NCBI RefSeq assembly: GCF_000025225.2
Contig: NC_013895.2
Location: 930,001 to 994,000, forward strand
DNA from: Mageeibacillus indolicus UPII9-5
GTDB taxonomy: Bacteria > Bacillota > Clostridia > Saccharofermentanales > Fastidiosipilaceae
Direction: 5' to 3'
Length of the DNA stretch: 64,000 nt
The translations under genes were made by a program, and so were the position numbers. The notes beneath the pieces were generated by a model, which did no database searches, had not been told where the DNA came from, and worked only from the letters and a program-made list of their open reading frames with translations. Within the stretch, counting starts at the first letter, position 1. Each line of letters starts with the position of its first letter. Below are positions 1 through 64,000 of the stretch, piece after piece.

Positions 1-2
1 TG

Positions 3-461
3 GGGCACTTGGCTTACATAATCGAAGGTATAAAGGGGTTGTCCAATCTGACATCCTATGACTTTTCCGTAACCGTCGATGGAGTTGAAATCAATGGACG
101 GTTTCTGTTCATGGCGCTCAGCAATAGTCGTTCAATTGGTGGGTTGCTCAAACTTTCCGATCGACAAGTAAACATTGCTGACGGGGAATTTGAGTTATTG
201 CTAATTCGCGATCCGTCATGGCAATTCATGCGAACAGCAACGATGGCCAAAATTTTGGTTAACATACCTAATGGCAACGATGATGCCATTTTTTTGCACG
301 GTTCTTCTTTTCACTTTCGCTCTGAGCAGAAAATTCCTTGGACCATTGACGGTGAATACGGCGGTCAATTCACCGATGTCGCAGTAAAAATTCATCACCA
401 AGCAGTAAAAATTATGATTCCGACTTCATTTGGGCGAAGTTCAACTAATATTGAGGCGTAA
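3..461 (+). CDS. Diacylglycerol/lipid kinase family protein, C-terminal part (cut by window edge)
   Basis: The reading frame is open from the left edge, so the 5' part of the gene lies outside the window and 152 C-terminal residues remain. They match the C-terminal beta-rich domain of the YegS/DgkB lipid kinase family. The visible family signs are the GHLAYIIEGIK start, the small-residue stretch NSRSIGGLLKL, the acidic ADGEFELLLI strand and the DGEYGG motif near the end, a conserved family motif. Family members phosphorylate diacylglycerol or related lipids in phospholipid recycling; the ATP-binding N-terminal domain cannot be seen. A TTG at position 9 is an internal codon rather than a start. 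The gene converges with the next one, leaving 6 bases between the stop codons. Confidence 0.85.
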   Translation, partial: GHLAYIIEGIKGLSNLTSYDFSVTVDGVEINGRFLFMALSNSRSIGGLLKLSDRQVNIADGEFELLLIRDPSWQFMRTATMAKILVNIPNGNDDAIFLHGSSFHFRSEQKIPWTIDGEYGGQFTDVAVKIHHQAVKIMIPTSFGRSSTNIEA

Positions 462-467
462 GGCGAA

Positions 468-2357
468 TTAAGATGTAATCCACCTAAAATGGAACATATT
501 AAGTGGGAAATAAACTGAAGGTAGTATCTCAGTGGTCTTTCCGGCTTCAATCAGCTGAATACGCGTGGTGCCAACATTTGTCTCAGCCAAGGTCCGACTT
601 GTGGCTGTTGTTTTTTTGTCGATGAACGCTTTGTTAGAGCTTTCCGTCGGCGTTGTTACAGGCAGGCAAGCCGTTATGAATAATTCCTTACCGGCATTAA
701 TAGATACAAACTGAGCAATATCCTGCGCCAATGTGCGTTCCGGGAAGTTGTGCACTGCTGAATTTAGCTCCTTTTCTTCATTTCCCACTTCCGGCAAACT
801 AACTTCCTTAAGTAAATTGTTTTCACTCAGATAAAGCAGTTTTCTGCCGTCAGCCGTAAAAGAAAAGTCGCCGTTTCCTTGCTTGATCTTTTTTCCAAGT
901 GATATAGGACGGTGAAAAGCACCATTTCGGTAGTAAAAGATATAGAACTCATTGTCAAGTGTGCGCGCATAGCCCAATCCGGCTGCTCCATCAGGCAACC
1001 GCTTTTCTCCTTTGCTACCGTCATGTGCCAACAGCTTACTGCCGGTATTGTTAATTAAACGGAAGCCCCACTCCGCTATTTTATGGCCGATTATGACTGG
1101 ATGACGAGCTTTACTCGAATAGTCAGCATAATAAATTCCGGTCTTGTCTTTCCCACCCTCACCACAGTCATAAAACAAAAATCCGTATTCTCCGACAAGC
1201 AGACCTCGATCTGATGCAATATCAGTATTTTCTTTCCTGTTCATCGCATCACTTTCCGCTTTAGCCCACGGCCTGAGTTGCTCAACGAAAGCCTGCTCGC
1301 CCGATTTTCTGTAATACAATAAATCATCATTTTGTTGCATAAGCAAAGGAAACAAACTTTTATTTTTATATACATTAAGATCGAAGGTTACAGACCCATA
1401 CTCATAATGATGCGAATAAATGATATTTTCCGTTGTTTGAAGCAGACTGCTATCTGGCCTGTCGCTCAAGCGCACCAGTTTATTGGCACCATATGCCCAA
1501 ATTTCCGCATCGCTCTTTAATATGTATTCATTGCCAGAAAGATTGCTTGAAACCTCAAGCTTGCGCAATTCCTTAGCGGCTAATGCGATAGTCAAAATTT
1601 TGCGCTTTTCATAATTGCTTTCGCTGTCTTGTCCACCTGTCTTACAAAACTCAATTTGTAAGTTATTGTTACCTGCAGGGCTTGTTGGATTTAACAATAG
1701 CAGAAGCCGGCCATCTTCGCTTATCGACAGCGGCAATTGGCGAACTCTTCCTGCATGGCTAAACAGCACTTTACCTCTAATGTCTTGCAAAATCACCGAA
1801 AAACTGCCCTCGTCACTTTTCTTTACACAAGCAAAGTATTTGCCTAGACTAGAAATTATAAAACTGTCGCGTTCAACGTAGGATGCAGCCAAATAGCTTC
1901 GCTTGGCCGTCGTGTCGTAAACGTAATATGATCCGTACACAACGCGGCCATCATTGGCCGTTTCTTTAAAATAATACAAGTACTCTCCATCTGAACTCCA
2001 AATCGCATGCGATACGTGAGAGGCCAAAAGCGTTTTTTCACCGTTTTTTATCTTGATAAGGCTTAAAGTTTGGGCAGGGCGATTCAATTCCGCAATAAAT
2101 TCACCTTGCCTTGGAGCAAAAGCTGTGGCATCAGTGGGAAGATAGACGGTTTTCCCTGCTGCAGTCACTATCGCTGCCGTTCCATCAGTTCCAATAATTA
2201 TGCGTTGATCATAGGTACGATATAAGTTAGCATCTTCTTCGCCCCGGATCAGCTGCCCAAGAGTTTTATGGTATAAAGATGCCGCTATCATAAGAACAAC
2301 CAAACAACCGGCTATAACATAGCGCATACAGAAAAATTTTTTATGAATTACACTCAT
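468..2357 (-). CDS. Membrane-anchored extracytoplasmic protein, propeller-like, unknown function
   Basis: No family could be named. An N-terminal basic segment is followed by one hydrophobic helix (YVIAGCLVVLMIAASLY) and about 580 extracytoplasmic residues. The repeated pattern of short beta strands with SxDGxxLLxL or SSDGEYLYYF motifs resembles TolB/WD40-like propellers. The ATG at 2357 has a weak AGG upstream. A longer form starting at 2414 lies 3 nt after the preceding stop but has no visible ribosome-binding site, so the start is unsettled. It is the last gene of the run that starts at 11.6 kb and follows the CapD-like gene. Another anchored propeller-like protein lies at 7975-9153, so the two may be distant paralogues (inference). 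Confidence 0.7.
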   Translation of the reverse strand: MSVIHKKFFCMRYVIAGCLVVLMIAASLYHKTLGQLIRGEEDANLYRTYDQRIIIGTDGTAAIVTAAGKTVYLPTDATAFAPRQGEFIAELNRPAQTLSLIKIKNGEKTLLASHVSHAIWSSDGEYLYYFKETANDGRVVYGSYYVYDTTAKRSYLAASYVERDSFIISSLGKYFACVKKSDEGSFSVILQDIRGKVLFSHAGRVRQLPLSISEDGRLLLLLNPTSPAGNNNLQIEFCKTGGQDSESNYEKRKILTIALAAKELRKLEVSSNLSGNEYILKSDAEIWAYGANKLVRLSDRPDSSLLQTTENIIYSHHYEYGSVTFDLNVYKNKSLFPLLMQQNDDLLYYRKSGEQAFVEQLRPWAKAESDAMNRKENTDIASDRGLLVGEYGFLFYDCGEGGKDKTGIYYADYSSKARHPVIIGHKIAEWGFRLINNTGSKLLAHDGSKGEKRLPDGAAGLGYARTLDNEFYIFYYRNGAFHRPISLGKKIKQGNGDFSFTADGRKLLYLSENNLLKEVSLPEVGNEEKELNSAVHNFPERTLAQDIAQFVSINAGKELFITACLPVTTPTESSNKAFIDKKTTATSRTLAETNVGTTRIQLIEAGKTTEILPSVYFPLNMFHFRWITS

Positions 2358-2417
2358 AATTTGCCTATCACAATTTAGAGACTTGAATAAAGCATACTGC
2401 CGTTGTAAAAACATTTG

Positions 2418-4439
2418 TTACATAAAAATATTATCATATATTTTGTGAAAATTTGCTCTTGGGCGCAGGCCTGGTTGCAAAGAGATGTTAATTTCCTCGG
2501 ATGGACTTTCGTCCAGCTCTGTTAAACTTGCCGAGCCTGCACGGTTACTCTTGTTTAAACCTGTTTCAGAACCTGTTTCAGAACCTGTTTCAGGCGGCCA
2601 GTTAATCTCCAGGCTATGATTCAACTTGACATAGTTCATCGAAAGGAGCAAAAGAGTAGCTATCTCTCCTGCAGTATTGCCAGATTTTGTCCCCTGCTCT
2701 TGCTTTCCTTGCCAGTATTGTAGATCTTGCTGCGACCTAGTCAAATTAACTCGCATCATAGAATTACCATTTCGTCGCAAAACCCGCCCTACGGCAACTG
2801 TTGTATAAGGAATATCATTGGCCGCCAAAATATCTTTCAGCAACCTTTCTACCGTTGCATTAAGAACTGGCAAAAGTTCGGTACCGACTTGGACAAAGCC
2901 ACGCGTGGTATGCTGATGCCTAGCAGCATATGCGGCTAAAGCGGCGGCTGCACCGATATAATTACGTTCATAACTGCTTATCATCATCAGGGGCGGTTGA
3001 AAGCTGCCGTAGTCAACACAATTGAAATAGTAATCAATCGTATAATCCGACAATTCTTGCTGCAGATGTTCAGGACTACTCACATCACCAAGCACCAAAA
3101 CCGTTTTAATTTTGGGTGAGCAGGAAGAAAGCAAAGGCCTAAGATTGGCCAAGGTCATCATTGAGTTGTCCATCAAAATAATACAGGCTGGTTCCAAATT
3201 AACCAGTTCATTCAGTAAAGCTTGGCCAATTGTACCACAACCGGCTATACACACGGTTTTACCTACATATTGATTATATAAACTATTTTGATTATACGGT
3301 ATAGGCTTACGCATGATAGTTTCGGTTAAAATGCCACCTTTCATCGCACTGTCGAAGGAATTTTGTTTAATAGATTTTTTTATAGGTTTTGTTGATAAAA
3401 TATCACCAAGGCAACGATAAGAGCCTAAGTCTTGGACTTGATTCGCTGCAATTAGCTCAGGACGTTTTTCAGCGTCAGCCAGTAATTCGGCAAAACTATC
3501 ATAGTTCAGTTGTTCGCCGGTCCCAGTATGCGAATCCAGGCCGCCTTTCATATCAGCCGTATCATCATCATGCAAAGAGGTCATGGCCTGCCGTCTTATC
3601 TCGGCCAAATCGCCGAAATTTGATTTTATAATTTCGCAGTCACTTTGCCGACAATAGGCCAAAATTTCACGCAAAGCCGACTCGCAAATAAATGGTATAG
3701 CGATGATTATTCTTTCAATCCCGTATATTTTGGCCAGACGTGGAATATCTTCCCTTCCCCCGGCAACCTTTATCCCAGCCACTCGCCGGCCGATTTTGCC
3801 ATTGTCATCATCAACAAAAATTATCGGATTACCTCGATTAGTCGGATCATTAAATAAAATTTTGGCTATACTTTCACCGGCAACCCCGGCACCTACAATC
3901 AAAGTACGTTTCGCCAGTAAAAGACGACTATCGGTAAAACGCGGTAACCAATTCCTGATTCTATAGACAAGATGTCTGAATAGCAGCCAAAGTATCAAAG
4001 TAAGAACTGCCTGTCCGACTGCAAAAGCCTTCGACAGCGGCATTGCCAAAATCATATTACGGCAATAATAATATCCTCCGAATGAAATCAATACGTTAAA
4101 AAACAAGCGGCAAAAGCAATGCAAGTTCACCACTTCCCATCCGTTACGATAACTGCCGAGCAGAATATTTATGACGATGGCAGTGCAAGTAAATTGGATG
4201 TAGGTACTGAAATAATATTTTAGGCTGTAAAAAGCACCAAATTCTTCGCCGAAACTTAGTTTGAAGAAAATGATTACTGCCGCAAAGGCTAAGTTTAGCA
4301 GCAAAGCATCCAACAGTAGGGGCAGAACCATTCTAACACTGCGATAAAGAAGAGATTTATCGTGTTGCTCGTAGTTCTTATCATAAAGCGTTTTCGCTTT
4401 AGCATCATTTTTAATTTTAAACTTGTTTAACAGGTTCAT
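2418..4439 (-). CDS. CapD-like polysaccharide biosynthesis membrane protein with degenerate SDR domain
   Basis: The order is four predicted membrane helices (about residues 35-165), a first Rossmann domain (KRTLIVGAGVAGESIAKIL, then a CoA-binding-like fold) and a second SDR-type Rossmann domain (GKTVCIAGCGTIGQALLNEL). This is the architecture of the CapD/WbpM UDP-sugar 4,6-dehydratases used in capsule and glycan synthesis. The usual catalytic segment STDKAVNPTNVMGATKR is replaced by VGTELLPVLNATVER, so the Asp-Lys pair and the second Lys are absent. The protein may therefore not be a working dehydratase. A SETG-type repeat (three copies of a 12-base unit near 2565-2595) sits near the C-terminus. 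The start at 4439 is chosen for its AAGGGGAT site; it lies 1 nt after the preceding stop, suggesting coupling. Confidence 0.8.
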   Translation of the reverse strand: MNLLNKFKIKNDAKAKTLYDKNYEQHDKSLLYRSVRMVLPLLLDALLLNLAFAAVIIFFKLSFGEEFGAFYSLKYYFSTYIQFTCTAIVINILLGSYRNGWEVVNLHCFCRLFFNVLISFGGYYYCRNMILAMPLSKAFAVGQAVLTLILWLLFRHLVYRIRNWLPRFTDSRLLLAKRTLIVGAGVAGESIAKILFNDPTNRGNPIIFVDDDNGKIGRRVAGIKVAGGREDIPRLAKIYGIERIIIAIPFICESALREILAYCRQSDCEIIKSNFGDLAEIRRQAMTSLHDDDTADMKGGLDSHTGTGEQLNYDSFAELLADAEKRPELIAANQVQDLGSYRCLGDILSTKPIKKSIKQNSFDSAMKGGILTETIMRKPIPYNQNSLYNQYVGKTVCIAGCGTIGQALLNELVNLEPACIILMDNSMMTLANLRPLLSSCSPKIKTVLVLGDVSSPEHLQQELSDYTIDYYFNCVDYGSFQPPLMMISSYERNYIGAAAALAAYAARHQHTTRGFVQVGTELLPVLNATVERLLKDILAANDIPYTTVAVGRVLRRNGNSMMRVNLTRSQQDLQYWQGKQEQGTKSGNTAGEIATLLLLSMNYVKLNHSLEINWPPETGSETGSETGLNKSNRAGSASLTELDESPSEEINISLQPGLRPRANFHKIYDNIFM

Positions 4440-4440
4440 A

Positions 4441-6168
4441 TTATCCCCTTTTGCCCTCATTTTTGCGACGAACTATTTCTTCAGCCGAGCGCAATCCATC
4501 TACTGCTGCTGAAGTAATACCACCGGCATACCCTGCTCCTTCACCTACCGGATATAATCCAGCAAGTGAACTTTCCCTGTTTTCGTCGCGATTAAGTCGT
4601 ACCGGTGATGAACTGCGAGATTCTACCGCGTACAGTCTTGCCAATGGATAATCAAAGTTAAGTATTTTTTGTGCGAATGAAGTGATACCATATTGTAATG
4701 TTGTAATGATGTATTTAGGTAATATGCTAATAAAGTCAACGTATTTTACCCCGGGGCGATAGGTTTCACCTTGATCTTCAAAAGTTTTTTTGCTTAAAGA
4801 TAGTTTCAGATTTTTTGGCATAAAATCTTTAAGCAACATAACCGGGGCGGCATAAGTACGCCCTCCCCGCTCAAAGCAGGCATGCTCCAAATACTCCTGC
4901 ATAAAGATGCCGGCTAGCTCAGGATAGCACTTAACCCGTTCAGCCCATTTTTTCAATACCGCATCGGAAATATTTTCACCGTGTTCTTCCACAAAGGATT
5001 GATAATCAGTAGGAGTTACATTGACGAGCAAGGCGCTGTTGGCATAGTAACCATCCCGCCTTGAATTGCTCATTCCATTAGTAACCACTTCACCTGATTG
5101 TGAAGCAGCGGCAATTACTTCTCCACCTGGACACATACAAAAACTATAAACCGCCCTTCCATTCGGCACCCGGCAGGTAAGCTTATATGGCGAAGGAGGC
5201 AAAACATCTTTATATTTTTCGTAGTTACTTTTGTATTGGCTAAAATCGATTAATTCTTGGGGATGTTCAATACGAACACCAATCGCCATCGGCTTGGCTT
5301 GCATAGGAACATTTTGCTCAGCTAAATTGAAGTATGTCTCACGGCTGCTGTGGCCAATTGCCAAAACAACCTCACTTCCGGCAAGATGAGTCTGCCTCCC
5401 AGTTATTGCATCATGATATATTATGCCGCAAACACGGTTGTCTTCAACAATTAAACGTTCAAAAACTGCGTTGAAGCGCACTTCTCCGCCCATAGTTTCG
5501 ATCATCTTTCGTACATTAGTAATAACCTCAGGTAAACGATCAGTACCAATGTGAGGATGAGAGGAATAAAGGATTTCATCATCGGCACCGGCAGCCACAA
5601 AAGTCTGTAAAACGGTTTTTATCCAAGGACTTTTTATACCTGTATGCAGTTTACCGTCTGAGAACGTACCAGCCCCACCTTCGCCAAACTGAACATTGCT
5701 GAAAGGATTCAGGTGACCAGTTTGCCAAAACTCATGCACATCATCTAAACGGTCGTAAGCCGGTTTACCCTGTTCAATTACTATCGGCTTAAATCCAGCT
5801 CGCGCCAAGTAAAGTGCGGCAAATATTCCGGCCGGCCCTAAGCCTACGACAATCGGATGTTCCATACTTGTATTGCTTTGCTTTGCGCCTGATTCAGAGT
5901 TCCCAACTAACTTTCCAACCGCAGGAAATTTAGTTGGCCATTCAATGACATTTTTCGGCGGCAATTGCTCATTTTTTAGATACACCTCCACTTGTAACGC
6001 ATAGTGCAACGGTCTTCCGGTACGTGCATCTAAACTAAGTCGCTTATATCGCCAGCTGAAACCAGCTGAAAGCATGCGTCTAACTGCTCGCGGTGCTTCA
6101 TCGCGAATCATGTTTTCAACATCGTCAGAAGTATAATCAGGCGGCAACTTGCCTTCTACAATAAACAT
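4441..6168 (-). CDS. FAD-dependent dehydrogenase, COG2509-type
   Basis: The 575-residue flavoprotein has a short N-terminal alpha/beta domain of about 105 residues and then a dinucleotide-binding motif GLGPAGIFAALYLARAG followed by the ribose-binding Glu in VIEQG. Further family signs are the FGEGGAGTFSDGKLHTG stretch, the CMCPGGEV motif with paired Cys, and the C-terminal GVGEGAGYAGG-like block (YPVGEGAGYAGGITSA) that contacts FAD. The family is widespread and poorly characterised; no substrate is assigned. GAGG lies upstream of the ATG. The stop is 1 nt before the CapD-like start, and a second flavoprotein is encoded just upstream, so co-transcription is likely. Confidence 0.88.
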   Translation of the reverse strand: MFIVEGKLPPDYTSDDVENMIRDEAPRAVRRMLSAGFSWRYKRLSLDARTGRPLHYALQVEVYLKNEQLPPKNVIEWPTKFPAVGKLVGNSESGAKQSNTSMEHPIVVGLGPAGIFAALYLARAGFKPIVIEQGKPAYDRLDDVHEFWQTGHLNPFSNVQFGEGGAGTFSDGKLHTGIKSPWIKTVLQTFVAAGADDEILYSSHPHIGTDRLPEVITNVRKMIETMGGEVRFNAVFERLIVEDNRVCGIIYHDAITGRQTHLAGSEVVLAIGHSSRETYFNLAEQNVPMQAKPMAIGVRIEHPQELIDFSQYKSNYEKYKDVLPPSPYKLTCRVPNGRAVYSFCMCPGGEVIAAASQSGEVVTNGMSNSRRDGYYANSALLVNVTPTDYQSFVEEHGENISDAVLKKWAERVKCYPELAGIFMQEYLEHACFERGGRTYAAPVMLLKDFMPKNLKLSLSKKTFEDQGETYRPGVKYVDFISILPKYIITTLQYGITSFAQKILNFDYPLARLYAVESRSSSPVRLNRDENRESSLAGLYPVGEGAGYAGGITSAAVDGLRSAEEIVRRKNEGKRG

Positions 6169-6237
6169 TAATTACCTCAATTAATATAAGCAAATAAATA
6201 TTATTTTTATTCTAAGTAATCTAGCTGAGCTTGCCAA

Positions 6238-7968
6238 TCAGGTAATTGACCTAGCGTTTCCTTCGCTTAATCGTCTGAGCAAATCAAGTCCCGCTCGGCT
6301 GCCGCTTGCCCAAGCCCAATGTAAATTATACCCTCCACACACCCCGGTCACAGATAAAATTTCACCTACGGCATATAAACCTGGTATGTTCCTTGCTTCA
6401 AAATTCGTCTTAAACTGTTTTAATTTAAGACCCCCTGCATTAGTTTGAGCATTGCTATAATCTTTGGTACCGGCTAACATCATTACGAAATGCTTGAGAG
6501 TGGATGAAAGTTCTGCCACACTTATTACTGGTTCGCCACCAATGGACTGCCGGTATTCTCGGCCTAAAGTCGAAGGCTTATAGTTTTCCACAGCCACGCC
6601 GCAAAAATCGCCCCTGTGTTTGTATTGGTAATTCTGGCCTGTTAAATGTTTATCAGACGACTTAGGCTTGGCAAAATTGTTCAGCCTATACCATATTTCT
6701 TTACTCAAGTTCAAATCCAATAGTCCACTGCATGCTGCTTGATATTCATTTTCCGTAAAATATATTTGATCATAATGAGATAGTTCCGATAATCGCTGCT
6801 TAATATCGGCACGCGAGGCTGAACTTTCCTTGGAACGATAATCGGTTTGGCAGTTTGCTTGATAATAGTCGACGTCAGCTGAAAATGTAGATTTTGCATG
6901 AACGGATGCGTTATATACCAGCTGAGCTGATAATTTCATCTCTGACCATTCCGGGAAAAAATCCAAAATAGCCACTTCCTCCAGCAAAGATTTTCCTCCT
7001 TTTTTCCCGACCGAATCACTCGCCACAGTAACTGACTCTGGCCCAGCCGGCACGCCAAGGGCCGCCGCACAGGATAAGGCCGGTATACCAGACAGCCCGT
7101 AATCGGTAAAGAGAATTTCACCTTGGTCACTGAATAAATCAATACCGTCTGCCCCGGCGATATCGGTGCGATTAAGACGTCTGACGGTCAATTTTCCATG
7201 GCAGCGAAGTCCCGCCACACGTTTGAGTGGGTGCTTTAATTGCAAAGGCACCAATGCCGGTCGAGGCTGATCTAGCACCAACCCCAAACTTTCAGCCAAC
7301 GCCAGTCCAGAACCGGCAAAATGTTTGCCTGAAGGTTGAACTTCACCCCCAGCAGCCAAAACCAGTTTATCGGTGATAACACATCGATCGGAGCTGAGTA
7401 ACAATTTAAATTTATTGCCATCATAAGAAACAGACTTAACCGCGGTGTCACAATATACTTCACAAGTATTTTGCCAGGTGTTATCTCGCTGACTTGACCA
7501 AAAACAATTGAGCATTACATCACGCACCGAAGCCGCCCGTTTAGTATAAGGGTACAACCTTCCTTCTTCAGCAGTTAAAGCCAGCCCCATATTCAAAAAC
7601 CAGTTAACAGTGTCACGCGGTGACCAGAAATTAAGAGCTTGCACCGGCAAATCTTTGGTTAAATCATCCGGCTTGCAACCGTCCACCTTGCAACCGTCCA
7701 CCACAGTAAAAGTCGGATAATCAGCAGCAGTTACATGCAAATTTCCCAAATTACAACGGCCATTACCCGTTGCTGCGAGCTTGCGCAGCAAATCAGATTG
7801 AGCTTCAATCAGCAAAATTCGCAACGGACGCAAATTATTACTAGAATAAACAGAACGAGGAAAATGAGCCGGCCAAAGATCAGGCCGAATAATGCTAAGG
7901 GCCGTTGTAAAACCGGCAGCCCCACCACCAACAATAATCACATCAAATTTCAATTTCATATCTTTCAT
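6238..7968 (-). CDS. NAD(P)/FAD-dependent oxidoreductase, BaiN/HI0933 (COG2081) family, enlarged
   Basis: The N-terminal GGGAAGFTTAL motif and the KLAATGNGRCNLGNL segment are hallmarks of the HI0933/BaiN flavoprotein family. So are AAGGEVQPSG in the middle, QTNAGGLKLKQF, and the C-terminal VGEILSVTGVCGGYNL followed by HWAWASG. Usual members are about 400-420 residues; this one has 576. Extra material appears inside the first Rossmann unit (about residues 28-47), after the first FAD motifs (a VDGCK repeat near residue 92) and mainly at about 330-470. The substrate is unknown; one family member, BaiN, acts on bile-acid intermediates, but nothing here shows that role. Two ATG codons (7968 and 7959) are possible starts. 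It lies 6 nt after the preceding stop. Confidence 0.87.
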   Translation of the reverse strand: MKDMKLKFDVIIVGGGAAGFTTALSIIRPDLWPAHFPRSVYSSNNLRPLRILLIEAQSDLLRKLAATGNGRCNLGNLHVTAADYPTFTVVDGCKVDGCKPDDLTKDLPVQALNFWSPRDTVNWFLNMGLALTAEEGRLYPYTKRAASVRDVMLNCFWSSQRDNTWQNTCEVYCDTAVKSVSYDGNKFKLLLSSDRCVITDKLVLAAGGEVQPSGKHFAGSGLALAESLGLVLDQPRPALVPLQLKHPLKRVAGLRCHGKLTVRRLNRTDIAGADGIDLFSDQGEILFTDYGLSGIPALSCAAALGVPAGPESVTVASDSVGKKGGKSLLEEVAILDFFPEWSEMKLSAQLVYNASVHAKSTFSADVDYYQANCQTDYRSKESSASRADIKQRLSELSHYDQIYFTENEYQAACSGLLDLNLSKEIWYRLNNFAKPKSSDKHLTGQNYQYKHRGDFCGVAVENYKPSTLGREYRQSIGGEPVISVAELSSTLKHFVMMLAGTKDYSNAQTNAGGLKLKQFKTNFEARNIPGLYAVGEILSVTGVCGGYNLHWAWASGSRAGLDLLRRLSEGNARSIT

Positions 7969-7974
7969 ATTGAA

Positions 7975-9153
7975 CTAATTGATAATTTTACGTACGCCGT
8001 CCGAACAAACACATAAAATATTGCCATGACTGTCCACCGCAAAATGCTGCACCTTACCTTGCATCGCAAAGACCGCCGGCGTATTTGGCGACCCAGCTGA
8101 AAAACGATACATATCATCCCCAACCAGCACTGCAACGTAATTTCCGTTAGACTGAACTTCACGTGGGATATCCGGCAGCTGATAACCATTTTCCGTCTTA
8201 CCTGGAAACTTCGCCAAATTCTTTACCACATTAAAATAATAAGGCCCGGCGGCATTGCTTGACCCGATAAAGAAAAAAGCATCCTTCATTTTTCCGCCAT
8301 GGGTAAAGCCGTTCAATTTACCTGGTTGTGACAATTCGCTCGAACGCAATAAGACCATCGCTTCCGCTCCAGCAAAGACAGTGTTGCCATCATCAAATGA
8401 ATAAATTAAAGGTAGCGGCGACTTCACGCTCGGTTTATACTGAGCAATAATTTTAGCCAAATTTTGGTTTTCCAAGCTGTAAGCGTTAATGATAGGCTCT
8501 TGGACAGCACCGGCTACATTTATCATACTCACATAAAGACTTTTACAGTCGTAGGAAAAGGCGGTGGACAGCACAAAACCTGAATCCTTGTTATCTTGAA
8601 CTGTAAGTGTGAACAACAACTCACCTTTAGGGTCAAGCACCGAAACCAACCCTTTCGTCCCTTCTGCTTCCATTACTAAAGCAGCATGCCCGTCAGGGGC
8701 AAAATTGTACGAAATAATAGGATGATCTGTTTTCCCACTATACACCAGTTCCGCATCCTTAAACAAATAATAATGGAAACCGTTTTGTTCGACCAACAAA
8801 AACATATTGTCTCGGATCAATAATTTAGGGTCAGTTATATTACCGTCAAGCGACAGTTCAACCTCACCTTGCAAGTTGGTCAACTGAATCTGACCATCAC
8901 TCACTTTCATCACCTGATTACCAGGCAAAGCATAGGTATTCTTGGCATTCACCGCATCTAGCGGGAAAGCTTCAATGCCGGAGATCTGCTCTTTGTCGAT
9001 ACGCGGCCTTCCTTTATTTGCAAAAAAAGGGAATTGAAGTAAAATAACCGCCACCATCAAAAATAGAATTATCACTAACATGACCAAGGTTAGAAAGCCT
9101 GAACGAGAGTGCCGTCTACGCTTGATTGTAGATTTTTTTACGGTTAAAGCCAT
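7975..9153 (-). CDS. Membrane-anchored propeller-like protein (DUF5711-like)
   Basis: The 392-residue protein has a basic N-terminus (KKSTIKRRRHSRSG), one strong membrane helix (LVMLVIILFLMVAVILL) and an extracytoplasmic part rich in beta strands. Spaced repeats such as SYDCKSLYVSMI, APDGHAALVMEA and DSHGNILCVC suggest a beta-propeller. The pattern fits clostridial DUF5711-like proteins of unknown function; this assignment is by resemblance only. The start is supported by AAGGA 6 nt upstream. The gene sits between the DUF4340-like gene and the BaiN-type flavoprotein with short spacers, in one apparent transcription unit. Confidence 0.75.
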   Translation of the reverse strand: MALTVKKSTIKRRRHSRSGFLTLVMLVIILFLMVAVILLQFPFFANKGRPRIDKEQISGIEAFPLDAVNAKNTYALPGNQVMKVSDGQIQLTNLQGEVELSLDGNITDPKLLIRDNMFLLVEQNGFHYYLFKDAELVYSGKTDHPIISYNFAPDGHAALVMEAEGTKGLVSVLDPKGELLFTLTVQDNKDSGFVLSTAFSYDCKSLYVSMINVAGAVQEPIINAYSLENQNLAKIIAQYKPSVKSPLPLIYSFDDGNTVFAGAEAMVLLRSSELSQPGKLNGFTHGGKMKDAFFFIGSSNAAGPYYFNVVKNLAKFPGKTENGYQLPDIPREVQSNGNYVAVLVGDDMYRFSAGSPNTPAVFAMQGKVQHFAVDSHGNILCVCSDGVRKIIN

Positions 9154-9204
9154 AACTGTTCCTTTATAATCGTCGTAACATCTGCCAACTCGAATTGATT
9201 ATAA

Positions 9205-10575
9205 CTAATCAAGTTGTAATTTGGCAGGCCAAGGTGGCAATTTAGTAACCACGCCCGTATCTTTACCGTCTATCCATAACAATGCTGCTTCTGAATTAAT
9301 CTTATGCCATTCTAAGATTTTACTTTTGCCACGATCAGTTTGTATATAGCAAGAATAAGAGCTGATTGTATCTTGCGGACGGTCGGCAGTGGATATAATG
9401 GTAGTCTGAGCCAAATTATTATACCAAACTTTGAGGGCTGATTGCATATTTTCATCCGGTGGAGACTCTCCTCGTCGCCAGCTATTGCCTTTCTTGTGAA
9501 AAACAACACTTTTACCGCCATAATCAACTTGAATTGTGCCGACTTCGTCAAAATCCGGCAGATCAAATAAAGATGTCAGAAAGAAATTAACCGGTTTGTT
9601 GATTAAAACATTAAGACTTTCTGGTAAAACACACATGAATTCTTTATCGTCGATTCGCCCGTAATAGTTTCCCAACTTATCCGTATAGATCTCCAATTTA
9701 TTTTTTTTGCTTCCCTGCCCTATGACAAAGGTGTACTGTGGTTCAGTAGAATTAAGATTTAAATATTTCATATCTCCGGCATCAATATAAGCTAAGGCGT
9801 TTAAATGCAAAAGATTGGTCAAAAGAGCCTGAAATTCTGCCGGATGCGCAGGCCTGACATAGGGGCGATTAAGCTCCCAGTTTGCACCGTTCTTTACAAA
9901 ATAAAGTTTCAACGGTCTTTGGCTATTGAAGTAATAAAAATCGGTCACTCCAGCTTGTTCGATATTGAAAATATTATCGACAAAAAAATTCCGGTTATTT
10001 TGCTGCAACAAAGTCAATTGATCGCGCAGCACCCCTAGACTACGGATATTGTAATCAATAATACCATAACTTGCCGTGGTTCCCGGAAGCCGACCGCCCA
10101 CGCTTAATGAATGCACATCACCGTTATGTAGAGTAAACCTCAATTCATAGCGAGGATAGTCCAACCCAAGTTCTTTTAAAGTATAATTGTTAGCACTCTG
10201 TTTAGCTGAAAAGCTAATATTAAGCAATTCTTCAATATATCTATTTAATTTTTTTTGGTCGACTTGAAGGAGGCGATCGCCGTTAAGATCCCAAGTGGAT
10301 AAGTCGAGTGTATTGGGGGTTATATCTAAACTCATTTTGCCGCCACTATAGAGTACAATTCTACTTATATCAGCCTTGGTGAAAGTGAAGATACGTGCAG
10401 CCCCTCCTCGCTCGTTATTGCTACTTTTGTTGGAATTGAGCCGATCTCCGCCAGAATTAAAAACAGCCGTTTCCGCAGAAAAGATATTGTTATACGCAAC
10501 AATTCCGCCTGTCATCGCTATACCCGACACAGCCATAAAAATAAAAAGCAAAATCCATCTATGTGATCGTGACAT
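9205..10575 (-). CDS. DUF4340 domain-containing membrane-anchored protein
   Basis: One N-terminal membrane helix (WILLFIFMAVSGIAMTGGIVAY) is followed by a secreted region with the DUF4340 pattern. This shows an FTKADISRIVLYSGG strand, a WDLNGDRLLQVDQKKLNRYIEELLNI segment (read here as two parts), the LKELGLDYPRYELRF motif and a second copy of the fold later (about residues 205-330). DUF4340 proteins often accompany ABC-2 gliding or export systems, but no such transporter is present here, so the role is open. GAGG lies 5 nt before the ATG. It is followed by the propeller-like protein after about 50 nt. Confidence 0.78.
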   Translation of the reverse strand: MSRSHRWILLFIFMAVSGIAMTGGIVAYNNIFSAETAVFNSGGDRLNSNKSSNNERGGAARIFTFTKADISRIVLYSGGKMSLDITPNTLDLSTWDLNGDRLLQVDQKKLNRYIEELLNISFSAKQSANNYTLKELGLDYPRYELRFTLHNGDVHSLSVGGRLPGTTASYGIIDYNIRSLGVLRDQLTLLQQNNRNFFVDNIFNIEQAGVTDFYYFNSQRPLKLYFVKNGANWELNRPYVRPAHPAEFQALLTNLLHLNALAYIDAGDMKYLNLNSTEPQYTFVIGQGSKKNKLEIYTDKLGNYYGRIDDKEFMCVLPESLNVLINKPVNFFLTSLFDLPDFDEVGTIQVDYGGKSVVFHKKGNSWRRGESPPDENMQSALKVWYNNLAQTTIISTADRPQDTISSYSCYIQTDRGKSKILEWHKINSEAALLWIDGKDTGVVTKLPPWPAKLQLD

Positions 10576-10700
10576 ATCGCCTCGTTACCATTAATTCAAA
10601 GCTGTCGATTAATTATCATCCACACTATCCGCCCGCAATATTTCGTTGAATCCTGCTTGAAAGCCTTTCGATACGGCTAGTATAGTCATGCTGCTACCAA

Positions 10701-11558
10701 TTACCAATTATGCGCCAAGGAAATGAATGCTTTAAAATTAGCATCGGATTCATTGCTTTGGCTGTCAGTTTTGCCACAGACAAAAAATGACTTGCCGTCA
10801 TTCGTCGGCGAATCGCGCCCGACACGCTTATGGTCAACAGCATCTCTGTTAATTGTATCATAACTATAGAAGTTAAGTCTAAACCGTTCTCCCAAAGTTA
10901 TTTCTCGTCGAAAACAAATTGAACCTTGTTTTATCGAACCGGTCTCTCCCGCAGCTGAAACCAAAGCATCTGAAATAAATCGCCAGTAATTGGCATTATT
11001 TACATGGCCATTTCGGTCCAAATCACTGAATTCAGCTTGCTTTAAAGCCGTAATTACAGGCGTACTTTCTGGTATTGGCCAATGTTTGCAGTCAGGCAAA
11101 TCAACCGGTACAATCGGTTTATATACAGTTGTATTAGCCACGGCCATAGCGGAATTTTCATGATGATTTATGCTTTGAAAAATTTTGTCAACAGATCGAT
11201 ATATTTTTCTATCACCTGCATCAACTATATACCACTTGCCCAGACCAGTTGCGAGAAGCGTTTGCGAATCGGCATCGTAAGCGGTGTAGCTACGAAATAT
11301 ATATGGGCCTACTGACTTTATGACTGCTGTACAGTTAATAACATTCATTCCTTTAGTAATCGGCCTATAATATTCGAATTGGCAATTATCTAACATCCAA
11401 ATTAAATTTGCGGCTTTCTCGCCTAGAACTGTTTGGAAAGATGGCGTAGCATTTAAAGCCGCCTCCTGCCAATGCCGAAATAAAATATGTACCGGTACTT
11501 TGCCCTCAAAATCGACCTCGTAATCTCTAATTTTAAATTTATAAGCCAAGCTTTCCAT
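10701..11558 (-). CDS. Acyl-ACP thioesterase
   Basis: The double hot-dog thioesterase hydrolyses acyl-ACP to release free fatty acids from type II fatty acid synthesis in the cytoplasm. The N-terminal half holds FEGKVPVHILFRHWQEAAL and WMLDNCQFEYYRPI, with the second hot-dog marked by FSDLDRNGHVNNANYWRFI. This Asp-x-Asn-x-His-x-Asn-Asn pattern is the FatA/FatB-type active-site signature. Its 285 residues are slightly longer than the usual bacterial size. The ATG at 11558 is chosen over an upstream codon at 11585 because GGAGG lies 5 nt before it. It is downstream of the groEL terminator and so presumably has its own promoter. Confidence 0.85.
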   Translation of the reverse strand: MESLAYKFKIRDYEVDFEGKVPVHILFRHWQEAALNATPSFQTVLGEKAANLIWMLDNCQFEYYRPITKGMNVINCTAVIKSVGPYIFRSYTAYDADSQTLLATGLGKWYIVDAGDRKIYRSVDKIFQSINHHENSAMAVANTTVYKPIVPVDLPDCKHWPIPESTPVITALKQAEFSDLDRNGHVNNANYWRFISDALVSAAGETGSIKQGSICFRREITLGERFRLNFYSYDTINRDAVDHKRVGRDSPTNDGKSFFVCGKTDSQSNESDANFKAFISLAHNW

Positions 11559-11594
11559 ACCTGCCTCCAAGAAAATCGTTACCAAGTAAGCGGT

Positions 11595-11631
11595 AAAAAA
11601 ATCCGGTCTCTACAGAGAAGAGACCGGATTT
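11595..11631 (-). terminator. Rho-independent terminator of groES-groEL
   Basis: A perfect 12-bp stem pairs positions 11599-11610 with 11620-11631 around a 9-nt loop. On the minus strand it is followed by a run of T (11601-11595), ending the chaperonin transcript before the thioesterase start. The 167 bases between this hairpin and the groEL stop hold no gene that I can see. Confidence 0.85.
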
Positions 11632-11798
11632 CAAATTCGCGCGGTGACCGGTCATCCGGCACCTGCTGTGTTTGCCGTAGCTCAGTCGATGAACTACACA
11701 TTAGAGTCATCAACTGTTAACCGTCTCACTATGGTAGACGTAAAACAACTTTAAACCAGTTTGCGGTCAACCATACGAGACAGTCTTATCTGGGTTCG

Positions 11799-13807
<2,009 letters not shown>

Positions 13808-13868
13808 GGACGCAATTGTTAATAAAGAGTAACGGCAAATTTCCGGAAAAATAAATACATGCGCATAC

Positions 13869-13901
13869 AAAACGGCGGTATTCCTGAAGAATATGCCGCC
13901 G
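13869..13901 (-). terminator. Probable terminator of the LCP gene
   Basis: A GC-rich hairpin pairs CGGCGG (from 13873) with CCGCCG (to 13901), with a 2-nt bulge in the upper stem. Read on the minus strand it is followed by TTTT, downstream of the LCP gene. Confidence 0.6.
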
Positions 13902-13989
13902 TGAAATATACCACTTGCGTATGCTAAAACTGCTTTAATAAGCGATGTACTATGTGCCAAATATCATAGTTTAAAGATCGTATCAATGG

Positions 13990-15870
13990 TTAAGGGTTAA
14001 AAAAATTGTGAGGGTCGATGGCGGAATGCCCTGATCCGGAATCGTTTGCATCACTGTTGCCACTTGAACCGCCACCTGTACCGTTACCAGAATTTTGCCG
14101 AGTCAATCTGTCGAATTTTTTATTTGCATTATCACTGTCCTTGTCATTCACGGCAGCACTGTTATCCGAATCACTTTCTCTGCGGCCGGTATTGGAAGAT
14201 GAAGAACGGCGGTCAGAATTTTCTGCCGGTGCCAAACGTCCGTTTCGCTCGTCACCCGACTTGTCATCAGAATTATCATCATCACGGTCGGATGTGTTAC
14301 GTGAATTAGCAGAAACGGCTGGGTATGAAGGCGACGCATTACGATATTCTTCAATTACATAATTACCGCCATGCACTTCACCATAAATAAACTTATGAAG
14401 CGGCTCAATCATACCGGCCAAATTCGGCACAACATAACTTATACCGTTAATATAACGCTCCTCCAAATAGCCTTCCATAGGTACTTTTAAAGTTTCAGGC
14501 GGATTTTTTATCTTGCTGACAGCCGATGTGCCAATACCAATCAACTCAGTTTGAGATAAGTTAGTTGTTATTAAACCCATTGATTCACGAATGACCTGCA
14601 ACTTTTTAAAAGGATTAACATCCATAAAACGGCGCATCAGCGACTTCAGGACTTCATGCTGGCGTGACATACGAACAAAATCAGAGTCAAGTTTGCGCAA
14701 ACGAGCATAGCAGATTGCCTGACGCCCGTTTAAAAGTTGATGCCCGGATTTTTCTACTGGGGCAACCCACTCGCCGCCCAATTCCTTATTAGTATCCCAA
14801 ATAACAGAATTTAAATATTTTAATAGAGCTTTATCATTTGGTATGTCAATATCAACGCCTCCCATAATATCGACAATTCGCTCAGCACCTCGTAAATTGA
14901 TGATAATATACTGGTTCAAATCCAATTTCAAATTGTAATTTAAAGTTTTTAATAATGTTTCCGGGCCGCCGAACATGGCTGAATTAAGTTTATGGAAGCC
15001 TGCCTTACCGGGAATTTTAACCAACATATCCCGTTGAATTGAAGTAAGTTTAATGAGATGATTGCGTTGATCCAAGGTAAGGACCATCATCGTATCGGAA
15101 TTAGTATTATAATTATTGTCGTCTTTGCGATTGTCTACACCGATGAGCAAAATATTGGTCAGATCTTTATCATAAGGGACAGTCGGAAGCCCTCCATCAT
15201 CGCGATCTGAAACATTGTTACTTTTAAGATCACCTAGGTCAGTTTTATCTGACGCTTTGAATGATGTCCTTGCTTTACCGAAAACATAAAACCAACCTAT
15301 CGAAAAAAGCAAAGCCAAAATAGCCAATATCATCAACACTGCAAGTGGCCAAAAATATTTGCTACGCCTTTTTTTGCTTTTATAACCGTTCAACGCTCCT
15401 TGTCCGGCATAAACGCTAGTTTGTGCTTGTCCGGGATAAACAGTTGGTTGAACTTGGCCCAAGTAAACGTCCGCTTGTCCTTGTCCGACATAAGCACCAG
15501 TCTGTCCTTGCCCGGCGTAAACGTCAGGTTGCAGTTGTCCGGCATAAGCACCCGGTTGCACTTGCCCCACGAAAGCAAGCGAATGACTTGGATTAGCGTG
15601 ACCATCACCGGACGGACAATAGCTGCCGTTTGCATAAAACTGTTCTGACTTTTCGCCGACCGCTCCATTTGAGAAATCGACAAAATTGTTCGAATGCTCA
15701 GAAGAACCATTGCCGGTATCGATCACACCGGAAGGTGCATTAAAGTAAGTGTTCTTCCCTTGTTCAGAATTAAATTCACCCAACGATCGGCCGGACACAC
15801 TCTTGTCCCCTTTGAAACCAGAATCGAATTCTTTCTTTACCGCTTCGTCTTTTGCACCGTGTTTTTTCAT
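13990..15870 (-). CDS. LytR-CpsA-Psr (LCP) family cell-wall glycopolymer ligase with nonapeptide repeats
   Basis: LCP enzymes attach teichoic acid or capsule polymers to peptidoglycan outside the membrane. The order is a cytoplasmic N-terminal region of about 170 residues, one membrane helix (FWPLAVLMILAILALLFSIGW), and an extracytoplasmic LCP domain at about residues 235-415. The LCP domain shows ILLIGVDNRK, SDTMMVLTLD, the arginine motif TSIQRDMLVKIPG and ARLRKLDSDFVRMSRQ. A Ser/Asp/Asn-rich low-complexity tail of about 110 residues follows. The N-terminal region has seven copies of a GQ-x-Q-xxx-Y-x nonapeptide. The start at 15870 has AAGGA 6 nt upstream; an ATG at 15876 overlaps that site. 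LCP proteins usually have short cytoplasmic tails, so the long repeat-bearing one is unusual. Confidence 0.92.
   Translation of the reverse strand: MKKHGAKDEAVKKEFDSGFKGDKSVSGRSLGEFNSEQGKNTYFNAPSGVIDTGNGSSEHSNNFVDFSNGAVGEKSEQFYANGSYCPSGDGHANPSHSLAFVGQVQPGAYAGQLQPDVYAGQGQTGAYVGQGQADVYLGQVQPTVYPGQAQTSVYAGQGALNGYKSKKRRSKYFWPLAVLMILAILALLFSIGWFYVFGKARTSFKASDKTDLGDLKSNNVSDRDDGGLPTVPYDKDLTNILLIGVDNRKDDNNYNTNSDTMMVLTLDQRNHLIKLTSIQRDMLVKIPGKAGFHKLNSAMFGGPETLLKTLNYNLKLDLNQYIIINLRGAERIVDIMGGVDIDIPNDKALLKYLNSVIWDTNKELGGEWVAPVEKSGHQLLNGRQAICYARLRKLDSDFVRMSRQHEVLKSLMRRFMDVNPFKKLQVIRESMGLITTNLSQTELIGIGTSAVSKIKNPPETLKVPMEGYLEERYINGISYVVPNLAGMIEPLHKFIYGEVHGGNYVIEEYRNASPSYPAVSANSRNTSDRDDDNSDDKSGDERNGRLAPAENSDRRSSSSNTGRRESDSDNSAAVNDKDSDNANKKFDRLTRQNSGNGTGGGSSGNSDANDSGSGHSAIDPHNFFNP
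15382..15567 (-). repeat. Tandem 27-bp repeat coding for GQ-x-Q-xxx-Y nonapeptides in the LCP gene
   Basis: About seven in-frame units of 27 bp encode variants such as GQVQPGAYA, GQLQPDVYA, GQGQTGAYV and GQVQPTVYP. Gln and Tyr positions are conserved while the third, fifth, sixth and ninth residues vary. The block lies just before the membrane helix, on the predicted cytoplasmic side. Confidence 0.9.
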
Positions 15871-15919
15871 AAGCATCCTTCGTAATAATAGACTTGCTAT
15901 ATAATATCATGAATTTAAC

Positions 15920-15984
15920 TAAAACGGCAGAAGATACAAAATTTTCAAGGTTTGTTAAAATTTCTCACCTGAAACGACTGCCGT
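15920..15984 (-). terminator. Possible terminator of the pgi-rsmA-pit operon
   Basis: An outer stem pairs ACGGCAG (15924-15930) with CTGCCGT (15978-15984) and encloses a second AT-rich stem (AAATTTT with AAAATTT). On the minus strand the outer stem runs into TTTT. The long interior makes this only a moderate candidate. Confidence 0.45.
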
Positions 15985-15994
15985 ATTAATCCTA

Positions 15995-16627
15995 TTAACC
16001 TACCGAAATCAAAATCGTTGCAATCGTATCAGCCACATCCTCCGTATTGTCTATACATTTTTCAAATAAATCATATATAGTTTGCAACCGAATAACATCA
16101 ATCGGATCATTTTGTGAGGCATACAAAGAACGAATGGCCTGGATATAGTTGGCGTCACCCTCCTCCTCATTTTTATTAATGCGAATAACGGCTTCATTTA
16201 TTTCGGCACGTCGATGCTGGAAATCAGTGAATTCCTCCAATAACTCTTTCGTAGCTTGTGTAGCATTATTCAGCAACCGCATAAATTCATCAATGTATGA
16301 ATTGGTCTTAGTAATGTTCATCATATAAAAGTGATTTGACAACTCATCAATACTGTCGGTAACATTTTCAATATTATTTAATAACGTCAGAATATCATTG
16401 CGATCTATCGGCGTTATAAATGCTTTTTCGATAAGTTTCAAACTGCGATGCACCAACAAATCTCCCTCATGCTCGATAGTTTTAACAGCATGTAATTTTA
16501 CAAAGTCAACACAGCCATTCTGACAAGCGGAGCTTAAAGCAACAGCAGCTTTATTAGCAATATCTCCGCCTTCAACGAACATTGTAAAAAACTCATTTCC
16601 CTTCTTACGATTTAATAAATTTCCCAT
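15995..16627 (-). CDS. DUF47/PhoU-like phosphate transport accessory protein
   Basis: The 210-residue, all-helical protein of the DUF47 family is thought to regulate the adjacent PiT phosphate transporter. Family-like features are the N-terminal FFTMFVEGGDIANKAA, the acidic and His-rich KTIEHEGDLLVHRSLKLIEK with likely metal-binding residues, and the second repeat INKNEEEGDANYIQAIRSL. The start at 16627 is fixed by AGGAGG a few bases upstream; a longer ORF beginning at 16732 would overlap the transporter gene. It is the last gene of the pgi-to-phosphate-transport run. Confidence 0.88.
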   Translation of the reverse strand: MGNLLNRKKGNEFFTMFVEGGDIANKAAVALSSACQNGCVDFVKLHAVKTIEHEGDLLVHRSLKLIEKAFITPIDRNDILTLLNNIENVTDSIDELSNHFYMMNITKTNSYIDEFMRLLNNATQATKELLEEFTDFQHRRAEINEAVIRINKNEEEGDANYIQAIRSLYASQNDPIDVIRLQTIYDLFEKCIDNTEDVADTIATILISVG

Positions 16628-16659
16628 ATTTCCTCCTAATTTATGCAATTTATAAATGA

Positions 16660-17670
16660 TTACAAAAATAGCATTGAAATTTTTGCGGCACAAAATCCGA
16701 TGCAAAAGCAAACTGGAAAGGTCAAGGCCCAAGCCGCCACCATGTCTTTAGCTACCCCCCAGTTGACAGCTTTCAGGCCACGGACGGAAGCCGCACCCAT
16801 CATCGCTGTTCCCTTAATATTGGTAGTGCTTAACGGTAAACCGAAAACAGTAGATACCAACATACTACCAGAAGCGGCCATTTCCGCGCCAAATCCCTGG
16901 TATTTTTCCAACTTCACCATTTCCATTCCCATGGCTTTGATAATACGATAACCGCCCACCGATGTTCCAATTGCCATTAAAGCAGCGCAAATGAGCAAAA
17001 TCCAGAGCGGAATACTCCAAGTCGTTCCTGGAGCTGGAGTCGGCAAAAAACCGCCCAAAGTAACTGCTAAAAATAAAACACCCATGAATTTTTGTCCGTC
17101 CTGAGCACCATGACTTAAAGCCATCAAAGCTGCCGAAATAACCTGTCCCGCAGAAAACACTTTGTCACCTCGCCGCCGCGGCAATTTGGCGCAAGTTTTT
17201 TGAATAAGCCAAGTAATACCGTAACCTAAAATAAAACCGGCTAAAGTCGAAATGAACAAACCATAGGCAACCTTCAATATTGCTGAAGTATTGAGTGCCG
17301 CCACACCTTGTGCCGCGGTTCCTGCCCCCATTAATCCAGCAATCAACGCATGACTTTCACTAGTCGGGATCCCGAATTTCCATGCCGTCACTGACCAGAT
17401 GACGATGGCCAACTGGGCAGATGCAAGTTTGACTAAGGCAGCATTTCCCGTGCCCAAATCGGCAATGTTGGCCGTTGTCTGAGCCACTGCCGTACCCATG
17501 ATAAAGATTCCAATCAAGTTGAATACCGCGCCCAAAAATATAGCAACCTTAGGCGTGAGGACACGAGTAGAAATCACCGTAGCAATAGCATTAGGGGCAT
17601 CTGTCCAACCATTGACGAAGATGGACATACACACCAAAACGATTACCATGTATAAACCAATATTGTGCAT
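16660..17670 (-). CDS. Inorganic phosphate transporter, PiT family
   Basis: The low-affinity phosphate/cation symporter in the membrane has 336 residues, about the length of short bacterial PiT proteins, and roughly ten hydrophobic segments. The duplicated PiT signature appears as FVNGWTDAPNAIATVISTRVL near the N-terminus (residues 19-39) and as a C-terminal copy around FGLPLSTTNIKGTAMMGA. Also conserved is GIPTSESHALIAGLMGA. The ATG at 17670 has AGGAAG upstream. It lies 12 nt after rsmA and 32 nt before the DUF47 partner, a pairing common in bacteria. Confidence 0.95.
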   Translation of the reverse strand: MHNIGLYMVIVLVCMSIFVNGWTDAPNAIATVISTRVLTPKVAIFLGAVFNLIGIFIMGTAVAQTTANIADLGTGNAALVKLASAQLAIVIWSVTAWKFGIPTSESHALIAGLMGAGTAAQGVAALNTSAILKVAYGLFISTLAGFILGYGITWLIQKTCAKLPRRRGDKVFSAGQVISAALMALSHGAQDGQKFMGVLFLAVTLGGFLPTPAPGTTWSIPLWILLICAALMAIGTSVGGYRIIKAMGMEMVKLEKYQGFGAEMAASGSMLVSTVFGLPLSTTNIKGTAMMGAASVRGLKAVNWGVAKDMVAAWALTFPVCFCIGFCAAKISMLFL

Positions 17671-17682
17671 AAGACACTTCCT

Positions 17683-18585
17683 TTACTCTGCCATTGACTC
17701 GATACCGATAGCAGTTTTGTATAACGTTAACCAATTTTCCGGGGTGATCGCTTCCGGTCTTATCTGTAGTTTCAAGCCAACTCCAGCCAACCATTCCAGA
17801 TCATTTGTATTGTTCAACAACGGATATTCACGTTGCAGACGGGCATAAGTATTGTGCATGGTTTTGCGGCGTTGCGCAAAAGCAAGGTGCAAAAAATTAC
17901 GATAATCCGGCCAAGTGGATTTATCAATTTGGCTATTCGGCTGTGGAATAATGTGGATCAACGTCGAGGAGACTGAAGGTTGCGGCATAAAATCGGTAGC
18001 AGCCAGCGTCATTCCCTTCCTTATAGTCGTAAAATTATCAAGTAATATATTCAACGGTCCATAATTCTTGCTTCCAGCCGGGGTTAAAATACGATCGACA
18101 AATTCTTGCTGCACTAAAAAGCTATATTGAAGAGCGGTGTGAAAGTGCAGTAAAAAATGTTCAATTAATTTAGTAGAAATGTAGTAAGGTAAATTGCCGA
18201 CCACCGCTATATTGTCAATGATAGAATTTTCTTCCTCCGAATTCGCCAAATCGGCTGCAGTGAGTTTCAGAGCATCGCCAAAGATGAGTCTGACCTTAGG
18301 ATTAGAGGTGAAACGATCTTGCAAAGGACGAGCTAAAGCAGGGTCGATTTCTATTGCAGTTACCCGTGGGAATTGTTCAGCCAGTACCGCCGTTAAATTA
18401 CCGGTTCCAGCACCAATTTCCCAAATTTCACACTTCGGCGGCAGTCGCATTTCAGCAACCATTGCTTGCAACAAACCCTTGTCATAAATAAAATTTTGGC
18501 CAAGATTATGGTTAGGCCTGAGTCGATAACCGCTTAAATAATTTGCAAAATCTTTGCGATCATTTGAATATCGGTGATCGGACAT
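17683..18585 (-). CDS. rsmA: 16S rRNA dimethyladenosine transferase RsmA (KsgA)
   Basis: RsmA dimethylates two adjacent adenosines near the 3' end of 16S rRNA during ribosome assembly. The 300-residue protein shows the N-terminal HNLGQNFIYD, SAM motif I WEIGAGTGNLTAVLAE, the acidic motif II AIEIDPALA and the catalytic NLPYYIST. The start at 18585 is chosen because AGGAGG lies 5 nt upstream; an ORF extension to 18669 overlaps the previous gene and lacks such a site. Confidence 0.96.
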   Translation of the reverse strand: MSDHRYSNDRKDFANYLSGYRLRPNHNLGQNFIYDKGLLQAMVAEMRLPPKCEIWEIGAGTGNLTAVLAEQFPRVTAIEIDPALARPLQDRFTSNPKVRLIFGDALKLTAADLANSEEENSIIDNIAVVGNLPYYISTKLIEHFLLHFHTALQYSFLVQQEFVDRILTPAGSKNYGPLNILLDNFTTIRKGMTLAATDFMPQPSVSSTLIHIIPQPNSQIDKSTWPDYRNFLHLAFAQRRKTMHNTYARLQREYPLLNNTNDLEWLAGVGLKLQIRPEAITPENWLTLYKTAIGIESMAE

Positions 18586-18620
18586 ATAACCTCCTGATAA
18601 GTTATTTTTTAAAATTAATT

Positions 18621-20783
18621 TCATTGAATAGCTTTTCCCAATCTTTCCGCCAAAATCGAGTTGTGCCAAAAGTCAAGACCGGCTAAAAGCAATCGACCCG
18701 TCAACGGTTTGGTTATGTCGCCCGGATCAAGTAATGAAAATGTTGGGGCGGAGAAATCACATTCAGTCTCATTGATACGCCAGAGCAAAAATTGCCAACC
18801 GGTAGAAATATTAACTAGTTGCGGCGACAAATTCCACATACACAACTTTTTTGAGCGATAATCAGGATTAAATACCAAGCAAGTAGCTACCTGATATTCT
18901 GCAAATGAGCCAAGCGGCGGAACCGCACTGTTCGTTAATTGCAAAAGCGGTAAAAAGTTCGGCGATTCTTTATAATGGTCTGGCTTCGCAGCATATTGTG
19001 GTGATATTATTTCATATTCTAGGGCATAGGCATAATGCAACACTTCACGGTAAGGCAGCGGTAAAGCAGATCCGGCCGGAAGCTTTATCGCCGTCAGCGT
19101 ATTACCAGAACGGGTTTTCCATAATGGCAAATTTGCCGGCATTCCCAGAGCTGTCCCCGGCTTAAGCGAACGTAGCAGCCACGGCTTGAGTTGAGCGGTA
19201 TTTTGCCAAGGCATAGGCGGGTATGTCGATGTAACGACATCGGTGGTAAATGGCAAAGCAGGTAAGCCTGATGTGCTATGTAAGCAAGCGGCATTATCCC
19301 AGTCAGCCATGGCATAAGCACAACTGGCAGGAGCTGAAATTTCCGGATGAAATATTTCTACTACGTCATAGCCGATCAACTTGGCAAAGGCGGGTCGCCA
19401 ACTGCCGGCTCGTTCTGCCAGATAAAAGCTGCACAAGCAATCTGTATTAGCCAGGCGTTCATGAGCAGCTAGTTTAAATCTAAGACGAATACGACTGCCG
19501 AGAACCGAAATAGAAGTTACATAAGGACAAACAAAACGTTCCTTGGCAAGCTTATTTGCTAAAGCTGCCGTTGTTTCAGTTATATTGGCACACTCTTGCG
19601 GAGCTGCAACGGAAGTCAATCTATTGAATTGCGTGTTAAGGCGTGCCGGCATTGATACCGAGTGAGGCAGCATCGCCTTCGGTAATGACAAGGCAGCTGC
19701 CAAGACGGCCAGCCGTCTTCCCTGTTCAACCTTGTCAGACGGCAAGTCTGGACACCCGTTCAACATTTTATTATTGTAAGTCAGCGGCAAGTCGTACGTC
19801 GGCAGAAAAAATCCAGCCTCATCAAGCGAAGCCAGCCGCGCCAAAAAACAATTATACAAGGCCAAACTTGCTCCGACGCAGCTTTCCGCCCTCAAGACAG
19901 CAGGCGTCATTTGCTGGCCAATGAGGACGACAGGCAAATCCTTCCCCCATCTTTCATGCAAAGCAGCAATGTCGTCTTGTAACTCCTTTAAATTGTTAAG
20001 GTAACGCAAGCCCGGCTGACATAATAAGCGATTAAACGGTAAGTTCAATTCATTACTGCTTTCAAACTCTTCGATTAATTTCGGTGCTGTCTTAAGATCC
20101 ATTCCATTTAAATCGAGAGCTGTAAGAGTAATTATCGTCAGCGGCTTATAATTTGCTTCTTTAAAGCGTTGGTAAACAAAAGAATAGATAAGCGCCGGTA
20201 GCTCATCGGGCTGCTTGTCGTTAAGATCTAAAGGAACCGGCCTAAGCCTTTCGGTTTCTTTTTCCAGTTGTGGTTGTGACAAATCAAGCCAAGTAGCTGG
20301 ACATGGCAAATGCCGCCAATCGGGATCGTAGGCCGTAGAAGAATCAGGATCGTGCACCAAGGTAACTGGTGTACCCAGCCACAGCCAAACTTCACCTAAT
20401 CTAAGATATTTAATCGCCAATACTGCTCCTGAAACGTCATTGAGCAAATCGGATAAAGAATTATAAGCCGGAGCAAACTCAGGCAGGCGTAAAACTAAGT
20501 GATAATAAGCAGCGGCATCATCGAACAGCGCCGGCCATTCGATTTTGAATTCACCTTTTTCGTCACTTTTGGTAACCAGCTTTCTGATCAGGTCAGGATA
20601 GCTTGATTGTTGCAGGAAAGGCAGAACATTCTCCCGACTTTCGCGCAAAATATAAAACTCAAGCTGAGCATGTGGGGCAGTGTAACCCATAAAAGGTACA
20701 GCAAGCCCTTCAGGAATGACCTGCCCCGACTCCCAGCCCGTGCGCAAAAAAATCTTGCTACTTTTATGGTAGCTAAATTCCAT
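18621..20783 (-). CDS. Sialate O-acetylesterase-like protein without the catalytic motif (unknown function)
   Basis: The 720-residue protein is not assignable with certainty. Its N-terminal 160 residues follow the layout of sialate O-acetylesterases. [21 protein letters not shown] stands where family members have a VLQRDKPVPIWGxAxPG-like strand, then comes a [13 protein letters not shown] strand, then [14 protein letters not shown]. In active enzymes the last reads GEVWLCSGQSNM, with the catalytic Ser; here the SGQSNM segment is missing. The remainder shows [23 protein letters not shown] and no other motif I recognise. There is no signal peptide, so it is probably cytoplasmic. The ATG at 20783 has AAGGTG upstream and overlaps the pgi end by 11 nt. 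Resemblance is weak, and the call is inference. Confidence 0.6.
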
Positions 20784-22116
20784 CAATTTCACCTTTGACC
20801 AGCTTTTGCAAACGCTCAGCCTCGGCCTCATAGCCCGGCTTACCAAGTAATGCAAACATATTTTTCTTGTAAGCCTCAACCCCAGGCTGATTAAATGGGT
20901 TCACACCGTTCAAATATCCAGAAATTCCACAAGCTGCTTCAAAGAAGTAAATTAACCCACCAAGGTTAAAGGCGTCTAGCTGTTCAATTTCGACCATAAT
21001 ATTAGGAACACCACCGTCGACGTGAGCCAGAACAGTTGCTTGCATCGCTTTATCGTTGACGTAATGCAAATCGGAACCGGAAAGGTAATTCAAGCCATCA
21101 AGATTGTCTGGATCGAAAGGAATCAATAACTCAGAAGCTGATTTGTCAACCTTGATTACGGTTTCCACAAGGTTGCGCCGCCCGTCTTGAATGAACTGTC
21201 CCATTGAATGTAAATCAGTCGTAAATTCAGCCGCCGCCGGGAAAATACCGCGCCCGTCTTTGCCTTCACTTTCGCCGTACAACTGTTTCCACCATTCATT
21301 AAAATAATGCAGCTTACTTTCATAATTGACCAAAATTTCAGTGGTATAGCCTTTGCGTAGCAAAGCATTACGCGCAAACGCATATAGCATTGCCGAATTA
21401 CGTTCAGGCTCGGCAGTTAGCAGATTGGAACGCATAGCGGCAGCCCCATCCATCAGGTGCTGAATATTAATTCCAGCAGCGGCGATCGGCAAAAGGCCTA
21501 CAGCGGTCAAAACCGAATAACGGCCGCCGACATCATCCGGCACGACAAAAGTCTCATATTTTTCAGCCGTCGCCAAAGCTTTTAGCGCACCTCTGGCTTT
21601 ATCCGTGGTAGCATAGATACGATCAGCAGCTTCAGCTTTGCCATAACGGTTTTCCATGTACTTTTTCAAAACACGGAAAGCAATGGCAGGTTCAGTAGTA
21701 GTACCTGATTTAGAAATAACGTTAACCGCCACCTCGTGTTTATCAAGATAAGGCAAAAGTTCCGCTAAATAGTCGACAGAAAGTTGATTACCTGCATAAA
21801 CAATCTGCAGTTGCGGCTCAGTCTTAAAAGTCTTGCTCAAGGCTTCAATGACCGTGCGGGCGCCGAGGTAAGAACCACCGATACCGACAACTACCAGGAC
21901 ATCAGCCTGTTTTTGGATTTTGGTGGCAGCTTTGAGTATACGACTGAATTCATCGCGATCATAGTTAATCGGAAGATCTAGCCATCCGAGGAAATCGTTG
22001 CCGGCGCCTTGCTTATTCAGCATAATCTGTTTGGCCTGTTGGAGCTGCGGCATCATATCAAGTAGTTCATGTTCTTTGATGAACTTTTTCGTGTTTTGCA
22101 GATTAATTTTCAACAT
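20773..22116 (-). CDS. pgi: Glucose-6-phosphate isomerase
   Basis: The enzyme interconverts glucose-6-phosphate and fructose-6-phosphate in glycolysis. The 447-residue length fits the short Firmicute form. The phosphate-binding loop is [17 protein letters not shown] and the SIS signature is [20 protein letters not shown]. The C-terminal catalytic Lys region is [26 protein letters not shown] lies upstream of the ATG at 22116. It heads the run that continues with the esterase-like gene, rsmA and the phosphate transporter, and would receive glucose-6-phosphate made by the sugar locus at 40-51 kb. Confidence 0.97.
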
Positions 22117-22191
22117 ATGGACCTCCTGTCTGTTGTTACTGCTTTTACTTCTGTATTGCCCGTAGTAAACATTAGTTGTTGTTATTATTAT

Positions 22192-23313
22192 TTATTCTTT
22201 GGCTATGTTGGCCAAAATTGCCTCTGTCATTTCTGTCGTACCAACCGTTCGTTCTGTTGGATTCTTATGATAAGGATCTATTAAATCGGCTGTGCGATAG
22301 CCCTGTTCAAAAGTTCGCTCAACTGCGCGCTCAATAGTTTGTGCTACTTCCGGCTCATTTAAGCCGTACCGCATCAAAAGTCCGGCACTTAATATGGCAG
22401 CAATAGGGTTGCAAATGTCTTGGCCGGCCAAATGTTCAGCCGAACCATGGATCCCGCCGAAAATACCGGGCGAATTCGGAGCACCGAGCGCCGCTGAAGG
22501 AGCCAGGGCCGGGGAACCAATGAAAGCTCCCGCGACTTCAGAAATAAAATCGCCAAGCAAATTATCAGCAACTATAATATCAAATTTGTCCGGATTGAGA
22601 ATTAGTTGATGAATACCATTATCGAAGTACAAAAATTCAATATCGACTTCCGGATAATTTTTCGCTACCTCGGAAAGAACGCGGCGCCAGACACGTGAAC
22701 TAGCTAAAATATTGGCTTTATCAATGGAAGTTATCTTTTTGCGTGGACGTAAACGTGCCATTTCAAAGGCTCGTACAGCTACTTGTCTGACCTGCTCATC
22801 AGTGTAGTGTAAAACGTCATAATCAGCCGGATTACCAACTTTAACGCCGTTTTTTGTAGTGATTTGTGTATTGGCTTGAGTATAAGAATCAAGGCCCGAT
22901 AGATCGCGAATCAGGATGAAATCTATGCCGGCAGATGTGATACGACGACGAAGCGGCGACAAACCAGCCAACGCAAAGTCCACTTTGCAAGGGCGTATAT
23001 ATGTTTGGACATTCAAAGCGCGCCGCAAATTGATGATTGAATATTCAGGACGCAATTTTCGCGGTTGTTCGTCCCATTTAGAGCCGCCAACCGTACCAAA
23101 TAAAACAGCTTGCGCAATTTTACACGACTGGATAGTAATATCCGGTAACGGTTCTCCCGTACTGTCAATCGCGATTCCACCCACCATAACTTCGCGATAA
23201 TCCAACGATACGTCGTATAATTTAGCGGCACGATCCATTACCTTTACGGCCGCCGCTGTCACTTCCGGACCGATACCATCACCCGGTAATACCGCAACTC
23301 TATATGTCCTCAT
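22192..23313 (-). CDS. leuB: 3-isopropylmalate dehydrogenase-like protein (divergent LeuB)
   Basis: This is a member of the isocitrate/isopropylmalate dehydrogenase family, which oxidatively decarboxylates 2-hydroxyacids with NAD. Visible motifs are the N-terminal VLPGDGIGPEV, the substrate Arg pair in INLRRALNV, the catalytic SIDKANIL with its Lys and the C-terminal GIHGSAEHLAGQDICNPIA. Several positions depart from typical LeuB: RDLSGLDSYTQ replaces RELTGGIYFG, FDNGIHQ replaces VDNAAMQ, and GDFISE replaces GDILSD, changing a metal-ligand Asp to Glu. No leuA, leuC or leuD gene is adjacent. A different hydroxyacid substrate is possible. The symbol is given on family grounds only. GAGGTGA lies before the ATG. 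Confidence 0.75.
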   Translation of the reverse strand: MRTYRVAVLPGDGIGPEVTAAAVKVMDRAAKLYDVSLDYREVMVGGIAIDSTGEPLPDITIQSCKIAQAVLFGTVGGSKWDEQPRKLRPEYSIINLRRALNVQTYIRPCKVDFALAGLSPLRRRITSAGIDFILIRDLSGLDSYTQANTQITTKNGVKVGNPADYDVLHYTDEQVRQVAVRAFEMARLRPRKKITSIDKANILASSRVWRRVLSEVAKNYPEVDIEFLYFDNGIHQLILNPDKFDIIVADNLLGDFISEVAGAFIGSPALAPSAALGAPNSPGIFGGIHGSAEHLAGQDICNPIAAILSAGLLMRYGLNEPEVAQTIERAVERTFEQGYRTADLIDPYHKNPTERTVGTTEMTEAILANIAKE

Positions 23314-23363
23314 GTTTCACCTCAATCGTAAACAGGCTCATCAATGCACAATATTGCAATCTA

Positions 23364-23392
23364 AGTATAGCAGCCAATTTATTTCCTAGCAA
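23364..23392 (-). promoter_or_regulatory. Promoter of the LeuB-like gene
   Basis: On the minus strand TTGCTA, a 17-nt spacer and TATACT with an upstream TGC form a sigma-A-type promoter about 50 nt before the start codon. Confidence 0.6.
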
Positions 23393-23432
23393 CAAAGTAT
23401 TTTAGTCGGCTATAAGATTAAAAATTTGTGCA

Positions 23433-23461
23433 TTGCCTAACCCGGTTTGAATTCATATAAT
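23433..23461 (+). promoter_or_regulatory. Promoter of the ABC-F ATPase gene
   Basis: TTGCCT (23433-23438), a 17-nt spacer and a perfect TATAAT (23456-23461) precede the ABC-F start by 56 nt. Confidence 0.7.
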
Positions 23462-23517
23462 AAACTGTAAAACTAGAACCGACAAACAGAAAATTGGTTC
23501 AAATATCTGGGAGTAAC

Positions 23518-25518
23518 ATGAGCCTGATAAGTGTACAAAAAATCAGTAAAAGTTATTACGGTCGTACCCTCTTCCATGATCTTTCTTTCAATTTGGAAGC
23601 AGGCGATCGCTTGGCAATTTTGGGCAATAACGGAGTCGGCAAAACCACTTTGCTGAAAATTTTAGGTGATCTTATTTCGCCGGATGAAGGTAAAGTAGTG
23701 CGCACCGATTGTCGAATAGGCTATTTGGAGCAAAATATGCGGACGGAAGATCCGGACGCCCCCGTCTGGCAAGCCTCAGACTGGCAAAAAGCAAAGTTAG
23801 AATTAGAAAAACGCATGGCTACAATGTCTGATGCCCAAGCCGATTTGGCAGCTTATCAGACTGCATTACACCGTTTTGAAGCCTTAGGCGGTTACGATTA
23901 CGAATATAATCTACGTGCAGCGTTAAACGGTTTAGGGCTTGCTGATTCTATTTTAGATCGTAACATAGGAAGCTGCTCCGGTGGCGAACGGATGCGTGTC
24001 ACTTTAGCAAAACTACTCTTGGCTAAACCGGAATTACTGCTTTTGGACGAACCAACCAACCACCTTGACCTACAAGCGATTGAATGGCTGATCGAATATC
24101 TGGAAGGATACAAAGGTACAATTTGTGTGGTTTCGCATGATCGATATTTTTTGGATCATTTAGTCAAACGGTGTGCCTATTTATCGGCTGCTGGTCTGCG
24201 CATTTTTACCGGAAACTTTACCAGGAGCAGCGAAACGAAAAAGGCTGAAGACGCTTTATTAGCAGGGCAAGTGGCTGATCTTAGCAAAGAAATTGAACAT
24301 CAGGAAGCCGTAGCGCAGACATTTCTTTCGCATCGCAACATCAGCGGTTTTCACAGTCGGGAAAAGCTTGTAAACAAACTGTCCGACCGTCTGGCAACTT
24401 TAAAAGCGCAAATAAAAGCGGAAAATGGCAAACTGACCTTTAAATTTCAGGCCTTGCCTGATGACGGAGACCCCAACCGCATTATCATTCATACCGAGAA
24501 TTTGGCTATCGGTTACGGAGAAACCTTCTTGTGTCATGACATCAATTTGAACCTTCGCGCACACGAAAAAATTGTTTTGTTGGGCAACAACGGCACAGGT
24601 AAGACAACCCTGATGAACGTATTAGCAGGCCGCATCCTCCCACAGGAAGGCAAACTGAAAATCGCTGAAAATTTATCGGTTGCTTATATGAGCCAAATTG
24701 TTGAATTTCCCTGTGAAACAGACAGCTGTCTGGATACATTGCTTAGGTATTCACAATCTGATGTCAAAGAAGGTCGCAATTTACTGGCACAATTCGGCTT
24801 TAAGGATATAGACGTATTCAAGTTAGTTAATACACTTTCCGGGGGTGAGCGATGTAGGCTGTACCTTTGTTGTGTTCTGCAAGCAAAGCCACAGTTACTG
24901 TTTCTAGATGAACCGACCAACCACCTTGACATTTATTCCCGCTCAATTCTAGAAGAGGCGGTAGCAGCATATAACGGCTCCGTAATTGTAGTTAGTCACG
25001 ACCGCTACTTCATCGAAAAATTTGCCAATCGTTTTTTGTGCATAACCGGGGGGAAAATGATTGAATGTGCCAACATCACAGCTGCACTAAAAGCGTGTCA
25101 GAATCATGGTATAACCGGAACCAAGTCAGGAAAATCGTACGACGACAAGGCATCCATCAAATGTGCAAAAATCGCCGGCACCGGCAAGTCGACAGCTATT
25201 CCTAACCTCGATGCCGAAGCTACTGGCCGCCCCCTCGCCTCGGCCAATATTGATGCCAGCAAATCATCAGTACGGCAAATGAGTCCATCTACCAAGCGTC
25301 GTCTGATAGCCAACCTCAAAAATACCATCAAAGATTTAGAACTTTCCATCGAGCGCACAGAAAATGAAATTAAGGCGATAGAAATAGATATTTCCCCTTC
25401 TACCAAGCCGGAAGAATATGAAAAGCTGGCTGCTCTGACTGCAGAAAATGAAAAGAATTGGGAGCTTTACGTGCAAACGCAAAGTGAGCTTGATGAACTT
25501 GCAGCAGCTTCTGATTAA
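23518..25518 (+). CDS. ABC-F family ATPase (ribosome-associated)
   Basis: The 666-residue soluble protein has two ABC nucleotide-binding domains and no membrane segment. ABC-F proteins bind the ribosomal E site and act in translation or antibiotic protection. The first domain has Walker A LGNNGVGKTTLL, signature SCSGGERMRVTLAKLL and Walker B LLLLDEPTNHLDL. The second has LGNNGTGKTTLM, TLSGGERCRLYLCCVL and LLFLDEPTNHLDI. Between them lies a helical linker (about residues 240-310), and a charged C-terminal coiled-coil of about 80 residues follows, as in Uup/YdiF-type members. The start at 23518 has GGGAG 7 nt upstream. It has its own promoter and faces the cyclophilin gene. Which ABC-F subgroup it belongs to cannot be settled by eye. 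Confidence 0.93.
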   Translation: MSLISVQKISKSYYGRTLFHDLSFNLEAGDRLAILGNNGVGKTTLLKILGDLISPDEGKVVRTDCRIGYLEQNMRTEDPDAPVWQASDWQKAKLELEKRMATMSDAQADLAAYQTALHRFEALGGYDYEYNLRAALNGLGLADSILDRNIGSCSGGERMRVTLAKLLLAKPELLLLDEPTNHLDLQAIEWLIEYLEGYKGTICVVSHDRYFLDHLVKRCAYLSAAGLRIFTGNFTRSSETKKAEDALLAGQVADLSKEIEHQEAVAQTFLSHRNISGFHSREKLVNKLSDRLATLKAQIKAENGKLTFKFQALPDDGDPNRIIIHTENLAIGYGETFLCHDINLNLRAHEKIVLLGNNGTGKTTLMNVLAGRILPQEGKLKIAENLSVAYMSQIVEFPCETDSCLDTLLRYSQSDVKEGRNLLAQFGFKDIDVFKLVNTLSGGERCRLYLCCVLQAKPQLLFLDEPTNHLDIYSRSILEEAVAAYNGSVIVVSHDRYFIEKFANRFLCITGGKMIECANITAALKACQNHGITGTKSGKSYDDKASIKCAKIAGTGKSTAIPNLDAEATGRPLASANIDASKSSVRQMSPSTKRRLIANLKNTIKDLELSIERTENEIKAIEIDISPSTKPEEYEKLAALTAENEKNWELYVQTQSELDELAAASD

Positions 25519-25603
25519 TTAGCCTACGCATTCCTCGCAACAGTTTATCCCGTAAAATCAGCCCCATAAAATCAGCCGAAGCAGATTAACGATATAACTA
25601 TAT

Positions 25604-25631
25604 AAAAAAGCGGTCTTCAAGAAGGCCGCTT
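25604..25631 (-). terminator. Terminator between ABC-F and cyclophilin genes
   Basis: An 11-bp stem (25608-25618 with 25621-25631, one G-T pair) ends on the minus strand in a run of six T. It terminates the cyclophilin transcript and may weakly stop the convergent ABC-F transcript. Confidence 0.75.
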
Positions 25632-25658
25632 GCATTGTTCTATATCCGAAAGCTTAAG

Positions 25659-26495
25659 TTACTTGCCTCCGCCTTCATTTGTCGAGCCTGGTTCTGTTGT
25701 CGTGTTAGCCGTACTGCTGTCGTCAGACGATCCGGATACAGCATCACCGGATTCAGATTCCTTAGTTTCCGCGCTTGCTGCTTCGGTAGGTTTGGCACCC
25801 AAAGATTCCGCTTCTTTTCGAGTAATAAAGTATGCTTTGCTGATAACCGGCTTGTCGATTATTGCTTCGTTATTCGTTTTTAAAGCGGCAATGCGGTCAA
25901 CCTCGTCCATGCCGTAGATAACATCGCCAAACGCCGCATATTGATCATTAAGGTTTGAGCCGGAACGGCTGTCCAAAACGATGAAAAATTGGGATGAAGC
26001 ACTGTCTTTATCTTGGCTTCTGGCCATCGACACAACTCCCCGCTTATGTTTTAGTGGGTTGAAAATTCCGTTGGTCAAAAATTCTCCTTTGACGGTTTCA
26101 TCGGAACCACCGCTGCCGTTACCAGATGGATCGCCGCCTTGTATGACAAATTGCGGCACAGCACGGTGAAAAGTAAGCCCGTTATAAAAGCCCTTGCCGA
26201 CCAGCTTTTGAAAATTGGCCACTGTCAGTGGGGCCGCCTGAGGAAAAAGTTGGATCACGATACTCGCTCCACCAGCCATGTCCATGCGCACAAAATTGGT
26301 TGCTGTTTTGCTGGGTTGCATATCCGGCAAAGGTTGTTTAACCTTTTCTGCTGTGACAGCAGCATCTGTGGCACCGGTTTTGGCTGCCTCGGCCGCTGCT
26401 TTTCCTTCTTTATCGTTTTTACCGCAGCCTACGTTAATGCCGGCTAAAGTGACAGTTAGCAATACGGCGGTTAAACTTTTCATCCATTTATTCAT
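25659..26495 (-). CDS. Secreted cyclophilin-type peptidyl-prolyl isomerase, probable lipoprotein
   Basis: The enzyme catalyses cis-trans isomerisation of prolyl bonds during protein folding outside the membrane. The 278-residue protein begins with a signal peptide (MNKWMKSLTAVLLTVTLAG) ending in INVGC, a possible lipobox with an unusual Asn at -3. A linker follows, then a single cyclophilin domain (about residues 70-225) with NFQKLVGKGFYNGLTFHRAV, FVIQGGDPSGNGSGG and SQFFIVLDS. The C-terminal tail is acidic and Ser/Thr-rich. The ATG at 26495 is used; the codon at 26510 is TTG with no better site. GGAG lies about 10 nt upstream. Confidence 0.9.
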   Translation of the reverse strand: MNKWMKSLTAVLLTVTLAGINVGCGKNDKEGKAAAEAAKTGATDAAVTAEKVKQPLPDMQPSKTATNFVRMDMAGGASIVIQLFPQAAPLTVANFQKLVGKGFYNGLTFHRAVPQFVIQGGDPSGNGSGGSDETVKGEFLTNGIFNPLKHKRGVVSMARSQDKDSASSQFFIVLDSRSGSNLNDQYAAFGDVIYGMDEVDRIAALKTNNEAIIDKPVISKAYFITRKEAESLGAKPTEAASAETKESESGDAVSGSSDDSSTANTTTEPGSTNEGGGK

Positions 26496-26619
26496 TTCGC
26501 AATTCTCCAATCTGAAGGGAATAATTCAATTAGCTATACTTTAGCATATATGTTTCACTGGTTCACTATAATTTTGTTAACCGCTTGTAAAATATGAGCT
26601 GAAAATAATTGGCTAAACG

Positions 26620-26627
26620 TGTATAAT
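26620..26627 (+). promoter_or_regulatory. Extended -10 promoter of pepC
   Basis: TG followed by a perfect TATAAT (26622-26627) stands 29 nt upstream of the pepC start. The -35 region (CTGAAA at 17 nt) is weak, as expected for an extended -10 promoter. Confidence 0.5.
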
Positions 26628-26656
26628 GCAAACAATTGAATCAAGGAGGAATTTGT

Positions 26657-27982
26657 ATGATAACTAAAGAATTATTGCGTAAATTTGCAGATAACTTCAA
26701 TAACGCAACCAACCTTGCCGCAGCTTACGGCGTGGCCAAAGCTGGCTTAAAAGCGGCCGCTGTTGACCCGCAAATGAGACAAAAACATCAGTTTGTCTAC
26801 TCTTTGCAAACAAAGATGGGTGAAATCACTAATCAAAAGCAAAGCGGTCGGTGCTGGATGTTTGCCGCTTTGAACGCTGCGCGTGTAGCGTCTATGGAAA
26901 AATACAACCTCAAGACTTTGGAATTTTCGCAAGCTTACACTTTTTTCTGGGATAAACTGGAGAAGGCAAATGCATTTTTGACTGCCATTATTGAAACAGC
27001 TGGTGAAGACGTTCACAGCCGTTTGGTCAGTCATTTATTGGCCGCGCCGGTACAAGACGGTGGGCAATGGGATATGTTCAGCGGAATTTTGGAAAAATAC
27101 GGTATCGTGCCAAAGGATGCCATGCCTGAAACGTATAACTCTTCTGCTTCGCGTGAAATGGTGGAATATCTCACTTCTAAACTGAGAGAATATGCTTGTG
27201 AACTGCGAAAAATGGTGCATAATGGGGCATCAAAGGAAGATTTGACGGCGCGTTTGGAATCTATGCTCAGCTATGTGTATACCGTATTGGTGAAATGCTT
27301 GGGTGTGCCACCGACGGAAGTCGTCTATGAGTATTATGACAAAGATGAGGTATTCCATCGCACCGAACCGATGACGCCACAGGCTTTCCTAAAAGACTTT
27401 GTCGGCTGGGATCTGGCGGCAAAAGTCAGTCTCATAAACGCGCCTACAGCTGACAAGCCTTATTACAAAGCCTACACTGTCAAATATCTGCACTCAGTTC
27501 TGGAAGGACGACCGATTAAATATGTCAACCTGCCGATCGAGGAGTTGAAAGCGGCCGCAATCAAATCTATCCAAGCGGGTGAACCGGTTTGGTTCGGTTG
27601 TGATGTCGGCAAATATCTGGATCGCGACACCGGTATTATGGATCTCGATCAGTTCCATTATGCCGAAGTTTTGGGCGAAAAGTTGCGTCTTAATAAAGCG
27701 GAAAGATTAGACTACGGCGATTCTCTGCTCACCCACGCCATGGTTTTAACGGGGGTAAATCTTGATGCGAACGGAAAACCGCTCACTTGGAAAGTAGAAA
27801 ATTCTTGGAGCGATAAGGCCGGTAATAAGGGTGTCTTCTCAATGAGTGACCGATGGTTTGATGAATTCACTTACGAAGTAATGGTCGATAAAAAATATGT
27901 CAGCGAAAAGGCAAAAGCTGCTGCGGAAGGTGAAGTAATCGCTCTTGAGCCTTGGGATCCGATGGGTGCTTTAGCCGAGTAA
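26657..27982 (+). CDS. pepC: Aminopeptidase C (bleomycin hydrolase family, C1)
   Basis: The cytoplasmic cysteine aminopeptidase trims N-terminal residues from peptides and usually forms a hexameric cage. The 441-residue length is normal. The papain-like catalytic triad is visible as Cys in NQKQSGRCWMFAALNAARV, His in SLLTHAMVLTGVN and Asn in WKVENSWSDKAGNKG. The C-terminus extends to the active site in this family, and here it ends soon after EPWDPMGALAE. The ATG at 26657 has a strong AAGGAGG upstream; the ORF start at 26636 is TTG. It stands alone between its own promoter and a terminator. Confidence 0.95.
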   Translation: MITKELLRKFADNFNNATNLAAAYGVAKAGLKAAAVDPQMRQKHQFVYSLQTKMGEITNQKQSGRCWMFAALNAARVASMEKYNLKTLEFSQAYTFFWDKLEKANAFLTAIIETAGEDVHSRLVSHLLAAPVQDGGQWDMFSGILEKYGIVPKDAMPETYNSSASREMVEYLTSKLREYACELRKMVHNGASKEDLTARLESMLSYVYTVLVKCLGVPPTEVVYEYYDKDEVFHRTEPMTPQAFLKDFVGWDLAAKVSLINAPTADKPYYKAYTVKYLHSVLEGRPIKYVNLPIEELKAAAIKSIQAGEPVWFGCDVGKYLDRDTGIMDLDQFHYAEVLGEKLRLNKAERLDYGDSLLTHAMVLTGVNLDANGKPLTWKVENSWSDKAGNKGVFSMSDRWFDEFTYEVMVDKKYVSEKAKAAAEGEVIALEPWDPMGALAE

Positions 27983-28092
27983 TAGGGTGTAATTAAAATC
28001 AAACAAAAATTGGTCATTTCTGCTCGACCTAGTTCTAAGAACAGTCTTTTGAGCAGCTATTTAAAAAACTTTTAGCTCGTAAAACGCATAAT

Positions 28093-28126
28093 AAACGGCA
28101 TAGTCGATGTTATCGCTATGCCGTTT
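28093..28126. terminator. Bidirectional terminator between pepC and the pilus operon
   Basis: An 11-bp stem AAACGGCATAG / CTATGCCGTTT with a second short stem inside lies between the convergent pepC and pilus-operon ends. The plus strand continues into TTTGTGTTT and the minus strand into TTTATTAT. Confidence 0.7.
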
Positions 28127-28183
28127 GTGTTTATCTTTGCATTGCGTTGCATTTGACTGGCGCGGCTTGACGTAAGCGCACGG

Positions 28184-29092
28184 TCAGTCATCTTCTGCAG
28201 GAACTTTCCTGGCCTCGTCGGTTGGCGACGTTTCGCTTTCTGTCGGCGGCGTTTCGCTTTCCGTTGGCGGCGTTTTGCTTTCCGGCGACGCTTCGCTTTC
28301 CGTTGGCGGTGTTTCTGCCACTGACGCCGTTTCTGCTACCGCCCGCCTATCCTTACGCTCGCGCCACCATTTATAAACCAACAAAAACACCAGCAAAACG
28401 ACCAGTAAGCCAATCAGCCAAATGATCCAACTTGAAGTCAAAATTTCCCCTGTTTTGGCAAAACCAGTTTCCAAAAACTTAAACACCTTGCCTAACGGCT
28501 TAGCCGGCGGCGAAGACGGATTAGACTTATCGCAAGGCATGCAGCAGCCTACCCAAATACGGAAATAAGCTGGCGGCGGACCATTATACGTGTGATTATA
28601 GACAACAGAATCATACTTATATCCGTCATCACCCTTGATCTGCCGCGTCTTCCCGATAACTTTCCCCTGATATTCCCAAGCCAAAACCGTTATCTCATAA
28701 GTTCGCTGGTCATAAACATATTCAAGACTATCGCCGGCATTATAAGCATAACTTTCAAGGCTCAAAATATATTCATACTTCCCTTTTTTAGGAAAATCAA
28801 TGCATATTTGTTGGCTTGCCTTGCCGGTTAAAGTAAAACGATAAACACCATCCTTACTACCTTCAGGCAATGGAGCCAAACCGTCCTTCGCTTTAAGCGT
28901 ATAGGTAAAAGATGCCTGCGGCACGCTGAGACCAGATTTAGCTTTTACCGTAAAAGTCTGGCTGACGGACAGTTCTTCATAATTACAAGCCTGTACCTCG
29001 AAACAGAAACCGTTACCCCAGACGAGTGCAAAAACAAGCAACGCAATAAAAATAAACCGATACACTTTTGATTTGTCGTGCAACGACCTCAA
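28184..29092 (-). CDS. Pilus minor/base protein candidate (FctB-like position) with C-terminal membrane helix and TPPTESE tail
   Basis: The 302-residue protein has a signal peptide-like segment (FIFIALLVFALVWGNGFCF), then a beta-rich domain of the Spy0128/FctA pilin type (about residues 45-170). That domain has SFTYTLKAKD, KGKYEYILSLESY and the terminal VVYNHTYN strand that can supply the Asn of an isopeptide bond. Next come a Pro-rich linker, FAKTGE at 211-216, a membrane helix (221-240) and a KWWRERKDRR stop-transfer. FAKTGE sits where an LPKTGE sorting motif would lie. A 52-residue tail with TPPTESE repeats follows the basic segment, which is unusual for a sorted protein. The start is TTG with GGGAG upstream and overlaps the sortase stop (TTGA). 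Role inferred from gene order. Confidence 0.65.
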   Translation of the reverse strand: MRSLHDKSKVYRFIFIALLVFALVWGNGFCFEVQACNYEELSVSQTFTVKAKSGLSVPQASFTYTLKAKDGLAPLPEGSKDGVYRFTLTGKASQQICIDFPKKGKYEYILSLESYAYNAGDSLEYVYDQRTYEITVLAWEYQGKVIGKTRQIKGDDGYKYDSVVYNHTYNGPPPAYFRIWVGCCMPCDKSNPSSPPAKPLGKVFKFLETGFAKTGEILTSSWIIWLIGLLVVLLVFLLVYKWWRERKDRRAVAETASVAETPPTESEASPESKTPPTESETPPTESETSPTDEARKVPAEDD

Positions 29093-30057
29093 TTATTTCT
29101 CCCGTCCTTTCCGCGCCAAAGTTTCCTAAGCACCTTATATATTAAGTATAACAGTACAAGAATCAGCCAAAGAGCCGAAAGCGCATAGAATAAATCGAAA
29201 TCATTAAAATAGGCTAGCAAATTGCTGAGACGTACCGGTTTAACTTTTTCCGCATCAGGATTAACCTGAACTTGATCCTCCAATTTTGCGACTAAAATAT
29301 ATCGACCGTCGGTAATTGTAAAATTACAGGTATCCATAACTACCAGGCGGTCGGCGGCGGTTACACCTATATCTCGCTTGAACTGCGCTTTATCAAAAAT
29401 ATATTTGATAAAAGATTCTTTATCAGCAACAGAGTTATAGGATGTCTGGAAAATTCTCTGATCCGTTCCCACCGTTTGAATAAAGGCGAAGAAGTGCAAG
29501 CCTAAACTTTGCTTATCATTGCGGTGAATGACCCCGTACTCATGGCTGTTAAAAAAATCTGCCTCAGCAAATAAGCCGATGTCGCCGAACATCTTGCGCT
29601 CGACCATGAAATGTCCGTAAATTATGTTGTTGAAATCGCTAAAGTCGGGCTTGTTGCCGGAGTCAAGGAAAATACTGCCGGCGGTTGAATATTCTCCAGT
29701 AACCGTCTCACTCAGATAGCGGTAATTATCTTTTCCCTGTAAAATCGGGTAGTCGATTTTGGTGCCGTAAACATCAATCCAACCAATTACGTCCGGGTTG
29801 ATGCTGCGTAATTTTCGATAGGCGACATCACCGTTTTCGCGCGGCTTATATACGGCATATTCTTCCGCCCCGGCTTGTTCAAGTACCAAATTGCTGTCAT
29901 AAAGAGCATATGCACCTAATATGAGCAGAAGAATCGAGATGGCTAAAACGGCGTAGTCGATAGCAGAGCTAAATCGGTTAATAAGATTGATCAGGCATTT
30001 TTCGCCGCGTCTCAGCGATTGATTATTTTGCGTTTGTTTAGCTGATTTTTTATTCAT
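29089..30057 (-). CDS. Class B-type sortase of the pilus locus
   Basis: Sortases join pilins by transpeptidation outside the membrane. The protein has an N-terminal membrane helix (YAVLAISILLLILGAYALY) and the sortase core: IGWIDVYGTKIDYPILQG, the catalytic His in NNIIYGHFM, the catalytic Cys in LVVMDTCNF (a variant of TLxTC) and the Arg in DGRYILVAKL. A second membrane helix lies near the C-terminus (LFYALSALWLILVLLYLIYKVL). The pattern matches class B enzymes, which also act as pilin polymerases in FCT-type loci. The ATG at 30057 lies after an intergenic hairpin and lacks a clear ribosome-binding site. A GTG at 30105 would place the hairpin inside the coding region. Confidence 0.9.
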   Translation of the reverse strand: MNKKSAKQTQNNQSLRRGEKCLINLINRFSSAIDYAVLAISILLLILGAYALYDSNLVLEQAGAEEYAVYKPRENGDVAYRKLRSINPDVIGWIDVYGTKIDYPILQGKDNYRYLSETVTGEYSTAGSIFLDSGNKPDFSDFNNIIYGHFMVERKMFGDIGLFAEADFFNSHEYGVIHRNDKQSLGLHFFAFIQTVGTDQRIFQTSYNSVADKESFIKYIFDKAQFKRDIGVTAADRLVVMDTCNFTITDGRYILVAKLEDQVQVNPDAEKVKPVRLSNLLAYFNDFDLFYALSALWLILVLLYLIYKVLRKLWRGKDGRNN

Positions 30058-30072
30058 GTTACACGAAACAGC

Positions 30073-30108
30073 CCGGTGATTGCCCGACACTTGCCGGGTA
30101 ACCACCGG
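30073..30108 (-). other. Intercistronic stem-loop between pilin and sortase genes
   Basis: Positions 30073-30086 pair with 30095-30108 (14 positions; on the minus strand one G-U and one A-C mismatch) around an 8-nt loop. No T run follows, so it is not a standard terminator. It lies between the pilin stop and the sortase ATG. It may reduce read-through or protect the pilin mRNA 3' end, giving more pilin than sortase (inference). Confidence 0.65.
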
Positions 30109-30122
30109 TTTGTTAGTTTAGC

Positions 30123-31346
30123 TTAAAAACGGTGTTGTGCTTCATTTTGTTTGCGTTTGCGATTTTTGAGGAAGAAGAAGATCCCGATGACGGCAAGTAA
30201 AGCGATCAAGATGAAGGGCAGGTTGTCAAGGAGGACACCGGTAGCGGTCTGTTCTTTATTCTTATAAAGGACATAGTTACCATCTTTGTCCTCACCCAAG
30301 ATGAATTCCTTGGTTTTGAATGGCGTATTTTCACCAGCCTCAATAGTAATTCCGTTAGCCTTACCCTCAATTCCGGGTGTAGTACCGCCTTGCGCATCGG
30401 TTTCTTCAACGGTAACTTTGGAACCGAGCCAGACATTGGAGAATACACCGCTTTGATCATTTTTTAATTTAAATGTGATATCACCATAAGCATTATCAGT
30501 TGGGTTCCCTGATTCTGGAGTGCAAAAATATTTGATTTTGCTATCATCATCAGCTGCTACCGTATCAGGTTTGGTGATGTGAACTTTAAATTCGAAAATT
30601 TGTGCCTTGAAAAGGTCAGATCCCTCAGCTTTCTTTTCGATCCTCAGGCCTTTTTTCTGCTTGGTTTCATCAGGCGGATTTTGGCCACCCGGCACTATCG
30701 GTTTCACTTTTTTGTTATAAATATTGGTGAACTTTAGGCCATTTTCTTCACCAGTTTTGGGATTAGGATTGTATTCAACCTTGGCTTGTTGCGCCGGCGA
30801 GTCAGTGCCATCATTGGCATCAGCTACTTCACGTTTGATAAAGATTTTAGATACCATTAGTTTAGTATCCTTTTTGACAACGAAGAAAGAAATCAAATAC
30901 TTAGCCGGCGACTTCGTCCATTTTTCCTCGTAATCAGTACTATTGGCTGGAGTGATTGCAGCTTCCTCGATTTCATAGGTGAACTGCCCCGGTTTATTCC
31001 AGTTAATTGCTTCCAAATTAAGACTTGCATCCTTGTTAATAGTCTTACCTGTTCCTAGTGTTTCGTTACCGTCATATGCTACTGTCGGAGCAACAATAGT
31101 AGGTAATTTACCTTTATCATTTTCATTCCCGTTAAAAGAATGTTTAGCAAAATTAAAACTAAAAGTTTTAGCCGGCGTCTTGACCCCAACCGGCAATTTG
31201 AGTTTTTTCAAGATTTTCAGTTCCGTAATCGGCTGAGGATCAGCAGCACTTACCGCCGCGCTACCAGTCCATACAATTCCCGAACTGACCAAAGTCAGCA
31301 AAGCAACCACAGAGGCAGCTACCTTCTTCAAAAACAGTTTTTTCAT
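30123..31346 (-). CDS. Major pilin-like protein with two isopeptide (Spy0128-type) domains
   Basis: The 407-residue secreted protein has a signal peptide (KKVAASVVALLTLVSSGIVW) and two Spy0128/FctA-type beta domains. Domain 1 (about 45-212) has KTFSFNFAK at its start, YEIEE with the catalytic Glu position and FTNIYN at its end. Domain 2 (about 230-365) has FEFKVHITK, VTVEET and VLYKNK. The Lys, Glu and Asn of such motifs form intramolecular isopeptide bonds. The C-terminus has a hydrophobic helix (376-393) and KNRKRK, but the sorting motif is TATGV (367-371) instead of LPXTG or the EVPTG/QVPTG of FCT pilins. AAGGAAGG lies upstream of the ATG. It sits between the SipA-like and sortase genes. 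Confidence 0.85.
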   Translation of the reverse strand: MKKLFLKKVAASVVALLTLVSSGIVWTGSAAVSAADPQPITELKILKKLKLPVGVKTPAKTFSFNFAKHSFNGNENDKGKLPTIVAPTVAYDGNETLGTGKTINKDASLNLEAINWNKPGQFTYEIEEAAITPANSTDYEEKWTKSPAKYLISFFVVKKDTKLMVSKIFIKREVADANDGTDSPAQQAKVEYNPNPKTGEENGLKFTNIYNKKVKPIVPGGQNPPDETKQKKGLRIEKKAEGSDLFKAQIFEFKVHITKPDTVAADDDSKIKYFCTPESGNPTDNAYGDITFKLKNDQSGVFSNVWLGSKVTVEETDAQGGTTPGIEGKANGITIEAGENTPFKTKEFILGEDKDGNYVLYKNKEQTATGVLLDNLPFILIALLAVIGIFFFLKNRKRKQNEAQHRF

Positions 31347-31427
31347 AAACTTACCTTCCTTTTAAATCTAATTTATGTTCAAATAGTATATCAATTAATT
31401 TCGTCGCCTAATCTTGTGGCTACAAAA

Positions 31428-32318
31428 CTAAATACCTCGGTTACGCACGACACTGAACACTCGGCCACTGATTTCATTCTTTTTTATCGGGCCGAAGATG
31501 CGACTGTCCGTTGTTTTATCGCGATTATCACCCAGAATAAAATATTCATCCGGCTTTAAAGTCACCGGGAAAGCGATTCCGGCTTCCAGCGGCCTAGTTT
31601 CCTTGAAAATTTTGGGTTCATATTGCCCAGCATCGTTGACCTTTAGGCCGGCGGAGTCGATATTTACCGTATCGCCTGGTCGAGCCACAATACGTGCGGC
31701 ACGAATTTTGCCTTGATAGCGAAAGGCAATCACCTCACCAACTTTGTACTCGCGCGGCAGGCGATAGAACAAAAGCATATCACCGGGTTCAACATTCGGC
31801 ACCATGCCTAAGTCATTAACGCGACCGATCCCAAAAACAAAGCTAAAAATCGCCGCCAAAACTACCCCAACCGAAACGACTTTAATCAGGCAACGCAGGG
31901 CGGCATCCACGATTGGTCGCTTGTTGAGCCGCGAGAACTCTCCTTGGCCATGATGTGTTTGACGATATTTGCCCAATATATTCCCTGCCATTAACGGCGT
32001 TGCCCTATTCAGGTCAGTCTCTGGAACGAAGGGCTTTACTGCCTGATTTCCGGCATTTACTTCTGCAGCGAACTGTTGTGCCGGTATCACTGACAAAAGT
32101 TGTTCCGGGATATTCGCCGGCCGCCGCACTTGCTCGGCTACAGCAGTAGATGATTGAGGGGCAGCATTCTTATTAGTCCCTGCCAGATAAAGCGGCCGCA
32201 CCCCACCTTCTGCCCTGCCACTTACACCTACACTCATAGCAGAATCCATACCGGATACAGAAGCACGACACTGGATATTCACATCGCTATAATCTAAAAA
32301 TGTAGCTAATTTACGCAC
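31428..32318 (-). CDS. SipA-like signal peptidase I homologue, predicted catalytically inactive
   Basis: The 296-residue protein has a 130-residue Ala/Pro-rich N-terminal region without a clear fold, one membrane helix (about 141-163) and a signal peptidase I domain. Conserved parts are the PGDMLLFYRL strand, RIVARPGDTVNI and box E ILGDNRDKTTDSRIFGPI. The catalytic Ser position in SMxPT is Gly171 (GMVPNVEPGD), and the Lys before the RVxGxPGD strand is Ala208. Both members of the Ser-Lys dyad are therefore missing, as known for streptococcal SipA, which is needed for FCT pilus assembly without being a working peptidase. The start is GTG with GAGGAGGTG upstream. It lies between the large surface protein and the pilin genes. 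Confidence 0.85.
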   Translation of the reverse strand: MRKLATFLDYSDVNIQCRASVSGMDSAMSVGVSGRAEGGVRPLYLAGTNKNAAPQSSTAVAEQVRRPANIPEQLLSVIPAQQFAAEVNAGNQAVKPFVPETDLNRATPLMAGNILGKYRQTHHGQGEFSRLNKRPIVDAALRCLIKVVSVGVVLAAIFSFVFGIGRVNDLGMVPNVEPGDMLLFYRLPREYKVGEVIAFRYQGKIRAARIVARPGDTVNIDSAGLKVNDAGQYEPKIFKETRPLEAGIAFPVTLKPDEYFILGDNRDKTTDSRIFGPIKKNEISGRVFSVVRNRGI

Positions 32319-32351
32319 GGTTCACCTCCTCTTTTATCTGCAAGCACATAT

Positions 32352-34805
32352 CTATAAGCATCTGCGAGAACTGCCGGCGACCGATCTATGTTTGCGTCGA
32401 TACAGAATCAAAGCCCCAGTCAAAGCACTGAAGGAACTAATTCCTTGCCAAACAGCTTTGCCGGATAAATCATTGCCGACCGGAATTATCGCCAGATCCT
32501 TTTGGACAACTATTGTTATCTGGCACTCAGTAAAATTCTTAGTATAATCACCGTCGACCCCTTTAACGTTCGGATCCTTGTTGTACCACTTATCCTCAGA
32601 ACGAAATTTCAGGTTGTATACCTTCTGCGTCTCCCCAGGTTTCCATTCAATCCCTTTCACCTGACCGGTAACCTTGGTTTCGTAACGCGTGCATGCCCTA
32701 TAACCATCTCCCGGTTTGAAGCTATCATTCTTGGTAACATTCTCAATTTTAAGCCCGTTAGGAAGTTTACCTTTGAAAAATTTGCCGTCTGCGGAATCAC
32801 CTTCGGAATAACCTTCGTAAGTGAGGGCATTGAAATTCGGCTTGCCATAGCTGTCATTGTCAAACTGGTTTTCCTTGTCATAAGCAAAAATTACGGGCGC
32901 ACGACGTGGATCTATCGGCTGAGAATTCTGCGCCTTACCGTATGGCGGATCAGTAATTTTGCGCTCTTCCTTTAGGGTTAATACCGGTCGGTGATCTGGG
33001 CCAAGACTGCAATCCTTTTCGCAGCAGTTCATTATTGGTTTTTTATGGTCTTCTTCGGTATATGCTGGGTCATTATTATGCAAAAAGCGAAAAGTATAGT
33101 CGGGAAATTTCACCCCTACATCACCATTTTCCCGCACATGCATATAGTTTTTTTGCTGCTTTTCAGGAATTTTCGGATCACGGTCGTGACTATGGGCGTC
33201 AGTAAGTTCCGACAAAATAACTTTATCGTTATACTTTGGATCAGACTTGTAATATTTAATAGTACTTTCAAAGACCTTGTCCTTGACTTCTTTGCGCTCC
33301 GCTTGCGTCAATTTATGTTTGTTACGAACATAAATTGTCTCTGGACGTTTTAAAAAATGCCTTCCGCGCATACCAAATGGTCCATGCCATATTGAGCGCT
33401 GATACTTTCCGGCACGATTACTAAAGGTCACGCCTATGGGGGTATCCGACGGATCGATCCCATTATAACTGTCAATAGGGAAAGTTACTTCCCAAGTAAA
33501 GAATGTGTCTTGTTTTACTGGCCGTGTCACTCTCCAAGCTGTTTTAAAAATTCCATTGTTTAAATATCCACTCACAGTTTCCGCAGCTGTTTTTACACCA
33601 GGATCAAGTATGCCATTTTTTCTCAAAGTATCAGTATTAGTATAAAAGGACTCTTCTCTATAAAAATCGGTACTTTTATCCATCTCTTTATACTCTTTAC
33701 CGGTTGAATCTGTTTTTGTAACAGTTTTATTTTCTAAAATGCCATAGCACCCATGAATATTACTACACCCATGCTCATTTTCAGCATCAATAGCTGTTAC
33801 TTCTTTTTGAAAATTTAATTTTCCGTTGTTTTTATCATATTCTCTTTCAATAATTTTGACGTGATTTGCTTCATTTTTGGAAAGAGGCAAACACAGATTC
33901 ACCACTCCATTTTTCCATCCAAAGCCTCCTCCTATCCACGGTCCACCGTCTTTATTAAACGTTATTAAAAAAGTTATCGATTTCTTATCATATTTTTTTC
34001 GTTCCACAGTAAAGTTCTTTATAGTAGCATCTAAGCCTTCACCTGTGTTGTCATTAGAAATGTAAAAATAACGATCCATTGCATCAAACTTGTCATCTTC
34101 TTCAGCATTTTTAGGATATCCTTCTATAGGAGGATTAGGATCTAAGTACCACAAACCTTCCCTTGTAGCAAAATCTCCGCCTTTGTTTTTTCCGGCCACC
34201 GCCTGATACAATTCATTAATCCGCCTAGTCGCCTTTTGCAAAATGCCGTGATATTTCCTAAGTACCTCAACCGAAAGCTTATCCTTATTCGCGGAATAAT
34301 CAGCTTCAATTTTCGCCAATGCTGCCTTGGTCTCGGTAAGCGTGTCAACTAATTCCTTCAGCTGCTTTTCCTTGCCCAACAAATTCAAAACGATAATCGG
34401 ATCATCTTTCTTACCAGTTGAGCCGGGAATCCGATCCAATTTTTTCTTATGCAGAAAATCAAACGTCTTGTGCAAACTAGATATATACTCTTCTATTTCG
34501 TACATCAGCTGTCTTTTTTCTTGCAATTCAGCCTCGGTTGCCGCCGTAGCTTCCTCAGTCCGCGCGTCGCCGCCGGCTTTCTCCATTGAACCATCATTTT
34601 TCCGTGTCAAATCATCATCATTAGCATTATTAACGTAATTGGCAGATTCACCAGATTTAAGCGTATCAGCATGCTTATTCACACCAGAATTCGGACGATG
34701 CTCTTCCATTTCCTGTACCGCATAAACGATAGGACAAAATGAACCAGCTGATAAGGCAAGGCATAGAGATATGAGCACAATCAAAGCTTTTTCAGTCCGC
34801 AACAT
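32352..34805 (-). CDS. Large secreted pilus-locus surface protein (adhesin/tip candidate)
   Basis: The 817-residue protein heads the pilus operon and has no family I recognise. It begins with a signal peptide (ALIVLISLCLALSAGSFCPIVYA), then a charged region with a predicted coiled-coil (about residues 85-205). A long beta-rich region follows with many aromatic and charged residues and a Cys-rich patch (NCCEKDCS). The C-terminus has IPVGN, a weakly hydrophobic stretch (VWQGISSFSALTGALILY) and RRKHR, resembling a degenerate wall-sorting signal. In FCT loci this position belongs to the Cpa-type ancillary adhesin. GAGGG lies about 12 nt before the ATG, farther than usual. SipA-like follows after 33 nt. 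Confidence 0.7.
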   Translation of the reverse strand: MLRTEKALIVLISLCLALSAGSFCPIVYAVQEMEEHRPNSGVNKHADTLKSGESANYVNNANDDDLTRKNDGSMEKAGGDARTEEATAATEAELQEKRQLMYEIEEYISSLHKTFDFLHKKKLDRIPGSTGKKDDPIIVLNLLGKEKQLKELVDTLTETKAALAKIEADYSANKDKLSVEVLRKYHGILQKATRRINELYQAVAGKNKGGDFATREGLWYLDPNPPIEGYPKNAEEDDKFDAMDRYFYISNDNTGEGLDATIKNFTVERKKYDKKSITFLITFNKDGGPWIGGGFGWKNGVVNLCLPLSKNEANHVKIIEREYDKNNGKLNFQKEVTAIDAENEHGCSNIHGCYGILENKTVTKTDSTGKEYKEMDKSTDFYREESFYTNTDTLRKNGILDPGVKTAAETVSGYLNNGIFKTAWRVTRPVKQDTFFTWEVTFPIDSYNGIDPSDTPIGVTFSNRAGKYQRSIWHGPFGMRGRHFLKRPETIYVRNKHKLTQAERKEVKDKVFESTIKYYKSDPKYNDKVILSELTDAHSHDRDPKIPEKQQKNYMHVRENGDVGVKFPDYTFRFLHNNDPAYTEEDHKKPIMNCCEKDCSLGPDHRPVLTLKEERKITDPPYGKAQNSQPIDPRRAPVIFAYDKENQFDNDSYGKPNFNALTYEGYSEGDSADGKFFKGKLPNGLKIENVTKNDSFKPGDGYRACTRYETKVTGQVKGIEWKPGETQKVYNLKFRSEDKWYNKDPNVKGVDGDYTKNFTECQITIVVQKDLAIIPVGNDLSGKAVWQGISSFSALTGALILYRRKHRSVAGSSRRCL

Positions 34806-35001
34806 AAAATGAACGTCCCTCTTAAAGGCAAAATAAAATTCTTTTGTTTCTAAGTTAGACCTATTTTACAATATAATTATGTTTAAGACTATAGGAATAT
34901 GTATTATTTTATATTTTTTAACAGCATTGTAATTGTTCTGTTATTTTGCGCAATCAAACAATTTCTATTTCGAACATTTGTAAAATAAGAAAACAAAAAA
35001 G
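34806..35001 (-). other. AT-rich region upstream of the pilus operon
   Basis: No gene is visible. On the minus strand it is very AT-rich and holds TTGTAAAAT (near 34870) as a possible -10 for the pilus operon, but no convincing -35. Long A/T runs (34890-34925, 34980-35010) could give curved DNA. Confidence 0.4.
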
Positions 35002-35037
35002 AAAATAAAACGCTCCCATGCAAATCGCACAGGAGCG
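35002..35037 (-). terminator. Terminator of the DUF1846 gene
   Basis: On the minus strand CGCTCCTGTGC pairs with GCATGGGAGCG (11 bp, two G-U pairs, 5-nt loop), followed by TTTTATTTTC. It separates the DUF1846 gene from the pilus operon. Confidence 0.8.
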
Positions 35038-35145
35038 CAAATTACCAAGAATACTAACGCAAAATCCGGATCAACAACATAGCCAAGGTCGAGTCAACAA
35101 ATAGGCAATATTTCGGTACGCTGCAGTTAGGTTAACTTAATCGCG

Positions 35146-36633
35146 TCAAGCTTTGGTATAAAGCTTCTTGGAGCGGAAATTCGGGTCAGATGTATAATTA
35201 AGCTTCAATTTACGCAAAACATTCTGATCCACCGCGTCCATGATAACCGTTGCATGGGCTTCACAGCCGCTCAATTCAAACAGATGCGACAAGGCGGCAT
35301 GGCTCAGCGGATTGGTCGTAGCTGAAATTGCCAGAGCAATAAGTACTTCGTCCAAATGCAGACGCGGGTTGTTATTGCCAAGAGACTTTACCTTCAGTTC
35401 GGTAATCGGCTCAATTATGTGAGGGGAAATAAGCGGAATGTCATCAATAATTCCACCCAAGGCCTTTAAAGCGTTGAGCAGACAAGCAGATGGCGCACCC
35501 AACAGCTTGGTGCGACGACCGGTGACAATTTTGCCGTTAGGCAATTCAATGGCCATAGCATAAGTTTCTGCTTCGGCGGCTTTCTCCCGTGCCGCTTCGA
35601 CAACTTTGCGATCTTGTGGATCAATCTTAGCCTGCGTCATGATCAATTCCAGCTTATCAATCATGGCCTGTGTCGCATTTCCCTCTTTCAAGTCACACAA
35701 AGTTTTATAATAACGCCTTATAATCTCGGCATTTCCAGCCTCCGTTGCGGCAGCGTCATCAATAATACAGAAACCAGCACGGTTAACCCCCATGTCTGTA
35801 GGAGATTTATAGGGACAGGTTCCGGATATTTTTTCCATAATAGAGCGCAAGACCGGGAAAATCTCCACATCACGGTTGTAGTTTATCGTAGTGACACCGT
35901 AAGCTTCCAGATGGAATGGATCAATCATATTTATGTCATTCAAATCAGCGGTTGCCGCTTCATAGGCACGGTTGACACTGTGTGAGAGCGGTAAATTCCA
36001 TATTGGAAATGTTTCAAACTTGGCATAACCGGCCTTGACACCGTGCTTGTACTCTTGATACATCTGAGATAAGCAGGTTGCCATCTTGCCTGAACCAGGA
36101 CCGGGTGCCGTGACAACTACCAGCGGCCGTGAAGTCTTGATATAGTCGTTACGGCCGAAACCATCTTCACTGACAATCTTATTTACATTGCTCGGATACC
36201 CTTCGATCGGATAGGAGTAATACGTCGCAATCTCCATCTGTTCCAAGTGCTTGCGGAATTTTATCGCCGCCGGCTGATTGGCAAATTGCGTGATCATAAC
36301 TGAGCCTACCAAAAGACCTACCGATCTAAACGCATCGATCAAACGCAAAACTTCCATGTCATAGGTAATACCTAAGTCACCACGCACTTTTTCGCCGGCA
36401 ATATCGGCCGCATTAATCGAAATAATAATTTCGACTTGTTCTTTGAGCTTAAGCAGCATTTTCAGCTTGCTGTCCGGTTGGAAGCCCGGCAAAACTCGTG
36501 AAGCATGTCCGTCATCGAACAATTTACCACCAAATTCTAGGTACAACTTGTTGTCAAATTGTTTAATCCTCTCCAAAATATGTTCAGACTGAGTCTGCAA
36601 ATATTTTTCGTTGTCAAAAGCTAATTTTTGCAT
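35146..36633 (-). CDS. DUF1846 domain-containing protein
   Basis: The 495-residue cytoplasmic protein of the DUF1846 family (COG4868) has structural data but no agreed function. Matching segments are the N-terminal LYLEFGGKLFDDGHASRVLPGF, the GLLVGSVMITQFANQPAA region, VVTAPGPGSGKMATCLSQMY, which looks like a nucleotide-binding loop, and FPIWNLPLSHSVNRAYEAAT. The length matches the family. The ATG at 36633 has GAGG upstream; an ORF extension to 36660 has no site. A promoter overlaps the end of the deacetylase gene, and a terminator follows, so it appears to be a single-gene unit. Confidence 0.9.
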   Translation of the reverse strand: MQKLAFDNEKYLQTQSEHILERIKQFDNKLYLEFGGKLFDDGHASRVLPGFQPDSKLKMLLKLKEQVEIIISINAADIAGEKVRGDLGITYDMEVLRLIDAFRSVGLLVGSVMITQFANQPAAIKFRKHLEQMEIATYYSYPIEGYPSNVNKIVSEDGFGRNDYIKTSRPLVVVTAPGPGSGKMATCLSQMYQEYKHGVKAGYAKFETFPIWNLPLSHSVNRAYEAATADLNDINMIDPFHLEAYGVTTINYNRDVEIFPVLRSIMEKISGTCPYKSPTDMGVNRAGFCIIDDAAATEAGNAEIIRRYYKTLCDLKEGNATQAMIDKLELIMTQAKIDPQDRKVVEAAREKAAEAETYAMAIELPNGKIVTGRRTKLLGAPSACLLNALKALGGIIDDIPLISPHIIEPITELKVKSLGNNNPRLHLDEVLIALAISATTNPLSHAALSHLFELSGCEAHATVIMDAVDQNVLRKLKLNYTSDPNFRSKKLYTKA

Positions 36634-36679
36634 ATTTTTGCCTCTTTCTAAAGTACCCAATAAAAATCACATAGCGCAC

Positions 36680-36708
36680 ATTATACAACTGCATTTACGC
36701 AAATTCAA
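36680..36708 (-). promoter_or_regulatory. Promoter of the DUF1846 gene
   Basis: On the minus strand TTGAAT, a 17-nt spacer and a perfect TATAAT lie about 50 nt before the start codon and overlap the last codon of the deacetylase gene. Confidence 0.65.
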
Positions 36709-37889
36709 TGCAAAGAGGCAAATTTATACCCTCTACTCCGGTAGTAGTCTATGATGGTCGGCAGACTCTGGGGAATCAGCATTTTATCTACGGTGTCATG
36801 CATTAAAACCACATAAACCTGTTTAGTCGGGCTGTAACGCATCGACTGAATTATGTATTTCATAACGCCTTCAACTGAAGTCGGGCGCCGCGCCGGAATA
36901 TCTGCCAAGCCGGCCATAGCATTCCAGTCAATCCAATATACCCCAGCCTCCTTTAGTGCTTCATCAGCCGCCGGCAAATTATTCCATGACATGTGCCCGC
37001 CAGGGTATCGCCAAACGTGGGTGAAAAAATCATCGCCCAAAATACGCTTAATTGCAGCTTGAGTTGCTTCCGCCTGTGCCATAATCGTTCTTACATCAGC
37101 GTGACGGTTAGGGTACAGCTCATTGTAATTGTGATTAAAACTGTGCATCGCCACTGCGTGACCCTCGGCTTTAATTCTTTGCAGGATCGGAGCCGTTGCC
37201 CTGCCCAACGATTGACCACATAAAAAGAATGTACCGGGAACATTTTGCGCGTGCAAAACATCAAGTATGGCGGGGGTGGATTTGGTATTGATACCATCAT
37301 CAAAGGTCAAGAACACATACTTATCGCCTAAAACATTATTATTGTTGCCAGTTATAATGGAATTAACCTGTTCAACCGCAAAACTTACATAACCTAATTC
37401 ATTGGTATGGCTGAAAGCACGCTCGCCTTGTTCACCGTCTGCTCGTTGAGCCCCTTTGCCTTCTCCTTGTACATTAGTATTTTCTTTACTGTCAGCCCCG
37501 GCCTTGCCTAAATTATCTTCAGCCTTTTCGCCGGAATTATGCTTCGCGCCGTCCAAATTCGAAATACTTGGAGCAGGCGAGTCACCATCACTCCCAGCTT
37601 GCTTGCCGTCATTTTCAAACGCGCCCTCTACCAACGAACTTCCAGATTCCGCACTTAAATCAACTTCATTCCACAGCGGGAAGCTAAATTGAGCCGTACC
37701 GTAAACTTCTGTAGCCCAAGGCAGAACCTCCGGGCTTGACATGTCGCCAACCGCGCCGTTGTAGGGCCGTTTATCAGATCCCGACATCGTAATATAAAAA
37801 TATGTTCCTGTAAGTACAGCCAACATACATATTGTCGCGACCAAAATTAAAACTCTATTATGCCGGCTGTTAAAGCTCGAATTTATCAC
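36705..37889 (-). CDS. Polysaccharide deacetylase (NodB homology), membrane-anchored
   Basis: The 394-residue protein has an N-terminal membrane helix (VLILVATICMLAVLTGTYFY), a 120-residue low-complexity Gly/Ser/Asp/Glu linker and a carbohydrate esterase 4 domain (about 185-390). Catalytic motifs are TFDDG (catalytic base and metal Asp), HSFNH (metal His pair), RYPGGHMSW and the C-terminal VVLMHDT. Such enzymes deacetylate peptidoglycan GlcNAc or MurNAc, or other N-acetylated glycans, outside the cell. The start is GTG with AAGGA about 8 nt upstream. Confidence 0.9.
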   Translation of the reverse strand: MINSSFNSRHNRVLILVATICMLAVLTGTYFYITMSGSDKRPYNGAVGDMSSPEVLPWATEVYGTAQFSFPLWNEVDLSAESGSSLVEGAFENDGKQAGSDGDSPAPSISNLDGAKHNSGEKAEDNLGKAGADSKENTNVQGEGKGAQRADGEQGERAFSHTNELGYVSFAVEQVNSIITGNNNNVLGDKYVFLTFDDGINTKSTPAILDVLHAQNVPGTFFLCGQSLGRATAPILQRIKAEGHAVAMHSFNHNYNELYPNRHADVRTIMAQAEATQAAIKRILGDDFFTHVWRYPGGHMSWNNLPAADEALKEAGVYWIDWNAMAGLADIPARRPTSVEGVMKYIIQSMRYSPTKQVYVVLMHDTVDKMLIPQSLPTIIDYYRSRGYKFASLH

Positions 37890-38030
37890 AACCTATTCCT
37901 TCTTTCAAATATCCACAATCTTTACCAATCGTTTCCCCTGCTTACTTTTCCTTCAAGTCTGTCCTGCATTTCCAAAATGTCCGCACGGTGCTTGTAGGCC
38001 ACCTGCCCAGCCTGAATTTGATTTACAAGC

Positions 38031-38516
38031 TCATATCCGTCGACCTAATTTTGTATAAGGAGTCGTGCCATAGCGATGAACTTCGAGCTTATGGGTGCGG
38101 TATAAATAAAACAATACAGCCTGCTGCAAGACTGTAGCCAATATTGCCCCGACAGCCAAAACCGCTAAGTAAATCTTAGCCGGTCGATCAATCACCAATA
38201 AGCATGCCACCGGTACCAACAGAAAAAGTACGTTCAATGTCATTCTATACTTATATGGGAAAAGGAAAATACAATCCGGATTATCGGTGTAATACTCAAA
38301 AATACCGGGGATATATGAACGCCAATTGCGCTTTAATTTAAGTTCCTCCGCTCGCGGCAAATAATTTGTCACACCATTTTGGCGATTTTCCGCAAATTTA
38401 CGCGCAATTTCCGCTGGAGATTTGCCCTGTCTGGCATAGAAATCTCGTTCATAGCGTTCATATAGTGCTCGCAATTTCTTCTGCTCTGCTGTCATATTTT
38501 GCCCATTCTCATTCAT
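38031..38516 (-). CDS. Small membrane protein, unknown function
   Basis: The 161-residue protein has a charged, helical N-terminal half (YERYERDFYARQGKSPAEIA, RNWRSYIPGIFEYY), then two membrane helices (about 93-110 and 116-137), then a short basic tail ending KLGRRI. No family is recognised. A GGTGATG near the ATG may serve as ribosome-binding site. Immediately after its stop, another frame stays open for about 35 codons and looks protein-like (VDGYELVNQIQAGQVAYKHR), so the C-terminus may have been changed by a frameshift (inference). Confidence 0.7.
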   Translation of the reverse strand: MNENGQNMTAEQKKLRALYERYERDFYARQGKSPAEIARKFAENRQNGVTNYLPRAEELKLKRNWRSYIPGIFEYYTDNPDCIFLFPYKYRMTLNVLFLLVPVACLLVIDRPAKIYLAVLAVGAILATVLQQAVLFYLYRTHKLEVHRYGTTPYTKLGRRI

Positions 38517-38898
38517 ATAACATCACCTATATTTTTATATTTGTCATTATTAATTTGCTCGAATTATTATCGACCCGGCTCCAGTTAGATTATTTACAAG
38601 ATACCCTATTATTAGTTTTGGCACAAGCGCAATCGGGTGCTATTTTTAATTTGTTAGAGAGATGTAATTTTGCATGTCTACGTAGAAATTCTGGCATCAA
38701 TTCTTCCACGTAAAATCAAGTGTTTTAGTCTAAAAAATCAAGCTAACTAACGTCGCGTCGATACAGGAGAATTTTGAGATGGAAATATGTTACACATAAG
38801 ATTGTGAAGAAGTTGTAATTTACTATATGTGAGTCGTCAACTATAGATCGGAGGCTAAGCTAAAACTGATTAGGCCATCAACTTTAGCCTGGCACTGC
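38517..38898. other. Intergenic region without a convincing gene
   Basis: About 380 bases between the small membrane protein and the fructokinase. It is AT-rich with several stop codons in every frame. A loose compound stem (GGCTAA... with ...TTAGCC) near 38850-38890, just downstream of the kinase stop, could be a weak transcription stop. No promoter is clear. Confidence 0.4.
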
Positions 38899-39867
38899 TC
38901 AGATTTGGGTTTCCTCGGCTTCACCGGCTTCACCTAAGACTTCCGCTAAAGTTGGCATGGCCGGTATTGCCCCATGTCGCCCGGCAGTTATAGCAGCAGC
39001 TTTATTGGCGAAACTTATCGCACCCATTAGTTGAAGCGATGTTAAGTCCTTAACTGAACCACTTTCCTTTATACAACTTAAAAACGCTCCCAAAAAAGTA
39101 TCGCCGGCACCATTGGTATCACCTACCTTAATAGGTATTCCCTCAACCCGACCGAACAGATCACCTAAACGGAAGCACGCCCCCGCCGCCCCCAAAGTTA
39201 CTAAGACCAGCGTGATACCGCGCTTAATCAACTTACTGCTGCCCACTTTAGGGTCATCTTCTCCGGTAAGTAAAAACATTTCTTCATCTGAAACCTTTAA
39301 AATATCCGATAAAGATATAGCTGCTTCGATATTTGACAGAGCGGTTGCCTTATCTGGCCACAAAGCAGCTCGATAATTAGGGTCAAAAGTTATTGTCGCC
39401 CCGGCCGCCTTAGCCATTCTAACTGCTGCCATAGTAGCCGTGCGCTCAGGTTCAGCAGTAAGACCTACACTGCCGAAGTGGAAAAATTTCGTCTGCGCCA
39501 AAAGTTTATACGGTATTTCTTCAGCTGACAAACGAGTATCTGCTCCCGGATTGCGATAAAAAGAAAAGCTCCGCTCTCCTGCAGCATCTAAGGTAACCAC
39601 TGCCAAAGTAGTGGGATATTCATGATCAACACACAAAGCCGACGTTTCTACCCCGTTATCTCGTAATGTATTGCCCAAAAACTCTCCCCAAGTATCATTA
39701 CCTACTTTACCGATAAAAGCGGCACGGCATCCTAAACGTGAAGCAGCTACTGCCAAATTGGCCGGCGCTCCGCCCGGGGTGGCTGCCATCAGCATAACGC
39801 CTTGCTCATTAACGCCACATTGAGTCAAGTCGATTAAAATTTCACCTATAGAAATAATGTCGTACAT
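38899..39867 (-). CDS. PfkB-family carbohydrate kinase, probable fructokinase
   Basis: The cytoplasmic kinase phosphorylates a sugar with ATP; the fructokinase subgroup makes fructose-6-phosphate. The 322-residue protein starts with ISIGEILIDLT, has the PfkB signature 1 region GGAPANLAVAASRLG and signature 2 with anion hole and catalytic Asp in VGDTNGAGDTFLGAFLS. TFDPNYRAALW and KVSDEEMFLLTG are typical of fructokinases. Substrate choice is inferred from motif similarity. It stands near the sugar locus but is separated from it by a terminator, so it is probably expressed separately. Confidence 0.88.
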   Translation of the reverse strand: MYDIISIGEILIDLTQCGVNEQGVMLMAATPGGAPANLAVAASRLGCRAAFIGKVGNDTWGEFLGNTLRDNGVETSALCVDHEYPTTLAVVTLDAAGERSFSFYRNPGADTRLSAEEIPYKLLAQTKFFHFGSVGLTAEPERTATMAAVRMAKAAGATITFDPNYRAALWPDKATALSNIEAAISLSDILKVSDEEMFLLTGEDDPKVGSSKLIKRGITLVLVTLGAAGACFRLGDLFGRVEGIPIKVGDTNGAGDTFLGAFLSCIKESGSVKDLTSLQLMGAISFANKAAAITAGRHGAIPAMPTLAEVLGEAGEAEETQI

Positions 39868-39942
39868 AGTTGTTCAGCCCTTTTCTTAGGAAGTTCAGTG
39901 GAGATTCGGTAGTTATAATAATATGCTCTTTGTAACCTCAGT

Positions 39943-39975
39943 AAAAGTGGCCGCCCATTATATATGGACGACCAC
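39943..39975 (-). terminator. Terminator at the end of the sugar-uptake operon
   Basis: On the minus strand GTGGTCGTCCAT pairs with ATGGGCGGCCAC (12 bp with two G-U pairs, 5-nt loop), followed by TTTT. It lies downstream of pgmB. The remaining bases up to 40147 hold no gene that I can see. Confidence 0.75.
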
Positions 39976-40147
39976 AATGTTATAAAATATTGTTTCTACA
40001 AATACCCGTTAGCACAAGAATTTCCTATGCAGCCTCTTGCACACATTCAAGATCTTCTGTTTGATTTGTGAAATTGCTTGCAGATTGGGCGCTTTCTGGT
40101 GTTGCAATATTTTCCGTATATTCACCTCGATCAATTTATTATCAAGT

Positions 40148-40783
40148 CTAATGGCTTGCTATTGTAAGCAATTCACTTAAAGATATAAGCGGATAATTTA
40201 CATTCGGACAATCTTTTGCTGATCCAATTCCAGCCACCGGGAATCCCCCGTTAATAGCAGCTTTTACTCCTGCCGCTGCATCTTCAACAACAAGGCAATC
40301 GCTTGGTTTCTGATGCAGTTTCTCTGCTGCAGACAAAAAAACCTCCGGATTTGGTTTTGAATGTGAAATTTGATTTCCATCTACAATAACATCAAAGAAC
40401 TTTCCAATTCCAAGCTTTTCCACAATAAGTGGTGTATTCTTGCTTGAAGATCCGATGGCAAGCGGGATATGGACAGTATGCAGCTTTTCCAGTACTGTCC
40501 ATGCACCATCTGCTAAATCCTTCGATGTAATATTTTGCAGTAGATTCCTATAGATATTATTTTTCTTTTCTGCAAGCAGATTTTTTTCCTGCTCGGTATA
40601 ACGGATCGGCGAATTACGCAGAATCAAATTGAGACTTTCCATCCGCGAAACCCCGCGGAGCTGGTCATTAACTTTTCTATTAAAAGGAATGTCCAATTCA
40701 TCCGCGATTGTTTTCCATGCCATATAGTGATATTCATCTGTATGGCACAGAACACCATCTAAATCAAAAATAATAGCATTCAT
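40148..40783 (-). CDS. pgmB: Beta-phosphoglucomutase (HAD superfamily)
   Basis: The enzyme converts beta-glucose-1-phosphate to glucose-6-phosphate. The 211-residue protein starts with the HAD nucleophile motif IIFDLDGVLCHTDEYHYMAW, where DxDG carries the phosphorylated Asp. It also has LRGVSRMESLNLIL (substrate loop with Arg), AIGSSSKNTPLIVEKL (motif II) and CLVVEDAAAGVKAA (motif IV). The start at 40783 has AAGGA 8 nt upstream; the longer ORF to 40891 runs into the GH31 gene. It is last in the operon and, with the GH65 phosphorylase encoded divergently, completes phosphorolytic glucose release. Confidence 0.93.
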   Translation of the reverse strand: MNAIIFDLDGVLCHTDEYHYMAWKTIADELDIPFNRKVNDQLRGVSRMESLNLILRNSPIRYTEQEKNLLAEKKNNIYRNLLQNITSKDLADGAWTVLEKLHTVHIPLAIGSSSKNTPLIVEKLGIGKFFDVIVDGNQISHSKPNPEVFLSAAEKLHQKPSDCLVVEDAAAGVKAAINGGFPVAGIGSAKDCPNVNYPLISLSELLTIASH

Positions 40784-40821
40784 AGATAAATCCTTTTTCT
40801 GAACAATAAAGTTTCTCGCCG

Positions 40822-42801
40822 TCAACAGAAATGGTGAATCTGGATAGTGCCTGTGGCAATTCCCGACACACTGACCTCTTCGTTTTTCCATTCACAGGTA
40901 AGAACCGATTTATTTGTAGTGAATGTTCTTTTCCCTGTTTCACCGGCAACAAGCAGAATCAGCTTTGAATCTGAACTTTGTGAAATAGACTTGCCAAGAG
41001 AATCAATATTACTGGCATGTAGAGGTACCGCATAGCCGTCACGGATAAAAACCGGAAATTTCGTAGCTTCCGTTGTGATAATTGTCTGACACCCATGATA
41101 GCATTCCCCTGTAAAAAAGGCATACCATTTCCCCTCTGGCAGATAGACTTCTCTGGTAATCTGATTTTCTTCCAACAATGGTGCGACAAGGACAGCATCC
41201 CCTAAAAGGAATTCATCTTCCGCTTTGCTTGCGGCTTTGTCCTGAGGCCATTCGTAAACAAGCGGACGCATCATCGGGACACTGTCTGCTACACACCTGA
41301 ACGCAGTCGCAGTCAAGTAAGGCTGCAGGTTCATCCTGATCCAATGCCAATAACGTATTTCCTCCTCAAATTCAGGAGAATTGTAAGCCATTGCCATATT
41401 CCACGGACTGCGCTCATTGTTTCCCTCACCGCCCGGCATTAATTCCTTGAACTGACCACCATCCGGTTCAGAATGCCACTGCATAATCGGGGTGAAGCAG
41501 GCGAGCATTGTTGCACGGCGATAGAGGTCCAATGTTGGAAGTGGTCCTGCAAATCCAGCAAGATCAAATCCCCAGAACAGAATACCGCTTAAGGCTGCAC
41601 TCAATCCAGCAGAAAGGACATGCTGCAGTTCGTCATTTGTAGACTGCTGATCTCCACCCCAATGACATGGCGTTGTATGCTGCCCAATGTAGCCTGCACG
41701 GCTGAAAAGGACATGATTATTGCCAAGGAATTTGGTATAGGCACTTGTGTATTGCTGCGGATAGTAATTTCTACTTTCTTTGCCAGTACTGCCATCATAA
41801 AAAGCTACTGCATCTGTACAGACAAATTCTCCTCCATCAGTTTTGAACCCATCTACGCCCATATCTAGGAGATATTGTCTTTTTCCAAACCATGTTTTGT
41901 AAGTTGCCGGATTAGTGAAATCAGGAATCATTGAACCAGGAAACCAATGTTCCTCTGGAATTTTATAGGGTGTACCATCCAAATTTCGAATGCAGAGAGA
42001 ACGTTTTACTGCGTCCTCCCAATCCAGATTGTTCTGTCGATTTCTGACTTCACCTTTCCCCTGCTGTTTATACACTGGAACCTGCCAGAGTACTAGGTGA
42101 AGCCCTGCCTTGTGCAGTTTGTTAATCATCTCTTGAGGGTTCGGCCAATAAGCACTTTCCGAATAGTCAAAATCACCTACCACAAAAGGTTCTCCATTAT
42201 GCTTTTCTTGATATTTGGCGCCATTAAAAATATAAAAGGTTGCTTCATCGCTCCATGCTTCCAAGACTAACACTGTGGCTGGAAATTCATGCTTTTTTAG
42301 GATTTCAAGCTGTTTCTCCGTTTTCTTTTGCGTATCCCAATGATTTGCAGAAATCCACGGTCCGAAAATCCAGTCGGGCGGAAGGGCTGCTGGTCCCGAC
42401 AAGGACATATACTCGGAAATCAGCTTTGCAGGCGTCCCTGCATTCAACACAAACTTACATCCGCAGGGTGTATGAAGCGTTATGACATTCTTCTGCGTAA
42501 AATCAAATATCAATGTGCTGCCAGACAATGCGCAGAAAGAGAATCCTGTGTCCGTGAAAAAGAATGGTGAAGGGCAATAGCTCTTATCTCCTTGATTGCA
42601 GAACTTTTCTTCCACCTCAATTTTCACAATACGATTATTCTGGTTGAGTCCATTATATCGTTCGCCCATCCCATACACCGCAGAATATGGAATACTTATA
42701 GTGAGAATTTCCGTCTGATCATTCCAGTACAAAGAAGCTGTCTGGCCGTTTACCGGTATTTTAAGATTGCTGTCTTTCTTATTAGGTTCCCACTCAAACA
42801 T
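40822..42801 (-). CDS. Glycoside hydrolase family 31 alpha-glucosidase-like enzyme
   Basis: The 659-residue cytoplasmic protein (no signal peptide) has an N-terminal beta-sandwich, then the GH31 (beta/alpha)8 barrel. Family features are FGPWISANHWD, the catalytic nucleophile Asp322 in GFKTDGGEF and the acid/base Asp384 in CHWGGDQQS, followed by the C-terminal beta domains. GH31 enzymes release glucose or xylose from alpha-linked oligosaccharides; being intracellular, it likely acts on sugars brought in by the adjacent transporter. It starts 6 nt after the permease stop and is followed by pgmB. The exact linkage preference cannot be read from sequence. Confidence 0.93.
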   Translation of the reverse strand: MFEWEPNKKDSNLKIPVNGQTASLYWNDQTEILTISIPYSAVYGMGERYNGLNQNNRIVKIEVEEKFCNQGDKSYCPSPFFFTDTGFSFCALSGSTLIFDFTQKNVITLHTPCGCKFVLNAGTPAKLISEYMSLSGPAALPPDWIFGPWISANHWDTQKKTEKQLEILKKHEFPATVLVLEAWSDEATFYIFNGAKYQEKHNGEPFVVGDFDYSESAYWPNPQEMINKLHKAGLHLVLWQVPVYKQQGKGEVRNRQNNLDWEDAVKRSLCIRNLDGTPYKIPEEHWFPGSMIPDFTNPATYKTWFGKRQYLLDMGVDGFKTDGGEFVCTDAVAFYDGSTGKESRNYYPQQYTSAYTKFLGNNHVLFSRAGYIGQHTTPCHWGGDQQSTNDELQHVLSAGLSAALSGILFWGFDLAGFAGPLPTLDLYRRATMLACFTPIMQWHSEPDGGQFKELMPGGEGNNERSPWNMAMAYNSPEFEEEIRYWHWIRMNLQPYLTATAFRCVADSVPMMRPLVYEWPQDKAASKAEDEFLLGDAVLVAPLLEENQITREVYLPEGKWYAFFTGECYHGCQTIITTEATKFPVFIRDGYAVPLHASNIDSLGKSISQSSDSKLILLVAGETGKRTFTTNKSVLTCEWKNEEVSVSGIATGTIQIHHFC

Positions 42802-42807
42802 ACGCTC

Positions 42808-43668
42808 TTATCCTTTCACACCGCCAATCGTAAGGCCTTCCTTGAAATATTTCTGTGCAAAAATATAAACCACCAGAATAGGAATAATCGAAATTAGCGC
42901 ACCAGCCATTGTCAGATTATACTGGTTCTTATACTGGCCGGACAATGTGCTAAGCAGCAGCGGAAGCGTAAATTTGCTTCTGTCGCTCAGCAAAACCAAC
43001 GGTAGCAGATAATCGTTCCACATATCCATAAATGCGAGAATTGCCAGCGTTGCCATAGTACTACCACTCATAGGCAGAACAATTTTGAAGAAAATACGCC
43101 ACATACTTGCGCCATCAATAACAGCTGCTTCAATGTAAGCATCATTGATTGTCTTCATTTTTTGCCGCAACATGAAAATGGCAAATGCATTAAACAATTG
43201 CAGCAACATAAACGCATTTAAGCTATTGGTAAGGTGCATATTCGTCATGATAATGAACAGTGGAATAAAGGTAATCTGCGATGGAATCATTAATGCCGTA
43301 ACATAAATTACAAATACCGCATTACGCCCTTTAAACGAAATTTTAGTCAATGCAAACGCAGCCATGGCGGCGCACAAAAGGCGCACAGCTGTGCAAAGAA
43401 CCGATACAAAAAAACTGTTAAAAATGGATCTCACAAATTCCGGCATAGCAAAAAGTTTCTTATATGCATCAAACGTTGGCTCTTTGGGAATCCACTCCAC
43501 AGGAATGCTCATAATAGCTCCGCGGCCTTTTAGGCTGGTGATGATCATCCAATAAAATGGTATACAGACGACCACTGCGACAAAAAGCCCCAACACATAG
43601 AATGCCACTTTCCCAATAATACGTTTCTGTTTTAATCCCATCAAAGAAGAATGTTTAGAGTTAGTCAT
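42808..43668 (-). CDS. Carbohydrate ABC transporter permease (MalG-type)
   Basis: The 286-residue inner-membrane protein has six predicted helices and belongs to the CUT1 sugar importer family. The EAA loop, which contacts the ATPase, is EAAVIDGASMWRIFFKIVLP, about 90 residues from the C-terminus. The C-terminal FKEGLTIGGVKG ending is typical of MalG-type permeases. It overlaps the other permease gene by 8 nt. No cognate ATPase gene lies in the locus, so a shared MsmK-type ATPase elsewhere is likely (inference). Confidence 0.95.
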   Translation of the reverse strand: MTNSKHSSLMGLKQKRIIGKVAFYVLGLFVAVVVCIPFYWMIITSLKGRGAIMSIPVEWIPKEPTFDAYKKLFAMPEFVRSIFNSFFVSVLCTAVRLLCAAMAAFALTKISFKGRNAVFVIYVTALMIPSQITFIPLFIIMTNMHLTNSLNAFMLLQLFNAFAIFMLRQKMKTINDAYIEAAVIDGASMWRIFFKIVLPMSGSTMATLAILAFMDMWNDYLLPLVLLSDRSKFTLPLLLSTLSGQYKNQYNLTMAGALISIIPILVVYIFAQKYFKEGLTIGGVKG

Positions 43669-44581
43669 CGTAATTCACCCACTTGTTCTGAAGTTTCATC
43701 TGAACCATTGTCAAAAGCAGCAGAATTGCAAACAAAATCCAACTATTTGCAGCGGCCATACCCATTTCATAGTAACGGAAACCATACTTATAAATGCGCT
43801 CTACCATAACCATTGTCGAACCAAGTGGTCCACCATCCGGTGTCATAATCATGATTTGTGTAAAAAGCTGGAAAGAGTTAATCAAACTGATAATCAAGAC
43901 AAAGAAGAGTGTTGGTGTCAGCAATGGCAAAGTAATCCTTGTAAATTGTTTAATTTTCCCAGCGCCGTCAATTGCTGCTGCATCATAGTATTCCTGATTG
44001 ATTCCCTGAAGTCCGGACATCAACATGAGACCAAAGTATCCCATATCTTTCCAAACAGAGGCTAAAACAATTGCAGGCATTGCCCACTTGGAACTTTGAA
44101 GCCACGATGGGCCATCAACACCGAACAATGCCAGAATATTATTGATGGCACCATACTCTGGGCTAAGCACCCATTTCCAAATCAACGCCCCAGCAACCCA
44201 TGATGTGATAACCGGGATATAGTAAAGAACGCGGAAAACTCCAACACCTTTCACATGGCTATTTAAAATGAGTGCAACAGTCATAGCGGCGATAAGTATC
44301 AGAGGAATGTAAAGAACCACGAATTCCAGCGTATTCCCAATCACCTGATAAAACTCTTTTGACGTAAGAATTTCTTTATAGTTCTCTATCCCCACATAGA
44401 ATTGATTCATGAATCCGCTAAAATCGCTGAACAGCGTTAGTTCACTCAATCCATCCCAACTGGTAAAGCTGACAAAAATTTGCATAATCATTGGGATGAT
44501 ACTGAACACAACAAAAGCAGCCAAACTTGGAAGCAAAAAAGGTAACGCTGTTTTCCAGCTTGCCAATCGGGAATTTTTCAT
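43661..44581 (-). CDS. Sugar ABC transporter permease (MalF-type)
   Basis: The 306-residue membrane protein with six helices partners the MalG-type permease in a CUT1 importer. The EAA loop reads YDAAAIDGAGKIKQFTRITL. The N-terminal LPFLLPSLAAFVVFSIIPM is the usual first helix. It follows the solute-binding protein gene after about 60 nt, and its 3' end overlaps the second permease gene. Confidence 0.95.
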   Translation of the reverse strand: MKNSRLASWKTALPFLLPSLAAFVVFSIIPMIMQIFVSFTSWDGLSELTLFSDFSGFMNQFYVGIENYKEILTSKEFYQVIGNTLEFVVLYIPLILIAAMTVALILNSHVKGVGVFRVLYYIPVITSWVAGALIWKWVLSPEYGAINNILALFGVDGPSWLQSSKWAMPAIVLASVWKDMGYFGLMLMSGLQGINQEYYDAAAIDGAGKIKQFTRITLPLLTPTLFFVLIISLINSFQLFTQIMIMTPDGGPLGSTMVMVERIYKYGFRYYEMGMAAANSWILFAILLLLTMVQMKLQNKWVNYDD

Positions 44582-44644
44582 ATTCTATAACCTCTCCGAT
44601 AAAAGCACGGGAACAGGCTCCCACCTGCCCCCGTTAAAACCTAT

Positions 44645-45973
44645 TTATTTAGTCAAATCAATTTTCTGTTCGCACTCAGCCTGCATATCCTTCAGCGCCT
44701 GCTCCGGGGTGACAGTGCCAGCAGCTGCAGCGCTCAAATGTTGCCCAACAATATCCTGCAGCTCTGCATACTGCGTGATAACAGGAGGTGTCACAAGGTA
44801 ACCAAGGCTCTTAAAGACCGCTTCTCGATTTGCCGGAGGAGTCTTTTCTTTGTACTGAGCGATGATGTCTTCGTCCTGAACCGGAGGCAACTCCCAGCCT
44901 GCATCCAGACGAATCTGTGTTGCTTCACGGTTAGAAGAAATGTATGTAATGAACTTAACCGCTTCATCAGCAACCTTAGAATCTTTAGAGATAACATATC
45001 CATTCGAGAAGAAGTGCGTAGCCTTCTGGGTATGACCGGGTTCCACAACGATATCCCAATGAAAATTGCAGTTCTTAGTGTATTCAGGGAATGCCCAAAT
45101 ACCTGTAACGATCATGCCAAGACGGCCAGATTCAAACAAGTCCCAGTCACCCATGCCAGCCATCTGTTTCTCGGTAGGCATAACATTGGTTTTCTGCTGC
45201 ATATCAACCATGTACTGCAGTGTTTCGATGTTTTTCGGAGTATCCATCGTAAACTTGGTGAAATCATCATTGAAGAGACTACCACCGTTCTGCTTAACTG
45301 TCTTGTAGAACTCGTTGAAAGAGATGGAATGATAATAACCGTAGATATTATCACCAAGCGCACGAATTTTTTTCGCTGCTGCCATTGCATCTTCCCACTT
45401 CCAATCGTTCGTGGGATAATCGATTCCTGCCTTATCGAACAAATCCTTGTTGTATATAAGCACAACATTCGAGAAACTATTTGGCACGCCATACTGTACG
45501 CCATCAGCGCTGAAGGCTTTCAGTGCCATATCATTATAAATAGAAGTTTTGATGCCATCTTTCGTCAAGATTTTATCCAGAGGCATCAAAGCCCCTTTCT
45601 TTGCGTAAGAAACGAAGTTCTGGTAGTCCAGTTCGAAAACGTCAGGAGCCTGACCACCAGAGACCTTTGCCGTCATCTGCGTAAAGTAGTTGTCATAACC
45701 ATAGGTCTGCAGGTCGATGGTAACATTTGGGTTTTCCTTCATATATTTGTCAACCATCTGTTTCAAATACTGCTCATTATCACCAGAACCGGAATACTGC
45801 GCAAATGTAATTATCACAGGCTTATTTGAAGTTTCCGAAACCGCCGTACTATCGGTAGAAGCCGCCTCAGAAGGACTTGCAGTGGTACTCGCAGGCGAAG
45901 CCGTCGAACTGCAGGCGCTAAGTGCAAGCATCGCGGCCATTGAGCATGCCATGTAAGAAATTGCTTTTTTCAT
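44645..45973 (-). CDS. Extracellular sugar-binding lipoprotein of the ABC transporter
   Basis: The 442-residue family 1 solute-binding protein is exported with a lipoprotein signal (MKKAISYMACSMAAMLALSAC, Cys21 lipidated), followed by a Ser/Thr/Ala-rich linker. Characteristic segments are ITFAQYSGSGDNEQYLKQMVDKY, GQAPDVFELDY, NVVLIYNKDLFDKAGIDYP and a mid-protein WAFPEYTKNC. It captures the oligosaccharide outside the cell and delivers it to the permeases. A GGAGGAAAAACA sequence before the ATG is a strong ribosome-binding site, suiting a highly expressed component. Confidence 0.95.
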   Translation of the reverse strand: MKKAISYMACSMAAMLALSACSSTASPASTTASPSEAASTDSTAVSETSNKPVIITFAQYSGSGDNEQYLKQMVDKYMKENPNVTIDLQTYGYDNYFTQMTAKVSGGQAPDVFELDYQNFVSYAKKGALMPLDKILTKDGIKTSIYNDMALKAFSADGVQYGVPNSFSNVVLIYNKDLFDKAGIDYPTNDWKWEDAMAAAKKIRALGDNIYGYYHSISFNEFYKTVKQNGGSLFNDDFTKFTMDTPKNIETLQYMVDMQQKTNVMPTEKQMAGMGDWDLFESGRLGMIVTGIWAFPEYTKNCNFHWDIVVEPGHTQKATHFFSNGYVISKDSKVADEAVKFITYISSNREATQIRLDAGWELPPVQDEDIIAQYKEKTPPANREAVFKSLGYLVTPPVITQYAELQDIVGQHLSAAAAGTVTPEQALKDMQAECEQKIDLTK

Positions 45974-46108
45974 TGTTTTTCCTCCTTATAAAATAATGGA
46001 ACACTTGATTTTTTTGCTCTTCTTTGCTTACACTTATTCTAGAAGAGCAATAAGACGCTCTTTGGATTTGGGTTGCACAGACTTTGGGCGGTTGGTGCAG
46101 CCTTTTTT

Positions 46109-47140
46109 CTATTCCTCCTTCCTCATATCTCGAACGGTTTCTCTACGGGAAAGGCTAACTGGAATGATAACCTCTCGCTTTGTCATATCCGAGTCTTGAA
46201 TGTTATCCAAAAGCAGTTCAACTGCTTTTTCACCTTTTTGAGAAATCTCTTGGCGAACAGTTGTAAGTCCTGGGGTAAGATATTTGGATATCTCCAAATC
46301 GTCAAAGCCAACAATTGAAATATCTTGTGGAACGGATACCCCTTGCTCGTAAAAACCTTTCATAGCCCCGATAGCCAAGATATCTGCCGTAGCAACTACT
46401 GCTGTAACATTCCCTTTTCCCTTGCACAGTTTTCGTGCAAGTTCAATACCACTGTCGTAATCAACCTTTCCCTCGTAAACAAGAGAGGGATCATATAGGA
46501 TGCCAGCCTCTTCTAATGCTTGCTGATACCCATAAAGCCTTTTCTTTATAACGCCGTTTTCCTTGATTTGGCCACAGAAAAAAGCTATTTTTTTATGTCC
46601 ATACCAAATCACATGGTTGGTGGCAAGATAACTTCCATATGCGTCATCAATCCGTATACTATGATAATAGTGATCATTACAATAACTATCGATTAACACA
46701 ATTGGAATCTGCATTTTCTTCATTTGACGGTAAAAGTCATCTGGATACATGCCGATAACAATAATTCCATCAAGGTTTCGTTCCTTGGCCAAGGTCAAGT
46801 AACTTTCATTTACATCTGTAGCCGAAATAATCACATGGTATCCACGTTGCCTTGCATAATACTCGATACTTCCGACAATTTCACTATAAAAATCGTTTTG
46901 TAGCATAAGTTTACTGCCAGGCTCCGTCTGTGGAACAACAATACCAATCAACTTTGAATCTCTGCTGGACAAACTCCGCGCATTGAGATCAGGAACATAA
47001 TTCAGCTCCCGGATTGCATCATATACGCGGGTCTTCGTTTGCTCAGAAATAGATTTCTTGTCATTCAAAACATAAGACACCGTAGCCGTACTGACCTTTG
47101 CACGCTCCGCCACATCTTTAAGTGTTGCACGTCTTGCCAT
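46109..47140 (-). CDS. LacI-family transcriptional regulator of the sugar locus
   Basis: The 343-residue protein has an N-terminal helix-turn-helix (ATLKDVAERAKVSTATVSYV) with the hinge NYVPDLNARSLSS, followed by a periplasmic-binding-protein-like sensor domain (KLIGIVVPQTEPG, DGIIVIGMYPDD, ISIVGFDDLEISKYLTPGL). It would repress the locus and release DNA on binding a sugar. The gene lies between the binding-protein gene and the divergent enzyme genes, and its promoter region has operator-like palindromes. A 135-nt gap separates it from the binding-protein gene. Confidence 0.95.
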   Translation of the reverse strand: MARRATLKDVAERAKVSTATVSYVLNDKKSISEQTKTRVYDAIRELNYVPDLNARSLSSRDSKLIGIVVPQTEPGSKLMLQNDFYSEIVGSIEYYARQRGYHVIISATDVNESYLTLAKERNLDGIIVIGMYPDDFYRQMKKMQIPIVLIDSYCNDHYYHSIRIDDAYGSYLATNHVIWYGHKKIAFFCGQIKENGVIKKRLYGYQQALEEAGILYDPSLVYEGKVDYDSGIELARKLCKGKGNVTAVVATADILAIGAMKGFYEQGVSVPQDISIVGFDDLEISKYLTPGLTTVRQEISQKGEKAVELLLDNIQDSDMTKREVIIPVSLSRRETVRDMRKEE

Positions 47141-47167
47141 ATCGACTCCACCATTCTCACTAAATTT

Positions 47168-47182
47168 GTTTAATCGTTTAAC
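47168..47182. promoter_or_regulatory. LacI-type operator candidate, regulator side
   Basis: GTTTAATCGTTTAAC is a near-palindrome centred on CG and fits TTAAYCGYTTAA, the same pattern as the site at 47312-47326. It lies between the regulator promoter and its start codon. Confidence 0.6.
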
Positions 47183-47199
47183 TCTTTTTTCATGGCATT

Positions 47200-47228
47200 A
47201 CAATACCACGGTGGTAGTAAAATGTCAA
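47200..47228 (-). promoter_or_regulatory. Promoter of the LacI-type regulator gene
   Basis: On the minus strand a perfect TTGACA (47228-47223), a 17-nt spacer and TATTGT (47205-47200). The spacer holds the TACCAC-G-GTGGTA palindrome. Confidence 0.7.
47204..47216. promoter_or_regulatory. Perfect 6+1+6 palindrome inside the regulator promoter
   Basis: TACCACGGTGGTA is a perfect inverted repeat around a central base and overlaps the -10/spacer of the regulator promoter. It could be a binding site for a second regulator or for autoregulation. It differs from the TTAAYCGYTTAA sites. Confidence 0.5.
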
Positions 47229-47267
47229 TAGTTAACAAATTAACCTGCTATTTTTGAAAAAATATTG

Positions 47268-47296
47268 TTGACTATGCCAAATATTCCTGCTATATT
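47268..47296 (+). promoter_or_regulatory. Promoter of the glycosidase-like and GH65 genes
   Basis: TTGACT (47268-47273), a 17-nt spacer and TATATT (47291-47296) with a TGC just before it form a strong sigma-A-type promoter reading toward the plus-strand enzyme genes. Confidence 0.75.
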
Positions 47297-47311
47297 GATT
47301 GCAGCAACAGA

Positions 47312-47326
47312 GTTAACCGCTTAATC
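47312..47326. promoter_or_regulatory. LacI-type operator candidate, enzyme side
   Basis: GTTAACCGCTTAATC matches TTAAYCGYTTAA and is centred about 22 nt after the -10 box, a typical repressor position. It lies 143 nt from its sister site at 47168-47182, so looping between the two is possible. Confidence 0.6.
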
Positions 47327-47367
47327 TTTTTATGCATATTTATTTCGTTATTGTAAGGGGAATCACT

Positions 47368-49155
47368 ATGGAAAAGTATCTACCTACTGGCAATGATTTT
47401 GTTTCTTTACCGCGCATCAATGAAAGCACAGGTGGAATAGAAGATATAACATTTTTGTATATGGCTGCAAAGGGGCTTATAGATATTCGTGGGAGTGAAT
47501 CTGCTCCTTTGATTCAGCCTTATGTTAATTTGGATGGAGATTGCTCCCTTTCTTCAACACAACTTATATGGACTCGCCTCGATGATTGGCTTCCTCAATT
47601 CACTGCACAGTTTGATAGTCTTGAAATAAAAACGCTTTATCTGCCGCCAATTGGCGAGCGTGGATTTGCAATTCAAATAACGGTTCATAACACCTCTGAA
47701 AGCGCAAAAAATGTTGCTATAGGGCTGAATGGATGCTGGGCATCATCTTGGCACTGTGTAAACGAGGACAAGCCGCTAAGTGGTAAAGCAACTTGTTTCC
47801 GCAGCGGCTGGAACAGTAGCTTGATTTTCGAATATCATGCAGGATTCCCAATGTTCGCCTTTGCCCCTATGGCCGATGCGCAAACAGAGTCTTCTTTTAG
47901 TTGTTCTGATGACGGCAGTGTCACCTACGATTTATCCAATCACTGTACAATTTCTGCTGATGGAACAACCTCGGTTGTATTTTATTGGGGACTCGGTTTC
48001 GAGGAAGTTGCTGCAGCAACAAGCGCCAAAGAAATGCTCCGGCAAACCTTCGATGTGGAACTTGCAAAAACTAGGACTTGGCTTCAAGAGCGCCGCGTCA
48101 CTTTTGGCGGTGATGCGAAACTCACGCAGCTCTACAATACGAATTTGTTCTTCTGTATGTTCTTCTCAACCGGTATTACGCTTGACACGGAAGAATTAGT
48201 GCTTGTTACTAGCAGAAGTCCTCGCTACTACGTAAGTGCTGCCTACTGGGATCGCGACAGTCTGCTTTGGAGTTTTCCTGCCATTTTGGATGCCGATCCA
48301 GAACGTGCCAAAGAAATGCTTTCGTATGTATTCGGCCGGCAGCGCCGAAACTTTGGCATTCATTCTCGATACATTGATGGTACTGTTTTAGAGCCAGGCT
48401 TTGAGTTGGATGAACTCGTTGCACCTCTCCTGGCGCTTGAACGCTACATTGACAAAACCGGTGACAAATCCATTTTAAATGATTCCGATATCATTCAAGG
48501 CATAAGCCTAATTTTGAATCGCCTGCGGCAGCACGAAGCCACATCTTGCAAATTGTATGATACTTTCCTGCAACCAACAGACGACGAGCACATTTACCCT
48601 TATATTACATACGATAATGTTCTTGTGTGGAAAGCTCTTAAAGATTTGGCCAAACTAGCACCGCAATATACGTATCTGGAGGAAACTGCAGATGAAATCA
48701 AAGATGCCATCATCACGCATTGTGTTAAAAAAAGTGCAGATGGAAAACCTTATTTCGGATGGTCTATTGATTTGAACGGTAGCCATGATGTTTATGACGA
48801 GCCGCCGGGAAGTCTGCAGTTGCTTCCTTTGTTCGGTTTTTGCAGTCCATCCGATGAAGTATACCGCAACACCGTTGCAATGATTCGTTCGCCAGAATAC
48901 AAATACAGCTTTGCTAACAGTCCAATCGATGAAATTGGGTGTCCCCATGCACCTCACCCTTGGATTTTAAGTTTAGCCAATAGTTTGTTGTGCGGGCGCG
49001 TAGAACATTGTCGCGCCATTTTGGGAAGAATCTCTATGGACAACGGAATCGCTTGCGAAAGCGTTGATGAAGTGACTGGTTGCTGCACCACTGGCGAAGC
49101 TTTCGCTACCTGTGCAGGATTCCTTTGCCATTCTATCCGTGAAGCATTACTATAA
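47368..49155 (+). CDS. (alpha/alpha)6-barrel glycosidase-like protein, family not certain (GH125-like?)
   Basis: The 595-residue cytoplasmic protein has an N-terminal beta-rich half (about 1-240), where a supersandwich domain would lie, and a helical C-terminal half. The helical half contains YYVSAAYWDRDSLLWSFPA, where Trp-Asp-Arg-Asp is typical of inverting (alpha/alpha)6 glycosidases. It also has FGIHSRYIDGTV, FLQPTDDEHIYPYITYDNV and DVYDEPPGSLQLLP. This resembles GH125/GH15-type enzymes, but I cannot fix the family. The ATG at 47368 has AAGGGG upstream; the ORF opens at 47332 without a site. GH65 follows after 19 nt, so both likely act on the same imported sugar. Confidence 0.8.
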   Translation: MEKYLPTGNDFVSLPRINESTGGIEDITFLYMAAKGLIDIRGSESAPLIQPYVNLDGDCSLSSTQLIWTRLDDWLPQFTAQFDSLEIKTLYLPPIGERGFAIQITVHNTSESAKNVAIGLNGCWASSWHCVNEDKPLSGKATCFRSGWNSSLIFEYHAGFPMFAFAPMADAQTESSFSCSDDGSVTYDLSNHCTISADGTTSVVFYWGLGFEEVAAATSAKEMLRQTFDVELAKTRTWLQERRVTFGGDAKLTQLYNTNLFFCMFFSTGITLDTEELVLVTSRSPRYYVSAAYWDRDSLLWSFPAILDADPERAKEMLSYVFGRQRRNFGIHSRYIDGTVLEPGFELDELVAPLLALERYIDKTGDKSILNDSDIIQGISLILNRLRQHEATSCKLYDTFLQPTDDEHIYPYITYDNVLVWKALKDLAKLAPQYTYLEETADEIKDAIITHCVKKSADGKPYFGWSIDLNGSHDVYDEPPGSLQLLPLFGFCSPSDEVYRNTVAMIRSPEYKYSFANSPIDEIGCPHAPHPWILSLANSLLCGRVEHCRAILGRISMDNGIACESVDEVTGCCTTGEAFATCAGFLCHSIREALL

Positions 49156-49174
49156 AAGAAAGAAGGATGTTTTT

Positions 49175-51313
49175 ATGCGTCAAGACACAATTTTGAAGCC
49201 TTGGCAAATTGAGCTTACAACAAATAGCACAAAAGACAGTTTTGAAGAAAGCATTTTCTTCACTGGGAACGGCCGCATGGGCATACGTGGGTATCTCCCA
49301 TTCTGGCAGGAAAAGCGCACCTTTGAGACAGGTCTGTTTGTTGCCGGCATCTTCGGTGAGATCAAACCCGGTATCACCGATTTCGTGAACCTGCCCACAC
49401 CTGTTTGGGGAAGCATCGAATGTGATGGACACCCTATTACGCTTTCCTCTCCTGTACACAGCACGTTAGATATGAAAACAGGCGTTCGCTCACAGTCTTT
49501 TTTAGTCGAAAGCGGTGAAACCACTCTAAATATTGAGCATCGGGTATTCTGCAGCATCTCCGATCCCTCACTACTCGTACAGCAGCTTTCTTTCTCCGCA
49601 TCGCGCACCTCTGATATTACAGTACATGCAGGAATTAATACTGCTTGCTGCAACTGCCCGATCCCAGATGACCAAGTAAAAGAAAATCACGAGACTATTA
49701 AACTTGCTAAGCTCACCAATAAAGATCTTCAAAAAGATAGTGTTAGCTGCACCTTTTCTATTTTAGGCACCGGACTGATCGTAAAGGAGCAAATGATTTT
49801 CCATTCTTCCTTTGCCAAATCTGAAGACTATATCTCTGATGACAGCATTGGAAAGCAGTGGTGCGGGGTTTTGCAAAGTGGTCAAAAGTTTATTTTGGAA
49901 GCGACCACGCGCATTACTACAAGTCGAGACATCGATTCACTTATTGGGAGCAACGAGATTTCAGACACTTATGACGAACTTTTTGCCAAATCCTCTCTTG
50001 CGTGGGCCTCTCGTTGGAGCGAGTCTGATATCGAAATTGAAGGCGCACCAGATGATCAATCGGCTGTGCGGTATAATATATTTCAGCTTATTACCAGCTG
50101 CTCTGCTCGTGACAGCAGCGTAAGCATTGGTGCCCGTGGATTGACACATACACGGTATAAGGGATGCTATTTCTGGGATACCGATTTCTTTATGCTACCT
50201 TTCTTCCTATATACCCATCCAGAAGCTGCCAAAAGCTTACTGATGTATCGTGTAAAGACTCTTCCGCAGGCGAAAGAGAACGCCAAGAAAATGAACAATT
50301 ACGGTGCCCGATATCCATGGATGACCTCCTTCGACGGCTCTGAGCAATGTGAAAGCTGGGATATCGGTGCCAGTGAGTTGCACATCACTGCGGACATTCC
50401 CTTTGCAATGCAGCAATACTTTAGTGCCACTGACGATGAAGACTTTTACTTGCAAGCTATGGAAGTCCTCATCGAAACAGCCCGCTTTTGGTATAGCCGT
50501 TGTATTATTCATCCCGATGGCTCCGCCGACCTCATGTTTTGTAAGGGTCCTGATGAATATTGTGGAATTACGAACAACAATCTTTTTACCAATTGTATGG
50601 TAAAGTTCAACATTGACTTGGCCATCAATGCAGCCCTAAAACTCAAGAAAGCGGATCCTGGCCGATATACAGAGCTTTCTCTCAGTGATGAAGAAGTTCT
50701 TACATGGCATTCTCTTCGCGACAACCTAAAAGAATGCCGCGATTCTCAAACAGGGAGATATCTGCCAGATGAAACCTTTGCTCGGTTAGAGCCGGTTGAC
50801 ATTAAAACACTAAAAACCGATGATAGTGCCAGCTATCATCATGTTTGCTTTGATCGTCTGCAAAGATATCAAGTCATCAAACAAGCTGATACACTGCTCC
50901 TAATGTCCCGAATGCCAAAGAAATTCACTTACATGGAACGTCTGAACGCTTGGGAAGATTTCGAGCCATGTTGCTTGCACGATTCCACTTTGAGTTTCGC
51001 CAGCCATGCGCTTTTTGCAGCACAAAATGGTTTGCAGAGTGCTGCCGAAAAGTACCTAAAAAAAGCTCTCTATCTTGATCTCCACGAAGTTATGAACAAT
51101 ACGGGAAAAGAAGGCCTTCATCTTGCCTGTTTAGGCGAAACATGGTCAAGCATTTTATTTGGCTTCTTGGGGGCCAATTTCGACAGCGGAATCCCCACCT
51201 TTTCTCCTTCTCTTCCTTCCAGCTGGAAAGCATTAAAAATGAACTTTTATTGGAAAGGAAGCCAATATCAGATTGTTGTTTCTGAAGGACGTTCTTCAGT
51301 TTCGAAAGTTTAA
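49175..51313 (+). CDS. GH65 disaccharide phosphorylase (kojibiose/maltose phosphorylase-like)
   Basis: The 712-residue inverting phosphorylase splits an alpha-glucosyl disaccharide with phosphate to beta-glucose-1-phosphate and a free sugar. It has the N-terminal FTGNGRMGIRGYLP, the barrel motif RYKGCYFWDTDFFMLPFF, the catalytic acid Glu461 in CKGPDEYCGITNNNL and the phosphate-binding KQADTLLLM. A hydrolase of the family would lack this Lys-Gln motif. The start at 49175 has AGAAGGA upstream; the longer ORF from 49112 overlaps the previous gene. Kojibiose, nigerose, maltose or trehalose are all possible substrates. With PgmB it yields glucose-6-phosphate and saves ATP. Confidence 0.93.
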   Translation: MRQDTILKPWQIELTTNSTKDSFEESIFFTGNGRMGIRGYLPFWQEKRTFETGLFVAGIFGEIKPGITDFVNLPTPVWGSIECDGHPITLSSPVHSTLDMKTGVRSQSFLVESGETTLNIEHRVFCSISDPSLLVQQLSFSASRTSDITVHAGINTACCNCPIPDDQVKENHETIKLAKLTNKDLQKDSVSCTFSILGTGLIVKEQMIFHSSFAKSEDYISDDSIGKQWCGVLQSGQKFILEATTRITTSRDIDSLIGSNEISDTYDELFAKSSLAWASRWSESDIEIEGAPDDQSAVRYNIFQLITSCSARDSSVSIGARGLTHTRYKGCYFWDTDFFMLPFFLYTHPEAAKSLLMYRVKTLPQAKENAKKMNNYGARYPWMTSFDGSEQCESWDIGASELHITADIPFAMQQYFSATDDEDFYLQAMEVLIETARFWYSRCIIHPDGSADLMFCKGPDEYCGITNNNLFTNCMVKFNIDLAINAALKLKKADPGRYTELSLSDEEVLTWHSLRDNLKECRDSQTGRYLPDETFARLEPVDIKTLKTDDSASYHHVCFDRLQRYQVIKQADTLLLMSRMPKKFTYMERLNAWEDFEPCCLHDSTLSFASHALFAAQNGLQSAAEKYLKKALYLDLHEVMNNTGKEGLHLACLGETWSSILFGFLGANFDSGIPTFSPSLPSSWKALKMNFYWKGSQYQIVVSEGRSSVSKV

Positions 51314-51455
51314 CTTCTAATTTGTTAATTGCGTTTTTCATTAATACACAGCCAAGTTAAATCTTGCGTTCCATTCTGCTTACTTCAATCGTTATATTAG
51401 GATATATCCGAATTATTCAGTATTCTTGAGGCACAAAAATGGGTATGGCTATTTC

Positions 51456-51825
51456 TTACGTTCCGAAATAGTTCATGGCATCTGTCCTTCCTCCATTTAC
51501 AGGTGCCTATAAATGCAGATAACTGCCGGTTGCACGCCCGGTGTCCCCAACATAGCCAATGGACCTGCCCGGCTTGCACTTGTTGGCCGGTGGTGACGCA
51601 GATGGCGGAACAGTGGGCGTACAGTGTTTACAGCCCGCCGCCGTGGTCAATTTGAATATAGTAGCCGTAGCTGCCACGCAAGCTGTCGAGACCGTTGGCT
51701 ACGGTGACAGTTACATCTGCGGCAGCAAGAATTGGTGTGCCCTCAGAACAGGCAATGTCGGTGTCGGTGCCGGTGTGGGATCTGCCCGCGCCGGTGATAA
51801 GGTCTACTCGATTTTTGTATTCTAC
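51456..51825 (-). pseudogene. Decayed M23 (LytM-type) peptidase gene
   Basis: Reading the minus strand gives the M23 metallopeptidase pattern with three lesions. From 51825 the frame runs VEYKNRVDLITGAGRSHTG, then TDTDIACSEGTPILAAADVT and GSYGYYIQIDHGGG, then a TAA (51628-51630), then TLYAHCSAICVTTGQQVQAG. A single extra base then shifts the frame to VIGYVGDTGRATGSYLHL, followed by a stop. The same frame continues to VNGGRTDAMNYFGT and a natural TAA at 51456. HTGxD, YAH and HLH metal-ligand motifs remain recognisable. M23 domains of this type are common in conjugative elements. The gene has no 5' end here and is clearly broken. Confidence 0.8.
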
Positions 51826-51871
51826 AATCTATATGAAACGGTTGTCTTTTGGGAATCCGAAATTTTTGCAT

Positions 51872-51909
51872 AAAAAAAGCGGTTCATTGGTTTTGTACCA
51901 ACAAACCGC
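51872..51909 (-). terminator. Strong hairpin terminator on the minus strand next to the small ORF
   Basis: GCGGTT and TTGG pair with CCAA and AACCGC (10 bp with a 2x2 internal loop), followed on the minus strand by seven T (51878-51872). It could end an antisense RNA running opposite to the small ORF at 52005, or be a leftover of the decayed region. Confidence 0.6.
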
Positions 51910-52004
51910 CATTGAGGAATAGGAGAGTTTATTTTGACAGCTCTCTCCCCTTCTGATAAATCTACTCTCGATTGTCACCTTCAAATTATGAGGGAGGTGA
52001 ACGC

Positions 52005-52145
52005 TTGAGTTTTCAGCAAATAATTTTGCTGCTTGGTTGTATCGACAGCTGCATATATGCTGCTGTATCTCCTTACACTAAAAGTTTTTTAATTTTTTTA
52101 AAACAAAAAAGCCGCTGTCCCGATCAGAAGTCAACGACAAAATGA
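52005..52145 (+). CDS. Possible small hydrophobic peptide gene (type I toxin-like)
   Basis: A 46-codon frame starts with TTG and has an excellent AGGGAGGTGA 4 nt upstream. The peptide has a hydrophobic N-terminal half (FQQIILLLGC, IYAAVSPYT, SFLIFLKQK) and a basic tail, as in small membrane toxins of type I systems. A mini-ORF (ATG at 51988, 6 codons) overlaps its start. The minus-strand terminator at 51872-51909 could end an antisense antitoxin RNA. All of this is inference; the size and layout are the only evidence. Confidence 0.35.
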   Translation: MSFQQIILLLGCIDSCIYAAVSPYTKSFLIFLKQKSRCPDQKSTTK

Positions 52146-52172
52146 AAGCTCTCAACAAAGCAGCAATCATTA

Positions 52173-52204
52173 TGAAAATAGCCTTACGTTCCCGTAAGGC
52201 TATT
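52173..52204 (-). terminator. Terminator after tRNA-Lys
   Basis: A perfect 12-bp stem, AATAGCCTTACG with CGTAAGGCTATT around a 4-nt loop, then TT on the minus strand, lies directly after the tRNA 3' end. Confidence 0.75.
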
Positions 52205-52206
52205 AT

Positions 52207-52282
52207 TGGTGCACCTCCAGGGACTCGAACCCTGGACCCACTGATTAAGAGTCAGTTGCTCTACCAACTGAGCTAGAGGTGC
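52207..52282 (-). tRNA. tRNA-Lys (anticodon CTT)
   Basis: The minus strand folds as a full cloverleaf. The acceptor stem is GCACCTC/GAGGTGC, the D-arm GCTC...GAGC and the anticodon arm ACTGA-CTCTTAA-TCAGT with anticodon CTT. The T-arm is CAGGG-TTCGAGT-CCCTG, with discriminator A and an encoded CCA (76 nt in all). Its 3' end faces the decayed region at 51.3-52.2 kb; tRNA 3' ends are common integration sites. Confidence 0.97.
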
Positions 52283-52319
52283 GACAACATTTATTATTCT
52301 AGCACATATTTCGTAGCTG

Positions 52320-52850
52320 TCAAGAGAATAGCGGCCGAGGTGATAAATTTTTATAAGTGACAATTTGAAAATCGACACCTGACCGGCTATGGATCGTTGG
52401 CTGCTTTGCTACGACCTGCCAAGCCGGATCGTGCGCCAAATTAGGAAAAAACACATCAGCCAAGGGAGCGGTGCAATCAAATTCGCTCAAATAAGCTATC
52501 TGACAGTACGGTAAAAAAAGCTGATATATCTCACTGCCTCCTACCACCCAAGCCGAGGCCTCGGACGGAAGCTCTCGCAAAGCCGCTAATACTTGCTCAA
52601 GATCTGCAAAAAAACGACAATTCGATAGTTTCAAATCTGAATGCACCCTACGACTCAGCACCCAATTTTCACGCCCCGGCAAAGGGTTACCCCCGGGGAA
52701 TCCGGCCAGCGTTTTACGCCCCATAATTATTGTTGTTCCAAGTGTCGTCTGGCGAAAAAATTTCATATCTTCCGGTAAACGGAAAAGAAGTTCACCTCGA
52801 TAACCGATAGCATTGTGCCGATCTACTCCGACTATTAAACCAAGTTGCAT
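52320..52850 (-). CDS. folA: Dihydrofolate reductase
   Basis: The enzyme reduces dihydrofolate to tetrahydrofolate with NADPH. The 176-residue protein has the N-terminal LGLIVGVDRHNAIGYRGELLFRLPEDM, with the substrate-binding acidic residue. It also has the NADPH-binding TIIMGRKTLAGFP and WVVGGSEIYQLFLP segments and ends in SGVDFQIVTYKN. The ATG at 52850 has GAGG upstream; the ORF start at 52871 does not fit as well. It follows thyA after about 60 nt, a functional pair because ThyA makes the dihydrofolate that FolA recycles. Confidence 0.95.
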   Translation of the reverse strand: MQLGLIVGVDRHNAIGYRGELLFRLPEDMKFFRQTTLGTTIIMGRKTLAGFPGGNPLPGRENWVLSRRVHSDLKLSNCRFFADLEQVLAALRELPSEASAWVVGGSEIYQLFLPYCQIAYLSEFDCTAPLADVFFPNLAHDPAWQVVAKQPTIHSRSGVDFQIVTYKNLSPRPLFS

Positions 52851-52909
52851 TTGTTTACCTCGTGCTTTCACTTTAAATTATCGTTCTCGCCGGCGCGGAT
52901 GATAAACTT

Positions 52910-53740
52910 TCATATTGCTACCGGAATTCCTTTTAACAATGGTCCGCAGTGATAATTAGTGACCACAAAATCATCAACGTTTACAGCGTAAAAATCATTA
53001 CCGCTATATTTAAGTTCAACCTTAGGCGCGGAATAAGTAGGTTGCTTGATCAATTCCTCAACTAGAGGAATATGACGGTCATAAATATGGGCATCAGCTA
53101 TAACATGAACCAGTTCGCCGGGCTCATATCCGGTAATTTTGGCAATCATCAGTAATAGGGCTGCATATTGCGCAACGTTCCAGTTATTCGCCACCAACAT
53201 GTCCTGGCTGCGCTGATTCAGCAAGGCATTGAGGCGATTACCAGTAACATTAAACGTTACGCTGTAGGCGCAAGGATAAAGATTCATTTCATTCAAATCT
53301 GCATGATTATAAATGTTAGTGATAATACGTCGACTGTACGGATCATTACGCAAGAGGTATAGCACACGATCTACCTGATCCATATCCCCCTCTGGATAAT
53401 GATGCTTGACTCCCAGCTGGTATCCGTAGGCCTTACCGATAGTACCGTCCTCGCCTGCCCAACTGTCCCAAATTTTGCTGTTTAAGTCGGCAATTTTGTT
53501 CGATTTACGTTGCCAAATCCACAGCATTTCGTCCAATGCTGCCTTAAAGTTTATTTTGCGCAACGTCAAAAGCGGAAATTCTTCACTTAGGTCATAGCGA
53601 TTGACTAGGGCAAACGTTTTAAGTGTGTGGGCCGGGGTTCCGTCCGGCCAATGCGGTCTCACCGTATGACCAACCGTTGATATACCGTGTTCCAAGATAT
53701 AACGGCAGTTGTTGATAAAAATGTTATCTACTTTGCTCAT
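52910..53740 (-). CDS. thyA: Thymidylate synthase
   Basis: The enzyme methylates dUMP to dTMP using methylene-tetrahydrofolate. The 276-residue length is normal. It has the phosphate-binding Arg pair in PYSRRIITNIYN, the catalytic Cys in LYPCAYSVTFNV (typical PPCH is replaced by YPCAY), and the QRSQDMLVANNWNVAQYA segment. C-terminal motifs include AHIYDRHIPLVEEL. The substitutions around the catalytic Cys are somewhat divergent but the Cys is kept. AGGTGAC lies upstream of the ATG. Confidence 0.93.
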   Translation of the reverse strand: MSKVDNIFINNCRYILEHGISTVGHTVRPHWPDGTPAHTLKTFALVNRYDLSEEFPLLTLRKINFKAALDEMLWIWQRKSNKIADLNSKIWDSWAGEDGTIGKAYGYQLGVKHHYPEGDMDQVDRVLYLLRNDPYSRRIITNIYNHADLNEMNLYPCAYSVTFNVTGNRLNALLNQRSQDMLVANNWNVAQYAALLLMIAKITGYEPGELVHVIADAHIYDRHIPLVEELIKQPTYSAPKVELKYSGNDFYAVNVDDFVVTNYHCGPLLKGIPVAI

Positions 53741-53853
53741 TTGAAGTCACCTATTTTTTTCATTCAAGTTATTTAAAATTTTACTGCTCATTTCGATTAG
53801 CCTCCGATCTGAAGACTAGCCTCATTCGCCAGCAATTTTCCATCGCTAAAATC

Positions 53854-54759
53854 TTAGGTAAAAATTTTATCTTTGATTTTAGAATACTTGGCCTCTTTAA
53901 TGCCGGCCACCTTAGTTATATCGCTTATATGTGCAAATTTGCCGTGACGTTTGCGGTAGTCAATAATTTTTTGCGCCGTTCCAGTGCCGATTCCGGGTAA
54001 AGTAGCCAGTTCAGTAGCACTCGCCGTGTTTATGTTGACACGCTGCCGTCGATCAGCCGAAGAATGTTCTTTTTTGCTCCGGTTGTTTTTGGCTGGTCTT
54101 CGGCCTTTGCTTGTCCGTGAACGTCGTCCAGAACCTTTGCCCTTTGCCGAATATCCTCCTTTTTGCATCTTCATCGAGGCCGCAAAGGTGTCTCCGGGTG
54201 GGGAATCGGTATTGTCATCGCTCGGTTCAGCCGGTTCGGCCGGTTCGGCTAGGCCGTCTCGGTTCTGTGAGTTTTTTTCATCAACAACATAAAGCTCATT
54301 TTGTTCCAACTTGCCGGCCAAATTTATGCTGCGTGTATCAGCTTTTTCGGTAAAACCGCCGGCTAAATCTATCAACTCTTGCAAATAAGCCCCGGCATGA
54401 ACCTGATACACCCCAGGTTTTTTTACCGCACCGCTAATACAGACCGGGAAAGTCCCCTGATTGCTTTTCAGATCTTTCTTACCATACAAGTCATTATCAT
54501 CAACCAATTGCCCCCCGGAAATATTCCCCGGTGTCGGCTGGCGGTCTTCCATTAAAGGGTTATCGCGCATATCTTTCGATTCGCTTTCGTTAAAATAAGC
54601 CTTGATCCCGAGTTTAGAGTCCTCGGCCGTGCTGAGAAAAACTGCGATTATGACAGATATTAAGAACAAAACTCCTCCTGCCGTCGCCACGGCAATTTTG
54701 GCCGGCCGGGAATGCTTCACCTGTTCGTAAAATCTGTGTATTTGCCACCAGAGTCGCAT
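53854..54759 (-). CDS. comEA: ComEA-family DNA-binding protein
   Basis: The 301-residue membrane-anchored protein binds DNA during transformation. It has an N-terminal helix (AKIAVATAGGVLFLISVIIAVFL), an SLBB domain (about 105-160: FPVCISGAVKKPGVYQVHAG, QELIDLAGGF), a low-complexity Pro/Glu/Lys-rich linker and a C-terminal helix-hairpin-helix. The helix-hairpin-helix has VNINTASATELATLPGIG and TAQKIIDYRKRHGKF. A perfect GGAGGTGAT lies before the ATG. A 10-bp tandem repeat lies 51 nt upstream. The other com genes are not in the window. Confidence 0.92.
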   Translation of the reverse strand: MRLWWQIHRFYEQVKHSRPAKIAVATAGGVLFLISVIIAVFLSTAEDSKLGIKAYFNESESKDMRDNPLMEDRQPTPGNISGGQLVDDNDLYGKKDLKSNQGTFPVCISGAVKKPGVYQVHAGAYLQELIDLAGGFTEKADTRSINLAGKLEQNELYVVDEKNSQNRDGLAEPAEPAEPSDDNTDSPPGDTFAASMKMQKGGYSAKGKGSGRRSRTSKGRRPAKNNRSKKEHSSADRRQRVNINTASATELATLPGIGTGTAQKIIDYRKRHGKFAHISDITKVAGIKEAKYSKIKDKIFT

Positions 54760-54810
54760 TTTATCACCTCCGTGGCTTGATTTTACTCAGCTGAAGAGGC
54801 ATTTTAAGCG

Positions 54811-54860
54811 ACAATTTTCGACAATTTTCTACAATTTTCTACAATTTTCTACAATTTTCA
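54811..54860. repeat. Five tandem 10-bp repeats upstream of comEA
   Basis: Five consecutive copies of ACAATTTTCN start at 54811, the last base being G, T, T, T and A. A partial copy follows. The AATTTT/AAAATT tracts are spaced exactly 10 bp, in phase with the DNA helix, so the stretch could be intrinsically curved. Confidence 0.85.
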
Positions 54861-54893
54861 ACATTCGGCAATAATCAACGTTTATTTCAACCT

Positions 54894-55235
54894 TCATTCA
54901 TGCAGAGGTTTTGCCCCCGACCACAGTTTGTCCAAACTGTAGAATTCGCGCTCTTCCTTATGGAATACATGTACGATTACATCGCCGTAATCAAGCAAAA
55001 TCCATCTGCCAGAGGCCTGACCTTCCACATGAAGCGGCAACACCTGCCAGTCCTGTTTCAGTTTATACTCAACTTCATCGGCCAAAGATTTGACATGAGG
55101 CACGGAAGTCCCCGAAACAATAATAAAATAGTCGCCCAAAGTGGTTTTGTCAGTAACATCAATACATTCAATATCAGATGCTTTCTTCGCATCTAAAATA
55201 TTAACAATAATATCTTTTAAGGTATCAGCTTGCAT
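54894..55235 (-). CDS. rsfS: Ribosomal silencing factor RsfS
   Basis: The 113-residue protein binds ribosomal protein L14 and blocks subunit joining when nutrients are low. It has the family features LDAKKASDIECIDVTDKTTLGDYFIIVSGTS and VEGQASGRWILLDYGDVIVHVF, then the C-terminal EFYSLDKLWSGAK. AGGAG lies upstream of the ATG. It follows the nadD-yqeK gene after about 190 nt; the nadD-yqeK-rsfS order is common in Firmicutes. Confidence 0.95.
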   Translation of the reverse strand: MQADTLKDIIVNILDAKKASDIECIDVTDKTTLGDYFIIVSGTSVPHVKSLADEVEYKLKQDWQVLPLHVEGQASGRWILLDYGDVIVHVFHKEEREFYSLDKLWSGAKPLHE

Positions 55236-55422
55236 ATAAACTCCTGTCTTAGCTTATACAACCGCGCTACGCGACGATGGCAGTACTGAGCCTGCCCGTA
55301 CATCAACGGTCCGATTCTTCTGCGTTGATTTCAATTATATAGTAAACGGCCGCCGTCGTTCAATGTTAAATTTTGCACATTCTATAACCTATTTTTAAAC
55401 GTGGGGATATGTGTGGATGCAA

Positions 55423-56706
55423 TTAAGCTTTTAAAGCGTATTTTTTTGCCTTTTCAGCTAAAAACGCCAGCATGTTTGAATCAACTTTTTGTCCAAGTTC
55501 TGGTTGTTTTTTAGCAATCGTTAGGGCGGTAAAATAGGCGGCTTCCTCAACATCGCGTGAAAGTTTGTGGCGCAGTTCGGACAAATCAGTGTAAGTGCGC
55601 GACGGCTCAAGCTTGTCAGCAACAAATACTAATTCCTCCAGTTTGGTGGCCCCGGCATGTAGCGTTGTATGAAATCTGATGGCGTTAATAACAGAAGGCG
55701 AAGTAATCCCAAAGTCATTTGCAGCTACTACCGCACCTACATCACTGTGCCAGATTGGAAACGGATAATCTGCTTCTTTGGCTAACAGCTCCGGACAAAG
55801 CCGTAAACAGTCAGAACGGCTCATTTGTTTAGCGCAATCATGTAAAATGGCGGCTAAACCGGCTTCATCCTTATTTATCGCATTAGCATTGGCCATGGCT
55901 AAAGCTAAACAGTAAACGTTCAAACTGTGGATAAGCCTAGCGGCCGTAAGGCGTCGACGCAGTTTTCGTTCAATATCAACACACTCAAAGTAAGCGTCCG
56001 GAGAAAACCCATCGAAAAGATCGTAATAAGCGTAAAGTCCGTTGGTAAGAATAAAGCGCAAAACTTCTGGCGGAATCGGCAAACTTCGAAGATTATCCGG
56101 AATCGTCTCCGGCAGACCGGTAGGAACGTTTTGCGGCTTAGCCAAAATCGCCTGCAGGGTGTCTCGCAGTTTAGTTGAAGAAACATCAGTCTCCGGACAG
56201 TCAATCAATATGATTTTGGCACCGTACTCTCGTTTTAAGCCATCAGCAGCTTCCTTCAATTTTGTTTCACTTATCCCTGGTCGCCTGATAACCAGCAATG
56301 TAGCCATGGCCATAATATCTCGTGCTTTGTACCAAGTAGGCAGCTCGACTAATGAATCGGCCCCGATGACCAGACCCATTTCAGGCGGCTCACCGTTAGG
56401 CGCATATTGTTCTTGTATCAGTTTTAAGGTATCAATCGTAAAAGACTTTCCTTCGCGTTCTACTTCGCACGGAGATACTTCGGCAAGCGAACTGAACGCA
56501 AGCCGGCTCATAGCCAAACGATAGGTAGCCGGTAAGCGGTAAAGAGCAGTTTTGTGCGGTGGGTTACCGGCAGGGATCACAATTGTCTTGTCAGCCCAAG
56601 CAGCAGTCGCGACCGCTTGCAGCATACGCACATGGCCGTTGTGAGGAGGATTGAAAGTTCCGCCAAATATGGCAACACGTCTTACCTTGCCGATTAAATC
56701 AGCCAT
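55423..56706 (-). CDS. nadD: Fused nicotinate-nucleotide adenylyltransferase and HD-domain protein (NadD-YqeK)
   Basis: The 427-residue protein is a fusion. The N-terminal NadD domain (about 1-205) has the nucleotidyltransferase motif GGTFNPPHNGH and the SSTKLRDTL motif; it makes nicotinic acid adenine dinucleotide (NaAD). The C-terminal YqeK domain (about 240-420) is an HD hydrolase with HSLNVYCLALAMA and ILHDCAKQM; YqeK proteins hydrolyse Ap4A. The start at 56706 has GAGG upstream and overlaps the larC stop by 8 nt. In many relatives nadD and yqeK are separate adjacent genes. Confidence 0.92.
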   Translation of the reverse strand: MADLIGKVRRVAIFGGTFNPPHNGHVRMLQAVATAAWADKTIVIPAGNPPHKTALYRLPATYRLAMSRLAFSSLAEVSPCEVEREGKSFTIDTLKLIQEQYAPNGEPPEMGLVIGADSLVELPTWYKARDIMAMATLLVIRRPGISETKLKEAADGLKREYGAKIILIDCPETDVSSTKLRDTLQAILAKPQNVPTGLPETIPDNLRSLPIPPEVLRFILTNGLYAYYDLFDGFSPDAYFECVDIERKLRRRLTAARLIHSLNVYCLALAMANANAINKDEAGLAAILHDCAKQMSRSDCLRLCPELLAKEADYPFPIWHSDVGAVVAANDFGITSPSVINAIRFHTTLHAGATKLEELVFVADKLEPSRTYTDLSELRHKLSRDVEEAAYFTALTIAKKQPELGQKVDSNMLAFLAEKAKKYALKA

Positions 56707-58102
56707 TTTGCTGACCTCGTTGCCGCAACACCAGCTCACGCGCCTCACGTAAAGATAAATTAAGTTTATCGGCTAAAGCGGCCAGATCTTCATATTCAAC
56801 AGTGCATTTATGTATATCGTGGTATGTAAATTCTTTTATTTTTATTGGGCAACCATGAACCGTAATTTCACTGAACGATCTTGCCATTTTGCGTCGATTT
56901 AAAATTCGATAGCGCAACCCAACCGTGCCTTGCTCGCAGAAAATCATCTTGGTAAATGTTTCAATTTCTGTAGTCGGGATGATAACTTCAATTCTTAGAG
57001 CCGTCCGTTGTTTTTTAGCGGTCACACCCCATGCCACTACATCTAAAGCCCCATTACGGCGCAATTTTTCCTGAAGGTAGGCAAGTGTTTCCGCATCCGC
57101 ATCATCTACTGTAAAGCTTAACTCGGCTACTTGGTCGGCCAATTCTCCTTCACAGCTAATGCTGTCGCCGGTTAATGGTCCAGCCTCGGTCTCAATCAGC
57201 ATACCTCGTAAAGCGTTCAGACGACCGGTTTCTCGACTACCGAATCCGTAGCCGACGCGTATAAGCCGTCCTATCGGTCTTGTGTTGACATAGGTTGTCA
57301 ATGTCTTCAGCATGGCCATACCAGTAGGAGTTATAAGTTCGGTGTATACATCCGGCACCGTACGCACTAAAAATGAGCTGCCTTCAAGCATTTTGGCTAC
57401 TGCCGGAACCGGAACTGGCATAATGCCGTGTGCGCATTCGATTGTACCGCTGCCGTCTGCCAAATTACCTGCCACAATTTTATCTATTTTCATCATATGT
57501 AAAGCAAGGCAGCCGCCTACAATATCTATGACAGAATCCCAGTTGCCAACTTCATGGAATCCAGCTTCCTGCCATGGCATAGAATGCACTGCCCCTTCAG
57601 CATGTGCCAAAGTAGTGAATACAGCCTTACTGTCAGCCTTGACTTTTTCCGGTAGCGACAATTTATCTATAGTTGCTACTATCTCGCCATAATGACGGTG
57701 GGAATGGCTATGCTCGTGCTCATGCAAGTGCAAGTGCTCGTGCTCGTGCTCATGTTCGTGTTCATGCAAGTGCTCGTGCTCATGCTCATGCTCATGCAAG
57801 TGAATATGATCATGGCTGAACATATGCGAATGCATGTGGCAATGCACAGTTCCATCCGCATGCTCATGCTCATGTTCATGCATGTGCTCATGCTCACCAT
57901 CTCCTGTTAGCTCAACATCGAAAAAAGTACCGGTTATGCCATAATTTTTCCGCGTTTCTTTACAGAATTTAAAAGCAGCAGGTATCTCCAATTTTTGAAT
58001 TTCTGCCAACCACTGCTCATAATCCAGCCCTAAATCCATAAGAGCACCCAATATCATATTGCCACTAATTCCGGCAAAACAGTCCAAGTATAACGTACGC
58101 AT
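56699..58102 (-). CDS. larC: LarC, nickel-pincer cofactor nickel-insertion enzyme, with a long His-rich segment
   Basis: LarC inserts nickel into the pyridinium bisthiocarboxylate mononucleotide cofactor of lactate racemase-type enzymes. The 467-residue protein starts with YLDCFAGISGNMILGALMDLG and continues through AGFHEVGNWDSVIDIVGGCL and DGSGTIECAHGIMPVPVPAV. A His-rich segment of about 70 residues (69-138, about 31 His, mostly HE repeats) is the likely nickel store. In Lactobacillus larC1 and larC2 are joined by frameshifting; here both halves lie in one frame. The start has AGGAG and is 1 nt after the larB stop; the end overlaps nadD-yqeK. Confidence 0.95.
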   Translation of the reverse strand: MRTLYLDCFAGISGNMILGALMDLGLDYEQWLAEIQKLEIPAAFKFCKETRKNYGITGTFFDVELTGDGEHEHMHEHEHEHADGTVHCHMHSHMFSHDHIHLHEHEHEHEHLHEHEHEHEHEHLHLHEHEHSHSHRHYGEIVATIDKLSLPEKVKADSKAVFTTLAHAEGAVHSMPWQEAGFHEVGNWDSVIDIVGGCLALHMMKIDKIVAGNLADGSGTIECAHGIMPVPVPAVAKMLEGSSFLVRTVPDVYTELITPTGMAMLKTLTTYVNTRPIGRLIRVGYGFGSRETGRLNALRGMLIETEAGPLTGDSISCEGELADQVAELSFTVDDADAETLAYLQEKLRRNGALDVVAWGVTAKKQRTALRIEVIIPTTEIETFTKMIFCEQGTVGLRYRILNRRKMARSFSEITVHGCPIKIKEFTYHDIHKCTVEYEDLAALADKLNLSLREARELVLRQRGQQNG

Positions 58103-58103
58103 A

Positions 58104-58943
58104 TTACTTCTCCTTAATCTTTCGTTCAGCTATCCGAATTTGACGGCAAATTGTAGCGGCCATGTAGGCACTGCCAAAGCCATTGCCGATGTTTAAAACC
58201 GCAACGCCCGAAGCACATGAATTAAGCATGGCCATCAAAGTTGTGATCCCGTCGGCTCCGATGCCATAGCCTATGCCACTTGGCACGGCAAGTAAAGGCT
58301 TATCAATCAGACCGCCTAAGACACTGACCAACGCGCCTTCCATACCAGCAACACAGATGACAACCTCATGATCATTTATCAAGTTTACCTTATCTAACAG
58401 ACGATGTATACCAGCAACACCGACATCATATATACGCGAAATTTTCAAGCCTAAGAAATCCCCAACGACAGCAGCTTCTTCCGCTACTTTATGATCGGCG
58501 GTCCCAGCCGTTACAACTGCCACCTTACCTAAAAAGGGCGGCTCATGTTGTTTAAAGCACAAACATTCGGCCGCCGCATCGTATACGTATTCAGGCAAAG
58601 CGGTTTGTACAGCCTCTGCTTTAACACCGTCAATTCTGGTTGTCAGAAGATTGCTACCTTTAGCCTCTAAAACTCTAGAAATGGCAATGATTTGCTCGGC
58701 GGTTTTGCCTTGGCCAAAAATAACTTCAGGGAAACCATTGCGCCGCTCGCGATCAGTATCAACCTTTGCAAAACCCAACTCATTATAACCGCCGCTGAAA
58801 TTTTGTTTCAGCTCAGCCGTTGGATCACCACCTTGAGGAGCCAAATTTAAGCTTTTCTCCATTATCTTGGTTAACACCATGTCCGGGGAAAGCTTATGAT
58901 CGGCAACCTGCTGTAACATAAATTCTAAAGCAGCTTTATCCAT
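58104..58943 (-). CDS. larB: LarB, pyridinium-3,5-biscarboxylic acid mononucleotide synthase
   Basis: LarB carboxylates and hydrolyses NaAD to start the nickel-pincer cofactor pathway. The 279-residue protein has the PurE-like C-terminal domain with VAVVTAGTADHKVAEEAA, CVAGMEGALVSVLGGL and AVPSGIGYGIGADGITTL. The N-terminal region includes GFPEVIFGQGKTAEQI. It forms a translationally coupled pair with larC. Neither the sulfur-insertion enzyme LarE nor a LarA-type racemase is in the window, so those must lie elsewhere if the pathway is complete. Confidence 0.95.
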   Translation of the reverse strand: MDKAALEFMLQQVADHKLSPDMVLTKIMEKSLNLAPQGGDPTAELKQNFSGGYNELGFAKVDTDRERRNGFPEVIFGQGKTAEQIIAISRVLEAKGSNLLTTRIDGVKAEAVQTALPEYVYDAAAECLCFKQHEPPFLGKVAVVTAGTADHKVAEEAAVVGDFLGLKISRIYDVGVAGIHRLLDKVNLINDHEVVICVAGMEGALVSVLGGLIDKPLLAVPSGIGYGIGADGITTLMAMLNSCASGVAVLNIGNGFGSAYMAATICRQIRIAERKIKEK

Positions 58944-59071
58944 ATTTACGCCCCCTAAAACATCATATATTATAAATCATTCAATGTAAATTACGTACTC
59001 AAAATTTAAGTTGACGTTTTTAATTAACTACTTATTTACCTTGAGAATGCCGAAACAACTTGATCCTTAGG

Positions 59072-60181
59072 TCACTTATCCTGCTTTCCCTGAGACAAAT
59101 AGGCATTTATAAATCCATCCAAATCGCCATCCATAACTTTATCGACTCCGGTGACCTCATAATTGGTGCGATGATCCTTAACCATCGTATAAGGGCAAAA
59201 AACATAGGAACGAATCTGGCTGCCCCAGGCGATATCCATCTGGTTACCTTTTAAATCATCCACCTTATCCATCTGAGCCGCTTTAGCCAGAGCGAATAGC
59301 TTTGACTTTAACATGTTCATGGCAGTTTCACGGTTTTGAATCTGGGAGCGTTCCGTTTGACAGGAAACTACTACACCGGTAGGAATATGAGTGATTCGAA
59401 TCGCTGATTCCGTTTTGTTGACGTGTTGGCCGCCGGCGCCGGAGGAACGATAGCGATCGATACGCAAATCATCCGGATTAATATTAATTTGTATGGAATT
59501 ATCAAGTTCCGGCAAAACTTCCACCGATGCGAATGACGTGTGTCGGCGACCTGAAGCATCAAAAGGTGAAATGCGCACCAAACGATGAACTCCCATCTCC
59601 GAACGCATATATCCATAAGCATTCTCTCCGATGATTTCAAAAGATACCGATTTCAGTCCGGCCTCGTCGCCATCCAGAATATCAAGCACTTTCAACTGAT
59701 AATCATGATCTTCCGCCCAACGTGTGTACATACGATAAAGCATTTCCGTCCAGTCCTGCGCTTCCGTACCGCCAGCACCGGCATGAATGTTTAAAATGAC
59801 ATTATTTCGATCATATTCGCCAACCAACAAAGTTTGCAAACGCAATTTGTTAAATAATTCCTTAAAAGCATTGAACTGCGTCTGTACTTCTGCGACAACC
59901 GCCCCATCGTTTTCTTCCTGCCCCAAGTCGATAAGTGTATCGATATCGTCAAATTCTTTTTGCAAATGACGATAGGTATCAACCTTTCGTTGCAGACCGG
60001 CAAGCTTGGTTTGTACCTCCTGAGCCTTAGTTTGATCATTCCAGAAGTCCGGTTCCTGTGTACGCGCCTCCAATTCGGAAATGCGGTCAAGTGTAGGCTC
60101 AATGTAGAGAGCTTTGCCCAGATCTTTTAACGGTTCAGTCATGCCATGTAGTTCAAGTTTTAATTGTTCCAATTCCAACAT
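59072..60181 (-). CDS. prfB: Peptide chain release factor 2
   Basis: RF2 ends translation at UGA and UAA codons. The 369-residue protein has the SPF stop-codon motif in RISPFDASGRRHTSF, the catalytic GGQ in SGAGGQHVNKTESA and the C-terminal MDGDLDGFINAYL. Most bacteria place an in-frame UGA near codon 26 and need a frameshift; here the N-terminus runs in frame throughout, so this autoregulation is absent. GGAG lies about 9 nt before the ATG. It starts 5 nt after the aminotransferase stop, so it is probably co-transcribed with it. Confidence 0.96.
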   Translation of the reverse strand: MLELEQLKLELHGMTEPLKDLGKALYIEPTLDRISELEARTQEPDFWNDQTKAQEVQTKLAGLQRKVDTYRHLQKEFDDIDTLIDLGQEENDGAVVAEVQTQFNAFKELFNKLRLQTLLVGEYDRNNVILNIHAGAGGTEAQDWTEMLYRMYTRWAEDHDYQLKVLDILDGDEAGLKSVSFEIIGENAYGYMRSEMGVHRLVRISPFDASGRRHTSFASVEVLPELDNSIQININPDDLRIDRYRSSGAGGQHVNKTESAIRITHIPTGVVVSCQTERSQIQNRETAMNMLKSKLFALAKAAQMDKVDDLKGNQMDIAWGSQIRSYVFCPYTMVKDHRTNYEVTGVDKVMDGDLDGFINAYLSQGKQDK

Positions 60182-60186
60182 ATCAT

Positions 60187-61365
60187 TTATCTCCGACGAT
60201 ATTTGTTAACAAATCGATGCATTCGCAACATTGCTTCTTCAATAGTTTCTTCTGAGGCAGCGTAGCTGATTCGAGCAAACCCTTCGCCGCAATCGCCGAA
60301 AGCCGAGCCAGGAATAATAGCTACCTTTTCTTCCCGTAAAAATCTTTCACAAAAAGTATTTGAGTCCATACCGCAAGCCGTAATATTTGGGAAAATATAG
60401 AACGCACCTTTAGGTTCGAACACCGGCAGCTCCATTTCTCGCAAAGCAGCACAAATCATATTGCGCCTTAAGTTATAGCGATTGCGCATTGTATTTACAA
60501 CATCTTCACCGTTAGTAATCGCCTCCAAAGCAGCATATTGTGCTGCCGTAGGTGCGCACATCAAAGTATACTGGTGCACTTTCGCAATTTCCGTTAGAAG
60601 ATATTCTGGACCGATCAAATAGCCGATTCGCCATCCAGTCATCGCATAAGTTTTAGAAAAACCTCCGACATAAAAAATACGGTCACGCAGCTCCGGCCAT
60701 TGAATCAAAGACGACGGTTCTTCCCCACTGTAATCAAGCTCTGTGTAAAGCTCATCAGTTAGGATAATTAAATCCGGAAATTCGCGCAAAACCGGCAGCA
60801 AGGCTGCCCAATCAGCCTTGTTCATCACCGCCCCGGTGGGATTGCTTGGATAGCTAACTACTAAAAGCCTGCTCTGGGGTGTGAGTGCCGAGCGCAAAAG
60901 TTCAGGTGTAAGTTTGAAGCCATTTTCAGCCTGTGTTGCCACGGTGACAACTTTAGCTCCGGCCAGTTTAGCTCCTGCTTTATAAGCGACAAAGCTCGGC
61001 TCAGGGACTATGACTTCCTCTCCCGGGTTTACCAGGCCTCGAAATACGATATCAATTCCTTCACTGCCGCCAACTGTGGTTATTATCTCAGTTTTTGAGT
61101 CATAATCAACACCATAATGCCTGTATATGTAATCAGCAATTGCCCGTCGTAATTCTATAATACCGTAATTAGGACTGTAATGCGTTTTCCCCTGTTCTAT
61201 CGAATATATACCGGCATCACAAGCACTCCAAGGAGTTACAAAATCTGGTTCACCAATGGAAAGAGAGTATACTTCCCCCTTCATCTCATTGGCAACATCA
61301 AAAAAACGCCTAATCTCCGAGGGCGGAATTTCCTGCACTCGTCGTGCCACTTTAATTTCTGTCAT
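60187..61365 (-). CDS. Class I/II pyridoxal-phosphate aminotransferase
   Basis: The 392-residue fold type I enzyme transfers amino groups, most like the PatA/aspartate or alanine-type aminotransferases. The N-terminal LSIGEPDFVTPW, the cofactor region SYPSNPTGAVMNKADW, the Asp-Tyr pair in LTDELYTELDYSGEEP and the PLP-binding Lys in GGFSKTYAMTGWRIGYL are visible. The substrate cannot be fixed. Its ATG overlaps the stop of the upstream Lrp-type regulator (ATGA), so the two are translationally coupled and the regulator may control it. Confidence 0.93.
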   Translation of the reverse strand: MTEIKVARRVQEIPPSEIRRFFDVANEMKGEVYSLSIGEPDFVTPWSACDAGIYSIEQGKTHYSPNYGIIELRRAIADYIYRHYGVDYDSKTEIITTVGGSEGIDIVFRGLVNPGEEVIVPEPSFVAYKAGAKLAGAKVVTVATQAENGFKLTPELLRSALTPQSRLLVVSYPSNPTGAVMNKADWAALLPVLREFPDLIILTDELYTELDYSGEEPSSLIQWPELRDRIFYVGGFSKTYAMTGWRIGYLIGPEYLLTEIAKVHQYTLMCAPTAAQYAALEAITNGEDVVNTMRNRYNLRRNMICAALREMELPVFEPKGAFYIFPNITACGMDSNTFCERFLREEKVAIIPGSAFGDCGEGFARISYAASEETIEEAMLRMHRFVNKYRRR

Positions 61366-61844
61366 AATACTATAGCCTCTCGATCATCTTCGTTCGGTAA
61401 AGCAAATATTGTGCCATCATTTTTATATTTTTTCAAGATAAAATGAGTCGATGTTGACAAAACGTACTCAACCGGGGCTATCTTCTCGGCCACAAACTGG
61501 GCAATGTCGCGCAAAGTTTTGCCTTCAAGAATCAGCATTAAGTCAAAGCCACCCGACATCAGGTAGCAGGAATTGACCTGCGGATATTGATAGAGACGGT
61601 GTGCGATTCGATCGAAGCCACGGCCACGTTGCGGTGTTACCCTTACTTCAATCAGAGCTGTTGTCAACTCTTTACCGGAATTCTCCCAGTTGATTACTGT
61701 CTTTGACCCCAAAATAACGCCTTCCTGTTTTAACTCTGCGACCAAAGCATCAACTTCTTCCGGTGTTATCCGCAATCTTTCTGCAAGTTCTTTACTTGTC
61801 AAACGTGCATCTTCATTTAAAATTTGTAAAAGTTTGTCTTTCAT
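61362..61844 (-). CDS. Lrp/AsnC-family transcriptional regulator
   Basis: The 160-residue protein has an N-terminal helix-turn-helix (LTSKELAERLRITPEEVDALV) and a C-terminal RAM/AsnC ligand-binding domain (ALIEVRVTPQRGRGFDRIAH, SGGFDLMLILEGKTLRDIA). Such regulators sense amino acids. The coupling to the aminotransferase suggests control of amino-acid metabolism (inference). Confidence 0.92.
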   Translation of the reverse strand: MKDKLLQILNEDARLTSKELAERLRITPEEVDALVAELKQEGVILGSKTVINWENSGKELTTALIEVRVTPQRGRGFDRIAHRLYQYPQVNSCYLMSGGFDLMLILEGKTLRDIAQFVAEKIAPVEYVLSTSTHFILKKYKNDGTIFALPNEDDREAIVL

Positions 61845-61885
61845 ATCGGCCTCTTCTTTCTTGGCTTCCCAAATTTTCGTAATTT

Positions 61886-62950
61886 TTAATTATCGTCGCC
61901 CTTTTTGCTTTTATCTTCCTGTTTGCCGAGGCTGCTTTTTATATTTAAAGTAAGTCCTTCCGCCGTATGCACCAAATTAGGAACTTCATGCATCGTTTTA
62001 TAAACCGACCAAGTAAGGCCATAACGTTCACGCCGGACGAGCGAATTGATCATCAGTTCAGGATTTATAATGTTCCTGTAACCACCGATAGCGATAAGTG
62101 CAGGACGACAAAAATCCAAAAATAAAACTGCTTTTAAGCGGCCACGAGCTAATGTCGTCAGTACAACAAAAAAGCTGCCGGAAAGTTTTAGCCAACTGTC
62201 AGTGGTCAAAAAATCTGTCAACAAAGTTTGGCACATGTTGGCTAAAAAGAATAAAATCAGCGAGGCTAAAGTAACCAAGCCAAGATGTGTCCTGACTGCT
62301 CCAGCTGAAGCTCGCATGGCTTTCGGCAAAGAATAGTTATAGAAAATAATGTAAGGAGCCGTATAATATGTGTAAATCAAAAAAATTATTATCGGCAGCA
62401 TGAACAAAAACGGGGAAATCAAAAAAACAGCTACGGTGATCACCAGGTAGCCGGCCAAGCGGCAAAGTTTGCCCATTTTAAACCCAGTAGTTAGGTGCGC
62501 ACCAGTCTTTGCCATCTCGGCTTCACCAGTTTTGGCCAAAGTTAGAGTTGCTTCATTTGCCAATACGTCACCGTCTGACGTTTCTTGTTGATCTGAAACG
62601 ATGGTATTTTTGCTTTCCTTGTCGGCATATTTCGGCATGCGGAAGTACAGGGCAATGTAAATCCAGCCGGCAATAATGCCTAGCACGTGCAAAAACATTT
62701 GCCCGGCCAAGAAAATATAATTTCCTGGAGAAATAAGTGAAGCGAGTTGCGGTACATTACCAGTTTCCAAAGTTTCCTGCCAAACATTGGAGGTGAAAAA
62801 CTTATTTAATTTCGTAAAATCAGGATCACCTATAGGATTAAAAATCAACCAAATATGGACACCTAAAAGTATGAGGAAAAGCAGCTGTACCGCCCGTTCT
62901 GTCCGAATTTTGTAGATCTTCAATGCTTCAAACGCAAAAAATAAGCTCAA
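61886..62950 (-). CDS. Integral membrane protein, unknown function
   Basis: The 354-residue protein has about six predicted membrane helices. These include LLFLILLGVHIWLIF, ILLMFL-like segments around 85-105 and 165-200 (VITVAVFLISPFLFMLPIII), and one near 230 (LASLILFFLANMCQTLL). Ala/Glu/Lys-rich soluble loops lie between helices 2 and 3 and at the C-terminus (LGKQEDKSKKGDDN). No family is recognised. The start is TTG with AAGGAG upstream, about 7 nt away. Confidence 0.65.
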   Translation of the reverse strand: MSLFFAFEALKIYKIRTERAVQLLFLILLGVHIWLIFNPIGDPDFTKLNKFFTSNVWQETLETGNVPQLASLISPGNYIFLAGQMFLHVLGIIAGWIYIALYFRMPKYADKESKNTIVSDQQETSDGDVLANEATLTLAKTGEAEMAKTGAHLTTGFKMGKLCRLAGYLVITVAVFLISPFLFMLPIIIFLIYTYYTAPYIIFYNYSLPKAMRASAGAVRTHLGLVTLASLILFFLANMCQTLLTDFLTTDSWLKLSGSFFVVLTTLARGRLKAVLFLDFCRPALIAIGGYRNIINPELMINSLVRRERYGLTWSVYKTMHEVPNLVHTAEGLTLNIKSSLGKQEDKSKKGDDN

Positions 62951-62996
62951 TGCTCTTCTCCTTGTAAAGTTTTACCATGCATATAGCTGCCCTGTT

Positions 62997-63005
62997 ATTA
63001 TAGCA
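62997..63005 (-). promoter_or_regulatory. Extended -10 promoter of the membrane protein gene
   Basis: On the minus strand TGCTATAAT (TGn plus a perfect TATAAT) lies about 47 nt upstream of the TTG start. No convincing -35 is seen. The rest of the 62951-63120 gap holds nothing else I can identify. Confidence 0.45.
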
Positions 63006-63120
63006 CAAGAAAAAGTACTAGAAATAACCTGTTTTCAATCAATTCTGCAGTCAGCAAGCCGCAACAGCAAGTAGCTAATCGGCGGTATCGCGTGAGGCCG
63101 CAAAAAATTCCAACATACAA

Positions 63121-63732
63121 TTACAATTTCAACTCGGCCAGCAATTTTGCCGTAGCCGCGCCGCGATGGGAAATTTTGTTTTTTTCTGTTTCACTAAGCT
63201 CGGCCATCGTACAACCGTAATGCGGCAAATAAAAGATAGGATCATAACCGAATCCATTTGATCCTGCCGTTTTATGGGCAATTAAGCCGTCACAGCGTCC
63301 TTCCATAATTTTTTCCTGCCCGTCCGGATAATGCAAAGCCAAAACGCAAACAAAATGAGCCGTCCGCGCCTCCTCAGGTACCTCTCGCAACAAAGATTGC
63401 AATTGTTTTATTTTGACATCGTAAGATGTTGTTTCCCCACAAAAACGAGCTGAATAAACGCCGGGAGCACCGTTTAGGGCATCAATACACAGGCCGGAAT
63501 CATCCGCTAAAATATAGTCATTTGGATAGAGCTTAGCCAAAGTGTGTAACTTAATCAAACAATTTTCTGTGAAAGTAGTACCTGTTTCCGGTATTTCTTC
63601 ATTAAGGTTAAGTTCGCTCAACGATATGACTTGAAACTTATCACCTAAAATTTTGGTGAATTCACGCAGTTTATTTCGGTTGTGAGTCGCTATTATCAGT
63701 CTGTTCACGTTTTGATTCATGTTTTGATTCAT
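63121..63732 (-). CDS. rdgB: Non-canonical purine NTP pyrophosphatase (RdgB/HAM1)
   Basis: The enzyme removes ITP, XTP and related nucleotides so that they are not put into DNA. The 203-residue protein has LIIATHNRNKLREFTKIL at the N-terminus and the substrate site LADDSGLCIDALNGAPGVYSAR. It also has the C-terminal GSNGFGYDPIFYLPHYG and MAELSETEKNKISHRGAA. The start at 63732 has GAGG upstream; a repeated ATGAATCAAAAC makes a second possible start at 63720. It overlaps the upstream gene by 62 nt. Confidence 0.96.
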   Translation of the reverse strand: MNQNMNQNVNRLIIATHNRNKLREFTKILGDKFQVISLSELNLNEEIPETGTTFTENCLIKLHTLAKLYPNDYILADDSGLCIDALNGAPGVYSARFCGETTSYDVKIKQLQSLLREVPEEARTAHFVCVLALHYPDGQEKIMEGRCDGLIAHKTAGSNGFGYDPIFYLPHYGCTMAELSETEKNKISHRGAATAKLLAELKL

Positions 63733-64000
63733 GTTTTACCTCACTTTCATGGGGGGAGCGCAATCTGCGCACCCAAGAATTAGGATATAAATTTTTCAGT
63801 ACTTCACTTTTTTCACGGTAAAGCCAGCCAAGCGGCTCCGATTCAGCCAGCAAAAGGACGTAAGTACGGCAAGGAATGGTCTGTAATTCGCTTTGATCCC
63901 AAATAATAGATTGTCCAGCGATGTAGGCCGTAATTCGTGAGTCGTCACGCGGCAAATTAAGGCAGTAGCGATATTCATTAGCAGCTATTGTCAAAGCCAG
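63671..64000 (-). CDS. RsmF-like rRNA methyltransferase, C-terminal part (cut by window edge)
   Basis: Only the last 109 residues are inside the window. They resemble the RNA-binding C-terminal domain of RsmF/NOL1/Sun-family 5-methylcytosine methyltransferases, in particular PLGWLYREKSEVLKNLYPNSW, which matches the family pattern PLGWGK...LKNHYPKG. A charged tail with HESEVKHESKHESKREQTDN follows. The gene ends 62 nt inside rdgB, an unusually long overlap. The catalytic domain lies outside the window. Confidence 0.65.
   Translation of the reverse strand: MALTIAANEYRYCLNLPRDDSRITAYIAGQSIIWDQSELQTIPCRTYVLLLAESEPLGWLYREKSEVLKNLYPNSWVRRLRSPHESEVKHESKHESKREQTDNSDSQPK

What the first reader, a model, noticed from the sequence alone, without database searches (positions are those of the whole stretch)
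28184..34805. FCT-type pilus locus with streptococcal gene order but no LPXTG
The order large surface protein, SipA-like, isopeptide pilin, class B sortase, small anchored protein matches cpa-sipA-fctA-srt-fctB of the Streptococcus pyogenes FCT region. Here it occurs in what looks like a clostridial genome, and none of the three surface proteins has a recognisable LPXTG. Either the sortase uses a new motif or anchoring works another way.
Basis: partly seen in the sequence, partly recalled or inferred. Interest (0 to 1): 0.75.

Follow-up and report, generated by a model that had tools for sequence, protein, structure and literature searches.

The report
Covalent pilus with unusual sorting signals
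A bacterium that is probably a vaginal anaerobe carries a five-gene kit for building covalently linked hair-like pili of the kind known from strep throat bacteria; the kit belongs to a known and widespread family, but in its branch the cut-and-link tag on the tip protein carries valine where sortase tags nearly always carry threonine.

Summary
On the minus strand at 34805-28184 lie five intact genes: large surface protein, SipA-like protein, pilin, class B sortase, small anchored protein. No surface protein has LPXTG. Profile and fold searches confirm four homologies: pilin to the FctA/PitB pilins, SipA-like to SipA (catalytic Ser and Lys both lost), sortase to Spy0129, small protein to FctB. 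The large protein has no detectable relation to Cpa; it matches only by position and C-terminal sorting signal.

The lack of LPXTG is not a paradox. Streptococcal class B sortase pili use xVPTG-type signals too, and a clostridial pilus with this gene set is published (C. perfringens VR-10B). I found such loci in dozens of Firmicutes. The small protein's FAKTGE resembles the [LIV]PKTGE anchors elsewhere in this genome, which suggests a separate anchoring sortase.

What is new is the variant. The window sits in a well-supported ten-member sub-clade (Carnobacteriaceae, Tissierellales, Peptostreptococcus, Mogibacterium, Streptococcus). There the tip signal is [IV]PVG in six of ten members, with Val at the scissile P1 position; the sister member has PLG. 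The sortase also has a C-terminal membrane helix that Spy0129 lacks. Verdict: a real class B sortase pilus locus, a new variant of a known kind.

The parts
32352..34805 (-). Large surface protein (817 aa), probable tip subunit: signal peptide, N-terminal helical/coiled region, beta-rich part with an atypical Rib-like stretch, C-terminal sorting signal
   Evidence: aRib E 4.7e-6, just under the curated cut-off; no Pfam thioester or Cna domain; no PDB relative by sequence; AF2 model unreliable, pLDDT 44; position and sorting signal as in relatives
32475..32489 (-). Tip sorting motif IIPVG, followed by NDLSG (pattern PVGxxxxG), then hydrophobic stretch and basic tail
   Evidence: Sequence; same PVG signal in L074, L075, L077, L078, L189
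31428..32318 (-). SipA-like pseudo signal peptidase (296 aa)
   Evidence: Peptidase_S26 E 3e-21; profile of the sub-clade hits SipA 4n31 at 1e-28 against 5e-9 for the best active SPase
31806..31808 (-). Gly171 codon in place of the SPase I catalytic Ser
   Evidence: Alignment
31695..31697 (-). Ala208 codon in place of the SPase I catalytic Lys
   Evidence: Alignment
31929..32318 (-). Cytoplasmic N-terminal extension of about 130 residues of the SipA-like protein, absent from sub-clade relatives
   Evidence: start supported by an AGGAGGTG-type ribosome site just upstream
30123..31346 (-). Major pilin (407 aa), two CnaB-type domains; predicted isopeptide triads K47-E128-N208 and K238-E315-N363; candidate acceptor lysine K189
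   Evidence: DUF7601 E 2e-10; profile hits FctA/PitB pilins at 2e-36 to 5e-33; conserved residues
30234..30251 (-). Pilin sorting motif QTATGV
   Evidence: Sequence; aligns with QQT[PA][TV]G in the sub-clade and x[IV]PTG[IV] elsewhere
29089..30105 (-). Class B sortase (338 aa), His165-Cys260-Arg268 triad intact
   Evidence: TIGR03064 184 bits against cut-off 154; Spy0129 3psq E 4e-57; triad invariant
29134..29199 (-). C-terminal membrane helix of the sortase
   Evidence: Hydropathy of the tail; conserved in the sub-clade; absent from Spy0129 (PMC3019223)
28184..29092 (-). Small anchored protein (302 aa), FctB-like base subunit: Ig-like domain 40-170, membrane helix, acidic Pro/Thr/Ser-rich cytoplasmic tail
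   Evidence: FctB3 8k6t E 1e-6, FctB 3klq E 1e-5; AF2 domain pLDDT about 90; FctB is the best Foldseek match
28445..28462 (-). Base sorting motif FAKTGE
   Evidence: Sequence; resembles LPKTGE/IPKTGE anchors elsewhere in the genome
35010..35038 (-). Intrinsic terminator of the upstream DUF1846 gene, separating it from the pilus operon
   Evidence: 13-pair stem
28094..28125 (-). Inverted repeat AACGGCATAG-12 nt-CTATGCCGTT followed by a T-rich tract, probable terminator of the operon
   Evidence: Read from the sequence; loop too long for the scan

Best explanation
This is a complete operon for a sortase-assembled covalent pilus of the class B sortase/SipA kind (as in S. pyogenes FCT-2/3/4, pneumococcal PI-2 and C. 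perfringens VR-10B). The class B sortase cleaves the non-LPXTG signals of the pilin (QTAT|GV) and of the tip protein (IIPV|GN). It joins the freed C-terminus to a lysine of the next pilin (candidate K189). The catalytically dead SipA homologue acts as an assembly factor, not as a protease. The FctB-like base ends the polymer, and its different signal FAKT|GE is used by another sortase of the cell to attach the fibre to peptidoglycan. Shown here: homologies, intact sortase triad, loss of the SPase dyad, isopeptide-type residues, distinct signals, conserved operon. Inferred: polymerisation, the tip role of the large protein, cleavage at Val, the acceptor lysine, anchoring by a second sortase.
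For: Sortase. Pilin. SipA-like: (60 of 61 SPase-like ORFs in these loci lack the catalytic Lys; the exception is a second, active-type gene in L195). Base. Operon conserved in Atopobacter, Peptostreptococcus, Mogibacterium and Tissierellales. Two classes of signal: pilin/tip TG[IVL] and base KTG[DE] across the surveyed loci. No rival pilus locus in the genome; two further sortases (one class B, one of unclear class) and LPKTGE/IPKTGE proteins present. Published mechanism: PMC7900414, PMC4049620, PMC3019223; clostridial precedent PMC8088525.
Against: No expression or biochemical data. The large protein has no Cpa homology and no reliable model, so its tip role rests on gene position and sorting signal. 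Val at P1 lies outside the published class B preference [S/T] (PMC11987632). Which sortase anchors the base is not determined.
Confidence: 0.88

Rival explanations
1. The class B sortase does not polymerise but attaches three monomeric surface proteins to the wall, like Isd-type SrtB.
For: Most characterised class B sortases are wall anchorers (general knowledge); the fold is shared.
Against: The pilin has the two-domain isopeptide architecture of FctA/PitB; a SipA homologue, essential for polymerisation in S. pyogenes (PMC4049620), is in the operon; signals are TG[IV]-type and unlike Isd-type NPxTG signals; Spy0129 is the closest characterised enzyme.
Confidence: 0.07
2. The tip protein is not a sortase substrate: with Val at P1 it stays membrane-bound by its C-terminal helix, and the pilus has no tip subunit from this gene.
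For: Val at P1 is outside the published class B preference (PMC11987632); no canonical signal in the last 60 residues of L075, L077, L189 and L192.
Against: The PVG signal sits at the same place in six members, 33-50 residues from the end, although the tip proteins are otherwise very divergent; the KA00581 pilin itself carries AVG and the L192 pilin PIG, and pilins must be cleaved for a pilus to form; class A sortases accept P1 Leu in vitro (PMC10763551).
Confidence: 0.25
3. Anchoring of all three proteins is done by a sortase encoded elsewhere, and the local sortase has another role.
For: Two more sortases exist in the genome.
Against: The local sortase is in the operon and co-conserved with the pilin across genera; pilin and tip motifs differ from those of the other anchored proteins in the genome.
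Confidence: 0.04

Closest known systems
S. pyogenes FCT-2/FCT-3/FCT-4 pilus (cpa-sipA-fctA-srtC-fctB)
   Same: Gene order, class B sortase, dead SipA, FctA-type pilin, FctB-type base, non-LPXTG signals
   Different: Tip not homologous to Cpa by sequence; no RofA/Nra/MsmR-type regulator or fibronectin-binding gene beside it; P1 Val in the tip; sortase with C-terminal membrane helix; SipA with 130-residue extension
S. pneumoniae / mitis-group PI-2 pilus (pitA-sipA-pitB-srtG1-srtG2)
   Same: SipA homologue, PitB is among the closest solved relatives of the pilin, VTPTG-type pilin signal
   Different: PI-2 lists two sortases and no FctB-like base; pilin signal here is QTATG
Clostridium perfringens VR-10B pilus (cnaA, fimA, fimB, signal peptidase, class B sortase)
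   Same: Clostridial pilus with three pilins, a signal-peptidase-like protein and a class B sortase, proven by immunoblot and electron microscopy (PMC8088525)
   Different: Not sequence-compared here; CnaA tip has a collagen-binding domain; VR-10B carries a two-component system
Class B pilus loci of the window's own order (L034-L037) and of Lachnospiraceae
   Same: SipA-like, pilin and SrtB, often a base and a big protein
   Different: Signals mostly x[IV]PTG[IV]; sortases in another part of the tree, three of the four same-order rows without a C-terminal helix

Membership tests
Class B sortase pilus (FCT-2/3/4 / PI-2 kind) | Pilus-linked class B sortase with intact His-Cys-Arg | tested here: met
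   TIGR03064 above cut-off; Spy0129 E 4e-57; H165, C260, R268 invariant
Class B sortase pilus (FCT-2/3/4 / PI-2 kind) | SipA homologue without the SPase Ser-Lys dyad | tested here: met
   SipA 4n31 E 1e-28; Ser to Gly171, Lys to Ala208
Class B sortase pilus (FCT-2/3/4 / PI-2 kind) | FctA-type pilin with two intramolecular isopeptide domains and no YPKN motif | tested here: met
   PDB pilins E 2e-36 to 5e-33; Lys/Glu/Asn sets invariant or nearly so; no YPKN in the sequence
Class B sortase pilus (FCT-2/3/4 / PI-2 kind) | FctB-type base with a signal different from the pilin's | tested here: met
   FctB profile and fold matches; FAKTGE against QTATGV
Class B sortase pilus (FCT-2/3/4 / PI-2 kind) | Cpa-type tip with thioester and Cna domains (a feature of the FCT tip, not of PI-2) | tested here: not met
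   No Pfam thioester or Cna domain, no PDB sequence relative; fold not testable (model pLDDT 44)
Class B sortase pilus (FCT-2/3/4 / PI-2 kind) | Sortase-dependent covalent polymer on the cell | not testable with these tools
   Needs blots, microscopy or mass spectrometry
S. pyogenes FCT region in the strict sense | RofA/Nra-type regulators and fibronectin-binding genes around the pilus operon (general knowledge) | tested here: not met
   Neighbours are a DUF1846 protein and a polysaccharide deacetylase on one side, and by reading a C1-type peptidase and a peptidyl-prolyl isomerase on the other
NCBIfam TIGR03065, QVPTGV class sortase B sorting domain | Score over the curated cut-off | tested here: not met
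   No hit for the window pilin or tip; relatives' pilins below cut-off (L189 20.0 against 21.35, L075 14.8)

The most novel reading that the evidence does not exclude
A sub-clade of class B pilus sortases, found across several families of Firmicutes and distinguished from Spy0129 by a C-terminal membrane helix, naturally uses a tip sorting signal [IV]PVGxxxxG. It forms its acyl-enzyme and the tip-to-shaft isopeptide bond on Val instead of Thr. The P1 position of natural sortase signals is therefore not restricted to Thr/Ser, and current motif models miss such pili.
Probability: 0.55. Interest if true: 0.55.

Novelty: new variant of a known kind. Interest (0 to 1): 0.42.

Why it matters
It places a complete covalent pilus operon in an anaerobe that is probably a bacterial-vaginosis-associated species, where no pilus paper turned up in the library searched. 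It shows that the SipA plus class B sortase route to pili, often treated as a peculiarity of S. pyogenes, is common among Firmicutes. It also offers a naturally occurring test of sortase specificity: a conserved valine at the scissile position, with substrate and enzyme encoded side by side. Motif searches built on LPXTG or QVPTGV overlook these loci.

Tried and rejected
AlphaFold model of the large protein: pLDDT 44, discarded, no fold search. Cpa homology of the large protein by PDB sequence search: none. Annotated plasmid records: only class B sortases with 31-35% identity over part of the protein among the rows listed, no sign that the locus is plasmid-borne. Rfam: nothing at 27-39 kb. Promoter scan: no more sites than shuffles. 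The idea that BsaA-type clostridial filaments are the analogue: rejected, BsaA polymerises without the neighbouring srtB and has no LPXTG-like signal (PMC7395162). Alternative cleavage in the window tip at the downstream NDLSG: the second Gly is shared by relatives but the residue before it is S, T, G, Y or R, so it is unlikely to be the scissile site. A laid-out whole genome was not available, so the genome was searched by family and protein. Searches for the exact genome size in papers failed.

Full report
Observation. The window is G000:C1:930001-994000 of a complete 1,809,746-base genome. One same-order relative (G028) carries the locus that the genome collection titles Saccharofermentans sp. 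(L034 and L126 are the same locus by coordinates and motifs). On the minus strand lie five consecutive intact ORFs: 817, 296, 407, 338 and 302 aa. A 13-pair terminator at 35038-35010 separates them from the DUF1846 gene upstream, and an inverted repeat at 28125-28094 followed by T-rich sequence ends the operon (read). The sortase and small-protein genes overlap by four bases.

Sortase. It passes the curated class B cut-off. A profile of its sub-clade matches the S. pyogenes pilus polymerase Spy0129 (3psq) at 4e-57; the best match is 4y4q, a SrtB-family sortase (1.5e-72). The His-Cys-Arg triad is invariant. Unlike Spy0129, which has only an N-terminal anchor (PMC3019223), it has a C-terminal hydrophobic helix. 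So do all its sub-clade members and most of its wider 30-row group, while most of the other large group lack it.

SipA-like protein. The profile matches SipA 4n31 at 1e-28, far better than active signal peptidases (5e-9). The catalytic Ser and Lys are Gly171 and Ala208. Of 61 SPase-like ORFs from such loci, 60 lack the Lys, and the exception is a second, active-type gene in L195. In S. pyogenes SipA is essential for polymerisation although the residues at the dyad position (Asp, Gly) play no part in activity (PMC4049620). The window protein has about 130 extra N-terminal residues, seen in none of its sub-clade relatives.

Pilin. The sub-clade profile matches FctA/PitB pilins (7w7i, 4s3l, 7f7y) at 2e-36 to 5e-33. 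K47, E128, N208 and K238, E315, N363 are invariant in the five-row alignment; over ten rows N208, K238, E315 and N363 stay invariant and K47 and E128 hold in at least eight. The Lys-Asn order matches Spy0128 K36-N168 and K179-N303 (PMC7900414). There is no YPKN motif. K189, invariant and 19 residues before N208, is a candidate acceptor (Spy0128 K161 lies 7 before N168).

Small protein. The profile matches FctB3 and FctB (1e-6, 1e-5). The AlphaFold model of residues 40-170 is confident. FctB is the first Foldseek match, and class B pilus pilins and FctB fill the top of the structural alignment (Z 12-13).

Large protein. Apart from a sub-threshold atypical Rib stretch (Rib or aRib stretches also in relatives) no domain was found, and no relative in the PDB by sequence. 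Its model was unusable. The GC content falls to 37-38% at 33-35 kb against about 44% around, which suggests a mosaic, exchangeable adhesin. It is the probable tip by position and signal only.

Is the lack of LPXTG strange? No. FCT-2/3 pilins and Cpa carry QVPTG, VPPTG, EVPTG or VVPTG, and FCT-3 FctB has LPLAGE (PMC7900414); PI-2 has VTPTG (PMC3178606). A clostridial pilus with a class B sortase and a signal-peptidase-like protein is proven in C. perfringens (PMC8088525). The genome scan gave 80 loci, many with SipA-like, pilin and SrtB together. Across them pilin and tip signals mostly end TG[IVL], while base signals are mostly KTG[DE]-like. In the window's genome other anchored proteins carry LPKTGE, IPKTGE, VPKTGE, close to FAKTGE of the base, and two orphan sortases are present. 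The likeliest reading is that the local sortase builds the fibre and another sortase anchors its base.

What is unusual. The sortase tree puts the window with Atopobacter, Peptostreptococcus, Mogibacterium, Tissierellales and Streptococcus (10 rows, 99/94), away from the pilus sortases of its own order. Forcing it together with those is rejected (p-AU 2e-77; those rows are not one clade themselves, so this is a coarse test). Horizontal transfer is likely. In these ten the tip signal is PVG in the window, L074, L075, L077, L078 and L189, and PTG or FTG in L076, L188, L190 and L191; the sister L192 has PLG. The pilin signal is QQT[PA]TG or TQT[PA]TG in most, AVG in L077, ITG in L190 and PIG in L192. 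A separate lineage (L146) has DVG in both pilin and big protein. Because the KA00581 (L077), L192 and L146 pilins themselves lack Thr, and a pilin must be cleaved for a pilus to form, cleavage after Val or Ile is plausible. Published class B preference at P1 is S or T (PMC11987632); class A enzymes accept Leu in vitro (PMC10763551). I found no report of natural P1 Val signals in the library searched, but the library is not complete.

Limits. Counts of signals over related sequences are not independent; parsimony gives five changes of tip P1 over the rows scored, with motifs partly assigned by eye. No expression, blot or biochemistry is available. The role of the large protein and the anchoring sortase are inferences.

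Noticed in passing
32352-34805 and 28184-29092: Both exported proteins are rich in cysteine clusters (tip: GCSNIHGC, NCCEKDC; base: GCCMPC), unusual for exported pilus proteins; the base cluster is absent from the aligned relatives.
   Followed up: no
28187-28360: The base protein has about 58 residues after its membrane helix, made of TPPTESE-like repeats, which should lie in the cytoplasm; relatives have short tails.
   Followed up: partly
33000-34999: GC content of the large-protein gene drops to 37-38% against about 44% around it, as if its middle was exchanged.
   Followed up: partly
L032:10352-11281: Orphan sortase of unclear class (best but below cut-off to class C, then E and D models) beside ABC transporter genes in the same genome; candidate housekeeping sortase for the [LIV]PKTGE proteins.
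   Followed up: partly
L033:8216-9001: Second, orphan class B sortase in the same genome (TIGR03064 below cut-off); no substrate gene beside it.
   Followed up: partly
L078:5367-9042: The related pilus locus of Streptococcus sp. X13SY08 is broken into several frames (large protein split, pilin cut short, no SipA-like ORF detected), so it is probably decaying.
   Followed up: partly
L136:583-1914, L150:7983-9710, L127:2521-3663: Some class B pilus sortases carry long C-terminal regions (about 120-330 residues) with hydrophobic segments, of unknown role.
   Followed up: no
L195:9399-13497: One locus holds a dead SipA-like gene and, a few kb away, a second SPase-like gene with an intact Ser-Lys pair, a natural contrast for SipA function.
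   Followed up: no
L118:6160-7455: Pilin whose signal reads SPTDI, with Asp where the P1' Gly should be.
   Followed up: no
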